Source of the DNA: Bacteroidales bacterium
GTDB taxonomy: Bacteria; Bacteroidota; Bacteroidia; Bacteroidales; UBA932
Reading direction: 5' to 3'
Length of the DNA stretch: 47,201 bases
Assembly: GCA_017617655.1 (NCBI GenBank)
Contig: JAFZVU010000047.1
Location: 1 to 47,201, forward strand
Position 1 is the stretch's first letter, and each line of letters begins with the position of its first letter. Under the pieces are notes generated by a model. The model made no database searches. It was not told where the DNA came from and was given only the letters and a program-made list of their open reading frames with translations. The position numbers were made by a program, and so were the translations under genes. Positions 1 through 47,201 of this stretch are shown here, piece by piece.

Positions 1-863
1 CCGCCGCCAGGCTGGCCACCACCAATCAGGCTGGCGAAGGCGCGGCGGACGACGGTGTCGGCGAGGACCGCAGAGTAGCCGTTCGAATAGAGATTCAGCA
101 CCATGAAGCTGTCCTTCGGGGCGAGGATGGCGGAGCACTCGGTTAGCATCTCGAAGAGGCACTCGTCGAGCTTCCATTTCTCGCCGTTCGGGCCGTGACC
201 GTAGGCTGGCGGATCAAGGATCAGCCCCTGATACTTGTTTCCGCGGCGAGCCTCCCTGCGGACGAACTTGAGCGCATCCTCCACCACCCAGCGGATATCG
301 CTCAGGCGGCTGAGCTCCATGTTGCCCTTGGCCCAGGTCACCACCTGGCGGACAGAATCCAGATGAGTCACGTCCGCGCCAGCCACGCGAGCCGCCAGAG
401 AAGCAGCGCCCGTGTACGCGAAAAGATTCAACACCTTCGGCACCGGAGCCTTCGCAGCAGCGGCAGCCTTCACGAGACGCGAAGTATTGGCATAGATGAA
501 CTCCCAGTTCGGAGCCTGCTCCGGGAACACTCCCACATGCTTGAAAGAAGTAAGGCCCAGACGAAGATTGAACCTCGGACCCTTCGGCGAGCCCTCATAA
601 CCGATGACCCACTGCTCCGGCATCTTGCCCAGAGCCACCCAGGTGCCGCTGTCCTCCTTGCCGGCCTTGCCGAAACCGGCGCCCGGCTTGAATTCGGTAT
701 GCGCCATACGCCTCCACTCGGCATCAGAAAGACTCTTGCTCCAGAGCGCCTTGGGCTCCGGACGGATGGCATAATAGTTGCCGAACCGCTCCAGCTTAGA
801 AAAATCGCCGGAGTCGACCAGCTCGTAGTCTTTCCACTGTGCAGATGGCTGTTCGATGTTCAT
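1..863 (-). CDS. Class I SAM-dependent methyltransferase (RlmI-like), partial
   Basis: Translated from the reverse strand, starting at ATG 863-861 and running off the left edge (287 codons visible, C-terminus missing). A central stretch reading LNLFAYTGAASLAA is the glycine-containing SAM-binding motif I, and LILDPPAYGHG is the DPPxY motif IV of nucleic-acid methyltransferases. The arrangement resembles the catalytic domain of RlmI/RlmK-type 23S rRNA m5C/m7G methyltransferases without an obvious PUA domain. Function as an RNA methyltransferase is inferred from the family; the substrate cannot be read. It is divergent from lgt. A consensus -7 box lies only 5 nt upstream of the ATG, so the transcript may be nearly leaderless. 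Confidence 0.8.
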   Translation of the reverse strand, partial: MNIEQPSAQWKDYELVDSGDFSKLERFGNYYAIRPEPKALWSKSLSDAEWRRMAHTEFKPGAGFGKAGKEDSGTWVALGKMPEQWVIGYEGSPKGPRFNLRLGLTSFKHVGVFPEQAPNWEFIYANTSRLVKAAAAAKAPVPKVLNLFAYTGAASLAARVAGADVTHLDSVRQVVTWAKGNMELSRLSDIRWVVEDALKFVRREARRGNKYQGLILDPPAYGHGPNGEKWKLDECLFEMLTECSAILAPKDSFMVLNLYSNGYSAVLADTVVRRAFASLIGGGQPGG

Positions 864-868
864 TGACG

Positions 869-876
869 CAAATTTA
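869..876 (-). promoter_or_regulatory. Bacteroidetes -7 box for the methyltransferase
   Basis: Reverse strand reads TAAATTTG, a full match to TAnnTTTG. It ends 5 nt before the ATG at 863, so the start point would fall at or next to the start codon. No clear TTTG -33 box is seen. Confidence 0.5.
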
Positions 877-888
877 AGAATAATGTGT

Positions 889-896
889 TACTTTTG
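889..896 (+). promoter_or_regulatory. Bacteroidetes -7 box for lgt
   Basis: TACTTTTG matches TAnnTTTG and sits 16 nt before the lgt ATG at 913. A -33 TTTG is not evident. Confidence 0.5.
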
Positions 897-912
897 TTAA
901 AACAACTCTGAT

Positions 913-1875
913 ATGACAGATTTTCTCTCAATAGTCTGGAACGTAGACCCAGCCATCTTCTCGATAGGCAATTATTCCCTCCGTTACTATTCTCTGCTGT
1001 TCGTGGCCGGCTTCCCGCTTGGCTACTGGCTGCTCTACAAGATGTACAAGAGAGAAAACGTCGACCCCACTCTGGTGGAACCCCTGCTCTATATCCTGCT
1101 CATCGGCACCATCGTGGGAGCCCGCCTCGGTCACTGCCTCTTCTATGAGCCAAGCTACTATCTGGCCCACCCGGTAGAAATCCTGAAAGTTTGGAAAGGA
1201 GGCCTGGCCAGCCACGGAGGAATACTGGCGATCGTATTCTGCGTCTTCTACTATGCCCACCGCTACGGCCGCAAGAACGGCTTCGACTCCATGTGGATGT
1301 TCGACAGGCTCGCGATAGTAGGCAGCCTCGCCGGATGCCTTATCCGCTGCGGCAACCTCTTCAACTCCGAGATCTTCGGCGGCCCCACCGACCTGCCGTG
1401 GGGATTCAAGTTCCCCCACTCGCTGGAATGGGTGAACCTGTACGGCCCCAGCGTCTTCCCTCCGGACGGAGTGGCCTGCCACCCCACCCAGATTTATGAA
1501 GCGCTGAGCTACCTCATCCTCGGACTCGTACTGCTGTGGCTGTACTGGAAGAAAGCCGACAAGCTCTACAAAGGCTCCCTCTTCGGCATATTCTTCATAG
1601 TCCTCTTCACCATGCGCTTCCTCATCGAATTCATCAAGAACGACCAGGTGGATTTCGAAGCCGGCATGAAGTTCAACATGGGCCAGCTGCTGAGCATACC
1701 CTTCATAGTGGCCGGTATAATAATACTCGTGTGGAGCCTCAACAAGAAGCTGCCGCTGCTGAGGGCAGGATGGGACGAAGAGCCGCAGGCCCCGAAGGAC
1801 AACGAACACCACGCCAACCTGACTAAGGAGCAGCGCATGAGCGCCTCTAAGCGCAAGGCGATGGGCCTCCAGTAA
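913..1875 (+). CDS. lgt: Prolipoprotein diacylglyceryl transferase
   Basis: Inner-membrane enzyme that moves diacylglycerol from phosphatidylglycerol to the lipobox cysteine of prolipoproteins, the first step of lipoprotein maturation. The 320-residue product is strongly hydrophobic with several membrane spans. Diagnostic motifs are GARLGHCLFYEP (69-80), GGLASHGG (97 onward, with His101), the Lgt signature RCGNLFNSEIFG (145-156) and HPTQIYE (190-196). The C-terminal tail after about residue 285 is charged and probably cytoplasmic, a little longer than in short homologues. It fits the many lipobox proteins in this window. It converges on miaA with 3 bp between the two stop codons. Confidence 0.97.
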   Translation: MTDFLSIVWNVDPAIFSIGNYSLRYYSLLFVAGFPLGYWLLYKMYKRENVDPTLVEPLLYILLIGTIVGARLGHCLFYEPSYYLAHPVEILKVWKGGLASHGGILAIVFCVFYYAHRYGRKNGFDSMWMFDRLAIVGSLAGCLIRCGNLFNSEIFGGPTDLPWGFKFPHSLEWVNLYGPSVFPPDGVACHPTQIYEALSYLILGLVLLWLYWKKADKLYKGSLFGIFFIVLFTMRFLIEFIKNDQVDFEAGMKFNMGQLLSIPFIVAGIIILVWSLNKKLPLLRAGWDEEPQAPKDNEHHANLTKEQRMSASKRKAMGLQ

Positions 1876-1878
1876 TAA

Positions 1879-2730
1879 TCAGACTTTCACCCACTCGATC
1901 ACTATGCCGCGGCGTTCCATGCCGCGGAACCACGTCATCTGCCGCTTCGCGAACTGATGGATCGCGGTGGCCAGCTTGTCGTGCATCTCGTCGTAGCTCA
2001 GCTGACCGGTAAGATATAGGGTGACGAACTTGTATTCCAGACCGTAGTAGATAAGGTCCTCCGGAGCGATGCCGCTGTCCAGCAGCCCTTTCACCTCCTC
2101 CACCATGCCGGAGGCCAGGCGGGCGTCAAGCCGTGCGTCGATGCGGGCGTTGCGCACCTCGCGGCTCACGTCCAAACCGATGTACCTCGTCTTGATGGGA
2201 GGGAAAGCCGTGTGGTCCACCGGGTGCTCCTGCTCGTAGATGGCAATCTCCAGCGCACGGATGAGCCGCTTGCGGGTGTCGTAGTCCGTGGAGTTGTGCA
2301 GAGTCTTGAGAGAGGCCAGCTTTGCGATGAGCGCCTCGTCGCTCTCCTTCTCGAGGCTGGCGCGCAGCTCCGGATTCTGCGGCACGTCCGGCAGATGATA
2401 GCCCCTTGTCGCGGCCTCGATGTAGAGGCCCGAGCCGCCGCAGAGGATGGCCGGCTTGCCGCGGGAGATGATGTCGGCGTAGGCCTTGTGGAAGTCGCGC
2501 TGGTAGCGGTAGATGTCGTACTTCTCCCCCGCCGGGACAATGTCGATGAGATGGTACGGCACCCCGTCGTAGTCCTCCAGGTCCTTGCCCGTGCCGATGT
2601 CCATGCCGCGGTACACCTGACGGGAGTCGGCGCTGAGGATCTCCGCCCCGGTCTCCTTCGCCATAGCCACGGCATACCGGGTCTTTCCGCAGGCCGTAGG
2701 GCCTAAAACACATGTAAGGTCGTAATCCAT
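1879..2730 (-). CDS. miaA: tRNA dimethylallyltransferase
   Basis: Transfers a dimethylallyl group to N6 of A37 in tRNAs that read UNN codons. The 283-residue product has the P-loop GPTACGKT (10-17) and the substrate-binding motif SADSRQVYRGMDIGTGK (33-49), both diagnostic for MiaA. Its length is near the low end for the family (about 300). The start is ATG 2730-2728. A -7 box lies 19 nt upstream, and the intergenic region is shared with the divergent smpB. Confidence 0.97.
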   Translation of the reverse strand: MDYDLTCVLGPTACGKTRYAVAMAKETGAEILSADSRQVYRGMDIGTGKDLEDYDGVPYHLIDIVPAGEKYDIYRYQRDFHKAYADIISRGKPAILCGGSGLYIEAATRGYHLPDVPQNPELRASLEKESDEALIAKLASLKTLHNSTDYDTRKRLIRALEIAIYEQEHPVDHTAFPPIKTRYIGLDVSREVRNARIDARLDARLASGMVEEVKGLLDSGIAPEDLIYYGLEYKFVTLYLTGQLSYDEMHDKLATAIHQFAKRQMTWFRGMERRGIVIEWVKV

Positions 2731-2749
2731 ATCGCGCTCTGCTATGACA

Positions 2750-2757
2750 CAAATTTA
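2750..2757 (-). promoter_or_regulatory. Bacteroidetes -7 box for miaA
   Basis: Reverse strand TAAATTTG, full match to TAnnTTTG, 19 nt before the miaA ATG. Confidence 0.5.
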
Positions 2758-2768
2758 AAAAACTATCC

Positions 2769-2776
2769 TATATTTG
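2769..2776 (+). promoter_or_regulatory. Bacteroidetes -7 box for smpB
   Basis: TATATTTG, full match to TAnnTTTG. Only 7 nt separate it from the smpB ATG at 2784, which predicts a 5' UTR of about 0-2 nt if the usual spacing holds. Confidence 0.5.
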
Positions 2777-2783
2777 CCGAGCT

Positions 2784-3242
2784 ATGCCCAAAGCAAAGAG
2801 TAAAATAGAGATAAAGAACAAGAAAGCGTCCTTCGAATATGAATTCATAGAACGCTTCGTCGCCGGCATCGTCCTGTCCGGCACGGAAATCAAGTCGATC
2901 CGTGCAGGCAAGGCCTCGCTGGTCGACAGCTACTGCTATTTCTCGGGCACAGAGCTCTACGTCAAGAACATGAACGTGGCCGAATACTGGTGGGGAACCT
3001 ACAACCGCCACGACCCGCGCCGCGACCGCAAGCTGTTGCTCACCCGCAAGGAGCTGCGCAAGCTTGCCCGCGCCGTCCAGGAAAAAGGCCTCACCATTGT
3101 CCCCGTGAAGCTGTTCATCGCCGACAACGGCTACGCCAAGCTCGACATAGCGCTGGCGCGGGGCAAGCGCGAGTTCGACAAGCGCCAGACCATCAAGGAC
3201 AAGGACATGCGAAGGGAAAGGGACCGCGGCCAGAGCGATTAA
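2784..3242 (+). CDS. smpB: SsrA-binding protein SmpB
   Basis: Small basic protein that binds tmRNA and brings it to stalled ribosomes for trans-translation. The 152 residues match the family length. Recognisable elements are the N-terminal [23 protein letters not shown] near residue 29, the KLLLTRKEL region near 92, and the basic C-terminal tail ([20 protein letters not shown]) that enters the decoding centre. The tmRNA gene (ssrA) is not in this window. The promoter box lies almost at the start codon. Confidence 0.97.
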
Positions 3243-3256
3243 TAACAATAATTTTA

Positions 3257-3264
3257 TATATTTG
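3257..3264 (+). promoter_or_regulatory. Bacteroidetes -7 box for the frdC-like gene
   Basis: TATATTTG, full match to TAnnTTTG, 30 nt before the ATG at 3295. No obvious -33 TTTG. Confidence 0.45.
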
Positions 3265-3294
3265 TATTCTCAATAAAAAATCAATACAAGCAGT

Positions 3295-3960
3295 ATGAGC
3301 ATATTTTCATCTTCTATCGGGAAAAAGCTTATAATGAGCATCTCAGGTATCTTCCTCGTGCTTTTTCTCACTTTGCACATGGTTCTTAACTTTACCTCTG
3401 TGTTCAGCGCTGAAGCATTCCAGGGTGTCTGCGACTTCATGGCTCTGCCCGTCGTCAGCATCATGGTTCCCGTCCTTGCCTTCGGTTTCATAATCCACAT
3501 CATCTACGCCACCATCCTCACCGCCAGCAACCTCAAGTCACGCGGCGGCCTGAAGAGGTACGAAGTGGCCACCAAGTCGGAGACCGACTCGTGGGCTTCA
3601 AAGAATATGATTTATCTCGGCATCGTAGTGCTGCTTGGTATCGCCATCCACCTCACCCACTTCTGGGCTGACATGCAGCTGCAGGATTTCACCGGCGGCG
3701 AAGTTGCGGATCCCAACATGCTCCTCAGCCAGACCTTCGGCAACGTATGGATCACGATTCTCTACCTCATCTGGTTCACAGCCCTCTGGCTGCACCTCAG
3801 CCATGGTTTCTGGAGCGCCCTCCAGACCCTCGGCTGGAACAACAAACTCTGGCTCAAGAGGCTCAAAGCTATCGGCGTGGTATATGTCACCATCCTCATG
3901 GCCGGTTTCGCTGTTACCGCCATCGTAGCCTGCTGCAAAGCCAACGGCCTGCTCGCCTAA
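3295..3960 (+). CDS. frdC: Succinate dehydrogenase/fumarate reductase cytochrome b subunit
   Basis: Membrane anchor that binds haem b and passes electrons between menaquinone and the flavoprotein/iron-sulfur subunits. The 221-residue protein has about five hydrophobic segments and membrane histidines at residues 28, 68, 119/122 and 167/170 that fit a dihaem B-type anchor. The N-terminal SSIGKKLIMSISGIFLVLFL is typical of Bacteroidetes FrdC/SdhC. In Bacteroides the gene normally precedes frdA and frdB. Here the next gene is hemW, convergent and overlapping by 4 bp, so the catalytic subunits are not adjacent. It could be a second, stand-alone copy or a split locus. Confidence 0.92.
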   Translation: MSIFSSSIGKKLIMSISGIFLVLFLTLHMVLNFTSVFSAEAFQGVCDFMALPVVSIMVPVLAFGFIIHIIYATILTASNLKSRGGLKRYEVATKSETDSWASKNMIYLGIVVLLGIAIHLTHFWADMQLQDFTGGEVADPNMLLSQTFGNVWITILYLIWFTALWLHLSHGFWSALQTLGWNNKLWLKRLKAIGVVYVTILMAGFAVTAIVACCKANGLLA

Positions 3961-5048
3961 TCTGTAATGAGGTAGTCCCGGATTATTGAGTCCGAGACGA
4001 ACATGTCCCTGCGGCCGATAGAGTAGCGGCCGGTTGCGGCATCGAATGAAAGGTTGTGTTTAGCTGACCCTCCGATAAGTCCGGCATCAACGCCGGCGGA
4101 GGTCCTCAGACCGAGCATGACCTTTTCATTATATATGTCAGCATCGCTCAGCATCTCCCCTTCCCCAGCCGCTCCATCCAGCCAGGCCTTCAGGTCAGAC
4201 ACATTCCAGTTGCGGCGCCTGTCCCCGTCGAAAGAGTGAGCCCCCGGGCCGAGGCCGAGATAGGGCTCGCGGGCCCAGTAGGCGCTGTTGTGGCGGGAAT
4301 GGAAGCCCGGCTTGCAGAAGTTCGAAATCTCGTACTGCACAAAACCCGTCTCGTCCAGCACATCCTGCAGAAGAAAATACTGGCTGCGGCAGACATCCTC
4401 GTCCGGCTCGGCATAGCGGCCCTTGTCGGCCAGCTTGCTGAGCATGCTGCCGGCGTCGAGACTCATCTGGTAGGCCGAGATGTGTTGCACGCCCAGGGCG
4501 GCCGCCTTGCGGATGTCGGCCTCCCACTCTGAAGCAGTCAGGCCGGCATAGCCGAATATAAGGTCGAGCGACACGTTGCCGAAGGCGCCGGTGAGCAGCT
4601 CCACCGCCCTCTCCGCCTCGGCTGCGTCGTGCCGGCGGTTCATCCATTTCAGATGCGCGTCGTGGAAAGACTGCACGCCCACGCTGACGCGGTTCACTCC
4701 GCAGTCGCGGTAAGTGCGCAGAAGATCCTGCCCGCCGCTGCGGCAGATGTCGTCGGGGTTCACCTCAACGGTGAATTCTTCCACGGCGCTAAGGTCGAAA
4801 CTGTCGGCCAGGCTGGCGCAGATGTCAGAAAACTGGGCGGGAAAAAGCAGCGAAGGGGTGCCTCCGCCCATGTATATAGTCTTGACTGTGGAATCTTCCG
4901 GGAAGTAGTCCCGACGGCAGGCGGCCTCACGGCGCAGTGCAGCCACATAGCGCCCTGCGAGGGCCCCGTCTCTCAGGACCTCCGAATAGAATCCGCAATA
5001 AGTGCAGAAAGAAGCACAGAACGGGACGTGTATGTAGATCCCCGCCAA
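3957..5048 (-). CDS. hemW: HemW-like radical SAM protein (haem chaperone)
   Basis: Radical SAM protein of the HemN/HemW family. The cluster motif is CASFCTYC (Cys11, Cys15, Cys18), and MGGGTPSLL follows as the glycine-rich SAM-binding motif. The length (363) fits HemW, which lacks the longer N-terminus of true HemN, so a haem chaperone is favoured over a coproporphyrinogen dehydrogenase. The start is TTG 5048-5046, giving the conserved N-terminus AGIYIHVPFC. The codon just before it is the TAA stop of the upstream gene, in the same frame, so no earlier start exists. Probably co-transcribed and translationally coupled with that gene. Its 3' end overlaps frdC by 4 bp. Confidence 0.93.
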   Translation of the reverse strand: MAGIYIHVPFCASFCTYCGFYSEVLRDGALAGRYVAALRREAACRRDYFPEDSTVKTIYMGGGTPSLLFPAQFSDICASLADSFDLSAVEEFTVEVNPDDICRSGGQDLLRTYRDCGVNRVSVGVQSFHDAHLKWMNRRHDAAEAERAVELLTGAFGNVSLDLIFGYAGLTASEWEADIRKAAALGVQHISAYQMSLDAGSMLSKLADKGRYAEPDEDVCRSQYFLLQDVLDETGFVQYEISNFCKPGFHSRHNSAYWAREPYLGLGPGAHSFDGDRRRNWNVSDLKAWLDGAAGEGEMLSDADIYNEKVMLGLRTSAGVDAGLIGGSAKHNLSFDAATGRYSIGRRDMFVSDSIIRDYLITD

Positions 5049-5915
5049 TTATCGCAGCAGCAGGTCGGCAGAACCGATCTTGCCTTCAGTGGTGTAGGCG
5101 TCCACGGTGTAGACACCCTTAGTGAACGGCTGGGGACTTGCGAAGTATACGCTGACTTCGACTTCTTCGCCCTGATAGTCGACCTCGCGGGACTCGGAGT
5201 AGATCATCTCCTCGCCGGCGCAGGTGAAGAGCTGGCGGTCGTCAGCAGTAAGCAGTATGCCGTCCGGACCCTTGACCCTGATGTATACCCTCTTCGGACC
5301 CTTCTTGGCGATGGCGTTCTCGATGAGGAACATGTCGGCGCGGAGCTTCTCGGTGCGGCTGCTGCGGTCGGTCTCCTTGGCAGAAGAGTTGATGGCGTGG
5401 AGGCTCACTCCGCGGCCCTTCACTACAGAACCTTCGGCAACCTGGCGGGCGTACTCGTCGGTGGTGGTGCGCAGGTCTTCGTACTGGCGCCTGTTCTCGG
5501 CAGCCTCCCTGCGGGCGTCGGAAGCCTCCTGACGCAGGGCGACATTGAGGTTGTTAAGGGAGTCTATCTGGACTATGTAATGCTTCATTATAGACCTCAG
5601 GGTGCCGAGTTCCTTCTCGTACTGGCGGATCTGCGCCCTGTTGGTGGCCTCAGTCTGCTGGAACCTCTCGATTAGCTGGTCGACCTTCTCCCTCTCGACC
5701 TGCAGACTGGCGTTGAGAGTGTCGTTGGCTGACTGGAGACCGGCGTACTCCTGGCGGAGTTCCTCCATCTCCTGGGTGAGGTCGGCTTTCTCGATGTTGA
5801 GATCGTTGACAAGCTTGCTCTTGCTGGTCCATACGTATGCCAGCACGCCGCCGAGTATCACCGCTGCCATAGCGAGAGCCACGACGATCTTTCTCAATTT
5901 ATCTTCCATTTCCAT
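5049..5915 (-). CDS. Membrane-anchored coiled-coil protein, unknown function
   Basis: Product of 288 residues that I cannot assign to a named family. Residues 9-28 form one membrane span near the N-terminus. A long charged heptad-rich stretch (about 33-165, with many E, Q, R, L) is a predicted coiled coil, and residues 190-288 look like a compact beta domain (VYIRVKGPDGILL, YTVDAYTTEGKIGSADLLLR). The architecture suits a periplasmic spacer or scaffold. The TAA stop at 5051-5049 is followed directly in frame by the TTG start of hemW, so the pair is coupled. The promoter is a palindromic divergent -7 box shared with the gene at 5981. Confidence 0.8.
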   Translation of the reverse strand: MEMEDKLRKIVVALAMAAVILGGVLAYVWTSKSKLVNDLNIEKADLTQEMEELRQEYAGLQSANDTLNASLQVEREKVDQLIERFQQTEATNRAQIRQYEKELGTLRSIMKHYIVQIDSLNNLNVALRQEASDARREAAENRRQYEDLRTTTDEYARQVAEGSVVKGRGVSLHAINSSAKETDRSSRTEKLRADMFLIENAIAKKGPKRVYIRVKGPDGILLTADDRQLFTCAGEEMIYSESREVDYQGEEVEVSVYFASPQPFTKGVYTVDAYTTEGKIGSADLLLR

Positions 5916-5944
5916 ATTGAATGATTTTTTTGCCTTCGGTCAGG

Positions 5945-5962
5945 CAAATTTAACTAAATTTG
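5945..5962. promoter_or_regulatory. Palindromic back-to-back -7 boxes
   Basis: CAAATTTAACTAAATTTG holds a minus-strand TAAATTTG (5945-5952) and a plus-strand TAAATTTG (5955-5962) with 2 bp between them. They serve the divergent genes starting at 5915 (-) and 5981 (+). A TTTG at 5929-5932 could be the plus-strand -33 box (22-bp spacing). Two polymerases could hardly bind at once. Confidence 0.55.
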
Positions 5963-5980
5963 TAGAAAACTTGACATTCC

Positions 5981-6457
5981 ATGAAATACTTCGTCAGAGC
6001 CGTAAAATACCTTATCTACTTCGCGGTATTGTTCCTGGTCATCGTAGCCCTCCTCTGCGTGCTGCTCAAACACCCGCTCAGCAGTTTCACCACTCTCTTC
6101 AAAGAAGGTGCCATGTGGCAGATCGCAGTGCTGTTCGCCGTTATCGCAGCCGTATACCCGGCTCTCGGCTTCCGCAAGAACCACATTACCCTCGACGGCC
6201 CGTTCAGCGACTACCATGACATTATAAAACAGACCATGGAAGACGCCGACTTCTGCCTCGTGAGCGAAGACGACGAAAAGATGGTCTTCCGTCAGAACAG
6301 AGGCTACATGCGCTTCACCAGGATGTGGGAAGACGCCATCACTTTTTATAAAGGTGAGGAGCGCGTCTATGTCGACGGCCCCATCAGGGACACCACCCGC
6401 GTCATAAGCAACGTATACTACAATTACCGCCAGCGCAACCCCAAGGACCAATATTGA
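5981..6457 (+). CDS. Small two-span membrane protein, unknown function
   Basis: Product of 158 residues with two hydrophobic segments near the N-terminus (about 8-28 and 44-63), then a soluble domain of about 90 residues containing LDGPFSDYHDIIKQTMEDADF and ending in RQRNPKDQY. No family recognised. The start ATG follows the plus-strand -7 box by 18 nt. The stop TGA lies 5 nt before the next ATG (DUF2007-like gene), so the two are probably one transcription unit. Confidence 0.75.
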   Translation: MKYFVRAVKYLIYFAVLFLVIVALLCVLLKHPLSSFTTLFKEGAMWQIAVLFAVIAAVYPALGFRKNHITLDGPFSDYHDIIKQTMEDADFCLVSEDDEKMVFRQNRGYMRFTRMWEDAITFYKGEERVYVDGPIRDTTRVISNVYYNYRQRNPKDQY

Positions 6458-6462
6458 TTGCC

Positions 6463-6666
6463 ATGAAAATCTTAGCTAAATATCCCGACGTATACCAGGC
6501 CCACATCGTGCAGGGCATGCTCGAAAACGAAGGCATAGAGTGCGAAATCGTTAATGAAAACCTGCCTTTCCTCGGCATGGGCGTTGCCGGTTTCGACGTC
6601 CGCATAGTCGTCAACGACGAGGACTATGACCGTGCTAAAGAGATACTTGACGCCACCGGAGATTAA
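6463..6666 (+). CDS. DUF2007-like small protein
   Basis: Product of 67 residues beginning MKILAKYPDVYQAHIVQGML. The pattern of an N-terminal beta strand, a helix with QAHIVQGMLENEGIEC, and a later VRIVVNDEDYDRAKEIL fits the DUF2007 (putative signal-transducing, ferredoxin-like) fold. I chose ATG 6463 over the in-frame TTG at 6454, which would overlap the previous stop. Probably co-transcribed with the upstream membrane protein. Function unknown. Confidence 0.78.
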   Translation: MKILAKYPDVYQAHIVQGMLENEGIECEIVNENLPFLGMGVAGFDVRIVVNDEDYDRAKEILDATGD

Positions 6667-6674
6667 AACTGCCA

Positions 6675-6704
6675 TTTGGTTTTTTGCGGATTTTTATATC
6701 TTTG
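6675..6704 (+). promoter_or_regulatory. Bacteroidetes promoter (-33/-7) for the TPR gene
   Basis: TTTG at 6675-6678 and TATCTTTG at 6697-6704, spaced by 18 bp. This is a good match to the Bacteroidetes consensus. The predicted 5' UTR is about 58 nt. Confidence 0.65.
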
Positions 6705-6769
6705 TGTCCGTTTTGGCACGCTATTTTAATAACCCACCACTCGAAACCCTTAAAAAGACATAAATTGCT

Positions 6770-7711
6770 ATGAAGAAATTTTTCTTATCACTCTGTGTAG
6801 CTCTCGTTGCAACAGGTTTTGCTATGGCACAGGACATGGCTTCTGTAGTAGAATCTTTCAATGCTGCAGCAACCGCTCTGAATGAAAAGAATTATGAGAG
6901 TGCCCTCACTCAATTCAATACGGTCCTGGAGCAGGCCACCGCTCTTGGAGAGGAAGGCCTCGAAGTTGCCAACAACTGCAAAGAGTCTATTCCCAAGATT
7001 CTTCTCCAGCTCGGTAAGGCAGCCGCTGAAGCTAAAGATTTCGACGCTGCTGTCGACTTCTTCAACAAGGCTACCGACAAAGCCCTGGACTTCGCCAACA
7101 ACGACGCAGTTGTAGCAGAGGCACAGAAGCTCGTTCCTCAGATGCTCAACGCCAAGGCTGGCGCCCTGCTGAACGCAAAGGACTACGCAGCTGCCGTTGA
7201 AGTTTACAAGGCTATCGTAGAAGCTGACGCCGCCAACGGTGCAGCATGGTTCAGGATGGGTCAGGCTCTCGCAGCAGACGACAAGGCTGACGAGGCTGTC
7301 GAAGCTTTCACCAAGGCTGCCGAGAACGGCCAGGAAGCTAACGCCAAGAAACAGCTTGCCAACATCTACCTGAAGAAAGCCGTTGCATGCCAGAAAGAGA
7401 AAGATATGAAAGGCATGCTCGAGAACGCTCAGCTCTCAGCAGAGAACAACGACAGCGCCAACGCTCAGAAGCTCATCGGTACTGCCGCCCTCAGCCTCAA
7501 ACAGAACCAGGTTGCAGCTGAAGCTTTCGAAGCTTATCTCGCTCTCAATCCCGAGGCTGCTGACAAGGCCCAGACCATCTACCAGATCGGTACCGCCTAC
7601 ATGGGCGCCGGCAACAATGGCAAGGCTTGCAGCTACTTCAAACAGATCAAGAGTGACGCTAAGTGGGGTGAGGCTGCTACTTACTACATCACCACCCTCA
7701 AATGCAACTAA
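6770..7711 (+). CDS. Secreted TPR-repeat protein
   Basis: Product of 313 residues with an Ala-rich Sec signal peptide (MKKFFLSLCVALVATGFAMA, cleavage near residue 20). The rest is helical with TPR-type repeats, e.g. AKDYAAAVEVYKAIVEADAA, AAWFRMGQALAADDKADEAV and IYQIGTAYMGAGNNGKACSY. It is probably a periplasmic scaffold protein; no partner can be named. It has its own good promoter. The last 10 bp overlap the start of the U32 gene, so the two are likely translationally coupled. Confidence 0.85.
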   Translation: MKKFFLSLCVALVATGFAMAQDMASVVESFNAAATALNEKNYESALTQFNTVLEQATALGEEGLEVANNCKESIPKILLQLGKAAAEAKDFDAAVDFFNKATDKALDFANNDAVVAEAQKLVPQMLNAKAGALLNAKDYAAAVEVYKAIVEADAANGAAWFRMGQALAADDKADEAVEAFTKAAENGQEANAKKQLANIYLKKAVACQKEKDMKGMLENAQLSAENNDSANAQKLIGTAALSLKQNQVAAEAFEAYLALNPEAADKAQTIYQIGTAYMGAGNNGKACSYFKQIKSDAKWGEAATYYITTLKCN

Positions 7712-9441
7712 CGCAGCTCGAGCTACTCGCTCCTGCCAGAAATAAGGACATCGGCATTGCAGCAATAGACTGCGGTGCCGATGCCGTATATATCGCAGGA
7801 CCTTCTTTCGGCGCACGCGAGGCCGCAGGGAACCCCGTGGAGGACATTGCTGCCCTCGCCCGGTACGCCCACCGCTTCGGCGCGAAGGTCTATGCTACAG
7901 TAAACACACTGCTCTACGAAGACGAACTGCCGCAGGCCGCAGGCCTGGTGCGGGAGCTCCGTGAGGCCGGGGTGGACGCCATCCTGGTGCAGGACTACCG
8001 TCTGCTGGAGCAGGATCTAGGAGGCGTCGAGGTGCACGCCTCCACCCAGGCAGTCTGCCGCACTCCGCAGCAGGCCGCAGCACTGGAAGCCCTCGGGTTT
8101 AAGAGGCTCGTGCTGGAAAGGCAGCTGTCCCTGGAGCAGATAAAGGCCATCCGTGAAGCCGTCAGCTGCGAGCTGGAGTTCTTCGTGGCCGGTGCCCTCT
8201 GCGTATGCTACAGCGGAGAATGCTTCCTGAGCGAACACCTCACCACCCGCAGCGCCAACCGCGGAGCCTGCATCCAGGCCTGCCGCTCGCTCTACGATCT
8301 CGTGGACTCCGACGGCAAGACTCTGGTGCGCAACTACCCGCTGCTGTCGCTGAAGGACTACCGCCTCGACAGCCACATCGCCGAGCTGGCCGAGGCCGGC
8401 ATCTGCTCCTTCAAGATAGAAGGGCGGCTCAAGAGCGAAAGCTACGTGCGCAACACCGTGCGCCACTACAGCCTCGCCCTCGACCGCTTCATCGCGGAGC
8501 ATGCGGGCTATCGCCGCTCATCTGCCGGCAGGGTGGTTTCGGGCTTCACCCCTAACCTCGAAGCTACCTTCAACAGGGGCTTCACCGAGCTTTATATAGA
8601 CGGGGCCAGGGGCAGATGGCTGTCCGGAGACAGCACCAAGTCGAAGGGCGAATATGCCGGGAAGATAGTGGCGAAGGGTGACGGCTGGATCGAGCTCGAC
8701 GGCAGCCTCGAGATCCATAACGGCGACGGGCTGTGCACAGTATCGGCCAACGGCGAGCAGACAGGCTTCCGGGCCGACCGCTGCACCGGGGCCCGCATCG
8801 AGATAAAGTCCACGAAAGGGCTGCGGACCGGCCAGGCCATCTGGCGCAACTACAGCATAGCTTTTGAAAAGCAGCTGGCCTCCGCCAAACCGGAGAGGCT
8901 GATCGATGTGACGGTGGATTTCTCGGCCGGCGCAATTACGGCCGTCAGCGCCGCGGGAGCTTCGGTCACCCTCGCCATTGACGGCGACTACCCGCCCGCC
9001 CTCAACATAGCCAGCGCAGTGGGCAACATCCGCAGGCAGATGGGCAAGCGCTCCGGGTCATATATGTTCCATGTAATGTCGGTAGACGACACTGACGTGC
9101 GTTTCTACCCGCTGTCCGCCCTGAACGGTTTCCGTCGCCAGCTGGCAGACATGCTGGATGCCCGTATGGCCGAGATTATGGCCGCAAGCCGCACTGCTTA
9201 CAAGCCCACCGGGGCTCCCGTCCCGCCGCAGAAAAGGAAGGCCGCCGACGGAGTGCTGATGCGCAGCCGCTACTGCATCCGCTACGATCTGGGCCTCTGT
9301 CCGAAGTTCGGCAAGAGGGCCGATGGCAGGCTGGCCGGGGGTACTGCAAAAGAGCCGCTATTCCTCGTGAACAACGGCCGCCGGCTGCAGCTGGCCTTCG
9401 ACTGCAAGGCCTGCGAAATGACGGTTCTTGCGTGCGATTAG
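7702..9441 (+). CDS. Peptidase U32 family protein, RlhA/TrhP-like
   Basis: U32 proteins were first described as collagenases (PrtC), but characterised E. coli members (TrhP, RlhA) act in hydroxylation of tRNA U34 or 23S rRNA C2501. The 579 residues start with ELLAPARNKD and ADAVYIAGPSFGAR. The U32 signature is at about 158-195 (FFVAGALCVCYSGECFLSEH, then RGACIQACR), with Cys167, Cys174, Cys190 and Cys194, the cysteines expected to hold an iron-sulfur cluster. The length and long C-terminal region suit the RlhA type (with a DUF3656-like part) better than the shorter TrhP. The start ATG 7702 overlaps the TPR gene by 10 bp. Confidence 0.88.
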   Translation: MQLTQLELLAPARNKDIGIAAIDCGADAVYIAGPSFGAREAAGNPVEDIAALARYAHRFGAKVYATVNTLLYEDELPQAAGLVRELREAGVDAILVQDYRLLEQDLGGVEVHASTQAVCRTPQQAAALEALGFKRLVLERQLSLEQIKAIREAVSCELEFFVAGALCVCYSGECFLSEHLTTRSANRGACIQACRSLYDLVDSDGKTLVRNYPLLSLKDYRLDSHIAELAEAGICSFKIEGRLKSESYVRNTVRHYSLALDRFIAEHAGYRRSSAGRVVSGFTPNLEATFNRGFTELYIDGARGRWLSGDSTKSKGEYAGKIVAKGDGWIELDGSLEIHNGDGLCTVSANGEQTGFRADRCTGARIEIKSTKGLRTGQAIWRNYSIAFEKQLASAKPERLIDVTVDFSAGAITAVSAAGASVTLAIDGDYPPALNIASAVGNIRRQMGKRSGSYMFHVMSVDDTDVRFYPLSALNGFRRQLADMLDARMAEIMAASRTAYKPTGAPVPPQKRKAADGVLMRSRYCIRYDLGLCPKFGKRADGRLAGGTAKEPLFLVNNGRRLQLAFDCKACEMTVLACD

Positions 9442-9447
9442 TGCCTG

Positions 9448-9478
9448 TTTAGAATTAGAAGTTTTTTCATTAATTTTG
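9448..9478 (+). promoter_or_regulatory. Bacteroidetes promoter for the pyrH operon
   Basis: TTTA at 9448-9451 (near -33 consensus) and TAATTTTG at 9471-9478 (full -7 match), 19 bp apart and 21 nt before the pyrH ATG. Confidence 0.6.
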
Positions 9479-9499
9479 TTTGTTTACAACAACAGAACC

Positions 9500-10216
9500 A
9501 TGAAGTACAACAGAATACTCCTCAAACTCAGCGGCGAAGCCATAGGCGGGCCGGACGGACAGGGTCTCGACGAGCCCATCCTGACATCTTATGCATCTCA
9601 GATCGCTTCAGTAGTGCGCAGCGGCGTGCAGGTTGCGATAGTTATCGGCGGCGGCAACATCTTCCGCGGCCTTGCAGGCGTAGACCAGGGTTTCGACCGC
9701 GTGCGCGGCGACCAGATGGGTATGCTCGCCACCGTCATCAACAGCATCGCCCTGTCGATCTTCATCAAGAAGGCAGGCGTGCCGGCCGAAGTGTTCACCT
9801 CGACTCCCATGGAGCCCATGGCGAAATACTACAGGCGTGACGAGGCCGTAGAGTTCATGGAGAAAGGCGGAGTGGCCATAATAGGCGGCGGCACCGGCAA
9901 TCCCTTCTTCACCACCGACTCTGCCTCTGCCCTGCGTGCCTGCGAGATAAAGGCCGACGCTCTGCTGAAAGGCACCAAGGTCGACGGCGTATACGACAGC
10001 GACCCCAACAAGAATCCGGACGCGAAGAAATACACCGCGCTCAGCTTCGACAAGGCCATCGCCGATGGACTCAAAGTAATGGACAGCACCGCTTTCACGC
10101 TCTGCCGCGAGAACGACATGCCCATCATAGTTTTCAATATGACAAAACCCGGTACCCTCGAGGCCCTCGTCGTTGACGGCAAGGACGTCGGAACCGTAGT
10201 AAGCAACAGCAAATAA
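9500..10216 (+). CDS. pyrH: UMP kinase
   Basis: Phosphorylates UMP to UDP, an essential pyrimidine step. The 238-residue protein starts MKYNRILLKLSGEAIGG, with IVIGGGNIFRG for phosphate binding, DQMGMLATVINSIAL, and the late motif GTGNPFFTTDSASALRA. All are typical of the bacterial hexameric enzyme. I chose ATG 9500 because it gives the conserved N-terminus and lies after the promoter. It heads a same-strand run with frr 16 bp downstream, a pairing seen in many bacteria. Confidence 0.97.
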   Translation: MKYNRILLKLSGEAIGGPDGQGLDEPILTSYASQIASVVRSGVQVAIVIGGGNIFRGLAGVDQGFDRVRGDQMGMLATVINSIALSIFIKKAGVPAEVFTSTPMEPMAKYYRRDEAVEFMEKGGVAIIGGGTGNPFFTTDSASALRACEIKADALLKGTKVDGVYDSDPNKNPDAKKYTALSFDKAIADGLKVMDSTAFTLCRENDMPIIVFNMTKPGTLEALVVDGKDVGTVVSNSK

Positions 10217-10232
10217 TAAAAACGAAATTATC

Positions 10233-10796
10233 ATGATAGAGAAAGCCAAGGCTGTCCTTGAAGACAGCAAGAAAAAGATGCAGGACGCAGTAAGGCACCT
10301 CGACGAGGAGCTCAAGACCTACCGCGCCGGCAAAGCCAACCCCGCAGTTTTCGCCAACGTGCTGGTGAACTACTACGGCACTATGACTCCCATCCCTCAG
10401 GTAGCCAGCATTTCGGTGCCTGACGCGAAGACTATGTACATCCAGCCGTGGGAAAGGAACATGATCGCCCCCATCGAGAAGGCCATCATGGACGCCAACA
10501 TCGGCTTCACTCCTCAGAACAACGGTGAGATTATCCGCATCAACGTGCCCGCCCTCACCGAGGACCGCCGCCGCGACCTGGTCAAGAAGGCCAAGAACGA
10601 AGGCGAGACTGCCAAGGTGAGCATCCGCAACGTCCGCCGCGACGCCATCAACACCCTCAAGAAGCTCCAGAAAGAGGGTCTTCCCGAGGATGTCGAGAAG
10701 GACAGCGAAGAGACCGTCCAGAAGGACACCGACACTTTCACCAAGAAAGTAGACGAACTGCTCGCAGCCAAGGAAAAAGAGATAATGACTGTATAG
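10233..10796 (+). CDS. frr: Ribosome recycling factor
   Basis: Splits post-termination ribosomes together with EF-G. The 187-residue product matches the family length. Typical segments are HLDEELKTYRAGKANPA near 27, MTPIPQVASISVPDAKTM near 54, LTEDRRRDLVKKAK near 110, and RNVRRDAINTLKKLQKEGLPED near 130. It follows pyrH by 16 bp and precedes holB by 4 bp, so it is almost surely part of one operon. Confidence 0.97.
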   Translation: MIEKAKAVLEDSKKKMQDAVRHLDEELKTYRAGKANPAVFANVLVNYYGTMTPIPQVASISVPDAKTMYIQPWERNMIAPIEKAIMDANIGFTPQNNGEIIRINVPALTEDRRRDLVKKAKNEGETAKVSIRNVRRDAINTLKKLQKEGLPEDVEKDSEETVQKDTDTFTKKVDELLAAKEKEIMTV

Positions 10797-10800
10797 CTCC

Positions 10801-11934
10801 GTGCAGTTTGCGCAATTACACGGCAATGAAGCCCTGAAAGCCAATCTGGCCGGAATGGTCGATGGCGGAAAAATGGGTCACGCCCTCCTGTTTGTCGAAG
10901 AGCAAGGGATGGGCGCGATTGCTTATGCGCTGGCCCTGAGCCAATACATCAACTGCAAGGACCGCAGCGGCGGCGACAGCTGCGGAGTGTGCAACAGCTG
11001 CCACAAGCACGGCAAGCTGATCCACCCGGACGTGCACTTCGTCTTTCCCGTCGCGGCCATATCGTCGCTCGGCGAGTCGGAGAAGAAGCATCCCATTTCG
11101 GACTACTTCCTCGACGGATTCCGCTCGCTGATGCTGTCGAACCCGTATTTCGACGAGCAGGACCTCTTCGACGCCCTGGGGCTCGAGAACAAGGCCGGCA
11201 ACATCTCTGTGCATGAGGCCAAGGATATAATCGGCAAGCTGTCCCTCAAGCCCTACGAGTCGGAATACAAGGTGATGATAATCTATCTGGCCGAGAAGAT
11301 GAACGCCGAGGCTTCCAACAAGCTGCTGAAGCTGCTGGAGGAGCCGCCGGAGGGCACATACTTCTTCCTTGTCTGCCACAAGCCGGACAAGCTGCTGCCC
11401 ACCATCCTCTCCCGCTGCCAGATAATCCGCCTGCTGCCGGACACTCCGGAGGATATTTGCGATATCCTCTGCCGCGAGGAGGGCGCCGACCCCGACAGGG
11501 CCATGATCGCCGCCCGCGTATCGCGGGGAAGCTACGGCAGCGCGCTGAAGATGCTCCGCGAGGAGGAGCTTTCCGACGAATATACCTCTGACATCCGCAG
11601 CCTGCTGGACGCCGCTCTGGAGCACAACCTCACCAAGCTGCTGGCCGTGGCCGAGGCGCTGACCGGCCCGGGCCGCGAGAAGCAGAGAGATTTCTGCATC
11701 TACGCGGAGAATTATATCCGGAAAATATATATGTTTGCAAACGGTGTCCCGCAGATTGCCTTTGCCACGCAGGGTGAATATGAGGAGCTCGGGAGCTATG
11801 CCTCCCGCATCAACAAGGACTTCTACGGCAAGGCGCTTGCCAGCCTGGACACCGCCATTTCGGCAATTGAGAGCAATGTAAACGCGAAGCTCATCTTCGT
11901 CGACCTTTGCAACCGTTTTTACATGTACATCTGA
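10801..11934 (+). CDS. holB: DNA polymerase III delta' subunit-like protein
   Basis: Clamp-loader subunit of the replicative polymerase. The 377-residue product has a Cys zinc module (Cys52, Cys61, Cys64, Cys67), the LLKLLEEPPEGTYFFL stretch near 176, and the SRC sensor motif at 204-206, all typical of the delta'/DnaX fold. There is no working Walker A motif, as expected for delta', which does not hydrolyse ATP. The start is GTG 10801, 4 bp after the frr stop. No upstream ATG fits. The order holB then ricT-like is also seen in Firmicutes. Confidence 0.9.
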   Translation: MQFAQLHGNEALKANLAGMVDGGKMGHALLFVEEQGMGAIAYALALSQYINCKDRSGGDSCGVCNSCHKHGKLIHPDVHFVFPVAAISSLGESEKKHPISDYFLDGFRSLMLSNPYFDEQDLFDALGLENKAGNISVHEAKDIIGKLSLKPYESEYKVMIIYLAEKMNAEASNKLLKLLEEPPEGTYFFLVCHKPDKLLPTILSRCQIIRLLPDTPEDICDILCREEGADPDRAMIAARVSRGSYGSALKMLREEELSDEYTSDIRSLLDAALEHNLTKLLAVAEALTGPGREKQRDFCIYAENYIRKIYMFANGVPQIAFATQGEYEELGSYASRINKDFYGKALASLDTAISAIESNVNAKLIFVDLCNRFYMYI

Positions 11935-11938
11935 CACA

Positions 11939-13096
11939 ATGGAAGATAAAAAGATATACGACTGTTCCAGGGCATGCACTGTCGAGAGGACTGAAGACAA
12001 CGAGCTGCTGATCAATTACAGCCTGGGCTGCTCCAAGCTTGCGGCCTACAACTGGCTGGACGGCATCAACTCGGACGCCTGCAAGGACCTTTTCGAGGTG
12101 CGCTTCAAGAACACTCACAAGGGCATCTACCGCAACACTTCTGGCCTCATCCTCAAGATCGGGGACATCGTGGTGGTGGAGGCGGCCTACGGCCATGACG
12201 TGGGCATAATCACCCTCGAAGGCCCCATAGTCGCAAGGCAGATGGCCCGCCATCACATCGACCCTTCTACTTACGAGTTCAAGAAGATATACCGCAAGGC
12301 CAAGATCCTCGACATCGAAAGGTGGCAGGAGGCTATCGCCCGCGAGCACAAGACCATGATCCGCTCCCGCCAGATTGCCGAGGGCCTCGGGCTGAGCATG
12401 AAGATAGGCGACGTGGAGTTCCAGGGCGACGGCACCAAGGCGATCTTTTATTACATCGCCGACGAGAGGGTCGATTTCCGCCAGCTCATCAAGGATTTCG
12501 CCGCTGAATTCGGCATCCGCATCGAGATGAAGCAGATCGGCGCGCGTCAGGAGGCCGGCCTCATCGGAGGCATCGGTGTCTGCGGCCGCCCGCTGTGCTG
12601 CTCATGCTACATGGCCGATTTCAATTCCATCAATACCCAGGCCGCCCGTTGCCAGGAGCTGTCACTCAATCCCCAGAAGCTGGCCGGACAGTGCAGCAAG
12701 CTCAAATGTTGCATCAACTACGAGGCTTCCACTTACATCGACGCCCGCAGCAAGTTCCCCATCGTCAAGGATCCGCTCGAGTTCAAGGACGGCAGTGCTT
12801 GGCTGGTCAAGACCGACATCCTCGGCGGCATCATGTGGTTCTCTTACGAGAAGAACAGCCTGACCAACATCTTCGCCCTGAATATCGACCAGGTGCGCAA
12901 GGTGCAGGCCATGAACCGCAAGGGTGCCAAACCGGATTCTCTGCAGAGCATCAATTCTTCCGATGCCGACAAGGAGGCTGAGACTGGCTTCGTCAGTGCG
13001 GCCGGAGATGAGAGCATCACTCGTTTCGACGAAAGCAAACGCAAATCAAGGAGACACAAAGGCCGCCGCAACCATGGGAACAAGAAGGAGTCATAG
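11939..13096 (+). CDS. ricT: PSP1-domain protein, RicT/YaaT-like
   Basis: Product of 385 residues with a PSP1 domain. In Bacillus subtilis the homologue YaaT (RicT) forms an iron-sulfur complex with RicA and RicF that stimulates RNase Y maturation of mRNA. Here the region 213-258 is rich in cysteine (CGRPLCCSC at 215-223, then Cys238, Cys252, Cys257, Cys258), as expected for metal binding. The C-terminal tail is Lys/Arg-rich (KRKSRRHKGRRNHGNKKES). It lies 4 bp after holB, the same neighbour as in Bacillus. RicA and RicF are not seen in this window, so the role in this organism is an inference. Confidence 0.88.
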   Translation: MEDKKIYDCSRACTVERTEDNELLINYSLGCSKLAAYNWLDGINSDACKDLFEVRFKNTHKGIYRNTSGLILKIGDIVVVEAAYGHDVGIITLEGPIVARQMARHHIDPSTYEFKKIYRKAKILDIERWQEAIAREHKTMIRSRQIAEGLGLSMKIGDVEFQGDGTKAIFYYIADERVDFRQLIKDFAAEFGIRIEMKQIGARQEAGLIGGIGVCGRPLCCSCYMADFNSINTQAARCQELSLNPQKLAGQCSKLKCCINYEASTYIDARSKFPIVKDPLEFKDGSAWLVKTDILGGIMWFSYEKNSLTNIFALNIDQVRKVQAMNRKGAKPDSLQSINSSDADKEAETGFVSAAGDESITRFDESKRKSRRHKGRRNHGNKKES

Positions 13097-13133
13097 CTTC
13101 GTCCTGTTGTTTGCGTGTCCGCTGCCCGCATGT

Positions 13134-13592
13134 ATGATGCTTGCGCGTCTGGCGCTCGTGTGTCTGCTGGTGACTGCCTGCCACAAGCCGCAGGAGGGTT
13201 ATCAGTATGCCGTTCTCGACAGGGACGGCGTCGATGAGGCTGTGTTCAGCTTCGACATGGACTCTACCGTCAGCTACTCCACTTATTTCTGCTGCCGCTA
13301 TGACCTGGGCGAGATTGATCGCGAGAGCGTGCGGCTGTTTGTCAAGGTTGTTTCGCCGTCGGGATATACTTATCGCGACACTGTCGTCTTCCCTCTGTAC
13401 AAGTCGCGGGCGCAGGCGGCGGGAGATTCCTATACCAAGTTTGACATAGAGCAGAACTGGAACGCCAACATAGAGTGGATCTGGCGTTCCGGCGTCAGCA
13501 GCCGCGAGGCCGGGGTGTGGACTGTCAGCGCCCGCCCGGAGAGCTACAAGGGGCTGCATTCGCTGGGTTTCCACTATACGCCGTCCAGGTGA
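13134..13592 (+). CDS. gldH: GldH-like lipoprotein
   Basis: Outer-membrane or periplasmic lipoprotein of the GldH family, required for gliding in Flavobacterium but also widespread in non-gliding Bacteroidetes, where its role is unknown. I chose ATG 13134 because it gives a short signal peptide with lipobox LVTAC (Cys16) and a mature length of about 137. An in-frame ATG at 13074 would overlap ricT by 23 bp and add a poor leader. Typical features are YAVLDRDGV, FPLYKSRAQAAGDSYTKFDIEQNW and a C-terminal LHSLGFHYTPSR. No other gld genes are in this window. Confidence 0.8.
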   Translation: MMLARLALVCLLVTACHKPQEGYQYAVLDRDGVDEAVFSFDMDSTVSYSTYFCCRYDLGEIDRESVRLFVKVVSPSGYTYRDTVVFPLYKSRAQAAGDSYTKFDIEQNWNANIEWIWRSGVSSREAGVWTVSARPESYKGLHSLGFHYTPSR

Positions 13593-13678
13593 TACCTTCC
13601 GGCTTTTTCATTGCGCGTCTACTGAGGTTCGCAAGCTCACTGACGCCATTCTAATTGATTCTTGCGAAACTTGATGAT

Positions 13679-14350
13679 ATGAGCGGAAAGAACAAACTTG
13701 CAAAGTTCCGTGAGAACGAGACCTTCGGATGCCTGCTGCAGCCGTCTTCCGACGATATGCTGGCCGGGAATTTCCCGGTGAAGGGCCGCTGGAACGCCGA
13801 GGTCTTCCACAATGACAATCCTATCGTGCTGGAGCTGGGCTGCGGCCGCGGCGAGTATACCGTGGCTCTGGCGGAGCGCAACCCTTCGGTGAATTACATC
13901 GGCATCGACATCAAGGGGGCAAGGCTCTGGAAGGGGGCCAAATATGCGACGGAGCACGCTCTCGGCAACGTGGCGTTCCTGCGCACCCGCATCGATTTCA
14001 TCAAGTCGGCTTTCGGGCCGGACGAGGTCAGCGAGATCTGGATCACGTTCGCGGACCCGCAGCCGAAGAAGCCCGGCAAGCGGCTCACTTCTCCCCTCTT
14101 CCTCGACCGCTACCGTGCCTTCACGAAGAAGGGCGCCATCGTCCATCTCAAGACGGACAGCGTGCTGCTTTACGAATCTTCTCTTGAAGTGGCCCAGTCG
14201 CAGGGGCTCGAAATCCTCGAGTGCAACGCTGACATCTACGGCAGCGGCCGCGCCTCCGACCCCGACGACATCCTCTGCGTCAAAACCTACTACGAACAGA
14301 TGTGGCTCGCCGAAGGCAAACCCATCACCTACCTCGCCTTCAGACTTTAG
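13679..14350 (+). CDS. trmB: tRNA (guanine-N7)-methyltransferase
   Basis: Forms m7G46 in the variable loop of tRNA. The 223-residue product (from ATG 13679) has SAM motif I VLELGCGRGEYTVALAERNP near 50, GIDIKGARLWKGA, and the TrmB signature WITFADPQPKKPGKRLTSP. An in-frame TTG at 13655 would add eight residues but has no support. Last gene of the same-strand run that begins at pyrH. The 86 bp before it holds no clear terminator or promoter. Confidence 0.95.
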   Translation: MSGKNKLAKFRENETFGCLLQPSSDDMLAGNFPVKGRWNAEVFHNDNPIVLELGCGRGEYTVALAERNPSVNYIGIDIKGARLWKGAKYATEHALGNVAFLRTRIDFIKSAFGPDEVSEIWITFADPQPKKPGKRLTSPLFLDRYRAFTKKGAIVHLKTDSVLLYESSLEVAQSQGLEILECNADIYGSGRASDPDDILCVKTYYEQMWLAEGKPITYLAFRL

Positions 14351-14377
14351 TTGTCGCCGGTCAGTAGTCCTGGCGTA

Positions 14378-14490
14378 CAAGGTCTGCAAAAATGACGCAC
14401 GCCTTGTGCACCCCAAAAACGCAATACACTATTATTCAGCCTTTTACAAAAATCGAGCGCACAAGGTCTGCGACATTTTTGCAGACCTTG
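14378..14490. repeat. 17-bp inverted repeat plus a third partial copy
   Basis: CAAGGTCTGCAAAAATG at 14378-14394 recurs as its perfect reverse complement at 14474-14490, 79 bp apart. A third, 10-bp copy (CAAGGTCTGC) at 14462-14471 pairs with 14481-14490 to form a hairpin with a 9-nt loop. The gap 14351-14601 holds no gene. The repeat lies about 110 bp upstream of the esterase ATG. Confidence 0.75.
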
Positions 14491-14601
14491 CGCACTTTTG
14501 CCGCGAAAACAACGATTTTTGGCGGCAATATGAAGAAATGCGCACCAAATTCATACTGTGGAAATACTTTTCACTAACTTAGACTCATAAAGACTAAGAC
14601 T

Positions 14602-16038
14602 ATGCGTACCATTTCATTTTTTGCGGCTGTTGTGATGGCCGTGGCGCTTGCCGGGTGCAAGAGCGCAAATCCTGTTCTCGAAATCGAGGGCGGCAAGATC
14701 CAGGGAGTTGAATCCTCTGTCAAGGGTGTGTATATCTACAAGGGTATTCCGTTCGCGGCGCCGCCGGTAGGTGACCTGCGCTGGAAGGAGCCGCAACCCG
14801 TCGTGCCGTGGGACGGCGTGAAGATAGCCGACACCTTCGGTCCGGGAGCGATGCAGGCCAAGCATGATTCCAGCAATCCTTGGACCAGCGAGTTCTACTG
14901 GGAAGACCCCGAATTCAGCGAGGACTGCCTCTATCTGAATGTCTGGACTCCGGCCCCCGGCAAGCCTGACAAGAAACTGCCCGTGGCCATGTGGATCCAC
15001 GGCGGAGCATACACCGGCGGCTGGGGCTATGAGCCCGAGTTCGACGGCAAGGTCTGGGCCGAGAAGGGCGTAGTGCTAGTGACCATCAACTACCGCCTCG
15101 GCATCTTCGGCTTCATGAACCATCCGCTGCTGGTTGCAGAAAGCCCGCACCACGTTTCCGGCAATTACGGCATCCTGGACCAGATTGCCGCACTGAAATG
15201 GATTTATAACAATATCGCAGCGTTCGGCGGCGACCCCGATAACATCACGATCCTTGGCCAGAGTGCAGGTGCAGGCAGCGTCAAGACCCTCGTCGCCTCG
15301 CCGCTCACCGGCAACCTCATCAAGAAAGCAATCATCCAGAGTGGTGGCGGCGTCAACGTCCGTCCCGCCGGAGCCCCGGCAGTCACCCAGCCCACCGTTT
15401 CGCAGATGATCCTCCTCGGCGAAGCCTACAAGGCGGGCCTCGACTGGGCAGGCTATGACACCCTGGAAAAGATGCGTGCCGCTTCCACCGAAGAGCTGAT
15501 GAGCCTGCCAGCCCGCTACACCGCCGAGACCGGCATCAATGTCCGTCTGTCCACTTCTCCCCTCATAGACGGCTATGTGTCTACGGAAAGCTTCGATAAT
15601 GCTGCGATGGAAGGCCGCATCAAAGACATACCATACATGATCGGCTACACCCGCGATGACATGGGCAATCCCGAAGAGGGCATCCGCCGCTTCTGCGAAC
15701 TGCGCAGCGCCGCCGGCAAGCCCGTCTACGCCTATCAGTTCGCTCACGCCCTGCCGGACGACGAAGCCGGCTCACACGATATGAAGGGAGCCTTCCACTC
15801 ATCCGAACTCTGGTACATGTTCAAGTCGCTGGACCGCGGCGACCGGCCGTTCACCAAAGCCGACTGGGAGCTCGCCGAGCACGTTGTCAGCTGCTGGACC
15901 AATTTCGCAAAGACTGGCGACCCGGGCCTCGGCTGGAAGCCCTACACCGCTGCCGCCCCCGAATTCATGGTCTTCGACCTGACCGCCGACGGCACCCGCG
16001 ACGCCTCCGCCATGGGCGCCCCGCTGCCGCGCAGGTAG
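14602..16038 (+). CDS. Lipoprotein carboxylesterase, type B
   Basis: Alpha/beta hydrolase of the para-nitrobenzyl esterase/carboxylesterase type B family, probably cleaving ester bonds of small or carbohydrate-linked substrates outside the inner membrane. The 478-residue precursor has lipobox ALAGC (Cys19). Family motifs are EDCLYLNVW (107-115), oxyanion-hole HGGAY (133-137), and nucleophile elbow GQSAG (Ser221). GAFHSSELWYMF holds the likely catalytic histidine. It is shorter than the usual 500-550 residues. A weak -7 box (TACTTTTC, 14565-14572) lies upstream. The inverted repeat at 14378-14490 precedes it. Confidence 0.88.
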   Translation: MRTISFFAAVVMAVALAGCKSANPVLEIEGGKIQGVESSVKGVYIYKGIPFAAPPVGDLRWKEPQPVVPWDGVKIADTFGPGAMQAKHDSSNPWTSEFYWEDPEFSEDCLYLNVWTPAPGKPDKKLPVAMWIHGGAYTGGWGYEPEFDGKVWAEKGVVLVTINYRLGIFGFMNHPLLVAESPHHVSGNYGILDQIAALKWIYNNIAAFGGDPDNITILGQSAGAGSVKTLVASPLTGNLIKKAIIQSGGGVNVRPAGAPAVTQPTVSQMILLGEAYKAGLDWAGYDTLEKMRAASTEELMSLPARYTAETGINVRLSTSPLIDGYVSTESFDNAAMEGRIKDIPYMIGYTRDDMGNPEEGIRRFCELRSAAGKPVYAYQFAHALPDDEAGSHDMKGAFHSSELWYMFKSLDRGDRPFTKADWELAEHVVSCWTNFAKTGDPGLGWKPYTAAAPEFMVFDLTADGTRDASAMGAPLPRR

Positions 16039-16043
16039 GCAGG

Positions 16044-16988
16044 TTATTCTACAGCTGTTTTTCTTCCGAACAGTGACTTTATCAGGTCCAGGGAGCCCAC
16101 CAGGCCGAGGGCTGTCAGGATCAAGCCGAAAATGAGCACGAGGATGCCGCCGCCGCGGTTGTTTTCCCTTTCTTCGTCAAGGATTTCGGCTGCGCTATGG
16201 TTTCCTTCCATTATCGAGAGGATGTGGAATTCCCTTCCTCTGCCGTACTGGACTATTTCGTCACCCTGCGCCTTGCCAAGCACCGAAACTTCGCCGTGCG
16301 GGACCATGCTGTATTCTATCCTGACATCACCGATCTGCGGCTCAGACGGATTGGGGCCGACATAGATGACATTGCCGAATATATGGACAGGGACGTCGCC
16401 TTTTCCCTTCGATGCGTTCCGGGCCTGGGCACGCAGTTCAGACATGTTCTCTTCCGGGATAGTTATGCGCATGCCGGTGGTATAATCCCTGACCCACCCG
16501 ATCAGATCCTTCGGAAGCCGGTATCCTCCCAAAGTCACCGTACTGCAGGTATCTTTCCTGTCGGCCAGACGGACATAAACGAAGTTGACGTCCCTCTTCT
16601 CGGCTTTATAATAGTCCTGGGAACTGAGTGGTCTGTCCACCCAGTCTTCATAATAGGTTATTTCATCCGTTGCGTCATCACGATATTCCGCCAGCTGGAA
16701 ATAGTCTACCTCTCTCTTGAGGAGCAGAGCATCGGCTTCCACGCCTGTCTCCAAGTCCCTTATCGGCCCAGCCCCCTGAGTTACGCCTGTCAGATGGACA
16801 AGTTCTCCATCGCATGCCGGATCCGGAATCCCTGAAGGTTCCACCTCTACAATATTCTTTTCCGCTTTGTTCAACATCAGAGAAACCCTGATGGTCCTGT
16901 ATTCATTCCAAAGCGTAAGGCCCAGACCGGAAAGCAGAAGTATGACAGCTATCGCCTGCCCTATACCCCCAGAAATAGATTTTCCCAT
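16044..16988 (-). CDS. TMEM43-like membrane protein
   Basis: Product of 314 residues with a membrane span at each end (about 9-24 and 284-304) and a large region between. The pattern LWNEYRTIRVSLMLNKAEKN, then GELVHLTGV, RDLETGVEADALLLKREVDYFQLAEY and a C-terminal GGGILVLIFGLILTALG resembles the TMEM43/LUMA family, known mainly from human TMEM43 and also present in bacteria. Bacterial function is unknown. It converges on the esterase with 5 bp between stops. The next gene upstream ends 26 bp away, so the two minus-strand genes could share a transcript. Confidence 0.72.
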   Translation of the reverse strand: MGKSISGGIGQAIAVILLLSGLGLTLWNEYRTIRVSLMLNKAEKNIVEVEPSGIPDPACDGELVHLTGVTQGAGPIRDLETGVEADALLLKREVDYFQLAEYRDDATDEITYYEDWVDRPLSSQDYYKAEKRDVNFVYVRLADRKDTCSTVTLGGYRLPKDLIGWVRDYTTGMRITIPEENMSELRAQARNASKGKGDVPVHIFGNVIYVGPNPSEPQIGDVRIEYSMVPHGEVSVLGKAQGDEIVQYGRGREFHILSIMEGNHSAAEILDEERENNRGGGILVLIFGLILTALGLVGSLDLIKSLFGRKTAVE

Positions 16989-17014
16989 TTATAGATCATT
17001 AAAGAATGGCCCCT

Positions 17015-18031
17015 TTACCGGATAGAGCTGCTGAAGAAGAAATAGTAGCAGACGGCAGCGACATATTTGCCGGTTCCAGAGAACTTAGCCACAGTGGAGC
17101 CTGAGCGGTCGCCATAATTGCCGTCATTGTATATCTGTCCTATACGGGAGCCGCTTGCATTTTCAACAGAGCCGTTCGGCTGGATATGTCCTATCGGAGA
17201 GCCGGTCTTGTCGTACACCATGCCTTTGGCATTGAAAGAACCCGCCGTGCCGCTGGCATTGGTAACCTTTCCGTCAGAAGAAACGTGGCCGACACGTTGT
17301 CCGGCTTTGTTGTAGACATCGCCGCCCGCTGTTATCTTGCCGATAACTGTTCCGGTCGGAGAAGTGAAATTGCCGGCAGTTATGGTCATCATATTCGCCT
17401 TGAAAGCAGCCTCCGCCTCGGCTTCTCTCTTCTTCTGCTCTTCACGGGCCACCTTCATCTTCTGAAGGTCAGCAGGATTCAGATAGTCGTGCAGGAAGAA
17501 AAAGGCCACAAGTTCCCTGGTGGCATCGCAAGAGAAATAGCCCAGTCGGCGGCCATAGATGGTGATATCCTGCCTTGTCACGACTCCGCAGGACTCACCG
17601 TTGATGGCAACGCCTCCGTTATTGATCGTAACCTTCATGCCGTTGTCCAGAATCTCGAGGCCGTCGTCCAGAAGCTTTGCTACGACAGCGCCGTCGTTGC
17701 ATTCAATGACACCTTTGGCGTAATCCACCTTATAAGATATGAACTCCCCTTGGGCGGGGCCAGATTCGTGCATCTTCTTGCTGGTAATCGTGTTCTTGCT
17801 GGAATGCCATGAGCCGATGAGAGTGTCCCGGCTGCTTTCGATAATCTTGCAGCCCGCCTCCTGCTGAGCCTTGGCCTTCTTTTCCATTTCAGCTTCGGCC
17901 TGCTGCTTATTCTGCATCAGCGCTTCTATCGAAGTGAAATCCTGCTGGGCTTTTGCATAATAGCTGGGGATAAGAGATGCCATCACCAACAGCGCCACGA
18001 AGATCTTTTTGCTTGAGAATCTGGTTTTCAT
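17015..18031 (-). CDS. Secreted protein with six 17-residue repeats
   Basis: Not assignable to a named family. I chose ATG 18031, which gives a signal peptide (MKTRFSSKKIFVALLVMASL, cleavage near AKA-QQ at 28-29) and 338 residues; an upstream in-frame ATG at 18199 would add 56 residues without a signal. Residues 30-60 and 187-215 are charged and helical. Residues 227-325 hold six units starting at G227, G244, G261, G277, G294 and G311, with a pattern like GxxIGxIxxDGxVxNxS, which suggests a small beta repeat domain. The tail ends YYFFFSSSIR. A -7 box (TAAATTTG) lies 23 nt upstream. Confidence 0.78.
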   Translation of the reverse strand: MKTRFSSKKIFVALLVMASLIPSYYAKAQQDFTSIEALMQNKQQAEAEMEKKAKAQQEAGCKIIESSRDTLIGSWHSSKNTITSKKMHESGPAQGEFISYKVDYAKGVIECNDGAVVAKLLDDGLEILDNGMKVTINNGGVAINGESCGVVTRQDITIYGRRLGYFSCDATRELVAFFFLHDYLNPADLQKMKVAREEQKKREAEAEAAFKANMMTITAGNFTSPTGTVIGKITAGGDVYNKAGQRVGHVSSDGKVTNASGTAGSFNAKGMVYDKTGSPIGHIQPNGSVENASGSRIGQIYNDGNYGDRSGSTVAKFSGTGKYVAAVCYYFFFSSSIR

Positions 18032-18054
18032 ATTATTATGTTTCTTGATTTTTA

Positions 18055-18062
18055 CAAATTTA
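18055..18062 (-). promoter_or_regulatory. Bacteroidetes -7 box for the repeat protein
   Basis: Reverse strand TAAATTTG, full match to TAnnTTTG, 23 nt before ATG 18031. It supports that start over the upstream ATG at 18199. No clear -33 TTTG. Confidence 0.5.
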
Positions 18063-18143
18063 CCAAAATTGTCCAACTGGGAAAATACATAATTATATGT
18101 ACGCGCGGATTTGCCGCGCAGGTCTGGATTCTTTCGTGCCAAA

Positions 18144-18271
18144 GTGTGCGCCGACCACCCCTTCTGGAGAGGCTTCCAGGGCCAATGAGCAGCGCACACC
18201 CCCTGTTTAACGGCCAGTGTGCGCCGTCAATCGCGTTTATACGCTCTGTAGGACACATCACCGGCGCACAC
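18144..18271. repeat. Four GCGCACAC motifs in alternating orientation
   Basis: GTGTGCGCCG at 18144-18153 and 18217-18226, the reverse complement CGGCGCACAC at 18262-18271, and a shorter GCGCACAC at 18192-18199. The copies alternate strand (+,-,+,-) and can form stems. A similar GCGCACTTTTGC occurs at 14490-14501 in the other repeat-bearing gap, against GCGCACACTTTTGC at 18264-18277. Confidence 0.65.
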
Positions 18272-18471
18272 TTTTGCACGAGTGTTACGAGTAACGGGAA
18301 ATGGCCGACTGTTGGCTGTCGGCAGAATGCCGCAAGGCAACATGGTACCCCGCTTTGCGAGGCCGGCCTTTTTGCCGAGCAAAGAAGGGGCGGAGGGGCG
18401 CGATTTTGTGGAATAAAATCGCGGTTGCCCTAGGCATTGCTGCCGCAGCCGTGCCGGCAGATCCTTCGCTT

Positions 18472-18547
18472 CGCTCAGGATGACACGGGGACTGCGCTCA
18501 GGATGACACGCGCGGAAGGGCGAGCTTGCCGAAGGCCACGCGCGGAA
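18472..18547 (+). repeat. Short direct repeats
   Basis: CGCTCAGGATGACACG occurs at 18472-18487 and 18495-18510 (23-bp period). CACGCGCGGAA occurs at 18507-18517 and 18537-18547. The preceding ATCCTTCGCTTCGCTCAGGAT can fold as a short hairpin. It directly abuts the 3' end of the P-II-like gene. Confidence 0.7.
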
Positions 18548-18841
18548 CTAGACCATCTGCTCGATGTTCCAGACGAAGGCGCGGACGCCGACGGCTTTGT
18601 TGCGGTTGTCGAGTTTGCGGACGGTGGTGAGGAGCTCGTCGACGCGGGCGTCTTCGACGACGACCATGACGGCGGAATTCATCTCCGGCCAGGTGTGAGT
18701 GCCGCGACGGGGCTCGCCGGTGCGGGAGCCGCGGCCCTGGACCTGCTCGAAGAGAGTGAAGCCAGATATGCCGAGCTCGTCGAGCATGTATTCTACACGC
18801 TCGGTATTAGCCTGATTGAAAACTATAAATACACTCTTCAT
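18548..18841 (-). CDS. P-II-like small protein linked to the RND pump
   Basis: Product of 97 residues starting MKSVFIVFNQANTERVEYML. The order beta-alpha-beta with VFIVFNQA, the helix ANTERVEYMLDELG, a loop with QGRGSRTGEPRRGTHTWPEM, then SAVMVVVEDARVDELLTTVRKL, resembles the ferredoxin-like P-II/DUF3240 fold, although the classic uridylylation T-loop is not evident. It starts 3 bp after the RND pump stop, last in the operon. A regulatory role for the pump is an inference from position. Confidence 0.75.
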   Translation of the reverse strand: MKSVFIVFNQANTERVEYMLDELGISGFTLFEQVQGRGSRTGEPRRGTHTWPEMNSAVMVVVEDARVDELLTTVRKLDNRNKAVGVRAFVWNIEQMV

Positions 18842-18844
18842 ATC

Positions 18845-21800
18845 TTATTTCTCCTCTTTGTCGTCGGGCGACAGTTGCATGAAAATGAAATTGCGACGGT
18901 TGCGCTCCTGCTTGTTGCGGTCGCTGTTCTTCGACAGAACGGCGTAGAACACGGGCACGACTATCAGGGTCACGAAAGTTGACACCAGCAGACCGCCGAT
19001 AACCACGATACCCAGCGGATGCCACATCTCGCTACCCTCGCCACGACTCAGCGCCATAGGAAGCATACCGAGGATGGTCGTGAGAGCAGTCATCATCACA
19101 GGACGCAGACGGCTGCGGCCAGATAGCGCGATAGCCTCGCTCAGCTCATAGCCGCGGTCACGCATCAAATTGATGTAGTCCACCAGCACTATACCGTTCT
19201 TGACCACGATACCGATAAGCATCACGACTCCCAGAGCCGCAATCATGTCGAGCGAAGTACCCGTAATCCACAGAGCCAGGATGACACCCGTGATGGCGAA
19301 CGGAATCGCAAGCAGGATGATAGCCGGTTTCGAGAACGACTCGAACTGAGAAGCCATCACAACATACACGAGCAAGATGATCAGCAGCGCGAGCGCTATG
19401 ATATTGCCGAACATCTCCTGCTGGTCCTCGAAGTCGCCGCCGATAGCCATCGTGATTCCCTCCGGGACATTCACGCCGGAAATGACGCCCTGCACTTTCA
19501 TGACGAGCTCGCCCAGAGAAGTGTCGTAAGGCATAGCGCTGACAGTCAGATAACGCTGACGGCTCTTGCGGTTGATGGTAGGCGGAGCGAAATACTCCTC
19601 GAGAGTAGCAATCTCGTTGAGCTTTATGATCTTGCCGGTAGCAGTCGGGATAGACAGATTATAAATGTCGCTGAGCGAATTGCGGTCATCCTCGCGCAGA
19701 CGCACCACGATGTCATACTCCTCGCCGTCCTCCTTCAGATATCCTGAAGCCAGACCGCCCACGCGGTTGCGCACATAAGTAGAAACTGTAGCAGCATTGA
19801 GACCGAACGCAGCAGCCTTCTCCTTGTCGATGACCAGGTTCAGCTCCGGACGGTCCTTGTCGCGGCTGATGGTCACGTCCCTCGCCTCCGGCACCTTGTC
19901 GATTATGAGATTGCGCACCTGCTCGGCAAGCACATTGGTCTCGTCGAAACTGTAGCCGTAGATCTCGACGTCGACGGTAGAACCGCCACCGCCGCCCATA
20001 CCGCCCTGGGTAGTAACCCTGGTGCGGACAATCTCAGGATAATTGACCAGCACCTCGCGGATAACCTCGGATATCTCCTCGATGCTGCGGGTACGCTCGT
20101 ACTTCTTCGTGCAGACCACAGTCATCTGGATGGTGTTGTTCGTAGTAGAAGAGAAGATGGCGCTGGTGCCCGACTCGTCGGTACTACCCGCAGAAGTCGA
20201 AATCATCCTCACCTCCGGGATAAGCTCCTGGATGCGAGTCTCGATGGCGCGGGCAGTCTTTAGCGTCTGCTCGATGCGCGTACCGTTCTGCAGCTCGATG
20301 GTCAGCCTCACGCGGCCGTTGTCGGAGTTCGGCATGAAGTCGGAACCGATCTTGCCCATGAATGCGGGAATCAGCGAAGCGGCGAAGAGAGCCGTGAAGA
20401 ACAGCAGAGTCAGAGCCTTGTGGCGCAGGCACACACGCAGAGCGCCGGCATACCAGCCGTCGATGGCGTCGAGGGCGCGGCCCACAGTCTTGTCGAAGAA
20501 CGTCTTCTTCTCAGACACCTCGACAATATGACCGGTCTCGTCAATCTCGACCTTGCGGGCCTTGAGCAGCTGAGAGCAGAGCATAGGAGTAAGAGAGATG
20601 GCCACCACAGTAGAGGTGCAGACCACGATGGTCACGATCCATCCCAGCTCCTTGAAGAGGATACCCGCCATGCCGGTGAGCATGGTAAGCGGCACGAACA
20701 CGGCCACGATTACGAGGGTAGTCGCGATAACGGACACCCACACCTCGTTGGTCGCATAGATGGCGGCCTCGCGAGGGTTCGATCCGCGGTCGATATGTTT
20801 CGAGATATTCTCCAGCACCACGATGGCGTCGTCCACCACCATACCGATCGCCACCGTCAGGGAGCAGAGCGAAATGATGTTGAGCGAGCTGCCAGTCAGC
20901 GCCAGATAGATGAACGCCACGATCAGCGCGATAGGAATAGTCAGACCGATGATGAAAGTAGCCCTCCACTTGCCGAGGAAGACGAACACCACCAGCACCA
21001 CGAAAAGCAGCGCGTAGAGGATAGACTTCTCCAGCGAAGTGATGGAGTTCTGGATCTCCTCGGAAGAGTCGTAGACTATGTCGATGTCGATGTCGGACGG
21101 CAGGTTGCGTTTGATACGGTTCATCGTCTTGTTGACATCCTTGCAGATCTGCACCGTGTTGGCGCCGGTCTGCTTGGTGATCATCATGGTGACGGCGTCG
21201 GATCCGTTTACCTTCGAATCGAGGGTCAGGTCCTTGATGGTGTCACGCACTGCGGCGATGTCCTTCACGAAGACCTTGGCGCCGGCGGGAGTCGTAGTCA
21301 CTACCACATCCCCTATCTCGCTGCTCTCCACATACTCGCTGCGCACCTCGAGGTTGTACTGCTCCTTGTCCATCTTGATGAGGCCTGAAGACAGGTTCAG
21401 GTTGTTCGCAGTGATAGCGCTGCTGACGCTCTCAAGCGGAATGCCGAAGGCGTCCAGCTTGTTCTGGTCGATGTCAACATATACATAACGGTCGGGAGCA
21501 CCCATCACCGAGATGTTGCCGATGCCGTCGACACGGTTCAGCTGCGGGATCACATCGTCGTTGAGGATCTTCTCGAGACCGGAGTAGCTCTCTTTCGCTG
21601 TGACGGCGAATTCGATGATAGGCATCGCGCTGGAGCTGAACTTGAACAGATAAGGATTGGTGCAGCCGCTGGGCAGCGCATCCTTCAGCATGTCCACGAA
21701 CGAGCGGACGTCATTCATCACCTCGTCGATGTCGGTGCCCCACTCGAGCTCCAGCATAACCATCGACATGTTGTCCCTCGAAGTAGAGGTCATCTCCTTG

Positions 21801-22030
21801 AGGTGGTCGACAGAGTTGAGGCTGTTCTCCACCAGACGCGTCACGTTGGTCTCGATCTCCGAGGCGCTGGCGCCGGGATAGGTGGTCATCACCGTGATGT
21901 ACGGAGGGTCCATCTCGGGGAACTGGTCGATGGGCAGCTGCCGGAAGGCATACAGGCCCAGGACCATGACGGCAACGAATATCAGAAGCGTCGTTACCGG
22001 TTTGTCTATCGCTTTCTTATAGATACTCAT
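18845..22030 (-). CDS. RND efflux permease (AcrB-like)
   Basis: Inner-membrane proton-driven pump that, with the adaptor and TolC-like protein, exports hydrophobic compounds. The 1061 residues have the family pattern: N-terminal span after VTTLLIFVAVMVLGLYAFRQ, FPEMDPPYITV, GMVVDDAIVVLENI (the two central aspartates of the proton relay), and the second-half span LIGIVVKNGIVLVDYINLM. The length suits the HAE1/AcrB class. The charged C-terminal tail reads DKEEK. It overlaps the adaptor stop by 1 bp (TAATG), so it is coupled. Substrates cannot be predicted. Confidence 0.95.
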   Translation of the reverse strand: MSIYKKAIDKPVTTLLIFVAVMVLGLYAFRQLPIDQFPEMDPPYITVMTTYPGASASEIETNVTRLVENSLNSVDHLKEMTSTSRDNMSMVMLELEWGTDIDEVMNDVRSFVDMLKDALPSGCTNPYLFKFSSSAMPIIEFAVTAKESYSGLEKILNDDVIPQLNRVDGIGNISVMGAPDRYVYVDIDQNKLDAFGIPLESVSSAITANNLNLSSGLIKMDKEQYNLEVRSEYVESSEIGDVVVTTTPAGAKVFVKDIAAVRDTIKDLTLDSKVNGSDAVTMMITKQTGANTVQICKDVNKTMNRIKRNLPSDIDIDIVYDSSEEIQNSITSLEKSILYALLFVVLVVFVFLGKWRATFIIGLTIPIALIVAFIYLALTGSSLNIISLCSLTVAIGMVVDDAIVVLENISKHIDRGSNPREAAIYATNEVWVSVIATTLVIVAVFVPLTMLTGMAGILFKELGWIVTIVVCTSTVVAISLTPMLCSQLLKARKVEIDETGHIVEVSEKKTFFDKTVGRALDAIDGWYAGALRVCLRHKALTLLFFTALFAASLIPAFMGKIGSDFMPNSDNGRVRLTIELQNGTRIEQTLKTARAIETRIQELIPEVRMISTSAGSTDESGTSAIFSSTTNNTIQMTVVCTKKYERTRSIEEISEVIREVLVNYPEIVRTRVTTQGGMGGGGGSTVDVEIYGYSFDETNVLAEQVRNLIIDKVPEARDVTISRDKDRPELNLVIDKEKAAAFGLNAATVSTYVRNRVGGLASGYLKEDGEEYDIVVRLREDDRNSLSDIYNLSIPTATGKIIKLNEIATLEEYFAPPTINRKSRQRYLTVSAMPYDTSLGELVMKVQGVISGVNVPEGITMAIGGDFEDQQEMFGNIIALALLIILLVYVVMASQFESFSKPAIILLAIPFAITGVILALWITGTSLDMIAALGVVMLIGIVVKNGIVLVDYINLMRDRGYELSEAIALSGRSRLRPVMMTALTTILGMLPMALSRGEGSEMWHPLGIVVIGGLLVSTFVTLIVVPVFYAVLSKNSDRNKQERNRRNFIFMQLSPDDKEEK

Positions 22031-23037
22031 TACCTTTCTATCTTAAGTGTCACGCCGTCCACCAGCTTCTCGGCTCCGGTGACGATGATCTCTTCGCCGG
22101 GGGTGAGCTCGTCGCTCATGATCTCGACCTTGTCGTCATACCTCTCGCCGAGCTTGACGAACACCCTTCTAGCCACGCCGTTGTCGTTGACGTAGATATA
22201 TCTTTCATTGGAACCGGTGAGCTTCTGCACACTCTGGTAAGGAATCACCATGGCCTCAGCCCTGCCCAGGGCAAGCTTGGTGTAGGCATACATGCCGGGA
22301 CGCAGGCGCTCGCCGCCGTTGGGGATGCGGATGCGCACCTGGAAGGTATGCGAAGACGGGTCGATGGTGGGATAAACTATGTCGATGGTGGCGGGGAAGA
22401 CTTCACCCGGATAGATGTCGCAGAGGACATCCACATTCATGCCCTTGTGGACAAGGGGATAATATGACTCGGGCACATTAACCAGCGCCTTGAGCACATT
22501 GATCTGGGTGAGGGTGAGGATGGCCTGGCCGCTGTAGAGCTCGCCGTCCTCATAGTTCTTGGCAGAGATGACGCCCGGGAACTTGGCCTTCACGTAGGTG
22601 TTCTCCTCGAGGAAGCGGAGGCTTTCGGCAGTCTGGTCATAGCTCAGCTTGGTCTGGTCGTAAGTCTGCTGAGAGATGGCGCCGGTGGCTACCAGGGCTT
22701 CCATGCGGGCCAGCTCCTGCTGAAGGTTGGTATATGTAAGTTTGGTGGTGGTGTACTGGTTCTGGTCCATACGCACAAGGTTGGAGCCGGTTGAAACCCT
22801 CGTACCCACTTCTGTATAGATATGTTCAATACGGCCCGTCACCGAAGGAGCGATGTCCATCTTCTGGAACCCTTCGAGCGTAGTCGACAGGGACAGGACT
22901 CTTTCAATAGTCGACGGAGTCAACGCTGCAACCTCAACAAGCTCTTCGCGCGGCTGTTCATCCATCATGACTTTGGGACGGCAGGCTGTCGTCACAATTG
23001 CAAGCGCACAGAGCACTAACACTGATATTTTCTTCAT
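22030..23037 (-). CDS. RND periplasmic adaptor lipoprotein
   Basis: Membrane-fusion protein linking the RND pump to the outer-membrane channel. The 335-residue precursor has lipobox VTTAC (Cys19). GRIEHIYTEVGTRVSTGSNL starts the lipoyl half-motif, followed by a helical hairpin (LQQELARMEALVATGAISQQ) and the second half KAKFPGVISAKNYEDGELY. The C-terminal beta-barrel and membrane-proximal domain follow (VRIRIPNGGERLRPGMYAYT). Second gene of the operon, 13 bp after the TolC-like gene. Confidence 0.93.
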   Translation of the reverse strand: MKKISVLVLCALAIVTTACRPKVMMDEQPREELVEVAALTPSTIERVLSLSTTLEGFQKMDIAPSVTGRIEHIYTEVGTRVSTGSNLVRMDQNQYTTTKLTYTNLQQELARMEALVATGAISQQTYDQTKLSYDQTAESLRFLEENTYVKAKFPGVISAKNYEDGELYSGQAILTLTQINVLKALVNVPESYYPLVHKGMNVDVLCDIYPGEVFPATIDIVYPTIDPSSHTFQVRIRIPNGGERLRPGMYAYTKLALGRAEAMVIPYQSVQKLTGSNERYIYVNDNGVARRVFVKLGERYDDKVEIMSDELTPGEEIIVTGAEKLVDGVTLKIER

Positions 23038-23050
23038 TATAATGATGTAT

Positions 23051-24328
23051 TTAATTATTCAACAGATTGTCGAGTTCTATCTGGGCGTTCACGAACTCAA
23101 GGATCGCCTGCACATAGGCACTCTGGGAATTGATGAGGGTGGTGCTGGCGTTGGTCATCTCCAGCGCGCTGGAATAGCCCTGTTCGTATTTGCGGGCGAT
23201 ATTGTCGAAGACCCTCTTGTTCACTTCGACGGCCTGCTTCTGGTCGACATACTTCGCATGGGCGTTCTGCAGGTTGTAGCAGAGCTGGCGATACTGGATC
23301 TGCAGGCTGTTCTCGGTCTCAGCGAGAGTATTGAGCTGCTTCTGGTAGGACATCTTGGCGCTCTGGATCTTCTTGGTGTTGGAGAGACTCGAGAAGATAG
23401 GCACGCTGACCATTACGTTCATGGTGTTCGGAGGAGTCATATCCATACCGTCGCCGAAGTTGTGCTTGGCAGAATACTGGTAGGCCAGGCTGACCGTCGG
23501 GGCGAGGCTCCATTTGTTGAGAGCCACCTGCTGGCGGGCCAGCTCGACATTCTTCTTCAGAAGCTGGTAGTTATAGTTGTTGTCGAGATTGAACTGCTGG
23601 TTCATCATGGCAAGGCCGGCATCCACGTCAAGCAGCTTCTCGAGGGAGTCGGTGAGCACGATATCCACTTCCGGCTCGAGGTCGAGCTGGAGACGGAGGC
23701 TGTTGTAGATCATCTCGAGGCTGGTCTCGGCATTCTTGATAGCCGTCCTGGCGGAAGCCACCTGCACCATCAGCTGGTCGGCGCTGACCTGCTCGGAAGC
23801 TCCCACATCCACCGATTGCTGGGAGAAATTGTAGAGCCTCTCGACCTCCTTCAGATTGCTGCGGAGCAGGTCGAGAGTCTGGTCGGCGACGAGAGCCGAA
23901 TAGTAGAGAGTCTTCACCTGACTGGCCACGGTCTGCTCGGTCTGCAGTGCGGTAATGTCGGACATCTGCTTGGTAATCTTGCTCATGGCTGCGTTCAGCA
24001 CCTGCGCGCCGCTCAGGGCCACTGAAGCAGTGACACCCATGGAGGCGCTGCTGGGCAGCGCGATGGACATTCCGCCGAAGTCCATCCTGTAGCCGAACAT
24101 ATCGTTGTAATTGCCGCTGGCGTTGACCTGGGGCAGCATGCTGGCTATCGCCTGCCATCTGTTGGCCTGGGCTATCTTGACATCTATCGATGCGTTTTCG
24201 AGAGTGCGGTTGCGCTCGACAGCCATCTGCTGCGCATCTTCAAGTGAAAGGCGCAAGGGACCGGTCTGAGCTGATAACTGAAATGCGGTCAGAAAGAATA
24301 AGGCGACCGCTGCAATATATGATCTCAC
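23051..24328 (-). CDS. TolC-like outer-membrane efflux protein
   Basis: Outer-membrane channel of the RND system. The 425-residue precursor has a signal peptide (MRSYIAAVALFFLTAFQLSA) and two OEP repeats with long helices, e.g. LRLSLEDAQQMAVERNRTLE and the terminal KYEQGYSSALEMTNASTTLI. The start is GTG 24328. The codon before it is an in-frame TAG, so no longer form is possible. First gene of the operon: TolC-like, adaptor, pump, P-II-like protein. Confidence 0.92.
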   Translation of the reverse strand: MRSYIAAVALFFLTAFQLSAQTGPLRLSLEDAQQMAVERNRTLENASIDVKIAQANRWQAIASMLPQVNASGNYNDMFGYRMDFGGMSIALPSSASMGVTASVALSGAQVLNAAMSKITKQMSDITALQTEQTVASQVKTLYYSALVADQTLDLLRSNLKEVERLYNFSQQSVDVGASEQVSADQLMVQVASARTAIKNAETSLEMIYNSLRLQLDLEPEVDIVLTDSLEKLLDVDAGLAMMNQQFNLDNNYNYQLLKKNVELARQQVALNKWSLAPTVSLAYQYSAKHNFGDGMDMTPPNTMNVMVSVPIFSSLSNTKKIQSAKMSYQKQLNTLAETENSLQIQYRQLCYNLQNAHAKYVDQKQAVEVNKRVFDNIARKYEQGYSSALEMTNASTTLINSQSAYVQAILEFVNAQIELDNLLNN

Positions 24329-24355
24329 CTAAATATATATTAATTACTGAAGGCG

Positions 24356-24363
24356 CAAAGATA
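24356..24363 (-). promoter_or_regulatory. Bacteroidetes -7 box for the RND operon
   Basis: Reverse strand TATCTTTG, full match to TAnnTTTG, 27 nt before the GTG start at 24328. It leads the minus-strand efflux operon. A -33 TTTG is not clear. Confidence 0.55.
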
Positions 24364-24410
24364 AGCAAAAATCATACCTCTGAAAGCATCGCAGGGCAGA
24401 TTTCGGATAT

Positions 24411-24442
24411 TTTGTATTATGGCAAAATAATTGCTAATTTCG
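24411..24442 (+). promoter_or_regulatory. Bacteroidetes promoter for the thioredoxin gene
   Basis: TTTG at 24411-24414 and TAATTTCG at 24435-24442 (one mismatch), spaced by 20 bp and 26 nt before the ATG. Divergent from the RND operon promoter. Confidence 0.45.
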
Positions 24443-24468
24443 CATGAAACTAAAGAGGCCAAATAATT

Positions 24469-24783
24469 ATGGAACTTAACATTACTGATTCTAATTTCGA
24501 CGCCGTCCTCGCTGAAGGACTGCCGGTTATGGTTGATTTCTGGGCTCCCTGGTGCGGTCCCTGCAGAAGGGTTTCCCCCATCGTAGAAGAGCTTGCCGCC
24601 GAGTATGCAGGCAAAGTCCGCATCTGCAAATGCAACGTTGACGACAACGACGGCATTCCCATGAAATACTCTATCCGCAACATCCCCACCCTGCTGTTCT
24701 TCAAGAACGGCGAGCTTGTAGACCGTCTGGTCGGCGCCGTCCCCAAACAAGACATAGAAGACAAACTTAAATCATTACTGTAA
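24469..24783 (+). CDS. trxA: Thioredoxin
   Basis: Cytoplasmic disulfide reductase. The 104-residue product has the active site WCGPC at 28-32 (Cys29, Cys32), followed by R33 instead of the common K, and the cis-proline motif IPTLLFFKNGELVDRLVG near 72-89. No signal peptide. The stop TAA shares its last base with the ATG of the next gene (24783), so the barrel protein is translationally coupled to it. Confidence 0.95.
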   Translation: MELNITDSNFDAVLAEGLPVMVDFWAPWCGPCRRVSPIVEELAAEYAGKVRICKCNVDDNDGIPMKYSIRNIPTLLFFKNGELVDRLVGAVPKQDIEDKLKSLL

Positions 24784-25436
24784 TGAAAAAATTGATAGTT
24801 GCCCTCGTGGCTCTGTTTATCGCATCAGCCATCTCATTCAATGCCAATGCTGAAGGCCTTGTAATCAAAGGTGGTCTGAACTATACCCAACTCGATTTCA
24901 GCCAGTCTCTTAAGGACCAGGCCAAGGCTCTCGCCCTCGACGTGAGGTCTTACTCAGGTTTCCATGCCGGCGTCGGCTATCAGACCGAAGACATCATGGG
25001 ATTCACCCTGCAGCCTGAACTCCTCTATTCAAGGAAAGGCGTCAGACTCGGCGACGAAGTGAGCTGGGCCATGAACTATATCGAAATCCCCGTCAATGTG
25101 CAGTGGGGCATCGACCTCGTCGCACTCAGGCCCTTCGTACAGCTGAGCCCCTACATGGGATTCGCAATTGGCGACGGCCGCATCGCCGGCTCCAAGTCTT
25201 CAATCACAGACAGGGTATACAACTTCATCGAGAGCTTCAGCAGGGATGCCCACAAGTTCTCTTACGGTATAGGTATCGGCGGTGGAGTAGAGCTTATGCG
25301 CAAATTCCAGATCAGCGCCAAATACGTTTGGAACTTCGGCCAGGTAGCAAATGTAAACGAATACGTCAGCCAGGCGACTAACGTAAAGCGCGACACAGCT
25401 TCAGGTCTCGAGGTTTCAGTAGCTCTTCTGTTCTAG
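24783..25436 (+). CDS. Outer-membrane beta-barrel protein (PorT-like)
   Basis: Product of 217 residues with a signal peptide (MKKLIVALVALFIASAISFNANA). The rest alternates hydrophobic and polar residues as in membrane strands, e.g. GFHAGVGYQTEDIMGFTLQP, ELLYSRKGVRLGD, YIEIPVNVQWGI, FSYGIGIGGGVEL and a C-terminal SGLEVSVALLF ending in Phe. This fits the Bacteroidetes PorT-type eight-strand barrel family. Exact role unknown. Coupled to trxA. It converges on the next lipoprotein gene with no spacer base (stops at 25436 and 25437). Confidence 0.85.
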   Translation: MKKLIVALVALFIASAISFNANAEGLVIKGGLNYTQLDFSQSLKDQAKALALDVRSYSGFHAGVGYQTEDIMGFTLQPELLYSRKGVRLGDEVSWAMNYIEIPVNVQWGIDLVALRPFVQLSPYMGFAIGDGRIAGSKSSITDRVYNFIESFSRDAHKFSYGIGIGGGVELMRKFQISAKYVWNFGQVANVNEYVSQATNVKRDTASGLEVSVALLF

Positions 25437-25835
25437 CTATCTGAGAGAGCTGACAAGCCATTTGCCGCCCTCTTTCGTCAAGGTCAGACTCATTTCCTGG
25501 CCATGATCGTTACCCATAGGGTAAAGCATGTATTTGACATGTGCTTTACCCTTTTCTGTTTCATCATCTTCTACTGAGACTATCTCGAAACGGGTCTTCG
25601 CAGCGGCTTCCTTCATCTTTGCCAGCAGGGCTGTGTCGAGATTCTGCCAGCCTTCGGTGGCACGGTTCAGATTGGACAGCACCAGGCTGTCGCAATATGC
25701 GTCGATGCCTTCCATGTCCATAGAAAGATAGCCGGTAAGGAAAGATTCAGCTGCCTGCTGAGCCTTGCCGGAGCCTTTGGGAGCGCATGAGCAGAGCAGA
25801 GCTGCGGCACAGAGTACAAATAGTATCTTTTTCAT
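25437..25835 (-). CDS. Small lipoprotein, DUF4878-like
   Basis: Product of 132 residues with lipobox LLCSC (Cys17) followed by APKGSGKAQQAAESF. The fold pattern AAESFLTGYLSMDMEGIDAY and a C-terminal LTLTKEGGKWLVSSLR resembles the NTF2-like DUF4878 family of Bacteroidetes lipoproteins. Function unknown. It starts 8 bp after the C69 dipeptidase stop, so it is probably the second gene of that operon. Confidence 0.75.
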   Translation of the reverse strand: MKKILFVLCAAALLCSCAPKGSGKAQQAAESFLTGYLSMDMEGIDAYCDSLVLSNLNRATEGWQNLDTALLAKMKEAAAKTRFEIVSVEDDETEKGKAHVKYMLYPMGNDHGQEMSLTLTKEGGKWLVSSLR

Positions 25836-25843
25836 TTCTGTAA

Positions 25844-27538
25844 TTATTTCGATTCAAGGATATCGCCATGGTCCTGCACGATGCCGCGGAGCCAGCGCTC
25901 GGGGAAAGCGGGATGCTCGGGACTGGCCGGGATGTCGGTGCCTTCGGTCTGGAGCTTGAAGCTGCCGTCGGGATTCTGGACCTTTATGTTGCCGTCCATG
26001 AACTTCACGAGCAGTTCGTTCTCGAGCTGCTGCCAGCGTGAGAACATCCTCTGGGCCAGAGTGCAGCTCACGTCTGTGAGCACGGCCAGAGCCTCGTCGC
26101 GCTTGCCGGCCTTCAGCAGGTCGCCAGCCTTTGCATCGGCGAACTCAACTGCCTCGAGACAGAGGTTTTCGTGCTTCTCCACTTCCTTCAGGATTACCGG
26201 AGCTACGCGGTCGTACATCAGATATGCGAAGTGGGTAACCTTGTTGACCTGCCAGAATGCAGAGGTCGGAGAGTATTCGATCATGCTGCCGTTGCCCTCG
26301 CGGAAACACTCGGGCACTGCGGTAATATTGGTGTACATGGGTGTCAGGGCGGAAGTGCCGGCATCGTCCACGCCGAACCACTGGATGCCGCCGATCTCGT
26401 CGGGCAGCCAGCTGCGTGACTGGCAGAGGAGCCAGAAGCCGGTCTGCTGGGTGGCTATGGCCCTTTCGTTGACATAGCTCTTGCCGTCGACGGTGAAGCT
26501 CATGGGACGCCACCTGTAGGGAACATGGTTGGGGCCGGCGCCCACATCCTGGGTCATATCCATCGGAGTGCCCTCGAAATGGTCGCGCATCACATTGGAA
26601 AGAGCCCTTACGCTGACCTTGTCGGCCGGCTTTACGAAGAGCGGCATCTTGTGGGTCAGGTTGTGGCCCATGGCGAAGTCGAGGTAGTCGTCGGCCTTTG
26701 CCACATGGCTCTTGCCCTTGTCGTCAACCCAGCTGAAAGTGCCTCCGGTGAGGATGTTGAATGCAGACCATACCCTGGCCTCGCAGGCCCTTGCACCGCC
26801 GAAATCGATGGGGCAGTATGCGTCGCAGAAACTGAAGTCGGCATCCTTGCCGCTGAAGAAGCCCTTGCTGCGGGCGAACGAGATCACATCTTTCGCATAC
26901 AGGCAGTTCTCGGGGTCGTTCAGGGGGAAGGTGTGGATGCGGGACTGGTTGGCATGGGCGCAGATATATCCGTCAGGAATCCTGCGGGCAACCCATACGG
27001 TGCCTTTCTCGGAACCTTTGCCCACCATCTCCATGATCCAGGCCTCGTTGGCGTCGGCAATTGAGAATGACTCCCCTTCGCTGGGATAGCCGTACTGCTG
27101 CGTGAGCTCATCCATTATCGCAATAGCCTCGCGGGCCGTGCAGGCCCTCTGGAGGGTTATGTAGATCAGCGAACCGTAGTCTATACCGCCTTCATTCTCC
27201 AGGCCGGGACGGCCGCCGAAAGTAGTCTCGGTGATAGTCACCTGATGCTGGTTCATGTTTCCCACTGTCTGGTATGTGTGTGGAACCTGGTCGATGGTGC
27301 CGAGGTAATACCCCTCGTCCCAGCTGTGCACGGCGAGTTTGGAGGCTGCAGGCCAGTCAGCTGCGGGGTGGTAATACAGCACGCCGTAGAGCTGATGGCT
27401 GTCGGCGGCGTAAGTGACCATGACAGATCCGTCGGCCGAAGCGCCTTTGGTGACTATTACATTGGTGCATGCATCCGCCGGGCAGAGATTTGCAATAAGG
27501 CAGACGGCAAGGGCAGACAGTAAGAGAGCTTTTTTCAT
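25844..27538 (-). CDS. C69 (U34) family dipeptidase
   Basis: Ntn-type cysteine dipeptidase. The 564-residue precursor has a signal peptide ending ADA, and the mature protein begins with Cys24 in CTNVIVTKGASADG, the expected N-terminal nucleophile of the C69 family. Further motifs are VMVTYAADSHQLYG and the ETTFGGRPGLENEGGIDYG stretch. It is probably periplasmic, acting on dipeptides. The -7 box lies 72 nt upstream at 27611-27618. It leads a small operon with the lipoprotein downstream. Confidence 0.88.
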   Translation of the reverse strand: MKKALLLSALAVCLIANLCPADACTNVIVTKGASADGSVMVTYAADSHQLYGVLYYHPAADWPAASKLAVHSWDEGYYLGTIDQVPHTYQTVGNMNQHQVTITETTFGGRPGLENEGGIDYGSLIYITLQRACTAREAIAIMDELTQQYGYPSEGESFSIADANEAWIMEMVGKGSEKGTVWVARRIPDGYICAHANQSRIHTFPLNDPENCLYAKDVISFARSKGFFSGKDADFSFCDAYCPIDFGGARACEARVWSAFNILTGGTFSWVDDKGKSHVAKADDYLDFAMGHNLTHKMPLFVKPADKVSVRALSNVMRDHFEGTPMDMTQDVGAGPNHVPYRWRPMSFTVDGKSYVNERAIATQQTGFWLLCQSRSWLPDEIGGIQWFGVDDAGTSALTPMYTNITAVPECFREGNGSMIEYSPTSAFWQVNKVTHFAYLMYDRVAPVILKEVEKHENLCLEAVEFADAKAGDLLKAGKRDEALAVLTDVSCTLAQRMFSRWQQLENELLVKFMDGNIKVQNPDGSFKLQTEGTDIPASPEHPAFPERWLRGIVQDHGDILESK

Positions 27539-27594
27539 GCTGGCAGTATTTTTGATAAAGTCAGAATCATTGTCGAAACCGACTCTTTATTTTA

Positions 27595-27602
27595 TAACTT
27601 TG
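27595..27602 (+). promoter_or_regulatory. -7 box for the small secreted protein gene
   Basis: TAACTTTG, full match to TAnnTTTG, 29 nt before ATG 27632. It faces the minus-strand box at 27611-27618, so the two start points would be in head-on arrangement. Confidence 0.5.
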
Positions 27603-27610
27603 TATCACCA

Positions 27611-27618
27611 CAAAGATA
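27611..27618 (-). promoter_or_regulatory. -7 box for the C69 dipeptidase operon
   Basis: Reverse strand TATCTTTG, full match to TAnnTTTG, 72 nt before the dipeptidase ATG. It is downstream of, and pointing against, the plus-strand box at 27595-27602. Confidence 0.5.
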
Positions 27619-27631
27619 AGAAAAACCTACT

Positions 27632-28039
27632 ATGCATAAATTCATTTTCACTTTCGTCATAGTAGCCGCAATGACGGCTAGCTTCAACGCAGCTGCCCAG
27701 CAGCAGGATTCCCAGCTGCCGGACCCGATGGAAATGGCGGCCAAGATGGCCGACCAGCTGGAGAGAGACCTCGAACTGGATATAGTACAGGTGTTCAAGG
27801 TCGACACTATGTTCCAGCATTCCTACAAAAGCTATTATGAAGAGATGGAAAAGCTCGCAAAGGCAGGAGTTCCTTCCAATTCAGGCCAGTACCAGAGGAC
27901 TTCCGACATCTGGGGCAGATATATCGACACCCAGCTGCAGCAGATCCTGACCGAAGAGCAGTGGGCAAAATATCTCAAGACCGATGCCGGCCGCAACAAG
28001 AAGAGAAGGGACAAGAGGCTGGAAGAAAACAAATACTAG
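27632..28039 (+). CDS. Small secreted helical protein, unknown function
   Basis: Product of 135 residues with a signal peptide (MHKFIFTFVIVAAMTASFNA, cleavage near AAA-QQQ). The mature part is highly charged and helical. A late stretch LQQILTEEQWAKYLKTDAGR recalls the LTxxQ pattern of Spy/CpxP-type periplasmic proteins, followed by a basic tail NKKRRDKRLEENKY. The resemblance is weak. It overlaps the HAD gene by 4 bp at the 3' end. Confidence 0.75.
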   Translation: MHKFIFTFVIVAAMTASFNAAAQQQDSQLPDPMEMAAKMADQLERDLELDIVQVFKVDTMFQHSYKSYYEEMEKLAKAGVPSNSGQYQRTSDIWGRYIDTQLQQILTEEQWAKYLKTDAGRNKKRRDKRLEENKY

Positions 28040-28662
28040 CAGACAGCATATATCTCGTCGGCATTGCTGACGTGATATTTCGCAAGCACTCCCGCATCTA
28101 CATCTATACCGTTCCACGCAGCCAGCGCGAAATCGATGCCGGCGCCCGCAGCGCATTTGGCGTCGGACACAGTATCCCCCACATACAGACAATCCGCAGC
28201 ACTCACACCTGCCTTTGCCAGATAGGCAAAGGCTGGAGCGGGGTCGGGTTTGTGCTTGTCTGAATCTGCGGAGGTCACGATGACATCGAAATAGTATATA
28301 ACCGGCGCCATTATGGGGTCCTGTTCAAGTTCCATCAAGGAGCGGGAGGTGACTATGCCGAGCTTCTTGCCCTCTGTCTTGAGCCGTTCCAGCATCTCCA
28401 GCACACCGTCGAAGAAATGGGAGAACTGGTGCAAGGCCACAAAATGTTCTTCCCACACTTCGAGGAAAAACTTCGGATCCTGAGGATAGAGCATCTCGGC
28501 CGTCAGGAAACTGGGTATGCCGAAATACTTCTCAAGCGACTTGAGAGACACGTCCTCGTTCAGCAATTCCTTGATTGTCTCCTGGAGAGAACCAAGCCCC
28601 GTCTGGTAGGTGTCTACAAGAGTTCCGTCAATGTCGAATATGATGTGCTTGTAGGCTCCCAA
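28036..28662 (-). CDS. HAD-superfamily hydrolase, phosphoglycolate phosphatase-like
   Basis: Cytoplasmic phosphatase. The 208 residues start with TTG 28662, which gives YKHIIFDIDGTLVDT with the catalytic DxD (Asp10, Asp12). Motif II is VTSRS, motif III lies in DSDKHKPDPAPA, and motif IV is YVGDTVSDAKCAA. A helical cap separates motif I and II. A longer reading from 28713 would overlap the previous gene by 49 bp and add a non-conserved leader. The TTG is 2 bp after the stop of the upstream lipoprotein gene. Substrate unknown. Confidence 0.85.
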   Translation of the reverse strand: MGAYKHIIFDIDGTLVDTYQTGLGSLQETIKELLNEDVSLKSLEKYFGIPSFLTAEMLYPQDPKFFLEVWEEHFVALHQFSHFFDGVLEMLERLKTEGKKLGIVTSRSLMELEQDPIMAPVIYYFDVIVTSADSDKHKPDPAPAFAYLAKAGVSAADCLYVGDTVSDAKCAAGAGIDFALAAWNGIDVDAGVLAKYHVSNADEIYAVC

Positions 28663-28664
28663 TC

Positions 28665-30152
28665 CTAACTGTTTTTGAATTCCAGCACCTGCATGATCAC
28701 ATGTCCGCCCCATGTGAGGAACACCAGGACTCTGGTGGTGCCTGTCGGGTCGGAGAACGCTGCAGGAGTAGTGAACGTGATAGTACCGGTGACAGTAGAG
28801 CCTGAGACAGACTTCGTAAGTTTTGTCACATTTGCTCCGTCAAGACCTATCGCCTCGATCTGCAAGTTTGAAGGAGCGTCCTTGACGGTATAATTCACGC
28901 CGTAGGTAGTGCTTGGAGTTATCTTTGAGTAGAGATATGTCAGATTGTCGTAGGTAATTCCTGTCGGCGGGGTGAAAGAGATGGTAGGAGTCTTCTCGTA
29001 ATAGAGAGGGATAGCAATCACCTGGTCGTCTGCCAGAGTAAGGGTGACGCCGTCGGTGCCCACTGCTACGGCCTTGAACATAACGCTCTGCTTGATGGGG
29101 TTGGCAATCACAAGGTTGCCGTCCGGGTCGCGCAGCCACTGATAGTTGTTGATGTCAGGGTAGAAACTGTATACGTAGTAGAAAGCGCCGAGAGTGTCGC
29201 GGACAGACAGCATCGGAGAGCCGGACATAGAAGAAGCCAGAGCCTTCTCGCCGTTGTCCTTGTACATCCAGTCGAAGTCGCCGTCACCTATCTTGATGGT
29301 CCAGTAGTCAAGCCAGTCGTCGTAATCCCTCTTGATGGCGAAGGTGAAGGGAACTCCGTCTTTACCGGAACGGATCTCAAGCTCCTTGCCGTTGTTGAGC
29401 ACGAGTTTGTAGCCGACAATCTCTTCCTCTTCCATGATCTGGGTGATGCTCTTCACTGCAAGAGTAGTGTCGATTCTTGCAAGCAGGGCGCTGGCGTTCT
29501 GGAGCTCGGTGTTGATGTCGTTGCACTTGTCGACAAGACGGAGGAAGTAAGCTTCCGTCGGAATCTGGAACACTCCGCCGGTTGACAGCGTGAATGTCAC
29601 GAAAGCGTCGCTGATGCTGATATTCTTGAACACTGACGAGCCGGGTTCACCCGTGGCCTTGCAAAGCCTGGTCCAGGTGCCGCCTCCGTCGTATGAATAC
29701 TGCCACCAGCCGTCTTCTATCTTCATCTGGGGAGTCAGACCGGAGGCCCTGATCTTGAGTCCGAGGCTTGACAGCAGCCACTGGGGCTCCTCAGCCCCGT
29801 ACTGCACTGTCCAGTAATAGAACCCGTCTTCGTATCTCCTGATGCCGAGATTCGGAGAGACGCCGTCGATGCCCTGGATGAGCGTCAGAGTCTGACCGCT
29901 GGCAAAAGTAACCAGATAGGAACCGTTGTTCTTGACAGGAGTGATGCTCTTGATCATGTCGTGGTCTTCGAGAGCCGAGATGATCTTTGAGGCGCTTGCA
30001 TAGTATTCGTTGATCCTGGTAATCGTGGTCTCCAGGTTGGCGATACGGTCCTTGTACCCTGAGAGGGTATCCATAAGGTCATCGGTACATGAGATGACTG
30101 ACAGCATTGAAAGCGCTGCGAGAACTATGGTGTATATCCTTTTCATCTTCAT
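28665..30152 (-). CDS. DUF4988-like lipoprotein 1 of 3
   Basis: Product of 495 residues with lipobox SVISC (Cys22) followed by TDD, acidic as in Bacteroides surface lipoproteins. A coiled coil (about 30-60) precedes a module GIDGVSPNLGIRRYEDGFYY (90-109), then WTVQYG and a WWQYSYDGGGTW stretch. A second module (GKDGVPFTFAIKRDYDDW) follows near residue 260. The C-terminus is an Ig-like domain. The N-terminal architecture matches the DUF4988/PL29 N-terminal domain family. No enzymatic motif seen. Paralogue of the next two genes upstream; the HAD gene follows by 2 bp. Confidence 0.75.
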   Translation of the reverse strand: MKMKRIYTIVLAALSMLSVISCTDDLMDTLSGYKDRIANLETTITRINEYYASASKIISALEDHDMIKSITPVKNNGSYLVTFASGQTLTLIQGIDGVSPNLGIRRYEDGFYYWTVQYGAEEPQWLLSSLGLKIRASGLTPQMKIEDGWWQYSYDGGGTWTRLCKATGEPGSSVFKNISISDAFVTFTLSTGGVFQIPTEAYFLRLVDKCNDINTELQNASALLARIDTTLAVKSITQIMEEEEIVGYKLVLNNGKELEIRSGKDGVPFTFAIKRDYDDWLDYWTIKIGDGDFDWMYKDNGEKALASSMSGSPMLSVRDTLGAFYYVYSFYPDINNYQWLRDPDGNLVIANPIKQSVMFKAVAVGTDGVTLTLADDQVIAIPLYYEKTPTISFTPPTGITYDNLTYLYSKITPSTTYGVNYTVKDAPSNLQIEAIGLDGANVTKLTKSVSGSTVTGTITFTTPAAFSDPTGTTRVLVFLTWGGHVIMQVLEFKNS

Positions 30153-30162
30153 TCCTCCTGAC

Positions 30163-31611
30163 CTATTTCTTGGTTAATGAAATCCTGTATGTCTCTATGT
30201 TTCCGTTTCCGTCTGAAACCATTACCAGCAGCGTGGATTTGGCGGGGGCCGTAGGTTCAGCCGTTATGGAAATGGTTCCGCTGAGCTTCCTGGCAGCGGA
30301 GTCGTATTTCCTGGTAACCGAAGCATGATAGCCGGTGTCGGCGATGGCGGTAATCGCCGCAGTAGAGGGCACCGAACGGAGCTCATAGGTAACTTTCACC
30401 GCTTCTCCGGATGCCGGGACGTTTACTGACGTAGCGCTCAGCACTACGGTGAAAGGAACATAGCGGGGCACGGAGAACGCTGAGCCGGAAACCGGGGTAA
30501 ACAGCACGTAATTGTCTTTGATCTCGACTTTTGAGAACAGCTGGATTACATTGGCGTCAGACGCGACTACCTTCTTGCCGTCCTTGTCGTAGAGAAACAT
30601 CTTGACACCCTTCTCGCCATATTTGTATGCCCAGTAGTACTTGCCGTCGCCGGACGAGTTGTCGAGCATGAATATGGGGGTAAGACCCTCGGTCGGGGAG
30701 GCCTGCACCATCCTGTCGAGGTCGTCATACAGCCACTCTACCTTGTCGCCGTCTACTATGGCCCAATAGTATGCACCGTCGGTGTACTGGGCGATGGTTA
30801 TCTGCTGGCCTTCGGCGGGCTTGCCGTTATATGCAGTGACGGTAGTGTTATCGCTGAACACCAGGCTGTATCCTACCGTATCCTTGTCCTGTACGATCGG
30901 AACCACATTCTTGACGTAGTTGTTAGACTCCTTAGCCCGGTAAACCTGCTTGAGAGCCTCTATGTTGGCGTTCAGGGAATTCAGCTGCGACACATATTCT
31001 TCATAGAGGGAATAGAGAGGGAAGCTCACCGTCTTGCCGCTGATGAGGTAGAGGTAGACGTAGTTGCCTCTTGTGACCATGCTGTCTACGAAAGATTTGC
31101 CGTCGGCAGCCTGGGCCTTGTCGAAAGTCTGCCAGATATAGCCGTTGTCGAAAGACACCTGCCATACTCCGTCTACTATCTTCATGATGGGGCTTGCCAC
31201 TGTCGCGGCCACTTTCTGTCCGGTCTCGTCATATATGAATTCCGTCTTTCCGTTGACGGTGACTATCCAGTAGTACATGCCGTCTTCGCCAAGTTTCAGG
31301 CCGACGATGGGATCATCCTTGCTGACACCGTTGTTCAGAGTGATGGAAGTGCCGTCGGAGAAAAGGATAGTATATCCTACGATATCCTTGCCTGAATAGA
31401 CGGGGCGGTATGAAGTGACGTAGACGTATGAATTGTATTTGTCGACCATCTTCTGGAGAGCCTCGGTGTTCTCGTTGATGATGGCCAGCTTCTTGTTCAA
31501 GTTCTCCACCCTGCGTTCCAGAGCCGAGAGCTCATTCTCCACTTCAGTGAAGCAAGAGACGGTGAGCAGAGAGGTAATCGCAAGGATTGCTATGTATCTG
31601 AATGTTCTCAT
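30163..31611 (-). CDS. DUF4988-like lipoprotein 2 of 3
   Basis: Product of 482 residues with lipobox LTVSC (Cys20). A coiled coil (LSALERRVENLNKKLAIINE) follows, then module one (VGLKLGEDGMYYWIVTVNGK and a WQVSFDNGYIWQTF stretch). Module two (QITIAQYTDGAYYWAIVDGD) and a third DGKYYWAYKYGEKG follow. The C-terminus (VVLSATSVNVPASGEAVKVT) looks like a BACON/Ig domain. Same family as its neighbours; 10 bp before gene 1 and 3 bp after gene 3, so one operon. Function unknown; cell-surface role inferred. Confidence 0.75.
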   Translation of the reverse strand: MRTFRYIAILAITSLLTVSCFTEVENELSALERRVENLNKKLAIINENTEALQKMVDKYNSYVYVTSYRPVYSGKDIVGYTILFSDGTSITLNNGVSKDDPIVGLKLGEDGMYYWIVTVNGKTEFIYDETGQKVAATVASPIMKIVDGVWQVSFDNGYIWQTFDKAQAADGKSFVDSMVTRGNYVYLYLISGKTVSFPLYSLYEEYVSQLNSLNANIEALKQVYRAKESNNYVKNVVPIVQDKDTVGYSLVFSDNTTVTAYNGKPAEGQQITIAQYTDGAYYWAIVDGDKVEWLYDDLDRMVQASPTEGLTPIFMLDNSSGDGKYYWAYKYGEKGVKMFLYDKDGKKVVASDANVIQLFSKVEIKDNYVLFTPVSGSAFSVPRYVPFTVVLSATSVNVPASGEAVKVTYELRSVPSTAAITAIADTGYHASVTRKYDSAARKLSGTISITAEPTAPAKSTLLVMVSDGNGNIETYRISLTKK

Positions 31612-31614
31612 CTG

Positions 31615-33051
31615 CTAGTCCTCCTTTGCTACATTGATAGTCTTGACCATAGTCTTGGTCGAACCGTTGCCGGCAGACACTACCAGCATTACCTTGCCGT
31701 TGCCGGTGAATCCCGCAGCGGCCTTTATGGCAATCTTGCCGGTGCCCGGGTCGTCAGTATAGATGGATGTCGTCGCCGTCAGAGCCCCCTGGGTGATGAC
31801 ATTGTACCTGGCATAGACATCAATGCCGTAAACGCGGAATGTCACATCCTTGGAAGCGCCCGGTTTGAGGCTGATCGACTCTGTGCTGAGGGCGACCGTG
31901 TAAATCTTGGGAATCATGATTGTCGCGCCGCTGGCCAGGGTGACTGTAAGATAATCCCTGGCGCTGTTGTCGACGCTCTTGAAAAGCGCCAGCTCGCCGC
32001 CGTGGCTTGTCACGGGTACCTTCTTGCCGTATGAGTCGAGAACCAGGGTGGTATCGCCTCCCGCTACGACGTTCCAGTAATAAGTCTTGTCGCTGTTGTC
32101 AAGCACAGGGACAACTACAGGAATATCCAGGTCCACTACTGTTGCGGCCATGCGGTTGCCTTTGCTGTCGAGGATCCAGTTCTTCGTGCCGTCGGAAGAG
32201 ACTATAGCCCAGAAATAGACAGAGTCCGTGGCTTCCTTCTCGGCAGAGATATAGGGGCTGCCTTTATCGATCCAGTCCTTGACCGTAAATTTCTCGCCGT
32301 TGGAAAGCAGCACTACAGAGCCCGCCACTTTCCCGTCGACTATCAGGTCGGTGACAGAGACCACGCAGATAGCTCTCTTGGAAAGGTCCTTGATCAGGGT
32401 GGACAGGCTGTTCATGTTCTGGTTGATGCTTGTCGCACTCTGCTGGAGATTCTGCACCAGCTTGTTGGTCGGGATCTTGAAAGTTTCTTCCTCAGTCTCG
32501 AAGATTACGTAGTCGTCGTTGTATGAAATCTTCTTGAAGATGTCATCACCGTTGGCGCCGTCGGCCTCGCCGAGATACTGCCAGGTCTTGCGGCTGTCGT
32601 ATGAGATGTAGAACTTGCCGTTCTCTATCTTGAGCAGAGGCACCATTCCGACAGCTGAAACCATGTCGCCGGCTTCGTTGATGATATACTGCGACTCGCC
32701 GCTGCCGTACTGGATGGTCCAGTAGTAGTTGCCGTCGGCAGGGTTACGCTTGATGCCGACCCTGGGGACGTGGGCGTCAGTACCGTGATAGATCACGATA
32801 TCTCCGGCGGAGTTGAAATGGATGGCATAGCCGGCATTGTCGTCGAGCTGGCTTATACCGGTGATGAAATCCTTCTTCTGGTAGGCATACAGGACGGCAT
32901 AGAGAGATGCGATGGTAGTGTTCTGCTTCTCGAGTTCCTCCTCCAGCTTTGTAATCTGCTCGTCGAGCGCAGCCATCCTCTCCTTGATTTCGCCCGTACA
33001 ACCCGTCAGGATTGTCATCAAAATGATTGTGGCCGTTAATATTCTTTTCAT
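31615..33051 (-). CDS. DUF4988-like lipoprotein 3 of 3
   Basis: Product of 478 residues with lipobox ILTGC (Cys18). The coiled coil (ALDEQITKLEEELEKQNTTI) is the clearest of the three. Module one is VPRVGIKRNPADGNYYWTIQ plus a FYISYDSRKTWQYL stretch; module two has DSVYFWAIVSSDGTKNWILD and a third is KTYYWNVVAGGDT. The C-terminus (VALSTESISLKPGASKDVTF) is BACON/Ig-like. It is the first gene of the lipoprotein operon. I see no good -7 box in the 100 bp upstream on this strand. Confidence 0.75.
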   Translation of the reverse strand: MKRILTATIILMTILTGCTGEIKERMAALDEQITKLEEELEKQNTTIASLYAVLYAYQKKDFITGISQLDDNAGYAIHFNSAGDIVIYHGTDAHVPRVGIKRNPADGNYYWTIQYGSGESQYIINEAGDMVSAVGMVPLLKIENGKFYISYDSRKTWQYLGEADGANGDDIFKKISYNDDYVIFETEEETFKIPTNKLVQNLQQSATSINQNMNSLSTLIKDLSKRAICVVSVTDLIVDGKVAGSVVLLSNGEKFTVKDWIDKGSPYISAEKEATDSVYFWAIVSSDGTKNWILDSKGNRMAATVVDLDIPVVVPVLDNSDKTYYWNVVAGGDTTLVLDSYGKKVPVTSHGGELALFKSVDNSARDYLTVTLASGATIMIPKIYTVALSTESISLKPGASKDVTFRVYGIDVYARYNVITQGALTATTSIYTDDPGTGKIAIKAAAGFTGNGKVMLVVSAGNGSTKTMVKTINVAKED

Positions 33052-33123
33052 TATAACTGATTATTCAAGAACGCAATAATACTTATTATAGATGCAAATA
33101 ACAAAGAATACGCTGCATTTTAT

Positions 33124-33131
33124 TAATTTTG
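33124..33131 (+). promoter_or_regulatory. -7 box for the EEP-family gene
   Basis: TAATTTTG, full match to TAnnTTTG, 20 nt before ATG 33152. No clear -33 TTTG. Confidence 0.5.
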
Positions 33132-33151
33132 TATAAAACGATTTCTGCCCT

Positions 33152-34111
33152 ATGGTCTGTTCAGTAATGTTCTATAACCTCGAGAATCTCTACGATACCG
33201 TAAACGACCCCAACACCGATGACGATGATTTCACCCCTTCCGGCAACAGACGGTGGACTCAGATAAAATACCAGCGCAAGCTGGAGAACCTCGGAGAGGT
33301 ATTCCAGGCGGTCAGCAGCCTTCCCGGCGGCTTCCCTGCCCTGGTGGGAGTTTCAGAGGTTGAGAACGACAGCGTGCTCGACGACATGGTGAGCCAGAAG
33401 AGGCTCAGCGGAGCTAACTACCACTATGTCCATTACGATTCGAACGACCAGCGCGGAGTCGACGTGGCCCTGCTCTACCGCCCCAGCCGCTTCAAGCTGC
33501 TCGAAAGCCAGCCACTGAAGCCCATCCTCCGCAGCGGCAGGGAATATTTCGGCAGGGACATCCTGGTAGTCCGCGGGCTGCTCGACGGAGAGATGTTCGC
33601 AATATATGTCTGCCACTTCCTCTCCAGGCGAGGAGGCCGTGCGGCATCGGCCGGGTTCCGCCGCGCCGGCGCCGAGACCATCTATTACCACGCACTGCAG
33701 ATGAGGGACGAGTACCCGGGCATCAAGATAATTGTCATGGGCGACATGAACGACACCCCCGCCGACTTCTCGCTCAGCCACCTGCTCCACGCCGTGGCCG
33801 ACATGGAGGACGTTGAGCAAGGCGGCTTCTTCAACCCCATGTGGACCCTAATGGAAGAAGGCCAGGGAACCAGTCTCCACAACCATCACTGGACCCTTTT
33901 CGACAATATCATGGTGTGCCGCCAGCTGCTGGAAAGCAGCGGCTCGGAGGGCTTCCACATCGCCCGTTTCAGCAAGTGGCACTACGCCCAGATCTTCAAG
34001 CGCAACTTCATGATGGAGCACGGCGTGCCCAAACGCAGCTACACCGGAAATCATTTCTTTTCCGGTGGCTACAGTGACCATCTGCCTGTCCTTATCAGGC
34101 TTGAGAAATAA
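33152..34111 (+). CDS. Endonuclease/exonuclease/phosphatase family protein
   Basis: DNase I-like fold. The 319 residues carry MFYNLENLYD, a conserved GVSEVENDSVLDDM with the metal-binding Glu, VDVALLYRPSRF, VMGDMNDTP (metal and catalytic Asp/Asn) and the C-terminal SDHLPVLIRL with the catalytic His. No signal peptide is visible, so the protein is probably cytoplasmic. Substrate (nucleic acid or phosphoester) not predictable. It converges on the S41 protease with 3 bp between stops. Confidence 0.87.
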   Translation: MVCSVMFYNLENLYDTVNDPNTDDDDFTPSGNRRWTQIKYQRKLENLGEVFQAVSSLPGGFPALVGVSEVENDSVLDDMVSQKRLSGANYHYVHYDSNDQRGVDVALLYRPSRFKLLESQPLKPILRSGREYFGRDILVVRGLLDGEMFAIYVCHFLSRRGGRAASAGFRRAGAETIYYHALQMRDEYPGIKIIVMGDMNDTPADFSLSHLLHAVADMEDVEQGGFFNPMWTLMEEGQGTSLHNHHWTLFDNIMVCRQLLESSGSEGFHIARFSKWHYAQIFKRNFMMEHGVPKRSYTGNHFFSGGYSDHLPVLIRLEK

Positions 34112-34114
34112 TCC

Positions 34115-37100
34115 TTACTTTATCTGAGGCAGACCCAGGTCCTTGAAGGTACGCGGTGCGGGAACCTTCGGGAGCGGTTTGCGGTCCTTGATCTGCTCGA
34201 GAGCTACCTCGACGGCCTTGATGAGCTGCTCGTCCTCGCCGGCCCATTCCTTTATAGGGTCGTTCTCGAGAACGATGTCAGGATCCACGCCGTGGTTCTC
34301 CACTATCCACTGGCCGGTGGCGGCGTCGTAGTTGGTGAAGAAAGGAACTCGGACGTCGGTGCCGTCGATGTACGGCAGAGAGCCGCTGATGCCGATGATG
34401 CCTCCCCAGGTGCGGGTTCCGATCACGGTACCCATGTTGTTGGCCTTGAAGCTCCACGGGAAGAGGTCGCCGTCAGATGCGCTGTACTTGTTGATAAGCA
34501 TCACCTTCGGACCTGTGTGGGTGCCCTCGGGCACTGTGCCTATCATGTCGCTGCCGCGCTGCATGGTCAGACGGTATGCCTCCCTCTGGAGACGCTCGAT
34601 GAGCATCGGAGAGACGTTTCCGCCGCCGTTGCCGCGGTCATCGATAATGAGGGCTTCCTTGTCGAGCTGGGGATAGTAGTAGCGTGCGAACTCCTTGAGG
34701 CCTTCGGCGCTCATGTCGGGCACGTAGATGTAGCCCACCTTGCCGCCTGAGAGCTTCTCGACAGTGCGGATATTGTTCTGTACCCACTCGTAGTGAACCA
34801 GCGGATATTCGTCAGCTATCGGCCTGACTACCACCTTCTTGCCACCTTCCTTGGCGACGGTGTTGACGGTGAGTTCGGTCAGCACGCCGGCCTTGCCCAC
34901 GAGCATAGAATAGATGTTCTTCACATCCTTTGTAGAGACTCCGTCGATGGCAGTGATGAACTGGCCTTCAGACACTCCGATGCCGGGTTCGGTGAGCGGA
35001 GAGCGCAGGCTTGCCTGGTAGGGAGCGCCCTGCATTATGCGGTCGATGCGGAAGAATCCTGAGGCGTCCTTGCTGAGCTCGGCGCCGAGCAGACCCATGT
35101 CAACCTTGTCGGCCATGGGATATTCGCCGGGAGTGATGTATGCGTGGCCGCAGGCCAGCTCTGAAATCATCTCGCCGATGACATAGTTAAGGTCGAGGCG
35201 GGTCTTTACGTAAGGCAGCAGCACTGAGTATTTCTCCTTCAGTGCGTTCCAGTCGCGGCCGTGCATGTTGGTCAGATAGAAGCCGTCGCGGAAGGCGCGC
35301 CAAACCTCGTCGAAGATCTGCGGCCACTCCTGTGAGTAGTCGATGTCAACCACTATGTCGGCTGTCGAAACGGGCTCGCCGGCCATCTTCTCGCGCAGGT
35401 CGGCCAGAGAAACGGTGCCGCGCTCCATGATTATGGCTTTCTTGTCGCCGTAGCGGTATGCGAAACGGCCCTTGCCGCAGTCCTCGGTAGTACCCTTCGC
35501 GAAGTCGAAGACCTTGATGCCGTCGCGGCCGTTGAACCATATCTTCTTGCCGTCGCAGTAGTAGCCCATGGCGCCTTGTACGGGAATCTTGAGGTTACGT
35601 GAGGTCAGGCCGTCGGGATCGACTACTACCTTCACTGCGTTGTCGGCCTTGTCACCCTTGTCGGCAGCGCCGGGAGCGCCGGGACCGGCGGGCTTGTCAG
35701 CTGCGCCGACGCCGTCGGTGGGCAGCATGGGAGACGGGGTGTCCTTGGCGAGGATGCACATGAAGAGAGCCCTCATGTCGGTCATGGCGAAGTCCCACTC
35801 GATGTTGCTGTAGGTGGGATTCATCTCGGTGGCCGAGGTGTAGAGCAAGAATTTGCCGTCGGCGCTGAATTCAGGCATTCCTGAATCGTACCAGCCGTCG
35901 GTGACTGCATATTCCTTCTTTGTGTCAAGATTGTATACGTAGACGATGCCGTACTGGTTGGCGGCCGGTTTCGAATAGGTCAGCCACTTGCCGTCCGGAG
36001 AGTAAGACACGTCGCGGAACTCAGCGGCGGGATTCTCCATGATGACATTTTTCTTACCGTCGAGGCTCACCTCTACGATGCGGTTCTTTCGGTCGGTGTA
36101 GAGGATATGCTTGCTGTCCGGAGCCCACTGGAGGGAGCGGATGTAGGTGTCGTTCTTCTTTGTGAGCTGCTTTGCATCGCCGCCGGCAGCCACGTCATAG
36201 AGGTACACTTCAGTCTCGCCTGTAGCGTCGCCGACCCATGCGATATACTTGCCGTCCGGACTCCAGTCGACGCTGCGGTCGTTGGAGTTGGCGCTGCGGG
36301 AGATGTTGCGGGTCACGCCTTTGGCTGCAGGGATGTCGAACACCTCGCCGCGGGCGATGGCAGCCACGCGGGTGCCGTCAGGAGACACAGCCATGGAGCT
36401 GGGAGACACCTTGGTACGGCGCTCCGTGCGGGCGTAGATATTGTCGGAAGCCAGGCTGACAGTCACCTTGGTGGCCTTCTTTGTGGCCGGGTCGAGACGG
36501 TAGATGAAGCCGCCGTTCTCGAATACGATGCTCTTGCCGTCGGTGGTCGGGAACTTCACGTCGAAACCGGTGAAGTCAGTGACCTTGGTGGTGGTGCCGG
36601 TCTTCGTATTGTAGCAGAATATGTTCATAGTCATGTCGCGGTCCGAAGCGAAATAAATCTCGTCGCCGACCCACATCGGGAAGATGTCCTGTGCGGGGTT
36701 GTCGGTGATGGCCTTGACAGACTTGCCGTCGTAGATCCAGATCTCGTCGGCCATGCCGCCGCGGTAGTATTTCCAGGTGCGGAACTCGCGCATCACACGG
36801 TTGTAAGCCAGCTGCTTGCCGTCGGGAGAGTAGCTGCAGAAGCCGCCCTGGGGCAGGGGTATCTGGACCGGCATAGAGCCGTCCGGAGACACTTTCCAGA
36901 GGTTGCCCTCGAAGCCGTCGCCGATGCGGTTGCGGTAGACTATATATTTGCCGTCAGGAGTCCAGCCCATGACCATGTTGTTGGGGCCCATTCGGTCGCC
37001 CATGTCGTCGCGGGGATTGGTGGAAGTATAGGTCACGCGCCTGGGCTCGCCGCCTGTGGCTGGGATCACATAGACTTCCCTGTTGCCGTCGTATTCGGCT

Positions 37101-37336
37101 GTGAAAGCGATGGTCTTGCCGTCCGGAGAATAGTGGGCGAAAGCCTCATATCCGATGTGGGAAGTGAGTCTTGTGGCCTCGCCGCCCGTTACGGGCACGG
37201 TGTAGAGGTCGCCGGCATAGGTGAAAACGATGGAGTTCCCGTTGGTTGCGGGGAAGCGGAGCAGCCTTGCCTCTTCGGCTTTAGCCGAAAGGGCGGCCAC
37301 GAGCGTCAGGATGACGATGGTAAATATCTTTTTCAT
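34115..37336 (-). CDS. Tricorn-type S41 peptidase with beta-propeller
   Basis: Very large secreted protease of 1073 residues with a signal peptide (MKKIFTIVILTLVAALSAKA). Residues 25 to about 540 are TolB/PD40-type propeller repeats (HYSPDGKTIAFTAEYDGNRE, MVMGWTPDGKYIVY and others). A linker near 545-570 is rich in Gly, Ala, Pro and Asp. The C-terminal half has a PDZ-like part and the S41 core: DRGNGGGNVSPMLIERL, and KYSASDGDLFPWSFK with the likely nucleophilic Ser, then GTRTWGGIIGISG. This is the architecture of tricorn homologues that cut peptides. The three domains run in the usual order. Promoter box weak (TATCTTTA). Confidence 0.9.
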   Translation of the reverse strand: MKKIFTIVILTLVAALSAKAEEARLLRFPATNGNSIVFTYAGDLYTVPVTGGEATRLTSHIGYEAFAHYSPDGKTIAFTAEYDGNREVYVIPATGGEPRRVTYTSTNPRDDMGDRMGPNNMVMGWTPDGKYIVYRNRIGDGFEGNLWKVSPDGSMPVQIPLPQGGFCSYSPDGKQLAYNRVMREFRTWKYYRGGMADEIWIYDGKSVKAITDNPAQDIFPMWVGDEIYFASDRDMTMNIFCYNTKTGTTTKVTDFTGFDVKFPTTDGKSIVFENGGFIYRLDPATKKATKVTVSLASDNIYARTERRTKVSPSSMAVSPDGTRVAAIARGEVFDIPAAKGVTRNISRSANSNDRSVDWSPDGKYIAWVGDATGETEVYLYDVAAGGDAKQLTKKNDTYIRSLQWAPDSKHILYTDRKNRIVEVSLDGKKNVIMENPAAEFRDVSYSPDGKWLTYSKPAANQYGIVYVYNLDTKKEYAVTDGWYDSGMPEFSADGKFLLYTSATEMNPTYSNIEWDFAMTDMRALFMCILAKDTPSPMLPTDGVGAADKPAGPGAPGAADKGDKADNAVKVVVDPDGLTSRNLKIPVQGAMGYYCDGKKIWFNGRDGIKVFDFAKGTTEDCGKGRFAYRYGDKKAIIMERGTVSLADLREKMAGEPVSTADIVVDIDYSQEWPQIFDEVWRAFRDGFYLTNMHGRDWNALKEKYSVLLPYVKTRLDLNYVIGEMISELACGHAYITPGEYPMADKVDMGLLGAELSKDASGFFRIDRIMQGAPYQASLRSPLTEPGIGVSEGQFITAIDGVSTKDVKNIYSMLVGKAGVLTELTVNTVAKEGGKKVVVRPIADEYPLVHYEWVQNNIRTVEKLSGGKVGYIYVPDMSAEGLKEFARYYYPQLDKEALIIDDRGNGGGNVSPMLIERLQREAYRLTMQRGSDMIGTVPEGTHTGPKVMLINKYSASDGDLFPWSFKANNMGTVIGTRTWGGIIGISGSLPYIDGTDVRVPFFTNYDAATGQWIVENHGVDPDIVLENDPIKEWAGEDEQLIKAVEVALEQIKDRKPLPKVPAPRTFKDLGLPQIK

Positions 37337-37365
37337 AATAGGTATAAAAATTTTCTTGCGAATTG

Positions 37366-37398
37366 TTTGTAAAGATACAGAGTTTTATCATACCTTTG
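37366..37398 (+). promoter_or_regulatory. Bacteroidetes promoter for the cys leader-cysK-cysE unit
   Basis: TTTG at 37366-37369 and TACCTTTG at 37391-37398, 21 bp apart: a full -7 match with a consensus -33. With the usual spacing the RNA starts near 37405, 2 nt before the leader ATG at 37407. Confidence 0.65.
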
Positions 37399-37406
37399 CA
37401 CCCAGA

Positions 37407-37481
37407 ATGAAGCAGATCATGTCAAATATGTGTTGCTGTTGTGCTATCCGCAAGGTTGGCAGGCGATGTCGTGCATATTGA
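37407..37481 (+). CDS. Cysteine-rich leader peptide of cysK
   Basis: A 24-codon ORF with Met at residues 1, 5 and 8, then four Cys codons in a row (TGT TGC TGT TGT, 37431-37442), and a fifth Cys at residue 21 in the basic tail (KVGRRCRAY). It ends at TGA 37479-37481, 108 bp before cysK. Any of the three ATGs (37407, 37419, 37428) could be used; the last gives a 17-residue peptide beginning MCCCC. Position between a strong promoter and a terminator, ahead of two cysteine-synthesis genes, marks it as a candidate attenuator peptide. The peptide itself need not have a function. Not homologous to anything I can name. Confidence 0.68.
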
Positions 37482-37493
37482 TACTATCCGCAA
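37444..37493 (+). repeat. 10-bp direct repeat in the cys leader
   Basis: CTATCCGCAA occurs at 37444-37453, just after the Cys codons, and again at 37484-37493, just after the leader stop. It may be part of alternative RNA structures, but I found no complementary partner in the leader. Confidence 0.5.
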
Positions 37494-37512
37494 AACACTA
37501 TATATATTTCGC

Positions 37513-37553
37513 AACCTGTCAATCAATCCGATTTCGACAGGTTTTTTATTTTT
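37513..37553 (+). terminator. Rho-independent terminator (attenuator) before cysK
   Basis: AACCTGTC (37513-37520) pairs with GACAGGTT (37536-37543), 8 bp, and the loop holds a further AATC/GATT pairing. A T-rich run follows (37542-37553). It lies 32 nt after the leader stop and 36 nt before the cysK ATG, inside the transcript, so it can act as an attenuator. Confidence 0.75.
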
Positions 37554-37588
37554 CATTCATAGACAAATCATTTTTAAATTCGCATACC

Positions 37589-38527
37589 ATGATTTACAAC
37601 AAACTCACCGACCTTATCGGTAACACCCCCCTCCTTGAAATCTCAGGCTTCGAAGGTCAGAAAGCCCGCATCATCGTCAAACTCGAATACTTCAACCCGG
37701 GCGGAAGCGTAAAGGACCGCATCGCCCTCGCAATGATTGAAGATGCTGAAGCCAAAGGGCTTCTCAAACCCGGAGCTACCATCATAGAGCCCACCAGCGG
37801 CAACACCGGCGTCGGCCTCGCATGGGTAGGAGCCGCCAAAGGCTACAAGACCATCCTCACCATGCCCGACACCATGAGCCTCGAGCGCCGCAGCCTGCTG
37901 AAGGCCCTCGGAGCCAAACTCGAGCTCACCCCGGGCGCAGAAGGCATGAAGGGCGCCATCGCCAAAGCCGAGCAGCTCAACAAGGACATCCCAGGCAGCA
38001 TAATCCTCGGCCAGTTCGTCAACCCCGCCAACCCGCTCATCCATGAGAAGACCACCGGAGAAGAAATCTGGAGAGATACCGAAGGCAAGGTGGACATCTT
38101 CGTGGCCGGAGTAGGCACCGGCGGCACCGTCACCGGTGTGGCCAAGGCCCTCAAGAAGCACAACCCTGCCGTCAAGGCTTACGCAGTGGAGCCCGCCAGC
38201 TCGCCCGTGCTTTCTACAGGTGTTCCCGGCAAGCACAAGATCCAGGGCATAGGCGCCGGCTTCGTTCCCAAGACCTATGATGCAAGCGCCATCGACAAGG
38301 TCATCACAGTGGCCGACGACGACGCCATCTCGGCATCCCGCCAGCTCGCGGCAAAAGAAGGCCTGCTGGTCGGCATCTCTTCAGGAGCGTCATTCTCTGC
38401 CGCCCTGGCCCTGTCAAGAGACGAGGCCAACGCCGGCAAGACTATTGTCGCCCTGCTGCCCGACACCGGCGAGAGATATCTCTCAACCGTTCTCTACGCA
38501 TTTGAAGAATACCCCATAAAGGGATAA
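37589..38527 (+). CDS. cysK: Cysteine synthase (O-acetylserine sulfhydrylase)
   Basis: PLP enzyme that makes cysteine from O-acetylserine and sulfide. The 312-residue product starts [18 protein letters not shown]. Lys42 in [12 protein letters not shown] is the PLP lysine; [12 protein letters not shown] and [15 protein letters not shown] bind substrate and phosphate; [14 protein letters not shown] is the C-terminal region. I chose ATG 37589 because upstream in-frame codons lie in the leader. It follows the Cys leader and terminator and precedes cysE by 7 bp. Confidence 0.96.
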
Positions 38528-38534
38528 ATATTAT

Positions 38535-39353
38535 ATGGACGAAATACTCAAAGACATTACCGCTGCGATGGAGGCCGTCTCTGCTCAGGAGGAGAAGATG
38601 GCCCTCCGCACCGGCGGTCCCCTGCCCTCTCCGAAAGCTCTGGAAGACATAATGGAGCTGGTGAAGGCAGTTATTTTTCCCCGTTATTACGGAGGAGCCG
38701 CAGGCATAGCCAAAGACATAGCCAACCTCTACGGACTGCTGATGCCGCAGACAGGCAGCGCAATCGCCGAAGCCTTTATCAAGAAGCTTCCCGAGATAAA
38801 GAGCCTGCTTCTTACCGACATCGAAGCCGTGGCCCACAACGACCCGGCCGTGAGCAGCTTCAGCGAAGTGGTGTTCTGCTACCCTGCCATCCAGGTCATG
38901 CTGCACTACCGCACCGCCCACGCCCTGCTGGAACTCGGCACCCCGGTGATCCCGCGCATCCTCACCGAGCTTGCCCACTCCGCCACGGGCATCGACATCC
39001 ATCCTGCCGCCAAGATCGGGGCATACTTCGGCATCGACCACGGCACCGGAGTGGTGATAGGCGAAACCTGCGTCATCGGAGACCACGTAATGCTATATCA
39101 GGGAGTGACCCTCGGCGCCCGCAACTTCAAGTATGACGACAAGGGCAACCCGCTGCAGGTTCCAAGGCACCCCATCCTCGAGGACAACGTCACAGTCTAC
39201 TCCAACACCTCTATCCTGGGCCGCGTGACCATCGGCCACGACTCGATAATCGGAGGTAACATCTGGCTGACCCACGACGTGCCGCCCGGCACAAGGCTGC
39301 TGCAGAGCAAGGCCGTCACAGTGCCTGAATTCAGCGACGGAGGAGGCATCTGA
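38535..39353 (+). CDS. cysE: Serine O-acetyltransferase
   Basis: Makes O-acetylserine from serine and acetyl-CoA, the step before CysK. The 272-residue product has an N-terminal helical domain and then left-handed beta-helix hexapeptide repeats: HSATGIDIHPAAKIG, FGIDHGTGVVIGETCVIGDH, YQGVTLGA, and VYSNTSILGRVTIGHDSIIG. The catalytic His lies in the DHGTG motif. It starts 7 bp after cysK; the two genes form the classic cysteine-synthase pair. Regulation by the upstream attenuator is proposed for both. Confidence 0.94.
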   Translation: MDEILKDITAAMEAVSAQEEKMALRTGGPLPSPKALEDIMELVKAVIFPRYYGGAAGIAKDIANLYGLLMPQTGSAIAEAFIKKLPEIKSLLLTDIEAVAHNDPAVSSFSEVVFCYPAIQVMLHYRTAHALLELGTPVIPRILTELAHSATGIDIHPAAKIGAYFGIDHGTGVVIGETCVIGDHVMLYQGVTLGARNFKYDDKGNPLQVPRHPILEDNVTVYSNTSILGRVTIGHDSIIGGNIWLTHDVPPGTRLLQSKAVTVPEFSDGGGI

Positions 39354-39368
39354 AAAGAGTTTTTTTTG

Positions 39369-39376
39369 TATTTTTG
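39369..39376 (+). promoter_or_regulatory. -7 box for the zinc-ribbon gene
   Basis: TATTTTTG, full match to TAnnTTTG, 21 nt before ATG 39398. The gene may thus be transcribed apart from cysKE. Confidence 0.45.
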
Positions 39377-39397
39377 GGGAAATAACATCCAAGCCTT

Positions 39398-39895
39398 ATG
39401 ACTATCACTTGTCCAAAATGCGGAAAATCCGTTTCCAGCGACTATCAGTTCTGCCCCTACTGCGGCGGCAGCCTTGCAGGAGGCGGTAGCTTCAATACCG
39501 GGAACAACGGCGGCTTCGGCGGCCAGACCAACAGTGGCAACACAGGATTCCCTCCCCAGCCGGATTTCGACCGGAACGGCAACGCCCGCACCCAGCAGCA
39601 ACAGCAGCAGGGTCAGCAGGGCAGCTGGCCTTTCCCCAACCTCAACCCGGGCGGCAACAGCGGCACAGGCGGCAGCATCCTGCGCAACAACGCCGGCTGC
39701 CTGGCCATCATCGGCTCGTTCATCATCCCGCTGATCGGCGTGGTCCTGTATTTCGTATATCGCCGCAAAAACAACATGCAGGCTGCCAAGAAAGTTCTCT
39801 ATGCAGCCATCGCCGGCGTAGCCTTCAACCTCCTCATCAATTTCGTAGGCCACGGCTCGCAGTACAGCTATTTCCATAACCTTATGGGTTATTGA
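39398..39895 (+). CDS. Zinc-ribbon membrane protein
   Basis: Product of 165 residues. The N-terminus has a zinc ribbon (CPKCGKSVSSDYQFCPYCGG; Cys at 5, 8, 19, 22). A low-complexity stretch rich in Gly, Asn and Gln (about 27-95) links it to one or two membrane segments (CLAIIGSFIIPLIGVVLYFVY, and VLYAAIAGVAFNLLINF near 126-142). Such zinc-ribbon plus membrane proteins are common in Bacteroidetes and have no known role. Followed by a strong bidirectional terminator. Confidence 0.8.
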   Translation: MTITCPKCGKSVSSDYQFCPYCGGSLAGGGSFNTGNNGGFGGQTNSGNTGFPPQPDFDRNGNARTQQQQQQGQQGSWPFPNLNPGGNSGTGGSILRNNAGCLAIIGSFIIPLIGVVLYFVYRRKNNMQAAKKVLYAAIAGVAFNLLINFVGHGSQYSYFHNLMGY

Positions 39896-39914
39896 TCTTA
39901 GCCTCCCCGAATGA

Positions 39915-39945
39915 AAAAAGCCTCATCGCAATGATGAGGCTTTTT
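39915..39945. terminator. Bidirectional Rho-independent terminator
   Basis: AAAAAGCCTCATC (39915-39927) and GATGAGGCTTTTT (39933-39945) form a perfect 13-bp stem with a 5-nt loop. The A-run on one side and T-run on the other serve both the zinc-ribbon gene (+) and the DUF4923-like gene ending at 39967 (-). Confidence 0.9.
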
Positions 39946-39966
39946 CGTTATAACCTGAACCGGGGC

Positions 39967-40452
39967 TTACTGCATCTGTCGCAGAGCGTTAGCTACAGTA
40001 TAGGCAGTAGACTGCAAGGCAGCCTGGCTGAGCGAGCCGTCGTTGGTAAGCGACGTAGTCATGCTCTGCCTTTTTGCAAGTTCGGCCAGAGAGTTGGTGA
40101 TAGTAGTCGCTGCTTCCTGGGTGATAGCTTTGCCTGAACCTGAGATGAGGCCCTGGGCGAACTTCGCCAGATAGTCAGAAGAAGTGTTGGTACTGAGGCC
40201 CTGGATGCTTGAAGCAATCTTGGTAAGGTTGGCGACAGTCTCTGAGTCAGTAAGGTCGAGAGTGCCCATGCCGCCGAGGATGCTGCCGAGGTTGCCAAGG
40301 TTGATGTACTTGTCCAGGATAGCCTTGAGGGCTTTACCGGCTACTGCACCGGCATTCGAAGCTCCGGAAACGATAGAGCCCAGAGAGCCGCAGGCAGTAA
40401 TCGCAGAAATCGACATGATCGCTGCTGCGATATAGCACATTACTTTTTTCAT
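39967..40452 (-). CDS. Small lipoprotein, DUF4923-like
   Basis: Product of 161 residues with lipobox ITAC (Cys21). The rest (GSLGSIVSGASNAGAVAGKA, LGNLGSILGGMGTLDLTDSE) is Gly/Ser-rich at the N-terminus, then helical. It resembles the N-terminal part of DUF4923, a Bacteroidetes lipoprotein family of unknown role; shorter than full-length members. It starts 27 bp after the mannitol dehydrogenase family gene, so it may be third in that operon. Confidence 0.7.
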   Translation of the reverse strand: MKKVMCYIAAAIMSISAITACGSLGSIVSGASNAGAVAGKALKAILDKYINLGNLGSILGGMGTLDLTDSETVANLTKIASSIQGLSTNTSSDYLAKFAQGLISGSGKAITQEAATTITNSLAELAKRQSMTTSLTNDGSLSQAALQSTAYTVANALRQMQ

Positions 40453-40479
40453 GATATATTGTTTAATTGGTTGGTGCGG

Positions 40480-42090
40480 TTAAACGTTCTCGTGGATAAC
40501 CTTGCGTACGGCACCCTTGCCTGCCGTCAGCTGCTCGAAATACTTCTCGACTTTAGCTGCCAGAGGAGTGTCGTAGAGATTGACGCCGAAGATGCCGGCC
40601 TTGCTGAGGATCGGCTCAACGGTAGCGTGTACATCGAACTTCTCGCCGAGCTTGACACCGGCCACTACAGGGGTAACCTGCGGCAGCAGCGGATCGGGGC
40701 TGAGCTCGAACGGCTCGCCGTTGTCGTCTACACCCATGAGGTAGCGGAGCCAGAGAGCGAACACGAGAGGAATCACCTTCAGGTCTGCCACGTTCAGGTC
40801 GGGGCGTTTCTCGTAAGCCTTGATGGTCTCGCCGAAACGGATGGCAAGCTTCTGAGAGGTATCGGTGGCGATACGCTGGGGAGTATCCGGCATGAACGGG
40901 TTCGGGATGCGGATATTGACAACCTGGTCGATGAAGTCCTTCGGTTTGATGATGCCCGGGTCTACAACTACGGGGAGACCCTCCTTATAACCTACTATTT
41001 CCACCATCTTCTTCAGGTCGGCATCTTTCATCTCTTCAGAGATCTTAACGAAGCCGAGCAGGCAGCCAGACACTGCAAGAGCGGTGTGGAGCGGGTTGAG
41101 GCAGGTGCAGACTTTCATCTTCTCCACCTTGTCGACAGTCTCGCGCTGGGTGAACATCACGCCTCCTTTCTCGAGGGCGGGGTGGCCGTTCGGGAATGAA
41201 TCCTCGATGACGAGGTATTCGCACTCCTCGCTGTTTACGAACGGGGCCACGAAGGTCTTCTTTGCAGTAACCACCGGCTCTACGTCAAGCCCGTCTGCCT
41301 GGAGGATAGCCTCTACTGAAGGGTCGGGACGCGGAGTGATCTTGTCGATCATGGTCCAGGGGAATGAAACCTTGGCCTTGTTCTCAACATAAGCCTTGAA
41401 GCCCGGCTTGCAGACACCGTTCTTCTCCCATGCCTCAGCGAAGGCGTGGACTGCGGCGAACAGCTTGTCGCCGTTGTGAGAGCAGTTGTCCATGCTGACC
41501 ATGGCAATGGGTTTCTCGCCTGCTACGAAACGCTCATATACGAGGGCGCTGACCTTGCCCATGTAGCTCTGAGGCTTGCCGGGGCCGGCTGCGAAGTCAT
41601 CCTCTACGAACGGAGCGTAGATGCCTGCGTTGTTCTGGAGGGCATAGCCTTTCTCGGTGATGGTGAATGACACCATCTGCAGGGAGTCGTTGCGGAAGAT
41701 CTCTTTCAGACGGGGCCAGTCCTTGTCGTTGTTGGAGTCGGCTGCGAGGCTCTCCATTATAGAAGCCACTACAGTCTTCTCGACGTTGCCGCTGGCTTTG
41801 AGAGTCACCAGCACGCCGATGTTGTCGTGAGGACGGTACATCTTGTCGATGATCTCGTAGTCATAGCCTTCTGCCACAACCAGACCGCGGTCGAGCACGC
41901 CGGCGTTGAGAAGGTTCTGGCATACGTTGCACTGGAATGCGCGGAAGATATTGCCGGCGCCGAAGTGGATCCATGCAGGAGCCTTAAGGGTAGCTTCGCG
42001 GACTTTCTCGATATCGAATGTAGGGAGAGCAAAACCTTTGGCTTTCCATTCGGCGGCGTTGTCTTTAATGCCTTTAAGTGTAAGTTCCAT
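40480..42090 (-). CDS. Mannitol dehydrogenase family oxidoreductase
   Basis: Long-chain polyol dehydrogenase of 536 residues (family of mannitol 2-dehydrogenase, fructuronate reductase UxuB and tagaturonate reductase). Features: IHFGAGNIFRAFQ near 42 as the Rossmann motif, VSMDNCSHNGDKLF, and the C-terminal CLNPLHTALAVSGCLLG with the active-site region. Bacteroidetes members of this length often act on hexuronates or mannitol; the substrate cannot be told. It starts 11 bp after the cysteine hydrolase, one operon. Confidence 0.86.
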   Translation of the reverse strand: MELTLKGIKDNAAEWKAKGFALPTFDIEKVREATLKAPAWIHFGAGNIFRAFQCNVCQNLLNAGVLDRGLVVAEGYDYEIIDKMYRPHDNIGVLVTLKASGNVEKTVVASIMESLAADSNNDKDWPRLKEIFRNDSLQMVSFTITEKGYALQNNAGIYAPFVEDDFAAGPGKPQSYMGKVSALVYERFVAGEKPIAMVSMDNCSHNGDKLFAAVHAFAEAWEKNGVCKPGFKAYVENKAKVSFPWTMIDKITPRPDPSVEAILQADGLDVEPVVTAKKTFVAPFVNSEECEYLVIEDSFPNGHPALEKGGVMFTQRETVDKVEKMKVCTCLNPLHTALAVSGCLLGFVKISEEMKDADLKKMVEIVGYKEGLPVVVDPGIIKPKDFIDQVVNIRIPNPFMPDTPQRIATDTSQKLAIRFGETIKAYEKRPDLNVADLKVIPLVFALWLRYLMGVDDNGEPFELSPDPLLPQVTPVVAGVKLGEKFDVHATVEPILSKAGIFGVNLYDTPLAAKVEKYFEQLTAGKGAVRKVIHENV

Positions 42091-42101
42091 ATATCGTCGT
42101 T

Positions 42102-42641
42102 TTAGAATTTCAGACTCTTGACGCTGCAGATCTTGCCGCCGTAGATGTTCTTGATGTATTCAAGGCCGCCCAGATAAGCCTCGTCGGTGAGAGTGTCGGT
42201 GGTCTCCTTGGGAACGATGATCTTGAAACCGCGGAAGAAGGCGTCGGCTGATGTGTGACGGCAGCAGCAGTCAGCCTGCCAGCCGGTGATGATGACGGTG
42301 TTGACGTCGAGCTCGCGGAGCACGCGCTCCATGGTAGTCTCGAAGAATCCGCTGTAGGTCTTCTTGGGGATGATGAAATCGCCTTTCTTGGGCTTGAGTT
42401 CATCGATTACCTCGGCGCCCCAGGTCCCTTCTACAGCATGAGGGCCCCAGATCTTGAACTCCTTGTCGATGTCGGGAGTGTGGCTGTCATTGGCGTATAC
42501 AACGGGAACGCCGGCAGCACGAGCCCTGTCGCAGAGTTCTTTGATGGGTTTGATGATGTGTTTGATCCTGGGATGAGCGATAGATCCTGTAACAAAGTCA
42601 TTGAGCATGTCAACGACGATAACGGCATATTTGTTTTTCAT
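42102..42641 (-). CDS. Isochorismatase-family cysteine hydrolase
   Basis: Cysteine hydrolase of the nicotinamidase/isochorismatase fold, 179 residues. The triad is visible: Asp11 in VVDMLNDF, Lys93 in IIPKKTYSGFF, and Cys126 in GWQADCCCRHT (three consecutive Cys; the middle one fits the catalytic position). Substrate unknown; nicotinamidase is possible but not proven. First gene of the operon with the polyol dehydrogenase. Confidence 0.85.
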   Translation of the reverse strand: MKNKYAVIVVDMLNDFVTGSIAHPRIKHIIKPIKELCDRARAAGVPVVYANDSHTPDIDKEFKIWGPHAVEGTWGAEVIDELKPKKGDFIIPKKTYSGFFETTMERVLRELDVNTVIITGWQADCCCRHTSADAFFRGFKIIVPKETTDTLTDEAYLGGLEYIKNIYGGKICSVKSLKF

Positions 42642-42670
42642 TTTACTGAGTAATTAGTGTCAATAGCTTT

Positions 42671-42702
42671 CAAATTTACTAAAATTCCGGACAGTTATCA
42701 AA
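42671..42702 (-). promoter_or_regulatory. Bacteroidetes promoter for the cysteine hydrolase operon
   Basis: On the minus strand, TTTG (42702-42699) and TAAATTTG (42678-42671), 20 bp apart: a full match to both boxes, 29 nt before the ATG at 42641. Confidence 0.65.
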
Positions 42703-42720
42703 CACCGGGCCATAAAATAC

Positions 42721-42728
42721 TATCTTTG
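42721..42728 (+). promoter_or_regulatory. -7 box for the BtuB-like receptor gene
   Basis: TATCTTTG, full match to TAnnTTTG, 21 nt before the TTG start at 42750. Its -33 region would overlap the divergent promoter at 42699-42702. Confidence 0.55.
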
Positions 42729-42749
42729 CAGTCCTAAAAAAGACAGAGC

Positions 42750-44669
42750 TTGGCAAAGTACTTTTCATACGCTGCGGTATTGCTGTTGATGCTCCTGCCG
42801 GCAGACAAACTTGCCGCCCAGACATATTACGTGCTAGACAGCGTCTCTGTCACTGCCGCAAGGCTCCCCGTCCCCCTTCACAAGAACACCCGCACGGTGG
42901 CCCTGATGGACAGCCTGACCATTGCCTCGGCCCCTGCCGACAACATAAACGACCTGCTGAAATACGCTCTGGGAGTGGATGTGCGCCAGCGCGGCGCCAT
43001 GGGTATGCAGACCGACATCAGCATGCGCGGCGGCACCTACAACCAGATCGCCATCCTGCTGAACGGCATCGACATCTCCGACCCCCAGACCGGCCATAAC
43101 TCGGCCGACTTCCCCGTCAATCTGGCCGACATAGACCATATTGAAGTGCTGGAAGGGCCTGCGGCCAGAGGGCACGGAGCCTCGTCTATGGTGGGTGCCA
43201 TCAACATAGTGACTAAATACAGCGGGGAGAGCTCGGCCTCCCTCAACCTCGAGGGCGGATCGTTCATGTACGGCAACGCCGCCGCTTCTGCGGCCCTGAA
43301 GGGGAAGCACAGCTACAACACCCTCTCGGCAGGCTACCAGCGCTCCGACGGTTTTAACCGCAACGCCGGCGGCGGCCTGAACAGCGATTTTTCGGCCTTC
43401 AAAACCTTCTACCACGGCAATGCCGACCTTCCCGGAGTTACTCTCGGATGGCAGGCCGGAGCCAGTCTTAAAGACTTCGGCTCGAGCACCTTCTACAGTC
43501 CGAAATACGACGACCAGTTCGAACATACTTTCAAGACCTTCACCGCCATAAAGGCCGAAGGCAAGGGAGCCCTCCACTTCTCCCCTTCCATCTACTGGAC
43601 CCACGGCGAAGACCGCTTCGAGCTGTTCCGCGCCTCTCCTCAGAAATATCCTTTCAACTACCATAAGACCAACGTCGCCGGGGCCGATTTCCACCTCGGC
43701 TTCGACTCAAGGCTTGGCCGCAGCACCTTCGGCGCCGGAGCCCGCCACGAGGCCATCCGCAGCACCAACCTCGGAGAACCGCTGAAGGATCCTCAGGGGG
43801 TGTATGTCCGCGGCCTGGCCAGGACTGCCTACACCGCCTTCACCGAGCACAGCGTCACTCTGGACCGACTCACGGCATCCGCCGGACTCACTGCCGCCTT
43901 CAATACGGGAAGTGCCGAAGGGATAAAATTCTACCCGGGAGTCGAGCTGAACCTGCGGCTGACCGACGCGCTGCGCATCTACGGCTCCTACAACGCATCG
44001 TACAGGATGCCCACCTTCACCGAACTATATTATTCCGTAGGCGGGCACAAGGCCGACCCCAACCTCAGGACTGAGAAGCTCCACGCCTTCGAAGGCGGCC
44101 TGAAATTCCTCGACAGGGGCGTCAGGGCCGTCGCCACCGTCTATTACAACCGAGGCCACGACATAATCGACTGGATACAGGACGTTTCAGCAGGGGACGA
44201 CTCGCCGTGGATGTCTGTCAACCACACCACCCTCGACACCTTCGGGCAGGAGGCCACCCTTCAGCTGTCGTTCGGCGAGCTGACCGGCAAGCGCAACTTC
44301 TTCGTACGCTCCGTCAATCTGGGCTACAGCCACATCAGTCAGGACAAGGACACGAAGGCCGGCTTCCGCAGCCTCTACTCCATGGAGTACATTCGCCACA
44401 GGATCACAGCCCAGGCCGATTTCCGCATCGCAGAAGGCTTCACCGCCAACGTCTCGTTCCGCTATGTGGACCGCGCCACCAGCTCCGACCTCATAAAGCC
44501 CTATTCGCTGCTAGACGCTAAGCTCTCATACAGTCGTCCGGCCTTCGAGGTCTACCTGAGGGCCAACAACCTTCTTAACAAAGAATACTACGATTTCGGG
44601 GACATACCCCAGCCGGGCCTGTGGTTCATGGCCGGCGTAAGGGTTACGCTGCAAAAGCGAGGAGAATAA
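42750..44669 (+). CDS. TonB-dependent receptor, BtuB-like
   Basis: Outer-membrane active transporter for a scarce ligand, energised by TonB. The 639-residue precursor has a signal peptide (MAKYFSYAAVLLLMLLPADK, cleavage near LAA-QTYY). The plug domain has DSVSVTAARLP, ISMRGGTYNQIAILLNGIDI and EVLEGPAARGHGASSMVGAI; the rest is a 22-strand-type barrel ending in WFMAGVRVTL. Length and plug sequence are nearest to BtuB-like (cobalamin) receptors; ligand unproven. The start is TTG 42750 with an in-frame TAA 15 nt upstream; the first ATG lies inside the signal peptide. The 3' end overlaps the next gene by 26 bp. Confidence 0.87.
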   Translation: MAKYFSYAAVLLLMLLPADKLAAQTYYVLDSVSVTAARLPVPLHKNTRTVALMDSLTIASAPADNINDLLKYALGVDVRQRGAMGMQTDISMRGGTYNQIAILLNGIDISDPQTGHNSADFPVNLADIDHIEVLEGPAARGHGASSMVGAINIVTKYSGESSASLNLEGGSFMYGNAAASAALKGKHSYNTLSAGYQRSDGFNRNAGGGLNSDFSAFKTFYHGNADLPGVTLGWQAGASLKDFGSSTFYSPKYDDQFEHTFKTFTAIKAEGKGALHFSPSIYWTHGEDRFELFRASPQKYPFNYHKTNVAGADFHLGFDSRLGRSTFGAGARHEAIRSTNLGEPLKDPQGVYVRGLARTAYTAFTEHSVTLDRLTASAGLTAAFNTGSAEGIKFYPGVELNLRLTDALRIYGSYNASYRMPTFTELYYSVGGHKADPNLRTEKLHAFEGGLKFLDRGVRAVATVYYNRGHDIIDWIQDVSAGDDSPWMSVNHTTLDTFGQEATLQLSFGELTGKRNFFVRSVNLGYSHISQDKDTKAGFRSLYSMEYIRHRITAQADFRIAEGFTANVSFRYVDRATSSDLIKPYSLLDAKLSYSRPAFEVYLRANNLLNKEYYDFGDIPQPGLWFMAGVRVTLQKRGE

Positions 44670-46308
44670 GCATCTGGGCCACGAGCACCCTCATGAACAT
44701 AGTGAGAGGATAGACTGTGGCATAGTTCACAGCCACATAGTCGGTGCCGTAAGCTTCCTGCGAGAACGACAGAGCTGTCGGGTTGGTGCAGCCGCCTGCG
44801 ATCAGACCGCACATCTTGTAGAAATTCAGATGGAAGACGAAGCGGCACAGCAGCATCATTATGGCCACGGGGATGACGGTAATCAGGAAGCCGTAAAGGA
44901 TCCACCAATAGCCGCCGTTTACCAGAGATTCCACGAAGTTCGCTCCGGCGCCGAGGCCCACTGCAGCCATGAACAGGGCGATGCCCACTTCACGCAGCAT
45001 CATGTTTGCGCTCAGGGTGGTGTAGGTGGTGATATGCAGCTTCGGTCCGAAGTGGCCGAGAAGGATCGCTATGATGAGGGTTCCTCCGGCCAGACCGAGA
45101 CGGATGGGCTGAGGAATGCCGGGAAAATGGATGGGGATGCTGCCGAAGATTACGCCGAGGGCGATGCCCGCGAAGAGCGGGGCAAGGTTCGGGTGGGTCA
45201 GGTTTTCCTTCTTGTTGCCCACGAAACCGGCAATCCTCTGGATGTCAGACTCGGCACCGACAACCTGAAGGCCATCACCCATCTGAAGGATGAGGTTTGA
45301 CTGGGCCACCAGCTCGATGCCGGCGCGGATCACACGGGTGATTGTCACACCGTAGGCCTCGCGGATGTGCATGCTGCCGAGCGTCTTGCCGGTCAGCGAA
45401 GGTTTGGTGACGGTTATGCGGCGGGTGACGAAGGTGTTGTCGAGCTTGTCCCAGTCGCTCTTGTGCATCGCTATTTCCTCGCCGAAGATTATGCGGACGC
45501 TGTCTACATAGCGGTTCGAGGTCACAATCAGCAGCTTGTCGCCCTTTTCGAGTACGGTGTCTGAGTTGGGGGCCGAAACTTCGCCGTCGCGCATCAGCCT
45601 TGAGATGACGAACTTGGCGTCCTGGCTGTGCACGATGTCCTTTATGCTCTTGCCGAAGATGGCAGGATTCTCGACCTCGCAGTGCATGCGGCGGGCAGTC
45701 TCGGCCGCAGATTCATCATCTATTTCGAGGGCCTTCTTCTCCTTGGCGAGGTCTACCTTGAAGCAGGACTTGTAGGCGATCAGCAGGCCGATGACGGCCA
45801 GCACGCCGAGGGGATATGCTATGGCATAGGAAGAAGCGAGGGTAGAAACCGTCAGGGCGATGTTCTCAGCGCTGCTGCCTTCGGCCGCCATCACATCCTG
45901 GGCAGTCTGCTGCGCGGCACCAAGGCCGGGAGTGTTAGTCACAGCGCCTGACATCACGCCGACCATGTCGGTGAGGCTTTCGCCGGTGATGTAATGGATG
46001 CCGAGCGTGACTCCTACTGCCAGCAGCACCATCAGCACCGCAAGACCGTTCATGCTCAGGCCGCCCTTCTTGAATGAGTGGAAGAATCCGGGGCCTACCT
46101 GCAGGCCGATTGCGAACACGAAGAGTATCAGGCCGAAATCCTTGACGAACGAAAGCGCCACGGGGTCAACCTGCGCACCGAAGTGGCTGAGCACGATGCC
46201 CACGAACAGTATCCAGGTGGAACCGATGCTGATGCCCTTGATCCTGACCCTTCCGAGAAGGAGCCCGGCGGCGATGGTAACTGCGAATATGACGATTGTA
46301 AGACCCAT
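44644..46308 (-). CDS. Putative transporter, AspT/YidE family
   Basis: Inner-membrane protein of 554 residues of the aspartate:alanine exchanger family (YidE/YbjL duplication). Two halves of membrane helices (FVFAIGLQVGPGFFHSFKKG and the second ALFMAAVGLGAGANFVESLV) flank a central soluble region with two RCK_C/TrkA-C domains (about 210-370; e.g. VEKGDKLLIVTSNRYVDSVR-like VLEKGDKLLIVTSNRYVDSV). Substrate probably a dicarboxylate or amino acid; uncertain. The stop lies inside the 3' end of the receptor gene (26-bp overlap). Confidence 0.88.
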   Translation of the reverse strand: MGLTIVIFAVTIAAGLLLGRVRIKGISIGSTWILFVGIVLSHFGAQVDPVALSFVKDFGLILFVFAIGLQVGPGFFHSFKKGGLSMNGLAVLMVLLAVGVTLGIHYITGESLTDMVGVMSGAVTNTPGLGAAQQTAQDVMAAEGSSAENIALTVSTLASSYAIAYPLGVLAVIGLLIAYKSCFKVDLAKEKKALEIDDESAAETARRMHCEVENPAIFGKSIKDIVHSQDAKFVISRLMRDGEVSAPNSDTVLEKGDKLLIVTSNRYVDSVRIIFGEEIAMHKSDWDKLDNTFVTRRITVTKPSLTGKTLGSMHIREAYGVTITRVIRAGIELVAQSNLILQMGDGLQVVGAESDIQRIAGFVGNKKENLTHPNLAPLFAGIALGVIFGSIPIHFPGIPQPIRLGLAGGTLIIAILLGHFGPKLHITTYTTLSANMMLREVGIALFMAAVGLGAGANFVESLVNGGYWWILYGFLITVIPVAIMMLLCRFVFHLNFYKMCGLIAGGCTNPTALSFSQEAYGTDYVAVNYATVYPLTMFMRVLVAQMLILLAFAA

Positions 46309-46368
46309 TCAGTCCTTAAAAAACCGCCGCAAAATAAATGATAAAAAGCGAAAAGTCCTACAGAAATC

Positions 46369-46845
46369 TTACTGAAGGTGTGACTTCCAGAATTTGGAAG
46401 TGATATCTTCGAAGCTGCCGTCGGCGCAGCGGCGGTACATCCTCTGGTTGGTGGTGGGGCTGTTCAGAGGGCCGAGATGGGCCAGATACGGCCCGACCTT
46501 GATATAGTCGAACTTCTGGCGGTCGAAGTGTTTCGGGAGGCGTATGCGTCCGCTGTACCAGCCGACTTTATACTCCGGGTAGCGGTCATGGACATAGTCC
46601 GCCAGCTGCTGGAGCCGCTCCAGGTCGGAGTCTCCGCCCATGAAGCACACGCAGGTGATGTCGCGGCGCACGGTTGCAACCAGCTCGTCGATGGCGGCTT
46701 CGTCCAGCTCGGCGCCGATATCCTCCCACAGGTATTCGCTGTGGCAGCCGGGGCAGCGGTTGGGACAGTTGGAGATATTAATAGAAAGCGTGGTTTCGTC
46801 TGGGATCTCCAGGAAAACCACGCTTGTGTTCACATATTTCAACAT
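46369..46845 (-). CDS. nrdG: Anaerobic ribonucleotide reductase activase
   Basis: Radical SAM enzyme that makes the glycyl radical on NrdD. The 158-residue product has the cluster motif CPNRCPGC near residues 27-34, followed by CVCFMGGDSDLERLQ as the SAM-binding stretch. I chose ATG 46845, whose A is the last base of the nrdD stop (TGATG overlap), so it is coupled to nrdD; longer in-frame ORF upstream lies in nrdD. This supports an anaerobic lifestyle. Confidence 0.95.
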   Translation of the reverse strand: MLKYVNTSVVFLEIPDETTLSINISNCPNRCPGCHSEYLWEDIGAELDEAAIDELVATVRRDITCVCFMGGDSDLERLQQLADYVHDRYPEYKVGWYSGRIRLPKHFDRQKFDYIKVGPYLAHLGPLNSPTTNQRMYRRCADGSFEDITSKFWKSHLQ

Positions 46846-47201
46846 CACTTGACTACTATTTCCTTCTTCGGCGCATAGTAGAACCTGCGGGCTGCTTCTG
46901 CCTGGCGGGCTGCCGAGAAGTTGCTTACGCGTTTGAGATACCCGATGATGCGGGTCATGTAGTCCACGTTCTTGCTGTGGCATACGGGGCATTCGTGCAG
47001 ATAGCGCTTGTCGATGTGGCCGCAGTCGTTGCAGATAGTGTTCGGAATGTTGAATGTGAAATAGTTGCAGCCTTCGTGGGCAGCCACCTTCAGCAGCTGG
47101 AGGTATTGCTCCTTTGACAGATGCTCCTCGAGGTTCATGTGCAGGGCCGAACCGCCGGTGAGGTGCTCGATGTACGGAGTGCCGTGCAGCTTGAACTTGT
47201 C
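46845..47201 (-). CDS. nrdD: Anaerobic ribonucleoside-triphosphate reductase, C-terminus
   Basis: The last 118 codons of the class III reductase; the gene continues past the right edge. Visible parts: HGTPYIEHLTGGSALHMNLE, the zinc site CNDC and CPVC (Cys positions in CNDCGHIDKRYLHECPVC), and the glycyl-radical loop MTRIIGYLKRVSNF with Gly as the radical site. The terminal TGA overlaps the nrdG ATG. Confidence 0.95.
   Translation of the reverse strand, partial: DKFKLHGTPYIEHLTGGSALHMNLEEHLSKEQYLQLLKVAAHEGCNYFTFNIPNTICNDCGHIDKRYLHECPVCHSKNVDYMTRIIGYLKRVSNFSAARQAEAARRFYYAPKKEIVVK

Follow-up and report, generated by a model that had tools for sequence, protein, structure and literature searches.

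The cysK-cysE genes of the window (the whole 47,201-nucleotide stretch analysed here, contig JAFZVU010000047.1 of a Bacteroidales bacterium) are preceded by an element that, judged by comparison with related sequences, is very probably a trp-type, ribosome-mediated transcription attenuator sensing charged tRNA-Cys, and that occurs in one clade of Bacteroidales cysK genes. It combines a run of regulatory codons for the operon's own amino acid (four Cys codons before cysK-cysE), an intrinsic terminator between the leader ORF and the first structural gene, an evolutionarily kept antiterminator that competes for the 5′ arm of that terminator, and an antiterminator strand placed just outside the position of a ribosome stalled on the Cys codons. 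Transcription would start about 5 nt 5′ of the leader ATG, at a predicted 37401-37404, and a terminated transcript would be roughly 140 nt long. With Cys-tRNA plentiful, the ribosome would pass the Cys codons and cover strand 2, or strand 2 would fold with strand 1; strand 3 would then pair with strand 4 and transcription would stop 5′ of cysK. With Cys-tRNA scarce, the ribosome would halt at the Cys run, covering strand 1 and leaving strand 2 free for strand 3, and this pairing would keep the terminator from forming, so that cysK-cysE would be transcribed. Attenuation of the trp/his type had been proposed in a first-pass annotation of this DNA, and the comparison of relatives, through their Cys runs, covarying antiterminator and common geometry, supports it.

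A promoter of the Bacteroidota −33/−7 type was read from the sequence at 37366..37398 (+) as TTTG (37366-37369) and TACCTTTG (37391-37398), where the annotation had placed one. The leader ORF (37407..37481, +) carries the regulatory codons TGT TGC TGT TGT at 37431..37442 (+) and a fifth Cys codon at 37467-37469, in agreement with the four consecutive Cys codons and later fifth one first described, and corresponding leaders were found in L002-L008, L058, L064, L066, L072, L079 and L099. Its frame is open further 5′, to GTG 37221, and the start at 37407 was assigned from the position of the promoter. It overlaps a 5′ extension of the cysK frame (GTG 37430), and the alignment of relatives begins at ATG 37589. 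A TAnnTTTG box lies 8 nt before the leader ATG in the window; in 10 of the 17 leaders scanned a TAnnTTTG-like box ends 6-9 nt 5′ of the ATG. It lies farther away, at 14-38 nt, in L062, L063, L066 and L072, and the scan found no such box in L058, L079 or L120. Promoter elements at −7/−33 are given for Bacteroides thetaiotaomicron in section 8 of PMC7366714; if the −7 box is centred at −7 as stated there, the 5′ UTR in the window would be about 5 nt, making the ORF almost leaderless. In the sections of the same paper considered here, about 3.7% of B. thetaiotaomicron 5′ UTRs are shorter than 10 nt and short ORFs reminiscent of leader peptides are mentioned. In L058 (1249-1330) the leader ATG stands one base 3′ of the CCA end of a tRNA-His gene, and tRNA processing may therefore leave an almost leaderless mRNA there.

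The cysK gene (cysteine synthase A, 37589..38527, +) matched TIGR01139 at 440.5 bits (cut-off 350.95), and this genome, 84% complete, gave no other CysK match at E ≤ 0.001. Seven nucleotides 3′ of it lies a cysE-like serine O-acetyltransferase gene (38535..39353, +), the product of which had its best match to TIGR01172, below the cut-off (156 versus 210.65). Of the 17 leader loci, 13 have a cysE match 3′ of cysK in the same orientation; none was seen in L008 (where the contig ends), L066, L099 or L120. Directly 3′ of the cysE-like gene is a gene for a zinc-ribbon protein (39398-39895, +). The upstream neighbour (34115-37336), which matches tricorn-protease families, is on the opposite strand, and the terminator is therefore not the end of a + strand upstream gene.

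For comparison, cysK upstream regions were collected from relatives and the family, from the best 80 named GTDB loci and from an order-wide sample. Scanning covered 89 + 79 + 52 regions, without L121, which lacks upstream DNA, or the pattern-only loci L031-L034, and these were reduced to 213 distinct regions of at most 360 bases each. ORFs with an ATG start and up to 60 codons were scored for consecutive Cys codons. Runs of at least three were present in 15 of the 213 regions, of at least four in 10 and of at least five in two, against 0.18 and 0.0 regions with runs of at least three and four, respectively, in dinucleotide shuffles; the reverse strand of the 213 regions gave none of either length. 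For other amino acids, runs of four occurred in two regions for Leu and in none for the remaining 18, and runs of three in 11 for Leu and in at most five for the rest. The independent cases are fewer than 15, because the leader sequences are related; about nine peptide groups were distinguished by eye. Four tandem TGY triplets (TGYx4) are by themselves not rare, occurring at 38 sites in the genome versus 18 for the reversed pattern. These sites form 36 loci, of which three besides the window (L152, L251 and L252) carry a short ATG ORF through the run; they were rejected as further leaders, each ORF overlapping long open frames. The exact string ATG-TGYx4-GC was found three times in 393 Bacteroidales genomes, in the window and at two other sites, one within a long frame of the opposite strand and the other adjacent to where such a frame ends; these two, with no cysK seen alongside, were judged to be chance matches.

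The intrinsic terminator (37513..37554, +) was located where a Rho-independent terminator had been annotated before cysK; its stem spans 37513-37543, a U-rich tract runs on to 37554, and the folding energy is −11.6 kcal/mol. It was absent from a simple hairpin scan because of the loop rule of that scan (3-8). A stem with a U-rich tail is present in the other 16 leader loci too, although in L007, L062 and L079 the automatic pick took a different or longer hairpin. Directly 3′ of the Cys run lies strand 1 (37443..37449, +) of a 1:2 protector or pause hairpin, paired by eye across the loop GCAA (37450-37453, +), followed by strand 2, GGTTGGCAGG (37454..37463, +), the 5′ strand of the antiterminator. 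Strand 3, CCTGTCAATC (37515..37524, +), is common to the antiterminator, with strand 2, and the terminator, with strand 4. The main antiterminator is therefore the 10-bp helix of GGTTGGCAGG with CCTGTCAATC; the 6-bp pairing AGGTTG/CAACCT, given earlier as the only antiterminator pairing found and as a weak point of the proposal, does exist, but as a weaker register of this helix, and the 10-bp helix removes that weak point. The duplex of strands 2 and 3 in the window has an energy of −14.6 kcal/mol, and none of 500 shuffles was as good.

Pairing between strand 2 and the terminator 5′ arm is found in all 17 leaders (−12.8 to −19.2 kcal/mol). In 10 of them no shuffle of 500 was as good, and in the other seven 3-30 were (L066, 3; L099, 6; L062, 11; L072, 13; L007, 22; L079, 23; L064, 30), so that the antiterminators of L007, L064, L072 and L079 were only modestly better than shuffles. 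The distance from the Cys run to the first paired base of strand 2 ranges across the 17 leaders from 11 nt in the window to 17 nt in L062 (with the reference Cys codon of L063 set by hand), which, for a ribosome footprint of the usual size, would place strand 2 just outside a ribosome stalled on the run. Covariation was scored in 11 loci on a strand alignment made by hand, with the terminator arms and strand columns also chosen by hand. Changes on both sides were seen in eight of the 10 antiterminator columns, and 99 of 107 cells were paired; one column was mostly unpaired (3/9). In 10 Bacteroidales loci, native combinations of strands 2 and 3 gave −15.05 kcal/mol versus −10.76 kcal/mol for swapped ones, a difference reached by one of 20000 permutations, by four without L079 and by 28 without both L079 and L066. 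A set of 13 loci, including three near relatives and L120, gave −15.20 versus −9.98 kcal/mol and none of 20000 permutations.

The protector hairpin, in which strand 2 folds back on the end of the Cys run, was less uniform. The window segment from the Cys run to past strand 2 folded at −13.1 kcal/mol, with 16 of 200 shuffles as good. Among the 13 loci tested, the hairpin was strong in L099, L066, L062, L007 and L058, moderate in L001, L005 and L079 (11-16 of 200 shuffles as good) and not above shuffles in five (L004, L064, L072, L063 and L120). When a stalled ribosome was simulated by masking the Cys run, equilibrium folding still favoured the terminator in 15 of the 17 leaders, including the window, and preferred the antiterminator in L058 and L120; in L120 the upstream pairing was preferred even in the free RNA. 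Folding of truncated RNA gave the antiterminator in all 17 leaders, which is weak evidence, because strand 4 is absent from that RNA. The E. coli trpL leader was treated in the same way as a control: 14 nt separate its last Trp codon from strand 2, and it formed the antiterminator in truncated RNA and the terminator at equilibrium even with the Trp codons masked; since it behaves like the window in this test, equilibrium folding does not discriminate between the hypotheses. The two leaders are alike in layout: each has an ORF with regulatory codons, strands 1-4, and strand 2 just past the stall codons. The window differs from trpL in using Cys instead of Trp, in its ORF, which is probably almost leaderless, and in belonging to a different phylum.

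What is kept among the leaders bears directly on the alternatives. The annotation had pointed to relatives as the place to look for a poly-Cys ORF, and to a Cys run that changes freely as a sign against it; relatives do have the ORF, and in them the run is retained where the peptide otherwise differs. Fifteen leaders have a run of 3-5 Cys codons, one codon shorter in L005, L006 and L008 than in L004, and since the TGT/TGC spelling varies between loci it is the amino acid that is kept rather than a DNA string. Between groups little else is common, as in MNTGNAHICCCCTGLHDWYGATYA (L099), MRHLTNNTCCCCADSADWYGQPCVL (L058) and MKTSGTKSFNVCCCCIILNGWCGSCVA (L007). Strand 2, which is GGTTGGCAGG in the window and GATTGGTACG or a close variant in most others, occurs in all three reading frames across the leaders and spans or lies past the stop codon in L066 and L062, and is therefore conserved as RNA. 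These patterns make it improbable that the ORF encodes a functional small protein, for example a metal- or thiol-binding one, next to a terminator acting as a separate constitutive brake. The five Cys of the window leader and a tail kept in close relatives (GRRCRAY/GRLCRAY) would suit such a protein, whereas the peptides range from 15 to 39 aa and retain little but the Cys run between groups; the one further shared motif, DWYG in L058, L064 and L099, is encoded by strand 2, which persists whatever the frame and covaries with its partner. That the ORF lies by chance beside an ordinary terminator is hardly credible: the abundance of TGYx4 in the genome lends this idea something, but it is already contradicted by the excess of runs of at least four in the 213 regions over their shuffles and by the covarying pairing, and no other TGYx4 site of the genome has the leader layout.

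Riboswitches and T-boxes commonly use a terminator/antiterminator layout as well, and that part of the region would also fit a known RNA element, such as a T-box or a riboswitch that binds cysteine directly, with the Cys run incidental. We regard this as very unlikely, the Cys run being a constant feature and no Rfam family having matched at gathering score in the window or the leaders of 11 relatives; three weak matches were far below the cut-off, and the Rfam matches obtained in relatives, to a tRNA in L007 and L058 and to a glycine riboswitch in L120, were not at the leader. Leader stalling could instead act mainly on translation of cysK, and a leaderless poly-Cys ORF is indeed the mycobacterial layout according to the review PMC9031893. 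Regulation of that type would work through translation rather than through an intrinsic terminator; the window has such a terminator between the leader and cysK, and the 5′ arm of this terminator is the pairing partner of strand 2, so that by this analysis a mainly translational action has only a small chance of being correct. Stalling may add an effect on cysK translation beside that of the terminator.

Attenuators of this kind have precedents. Leaderless poly-Cys short ORFs of mycobacteria were reportedly the subject of work by Canestrari et al. in 2020, and a 2004 survey by Vitreschak and colleagues is said to have predicted some amino-acid attenuators in Bacteroidetes. Bacteroid-trp (RF01692) is a Trp-codon attenuator; like the window element it is a cis-regulatory RNA of Bacteroidetes, unlike it it concerns trp and not Cys, and it had no Rfam match in the window or the leaders of relatives. 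Since the table of PMC2864571 marks this Bacteroidetes RNA as cis-reg, the earlier remark that attenuation of this type is not known to be described for Bacteroidota does not wholly hold for amino-acid control by RNA. In mycobacteria, according to the portions of PMC9031893 and PMC13236596 used here, leaderless poly-Cys ORFs make downstream genes cysteine-responsive and are described as acting on translation. The window resembles them in its contiguous Cys codons within an ORF that, from its probable start, would be near-leaderless, and differs in its intrinsic terminator, its covarying antiterminator and its unrelated phylum. The uORFC-8-2 motif before cysS in Rhodobacterales is presented in excerpts of PMC8632094 as a predicted Cys-codon uORF with an intrinsic terminator; in contrast to the window it has two tandem Cys codons, precedes cysS and not cysK-cysE, and belongs to Alphaproteobacteria. 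Leader peptides known by 2010 appear in passages of PMC2965389 and uORF candidates in passages of PMC6429828. Cys attenuators have been described outside Bacteroidota, and a trp RNA within it, so the kind of system is known; what is new here is the phylum and the operon, cysK-cysE of Bacteroidota, for which no earlier Cys leader or attenuator was found among the literature matches listed, a set drawn mostly from papers outside subscription.

Of 26 genomes in the window's genus, eight carry the leader, nine matched with a cysK of another type and lack it, and nine gave no match at E ≤ 1e-120. Named records with the leader are L057 (on the same contig as L004; water buffalo omasum), L058 (reindeer), L064 (Ca. 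Cryptobacteroides onthequi), L099 (water buffalo rumen), L066 (labelled Paludibacteraceae), L072 (labelled Muribaculaceae), L079 (labelled Prevotellaceae) and L120 (labelled Phascolarctobacterium, Bacillota); L062, with two Cys, and L063, in which the Cys are scattered, have weaker versions. A tree of CysK with 62 rows placed 14 leader loci, along with these two, in one supported clade (99/86) of 27 rows, 11 of which have no leader, and L120 outside it on a long branch. A census of the order found CysK at E ≤ 1e-110 in 81 of 393 Bacteroidales genomes, giving 89 upstream regions, and the leader in one of them, the window; its occurrence across Bacteroidales is therefore patchy rather than general. 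A second ORF from the census (MRSCCCKV), about 480 nt away, was judged chance-like and set aside. L120 has, upstream of cysK (start about 1062), the poly-Cys ORF MYRTSDKMSNMCCCRMLNSRTYQYGQVHSSTLCCACTCF, whose ATG follows a purine-rich stretch resembling an SD sequence, together with a terminator and pairing; this leader is perhaps an independent case. In L067 (cysK start 1501), the nearest tree relative of L099, a terminator-like stem is kept and the Cys leader is absent, a possible natural loss.

Many other Bacteroidales carry a different sequence before cysK. An 18-bp palindrome, ATACC-N8-GNTAT, precedes cysK in 49 of the 213 regions (1.18 in single-base shuffles) at a distance of about 59-172 nt, in L012, L023, L036-L047, L049, L051-L053, L055, L056, L159, L160 and others, and is absent from all 17 leader loci. 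It is a candidate operator of a cysteine regulator. A LuxR-family (GerE) gene adjoins cysK in the three palindrome loci examined (L036, 2553-3191; L041, 2609-3250; L159, 726-1376; all +). At E ≤ 1e-15 the L041 protein found matches in eight of 60 relatives; the window's genus gave none in 26 genomes, 18 of which are without the leader, a comparison that ignores kinship. The absence of the palindrome from leader loci and of LuxR matches from the genus suggests that the attenuator replaced a protein regulator, and we put at slightly below an even chance the reading that, in one Bacteroidales clade, control of cysK passed from a protein switch to an RNA switch. If true, near-leaderless poly-Cys leaders would have separate origins in Bacteroidota and in Mycobacteria, and a poly-Cys leader may have had a further one in Bacillota (L120).

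For uncultured Bacteroidales of the rumen and gut, the leader provides a testable cysteine-control element and predicts how these bacteria would respond to cysteine. The same solution, a Cys run in a near-leaderless ORF, would then be in use in unrelated phyla, and other Bacteroidales may, to judge by their palindrome loci, have a LuxR-type cysteine regulator.
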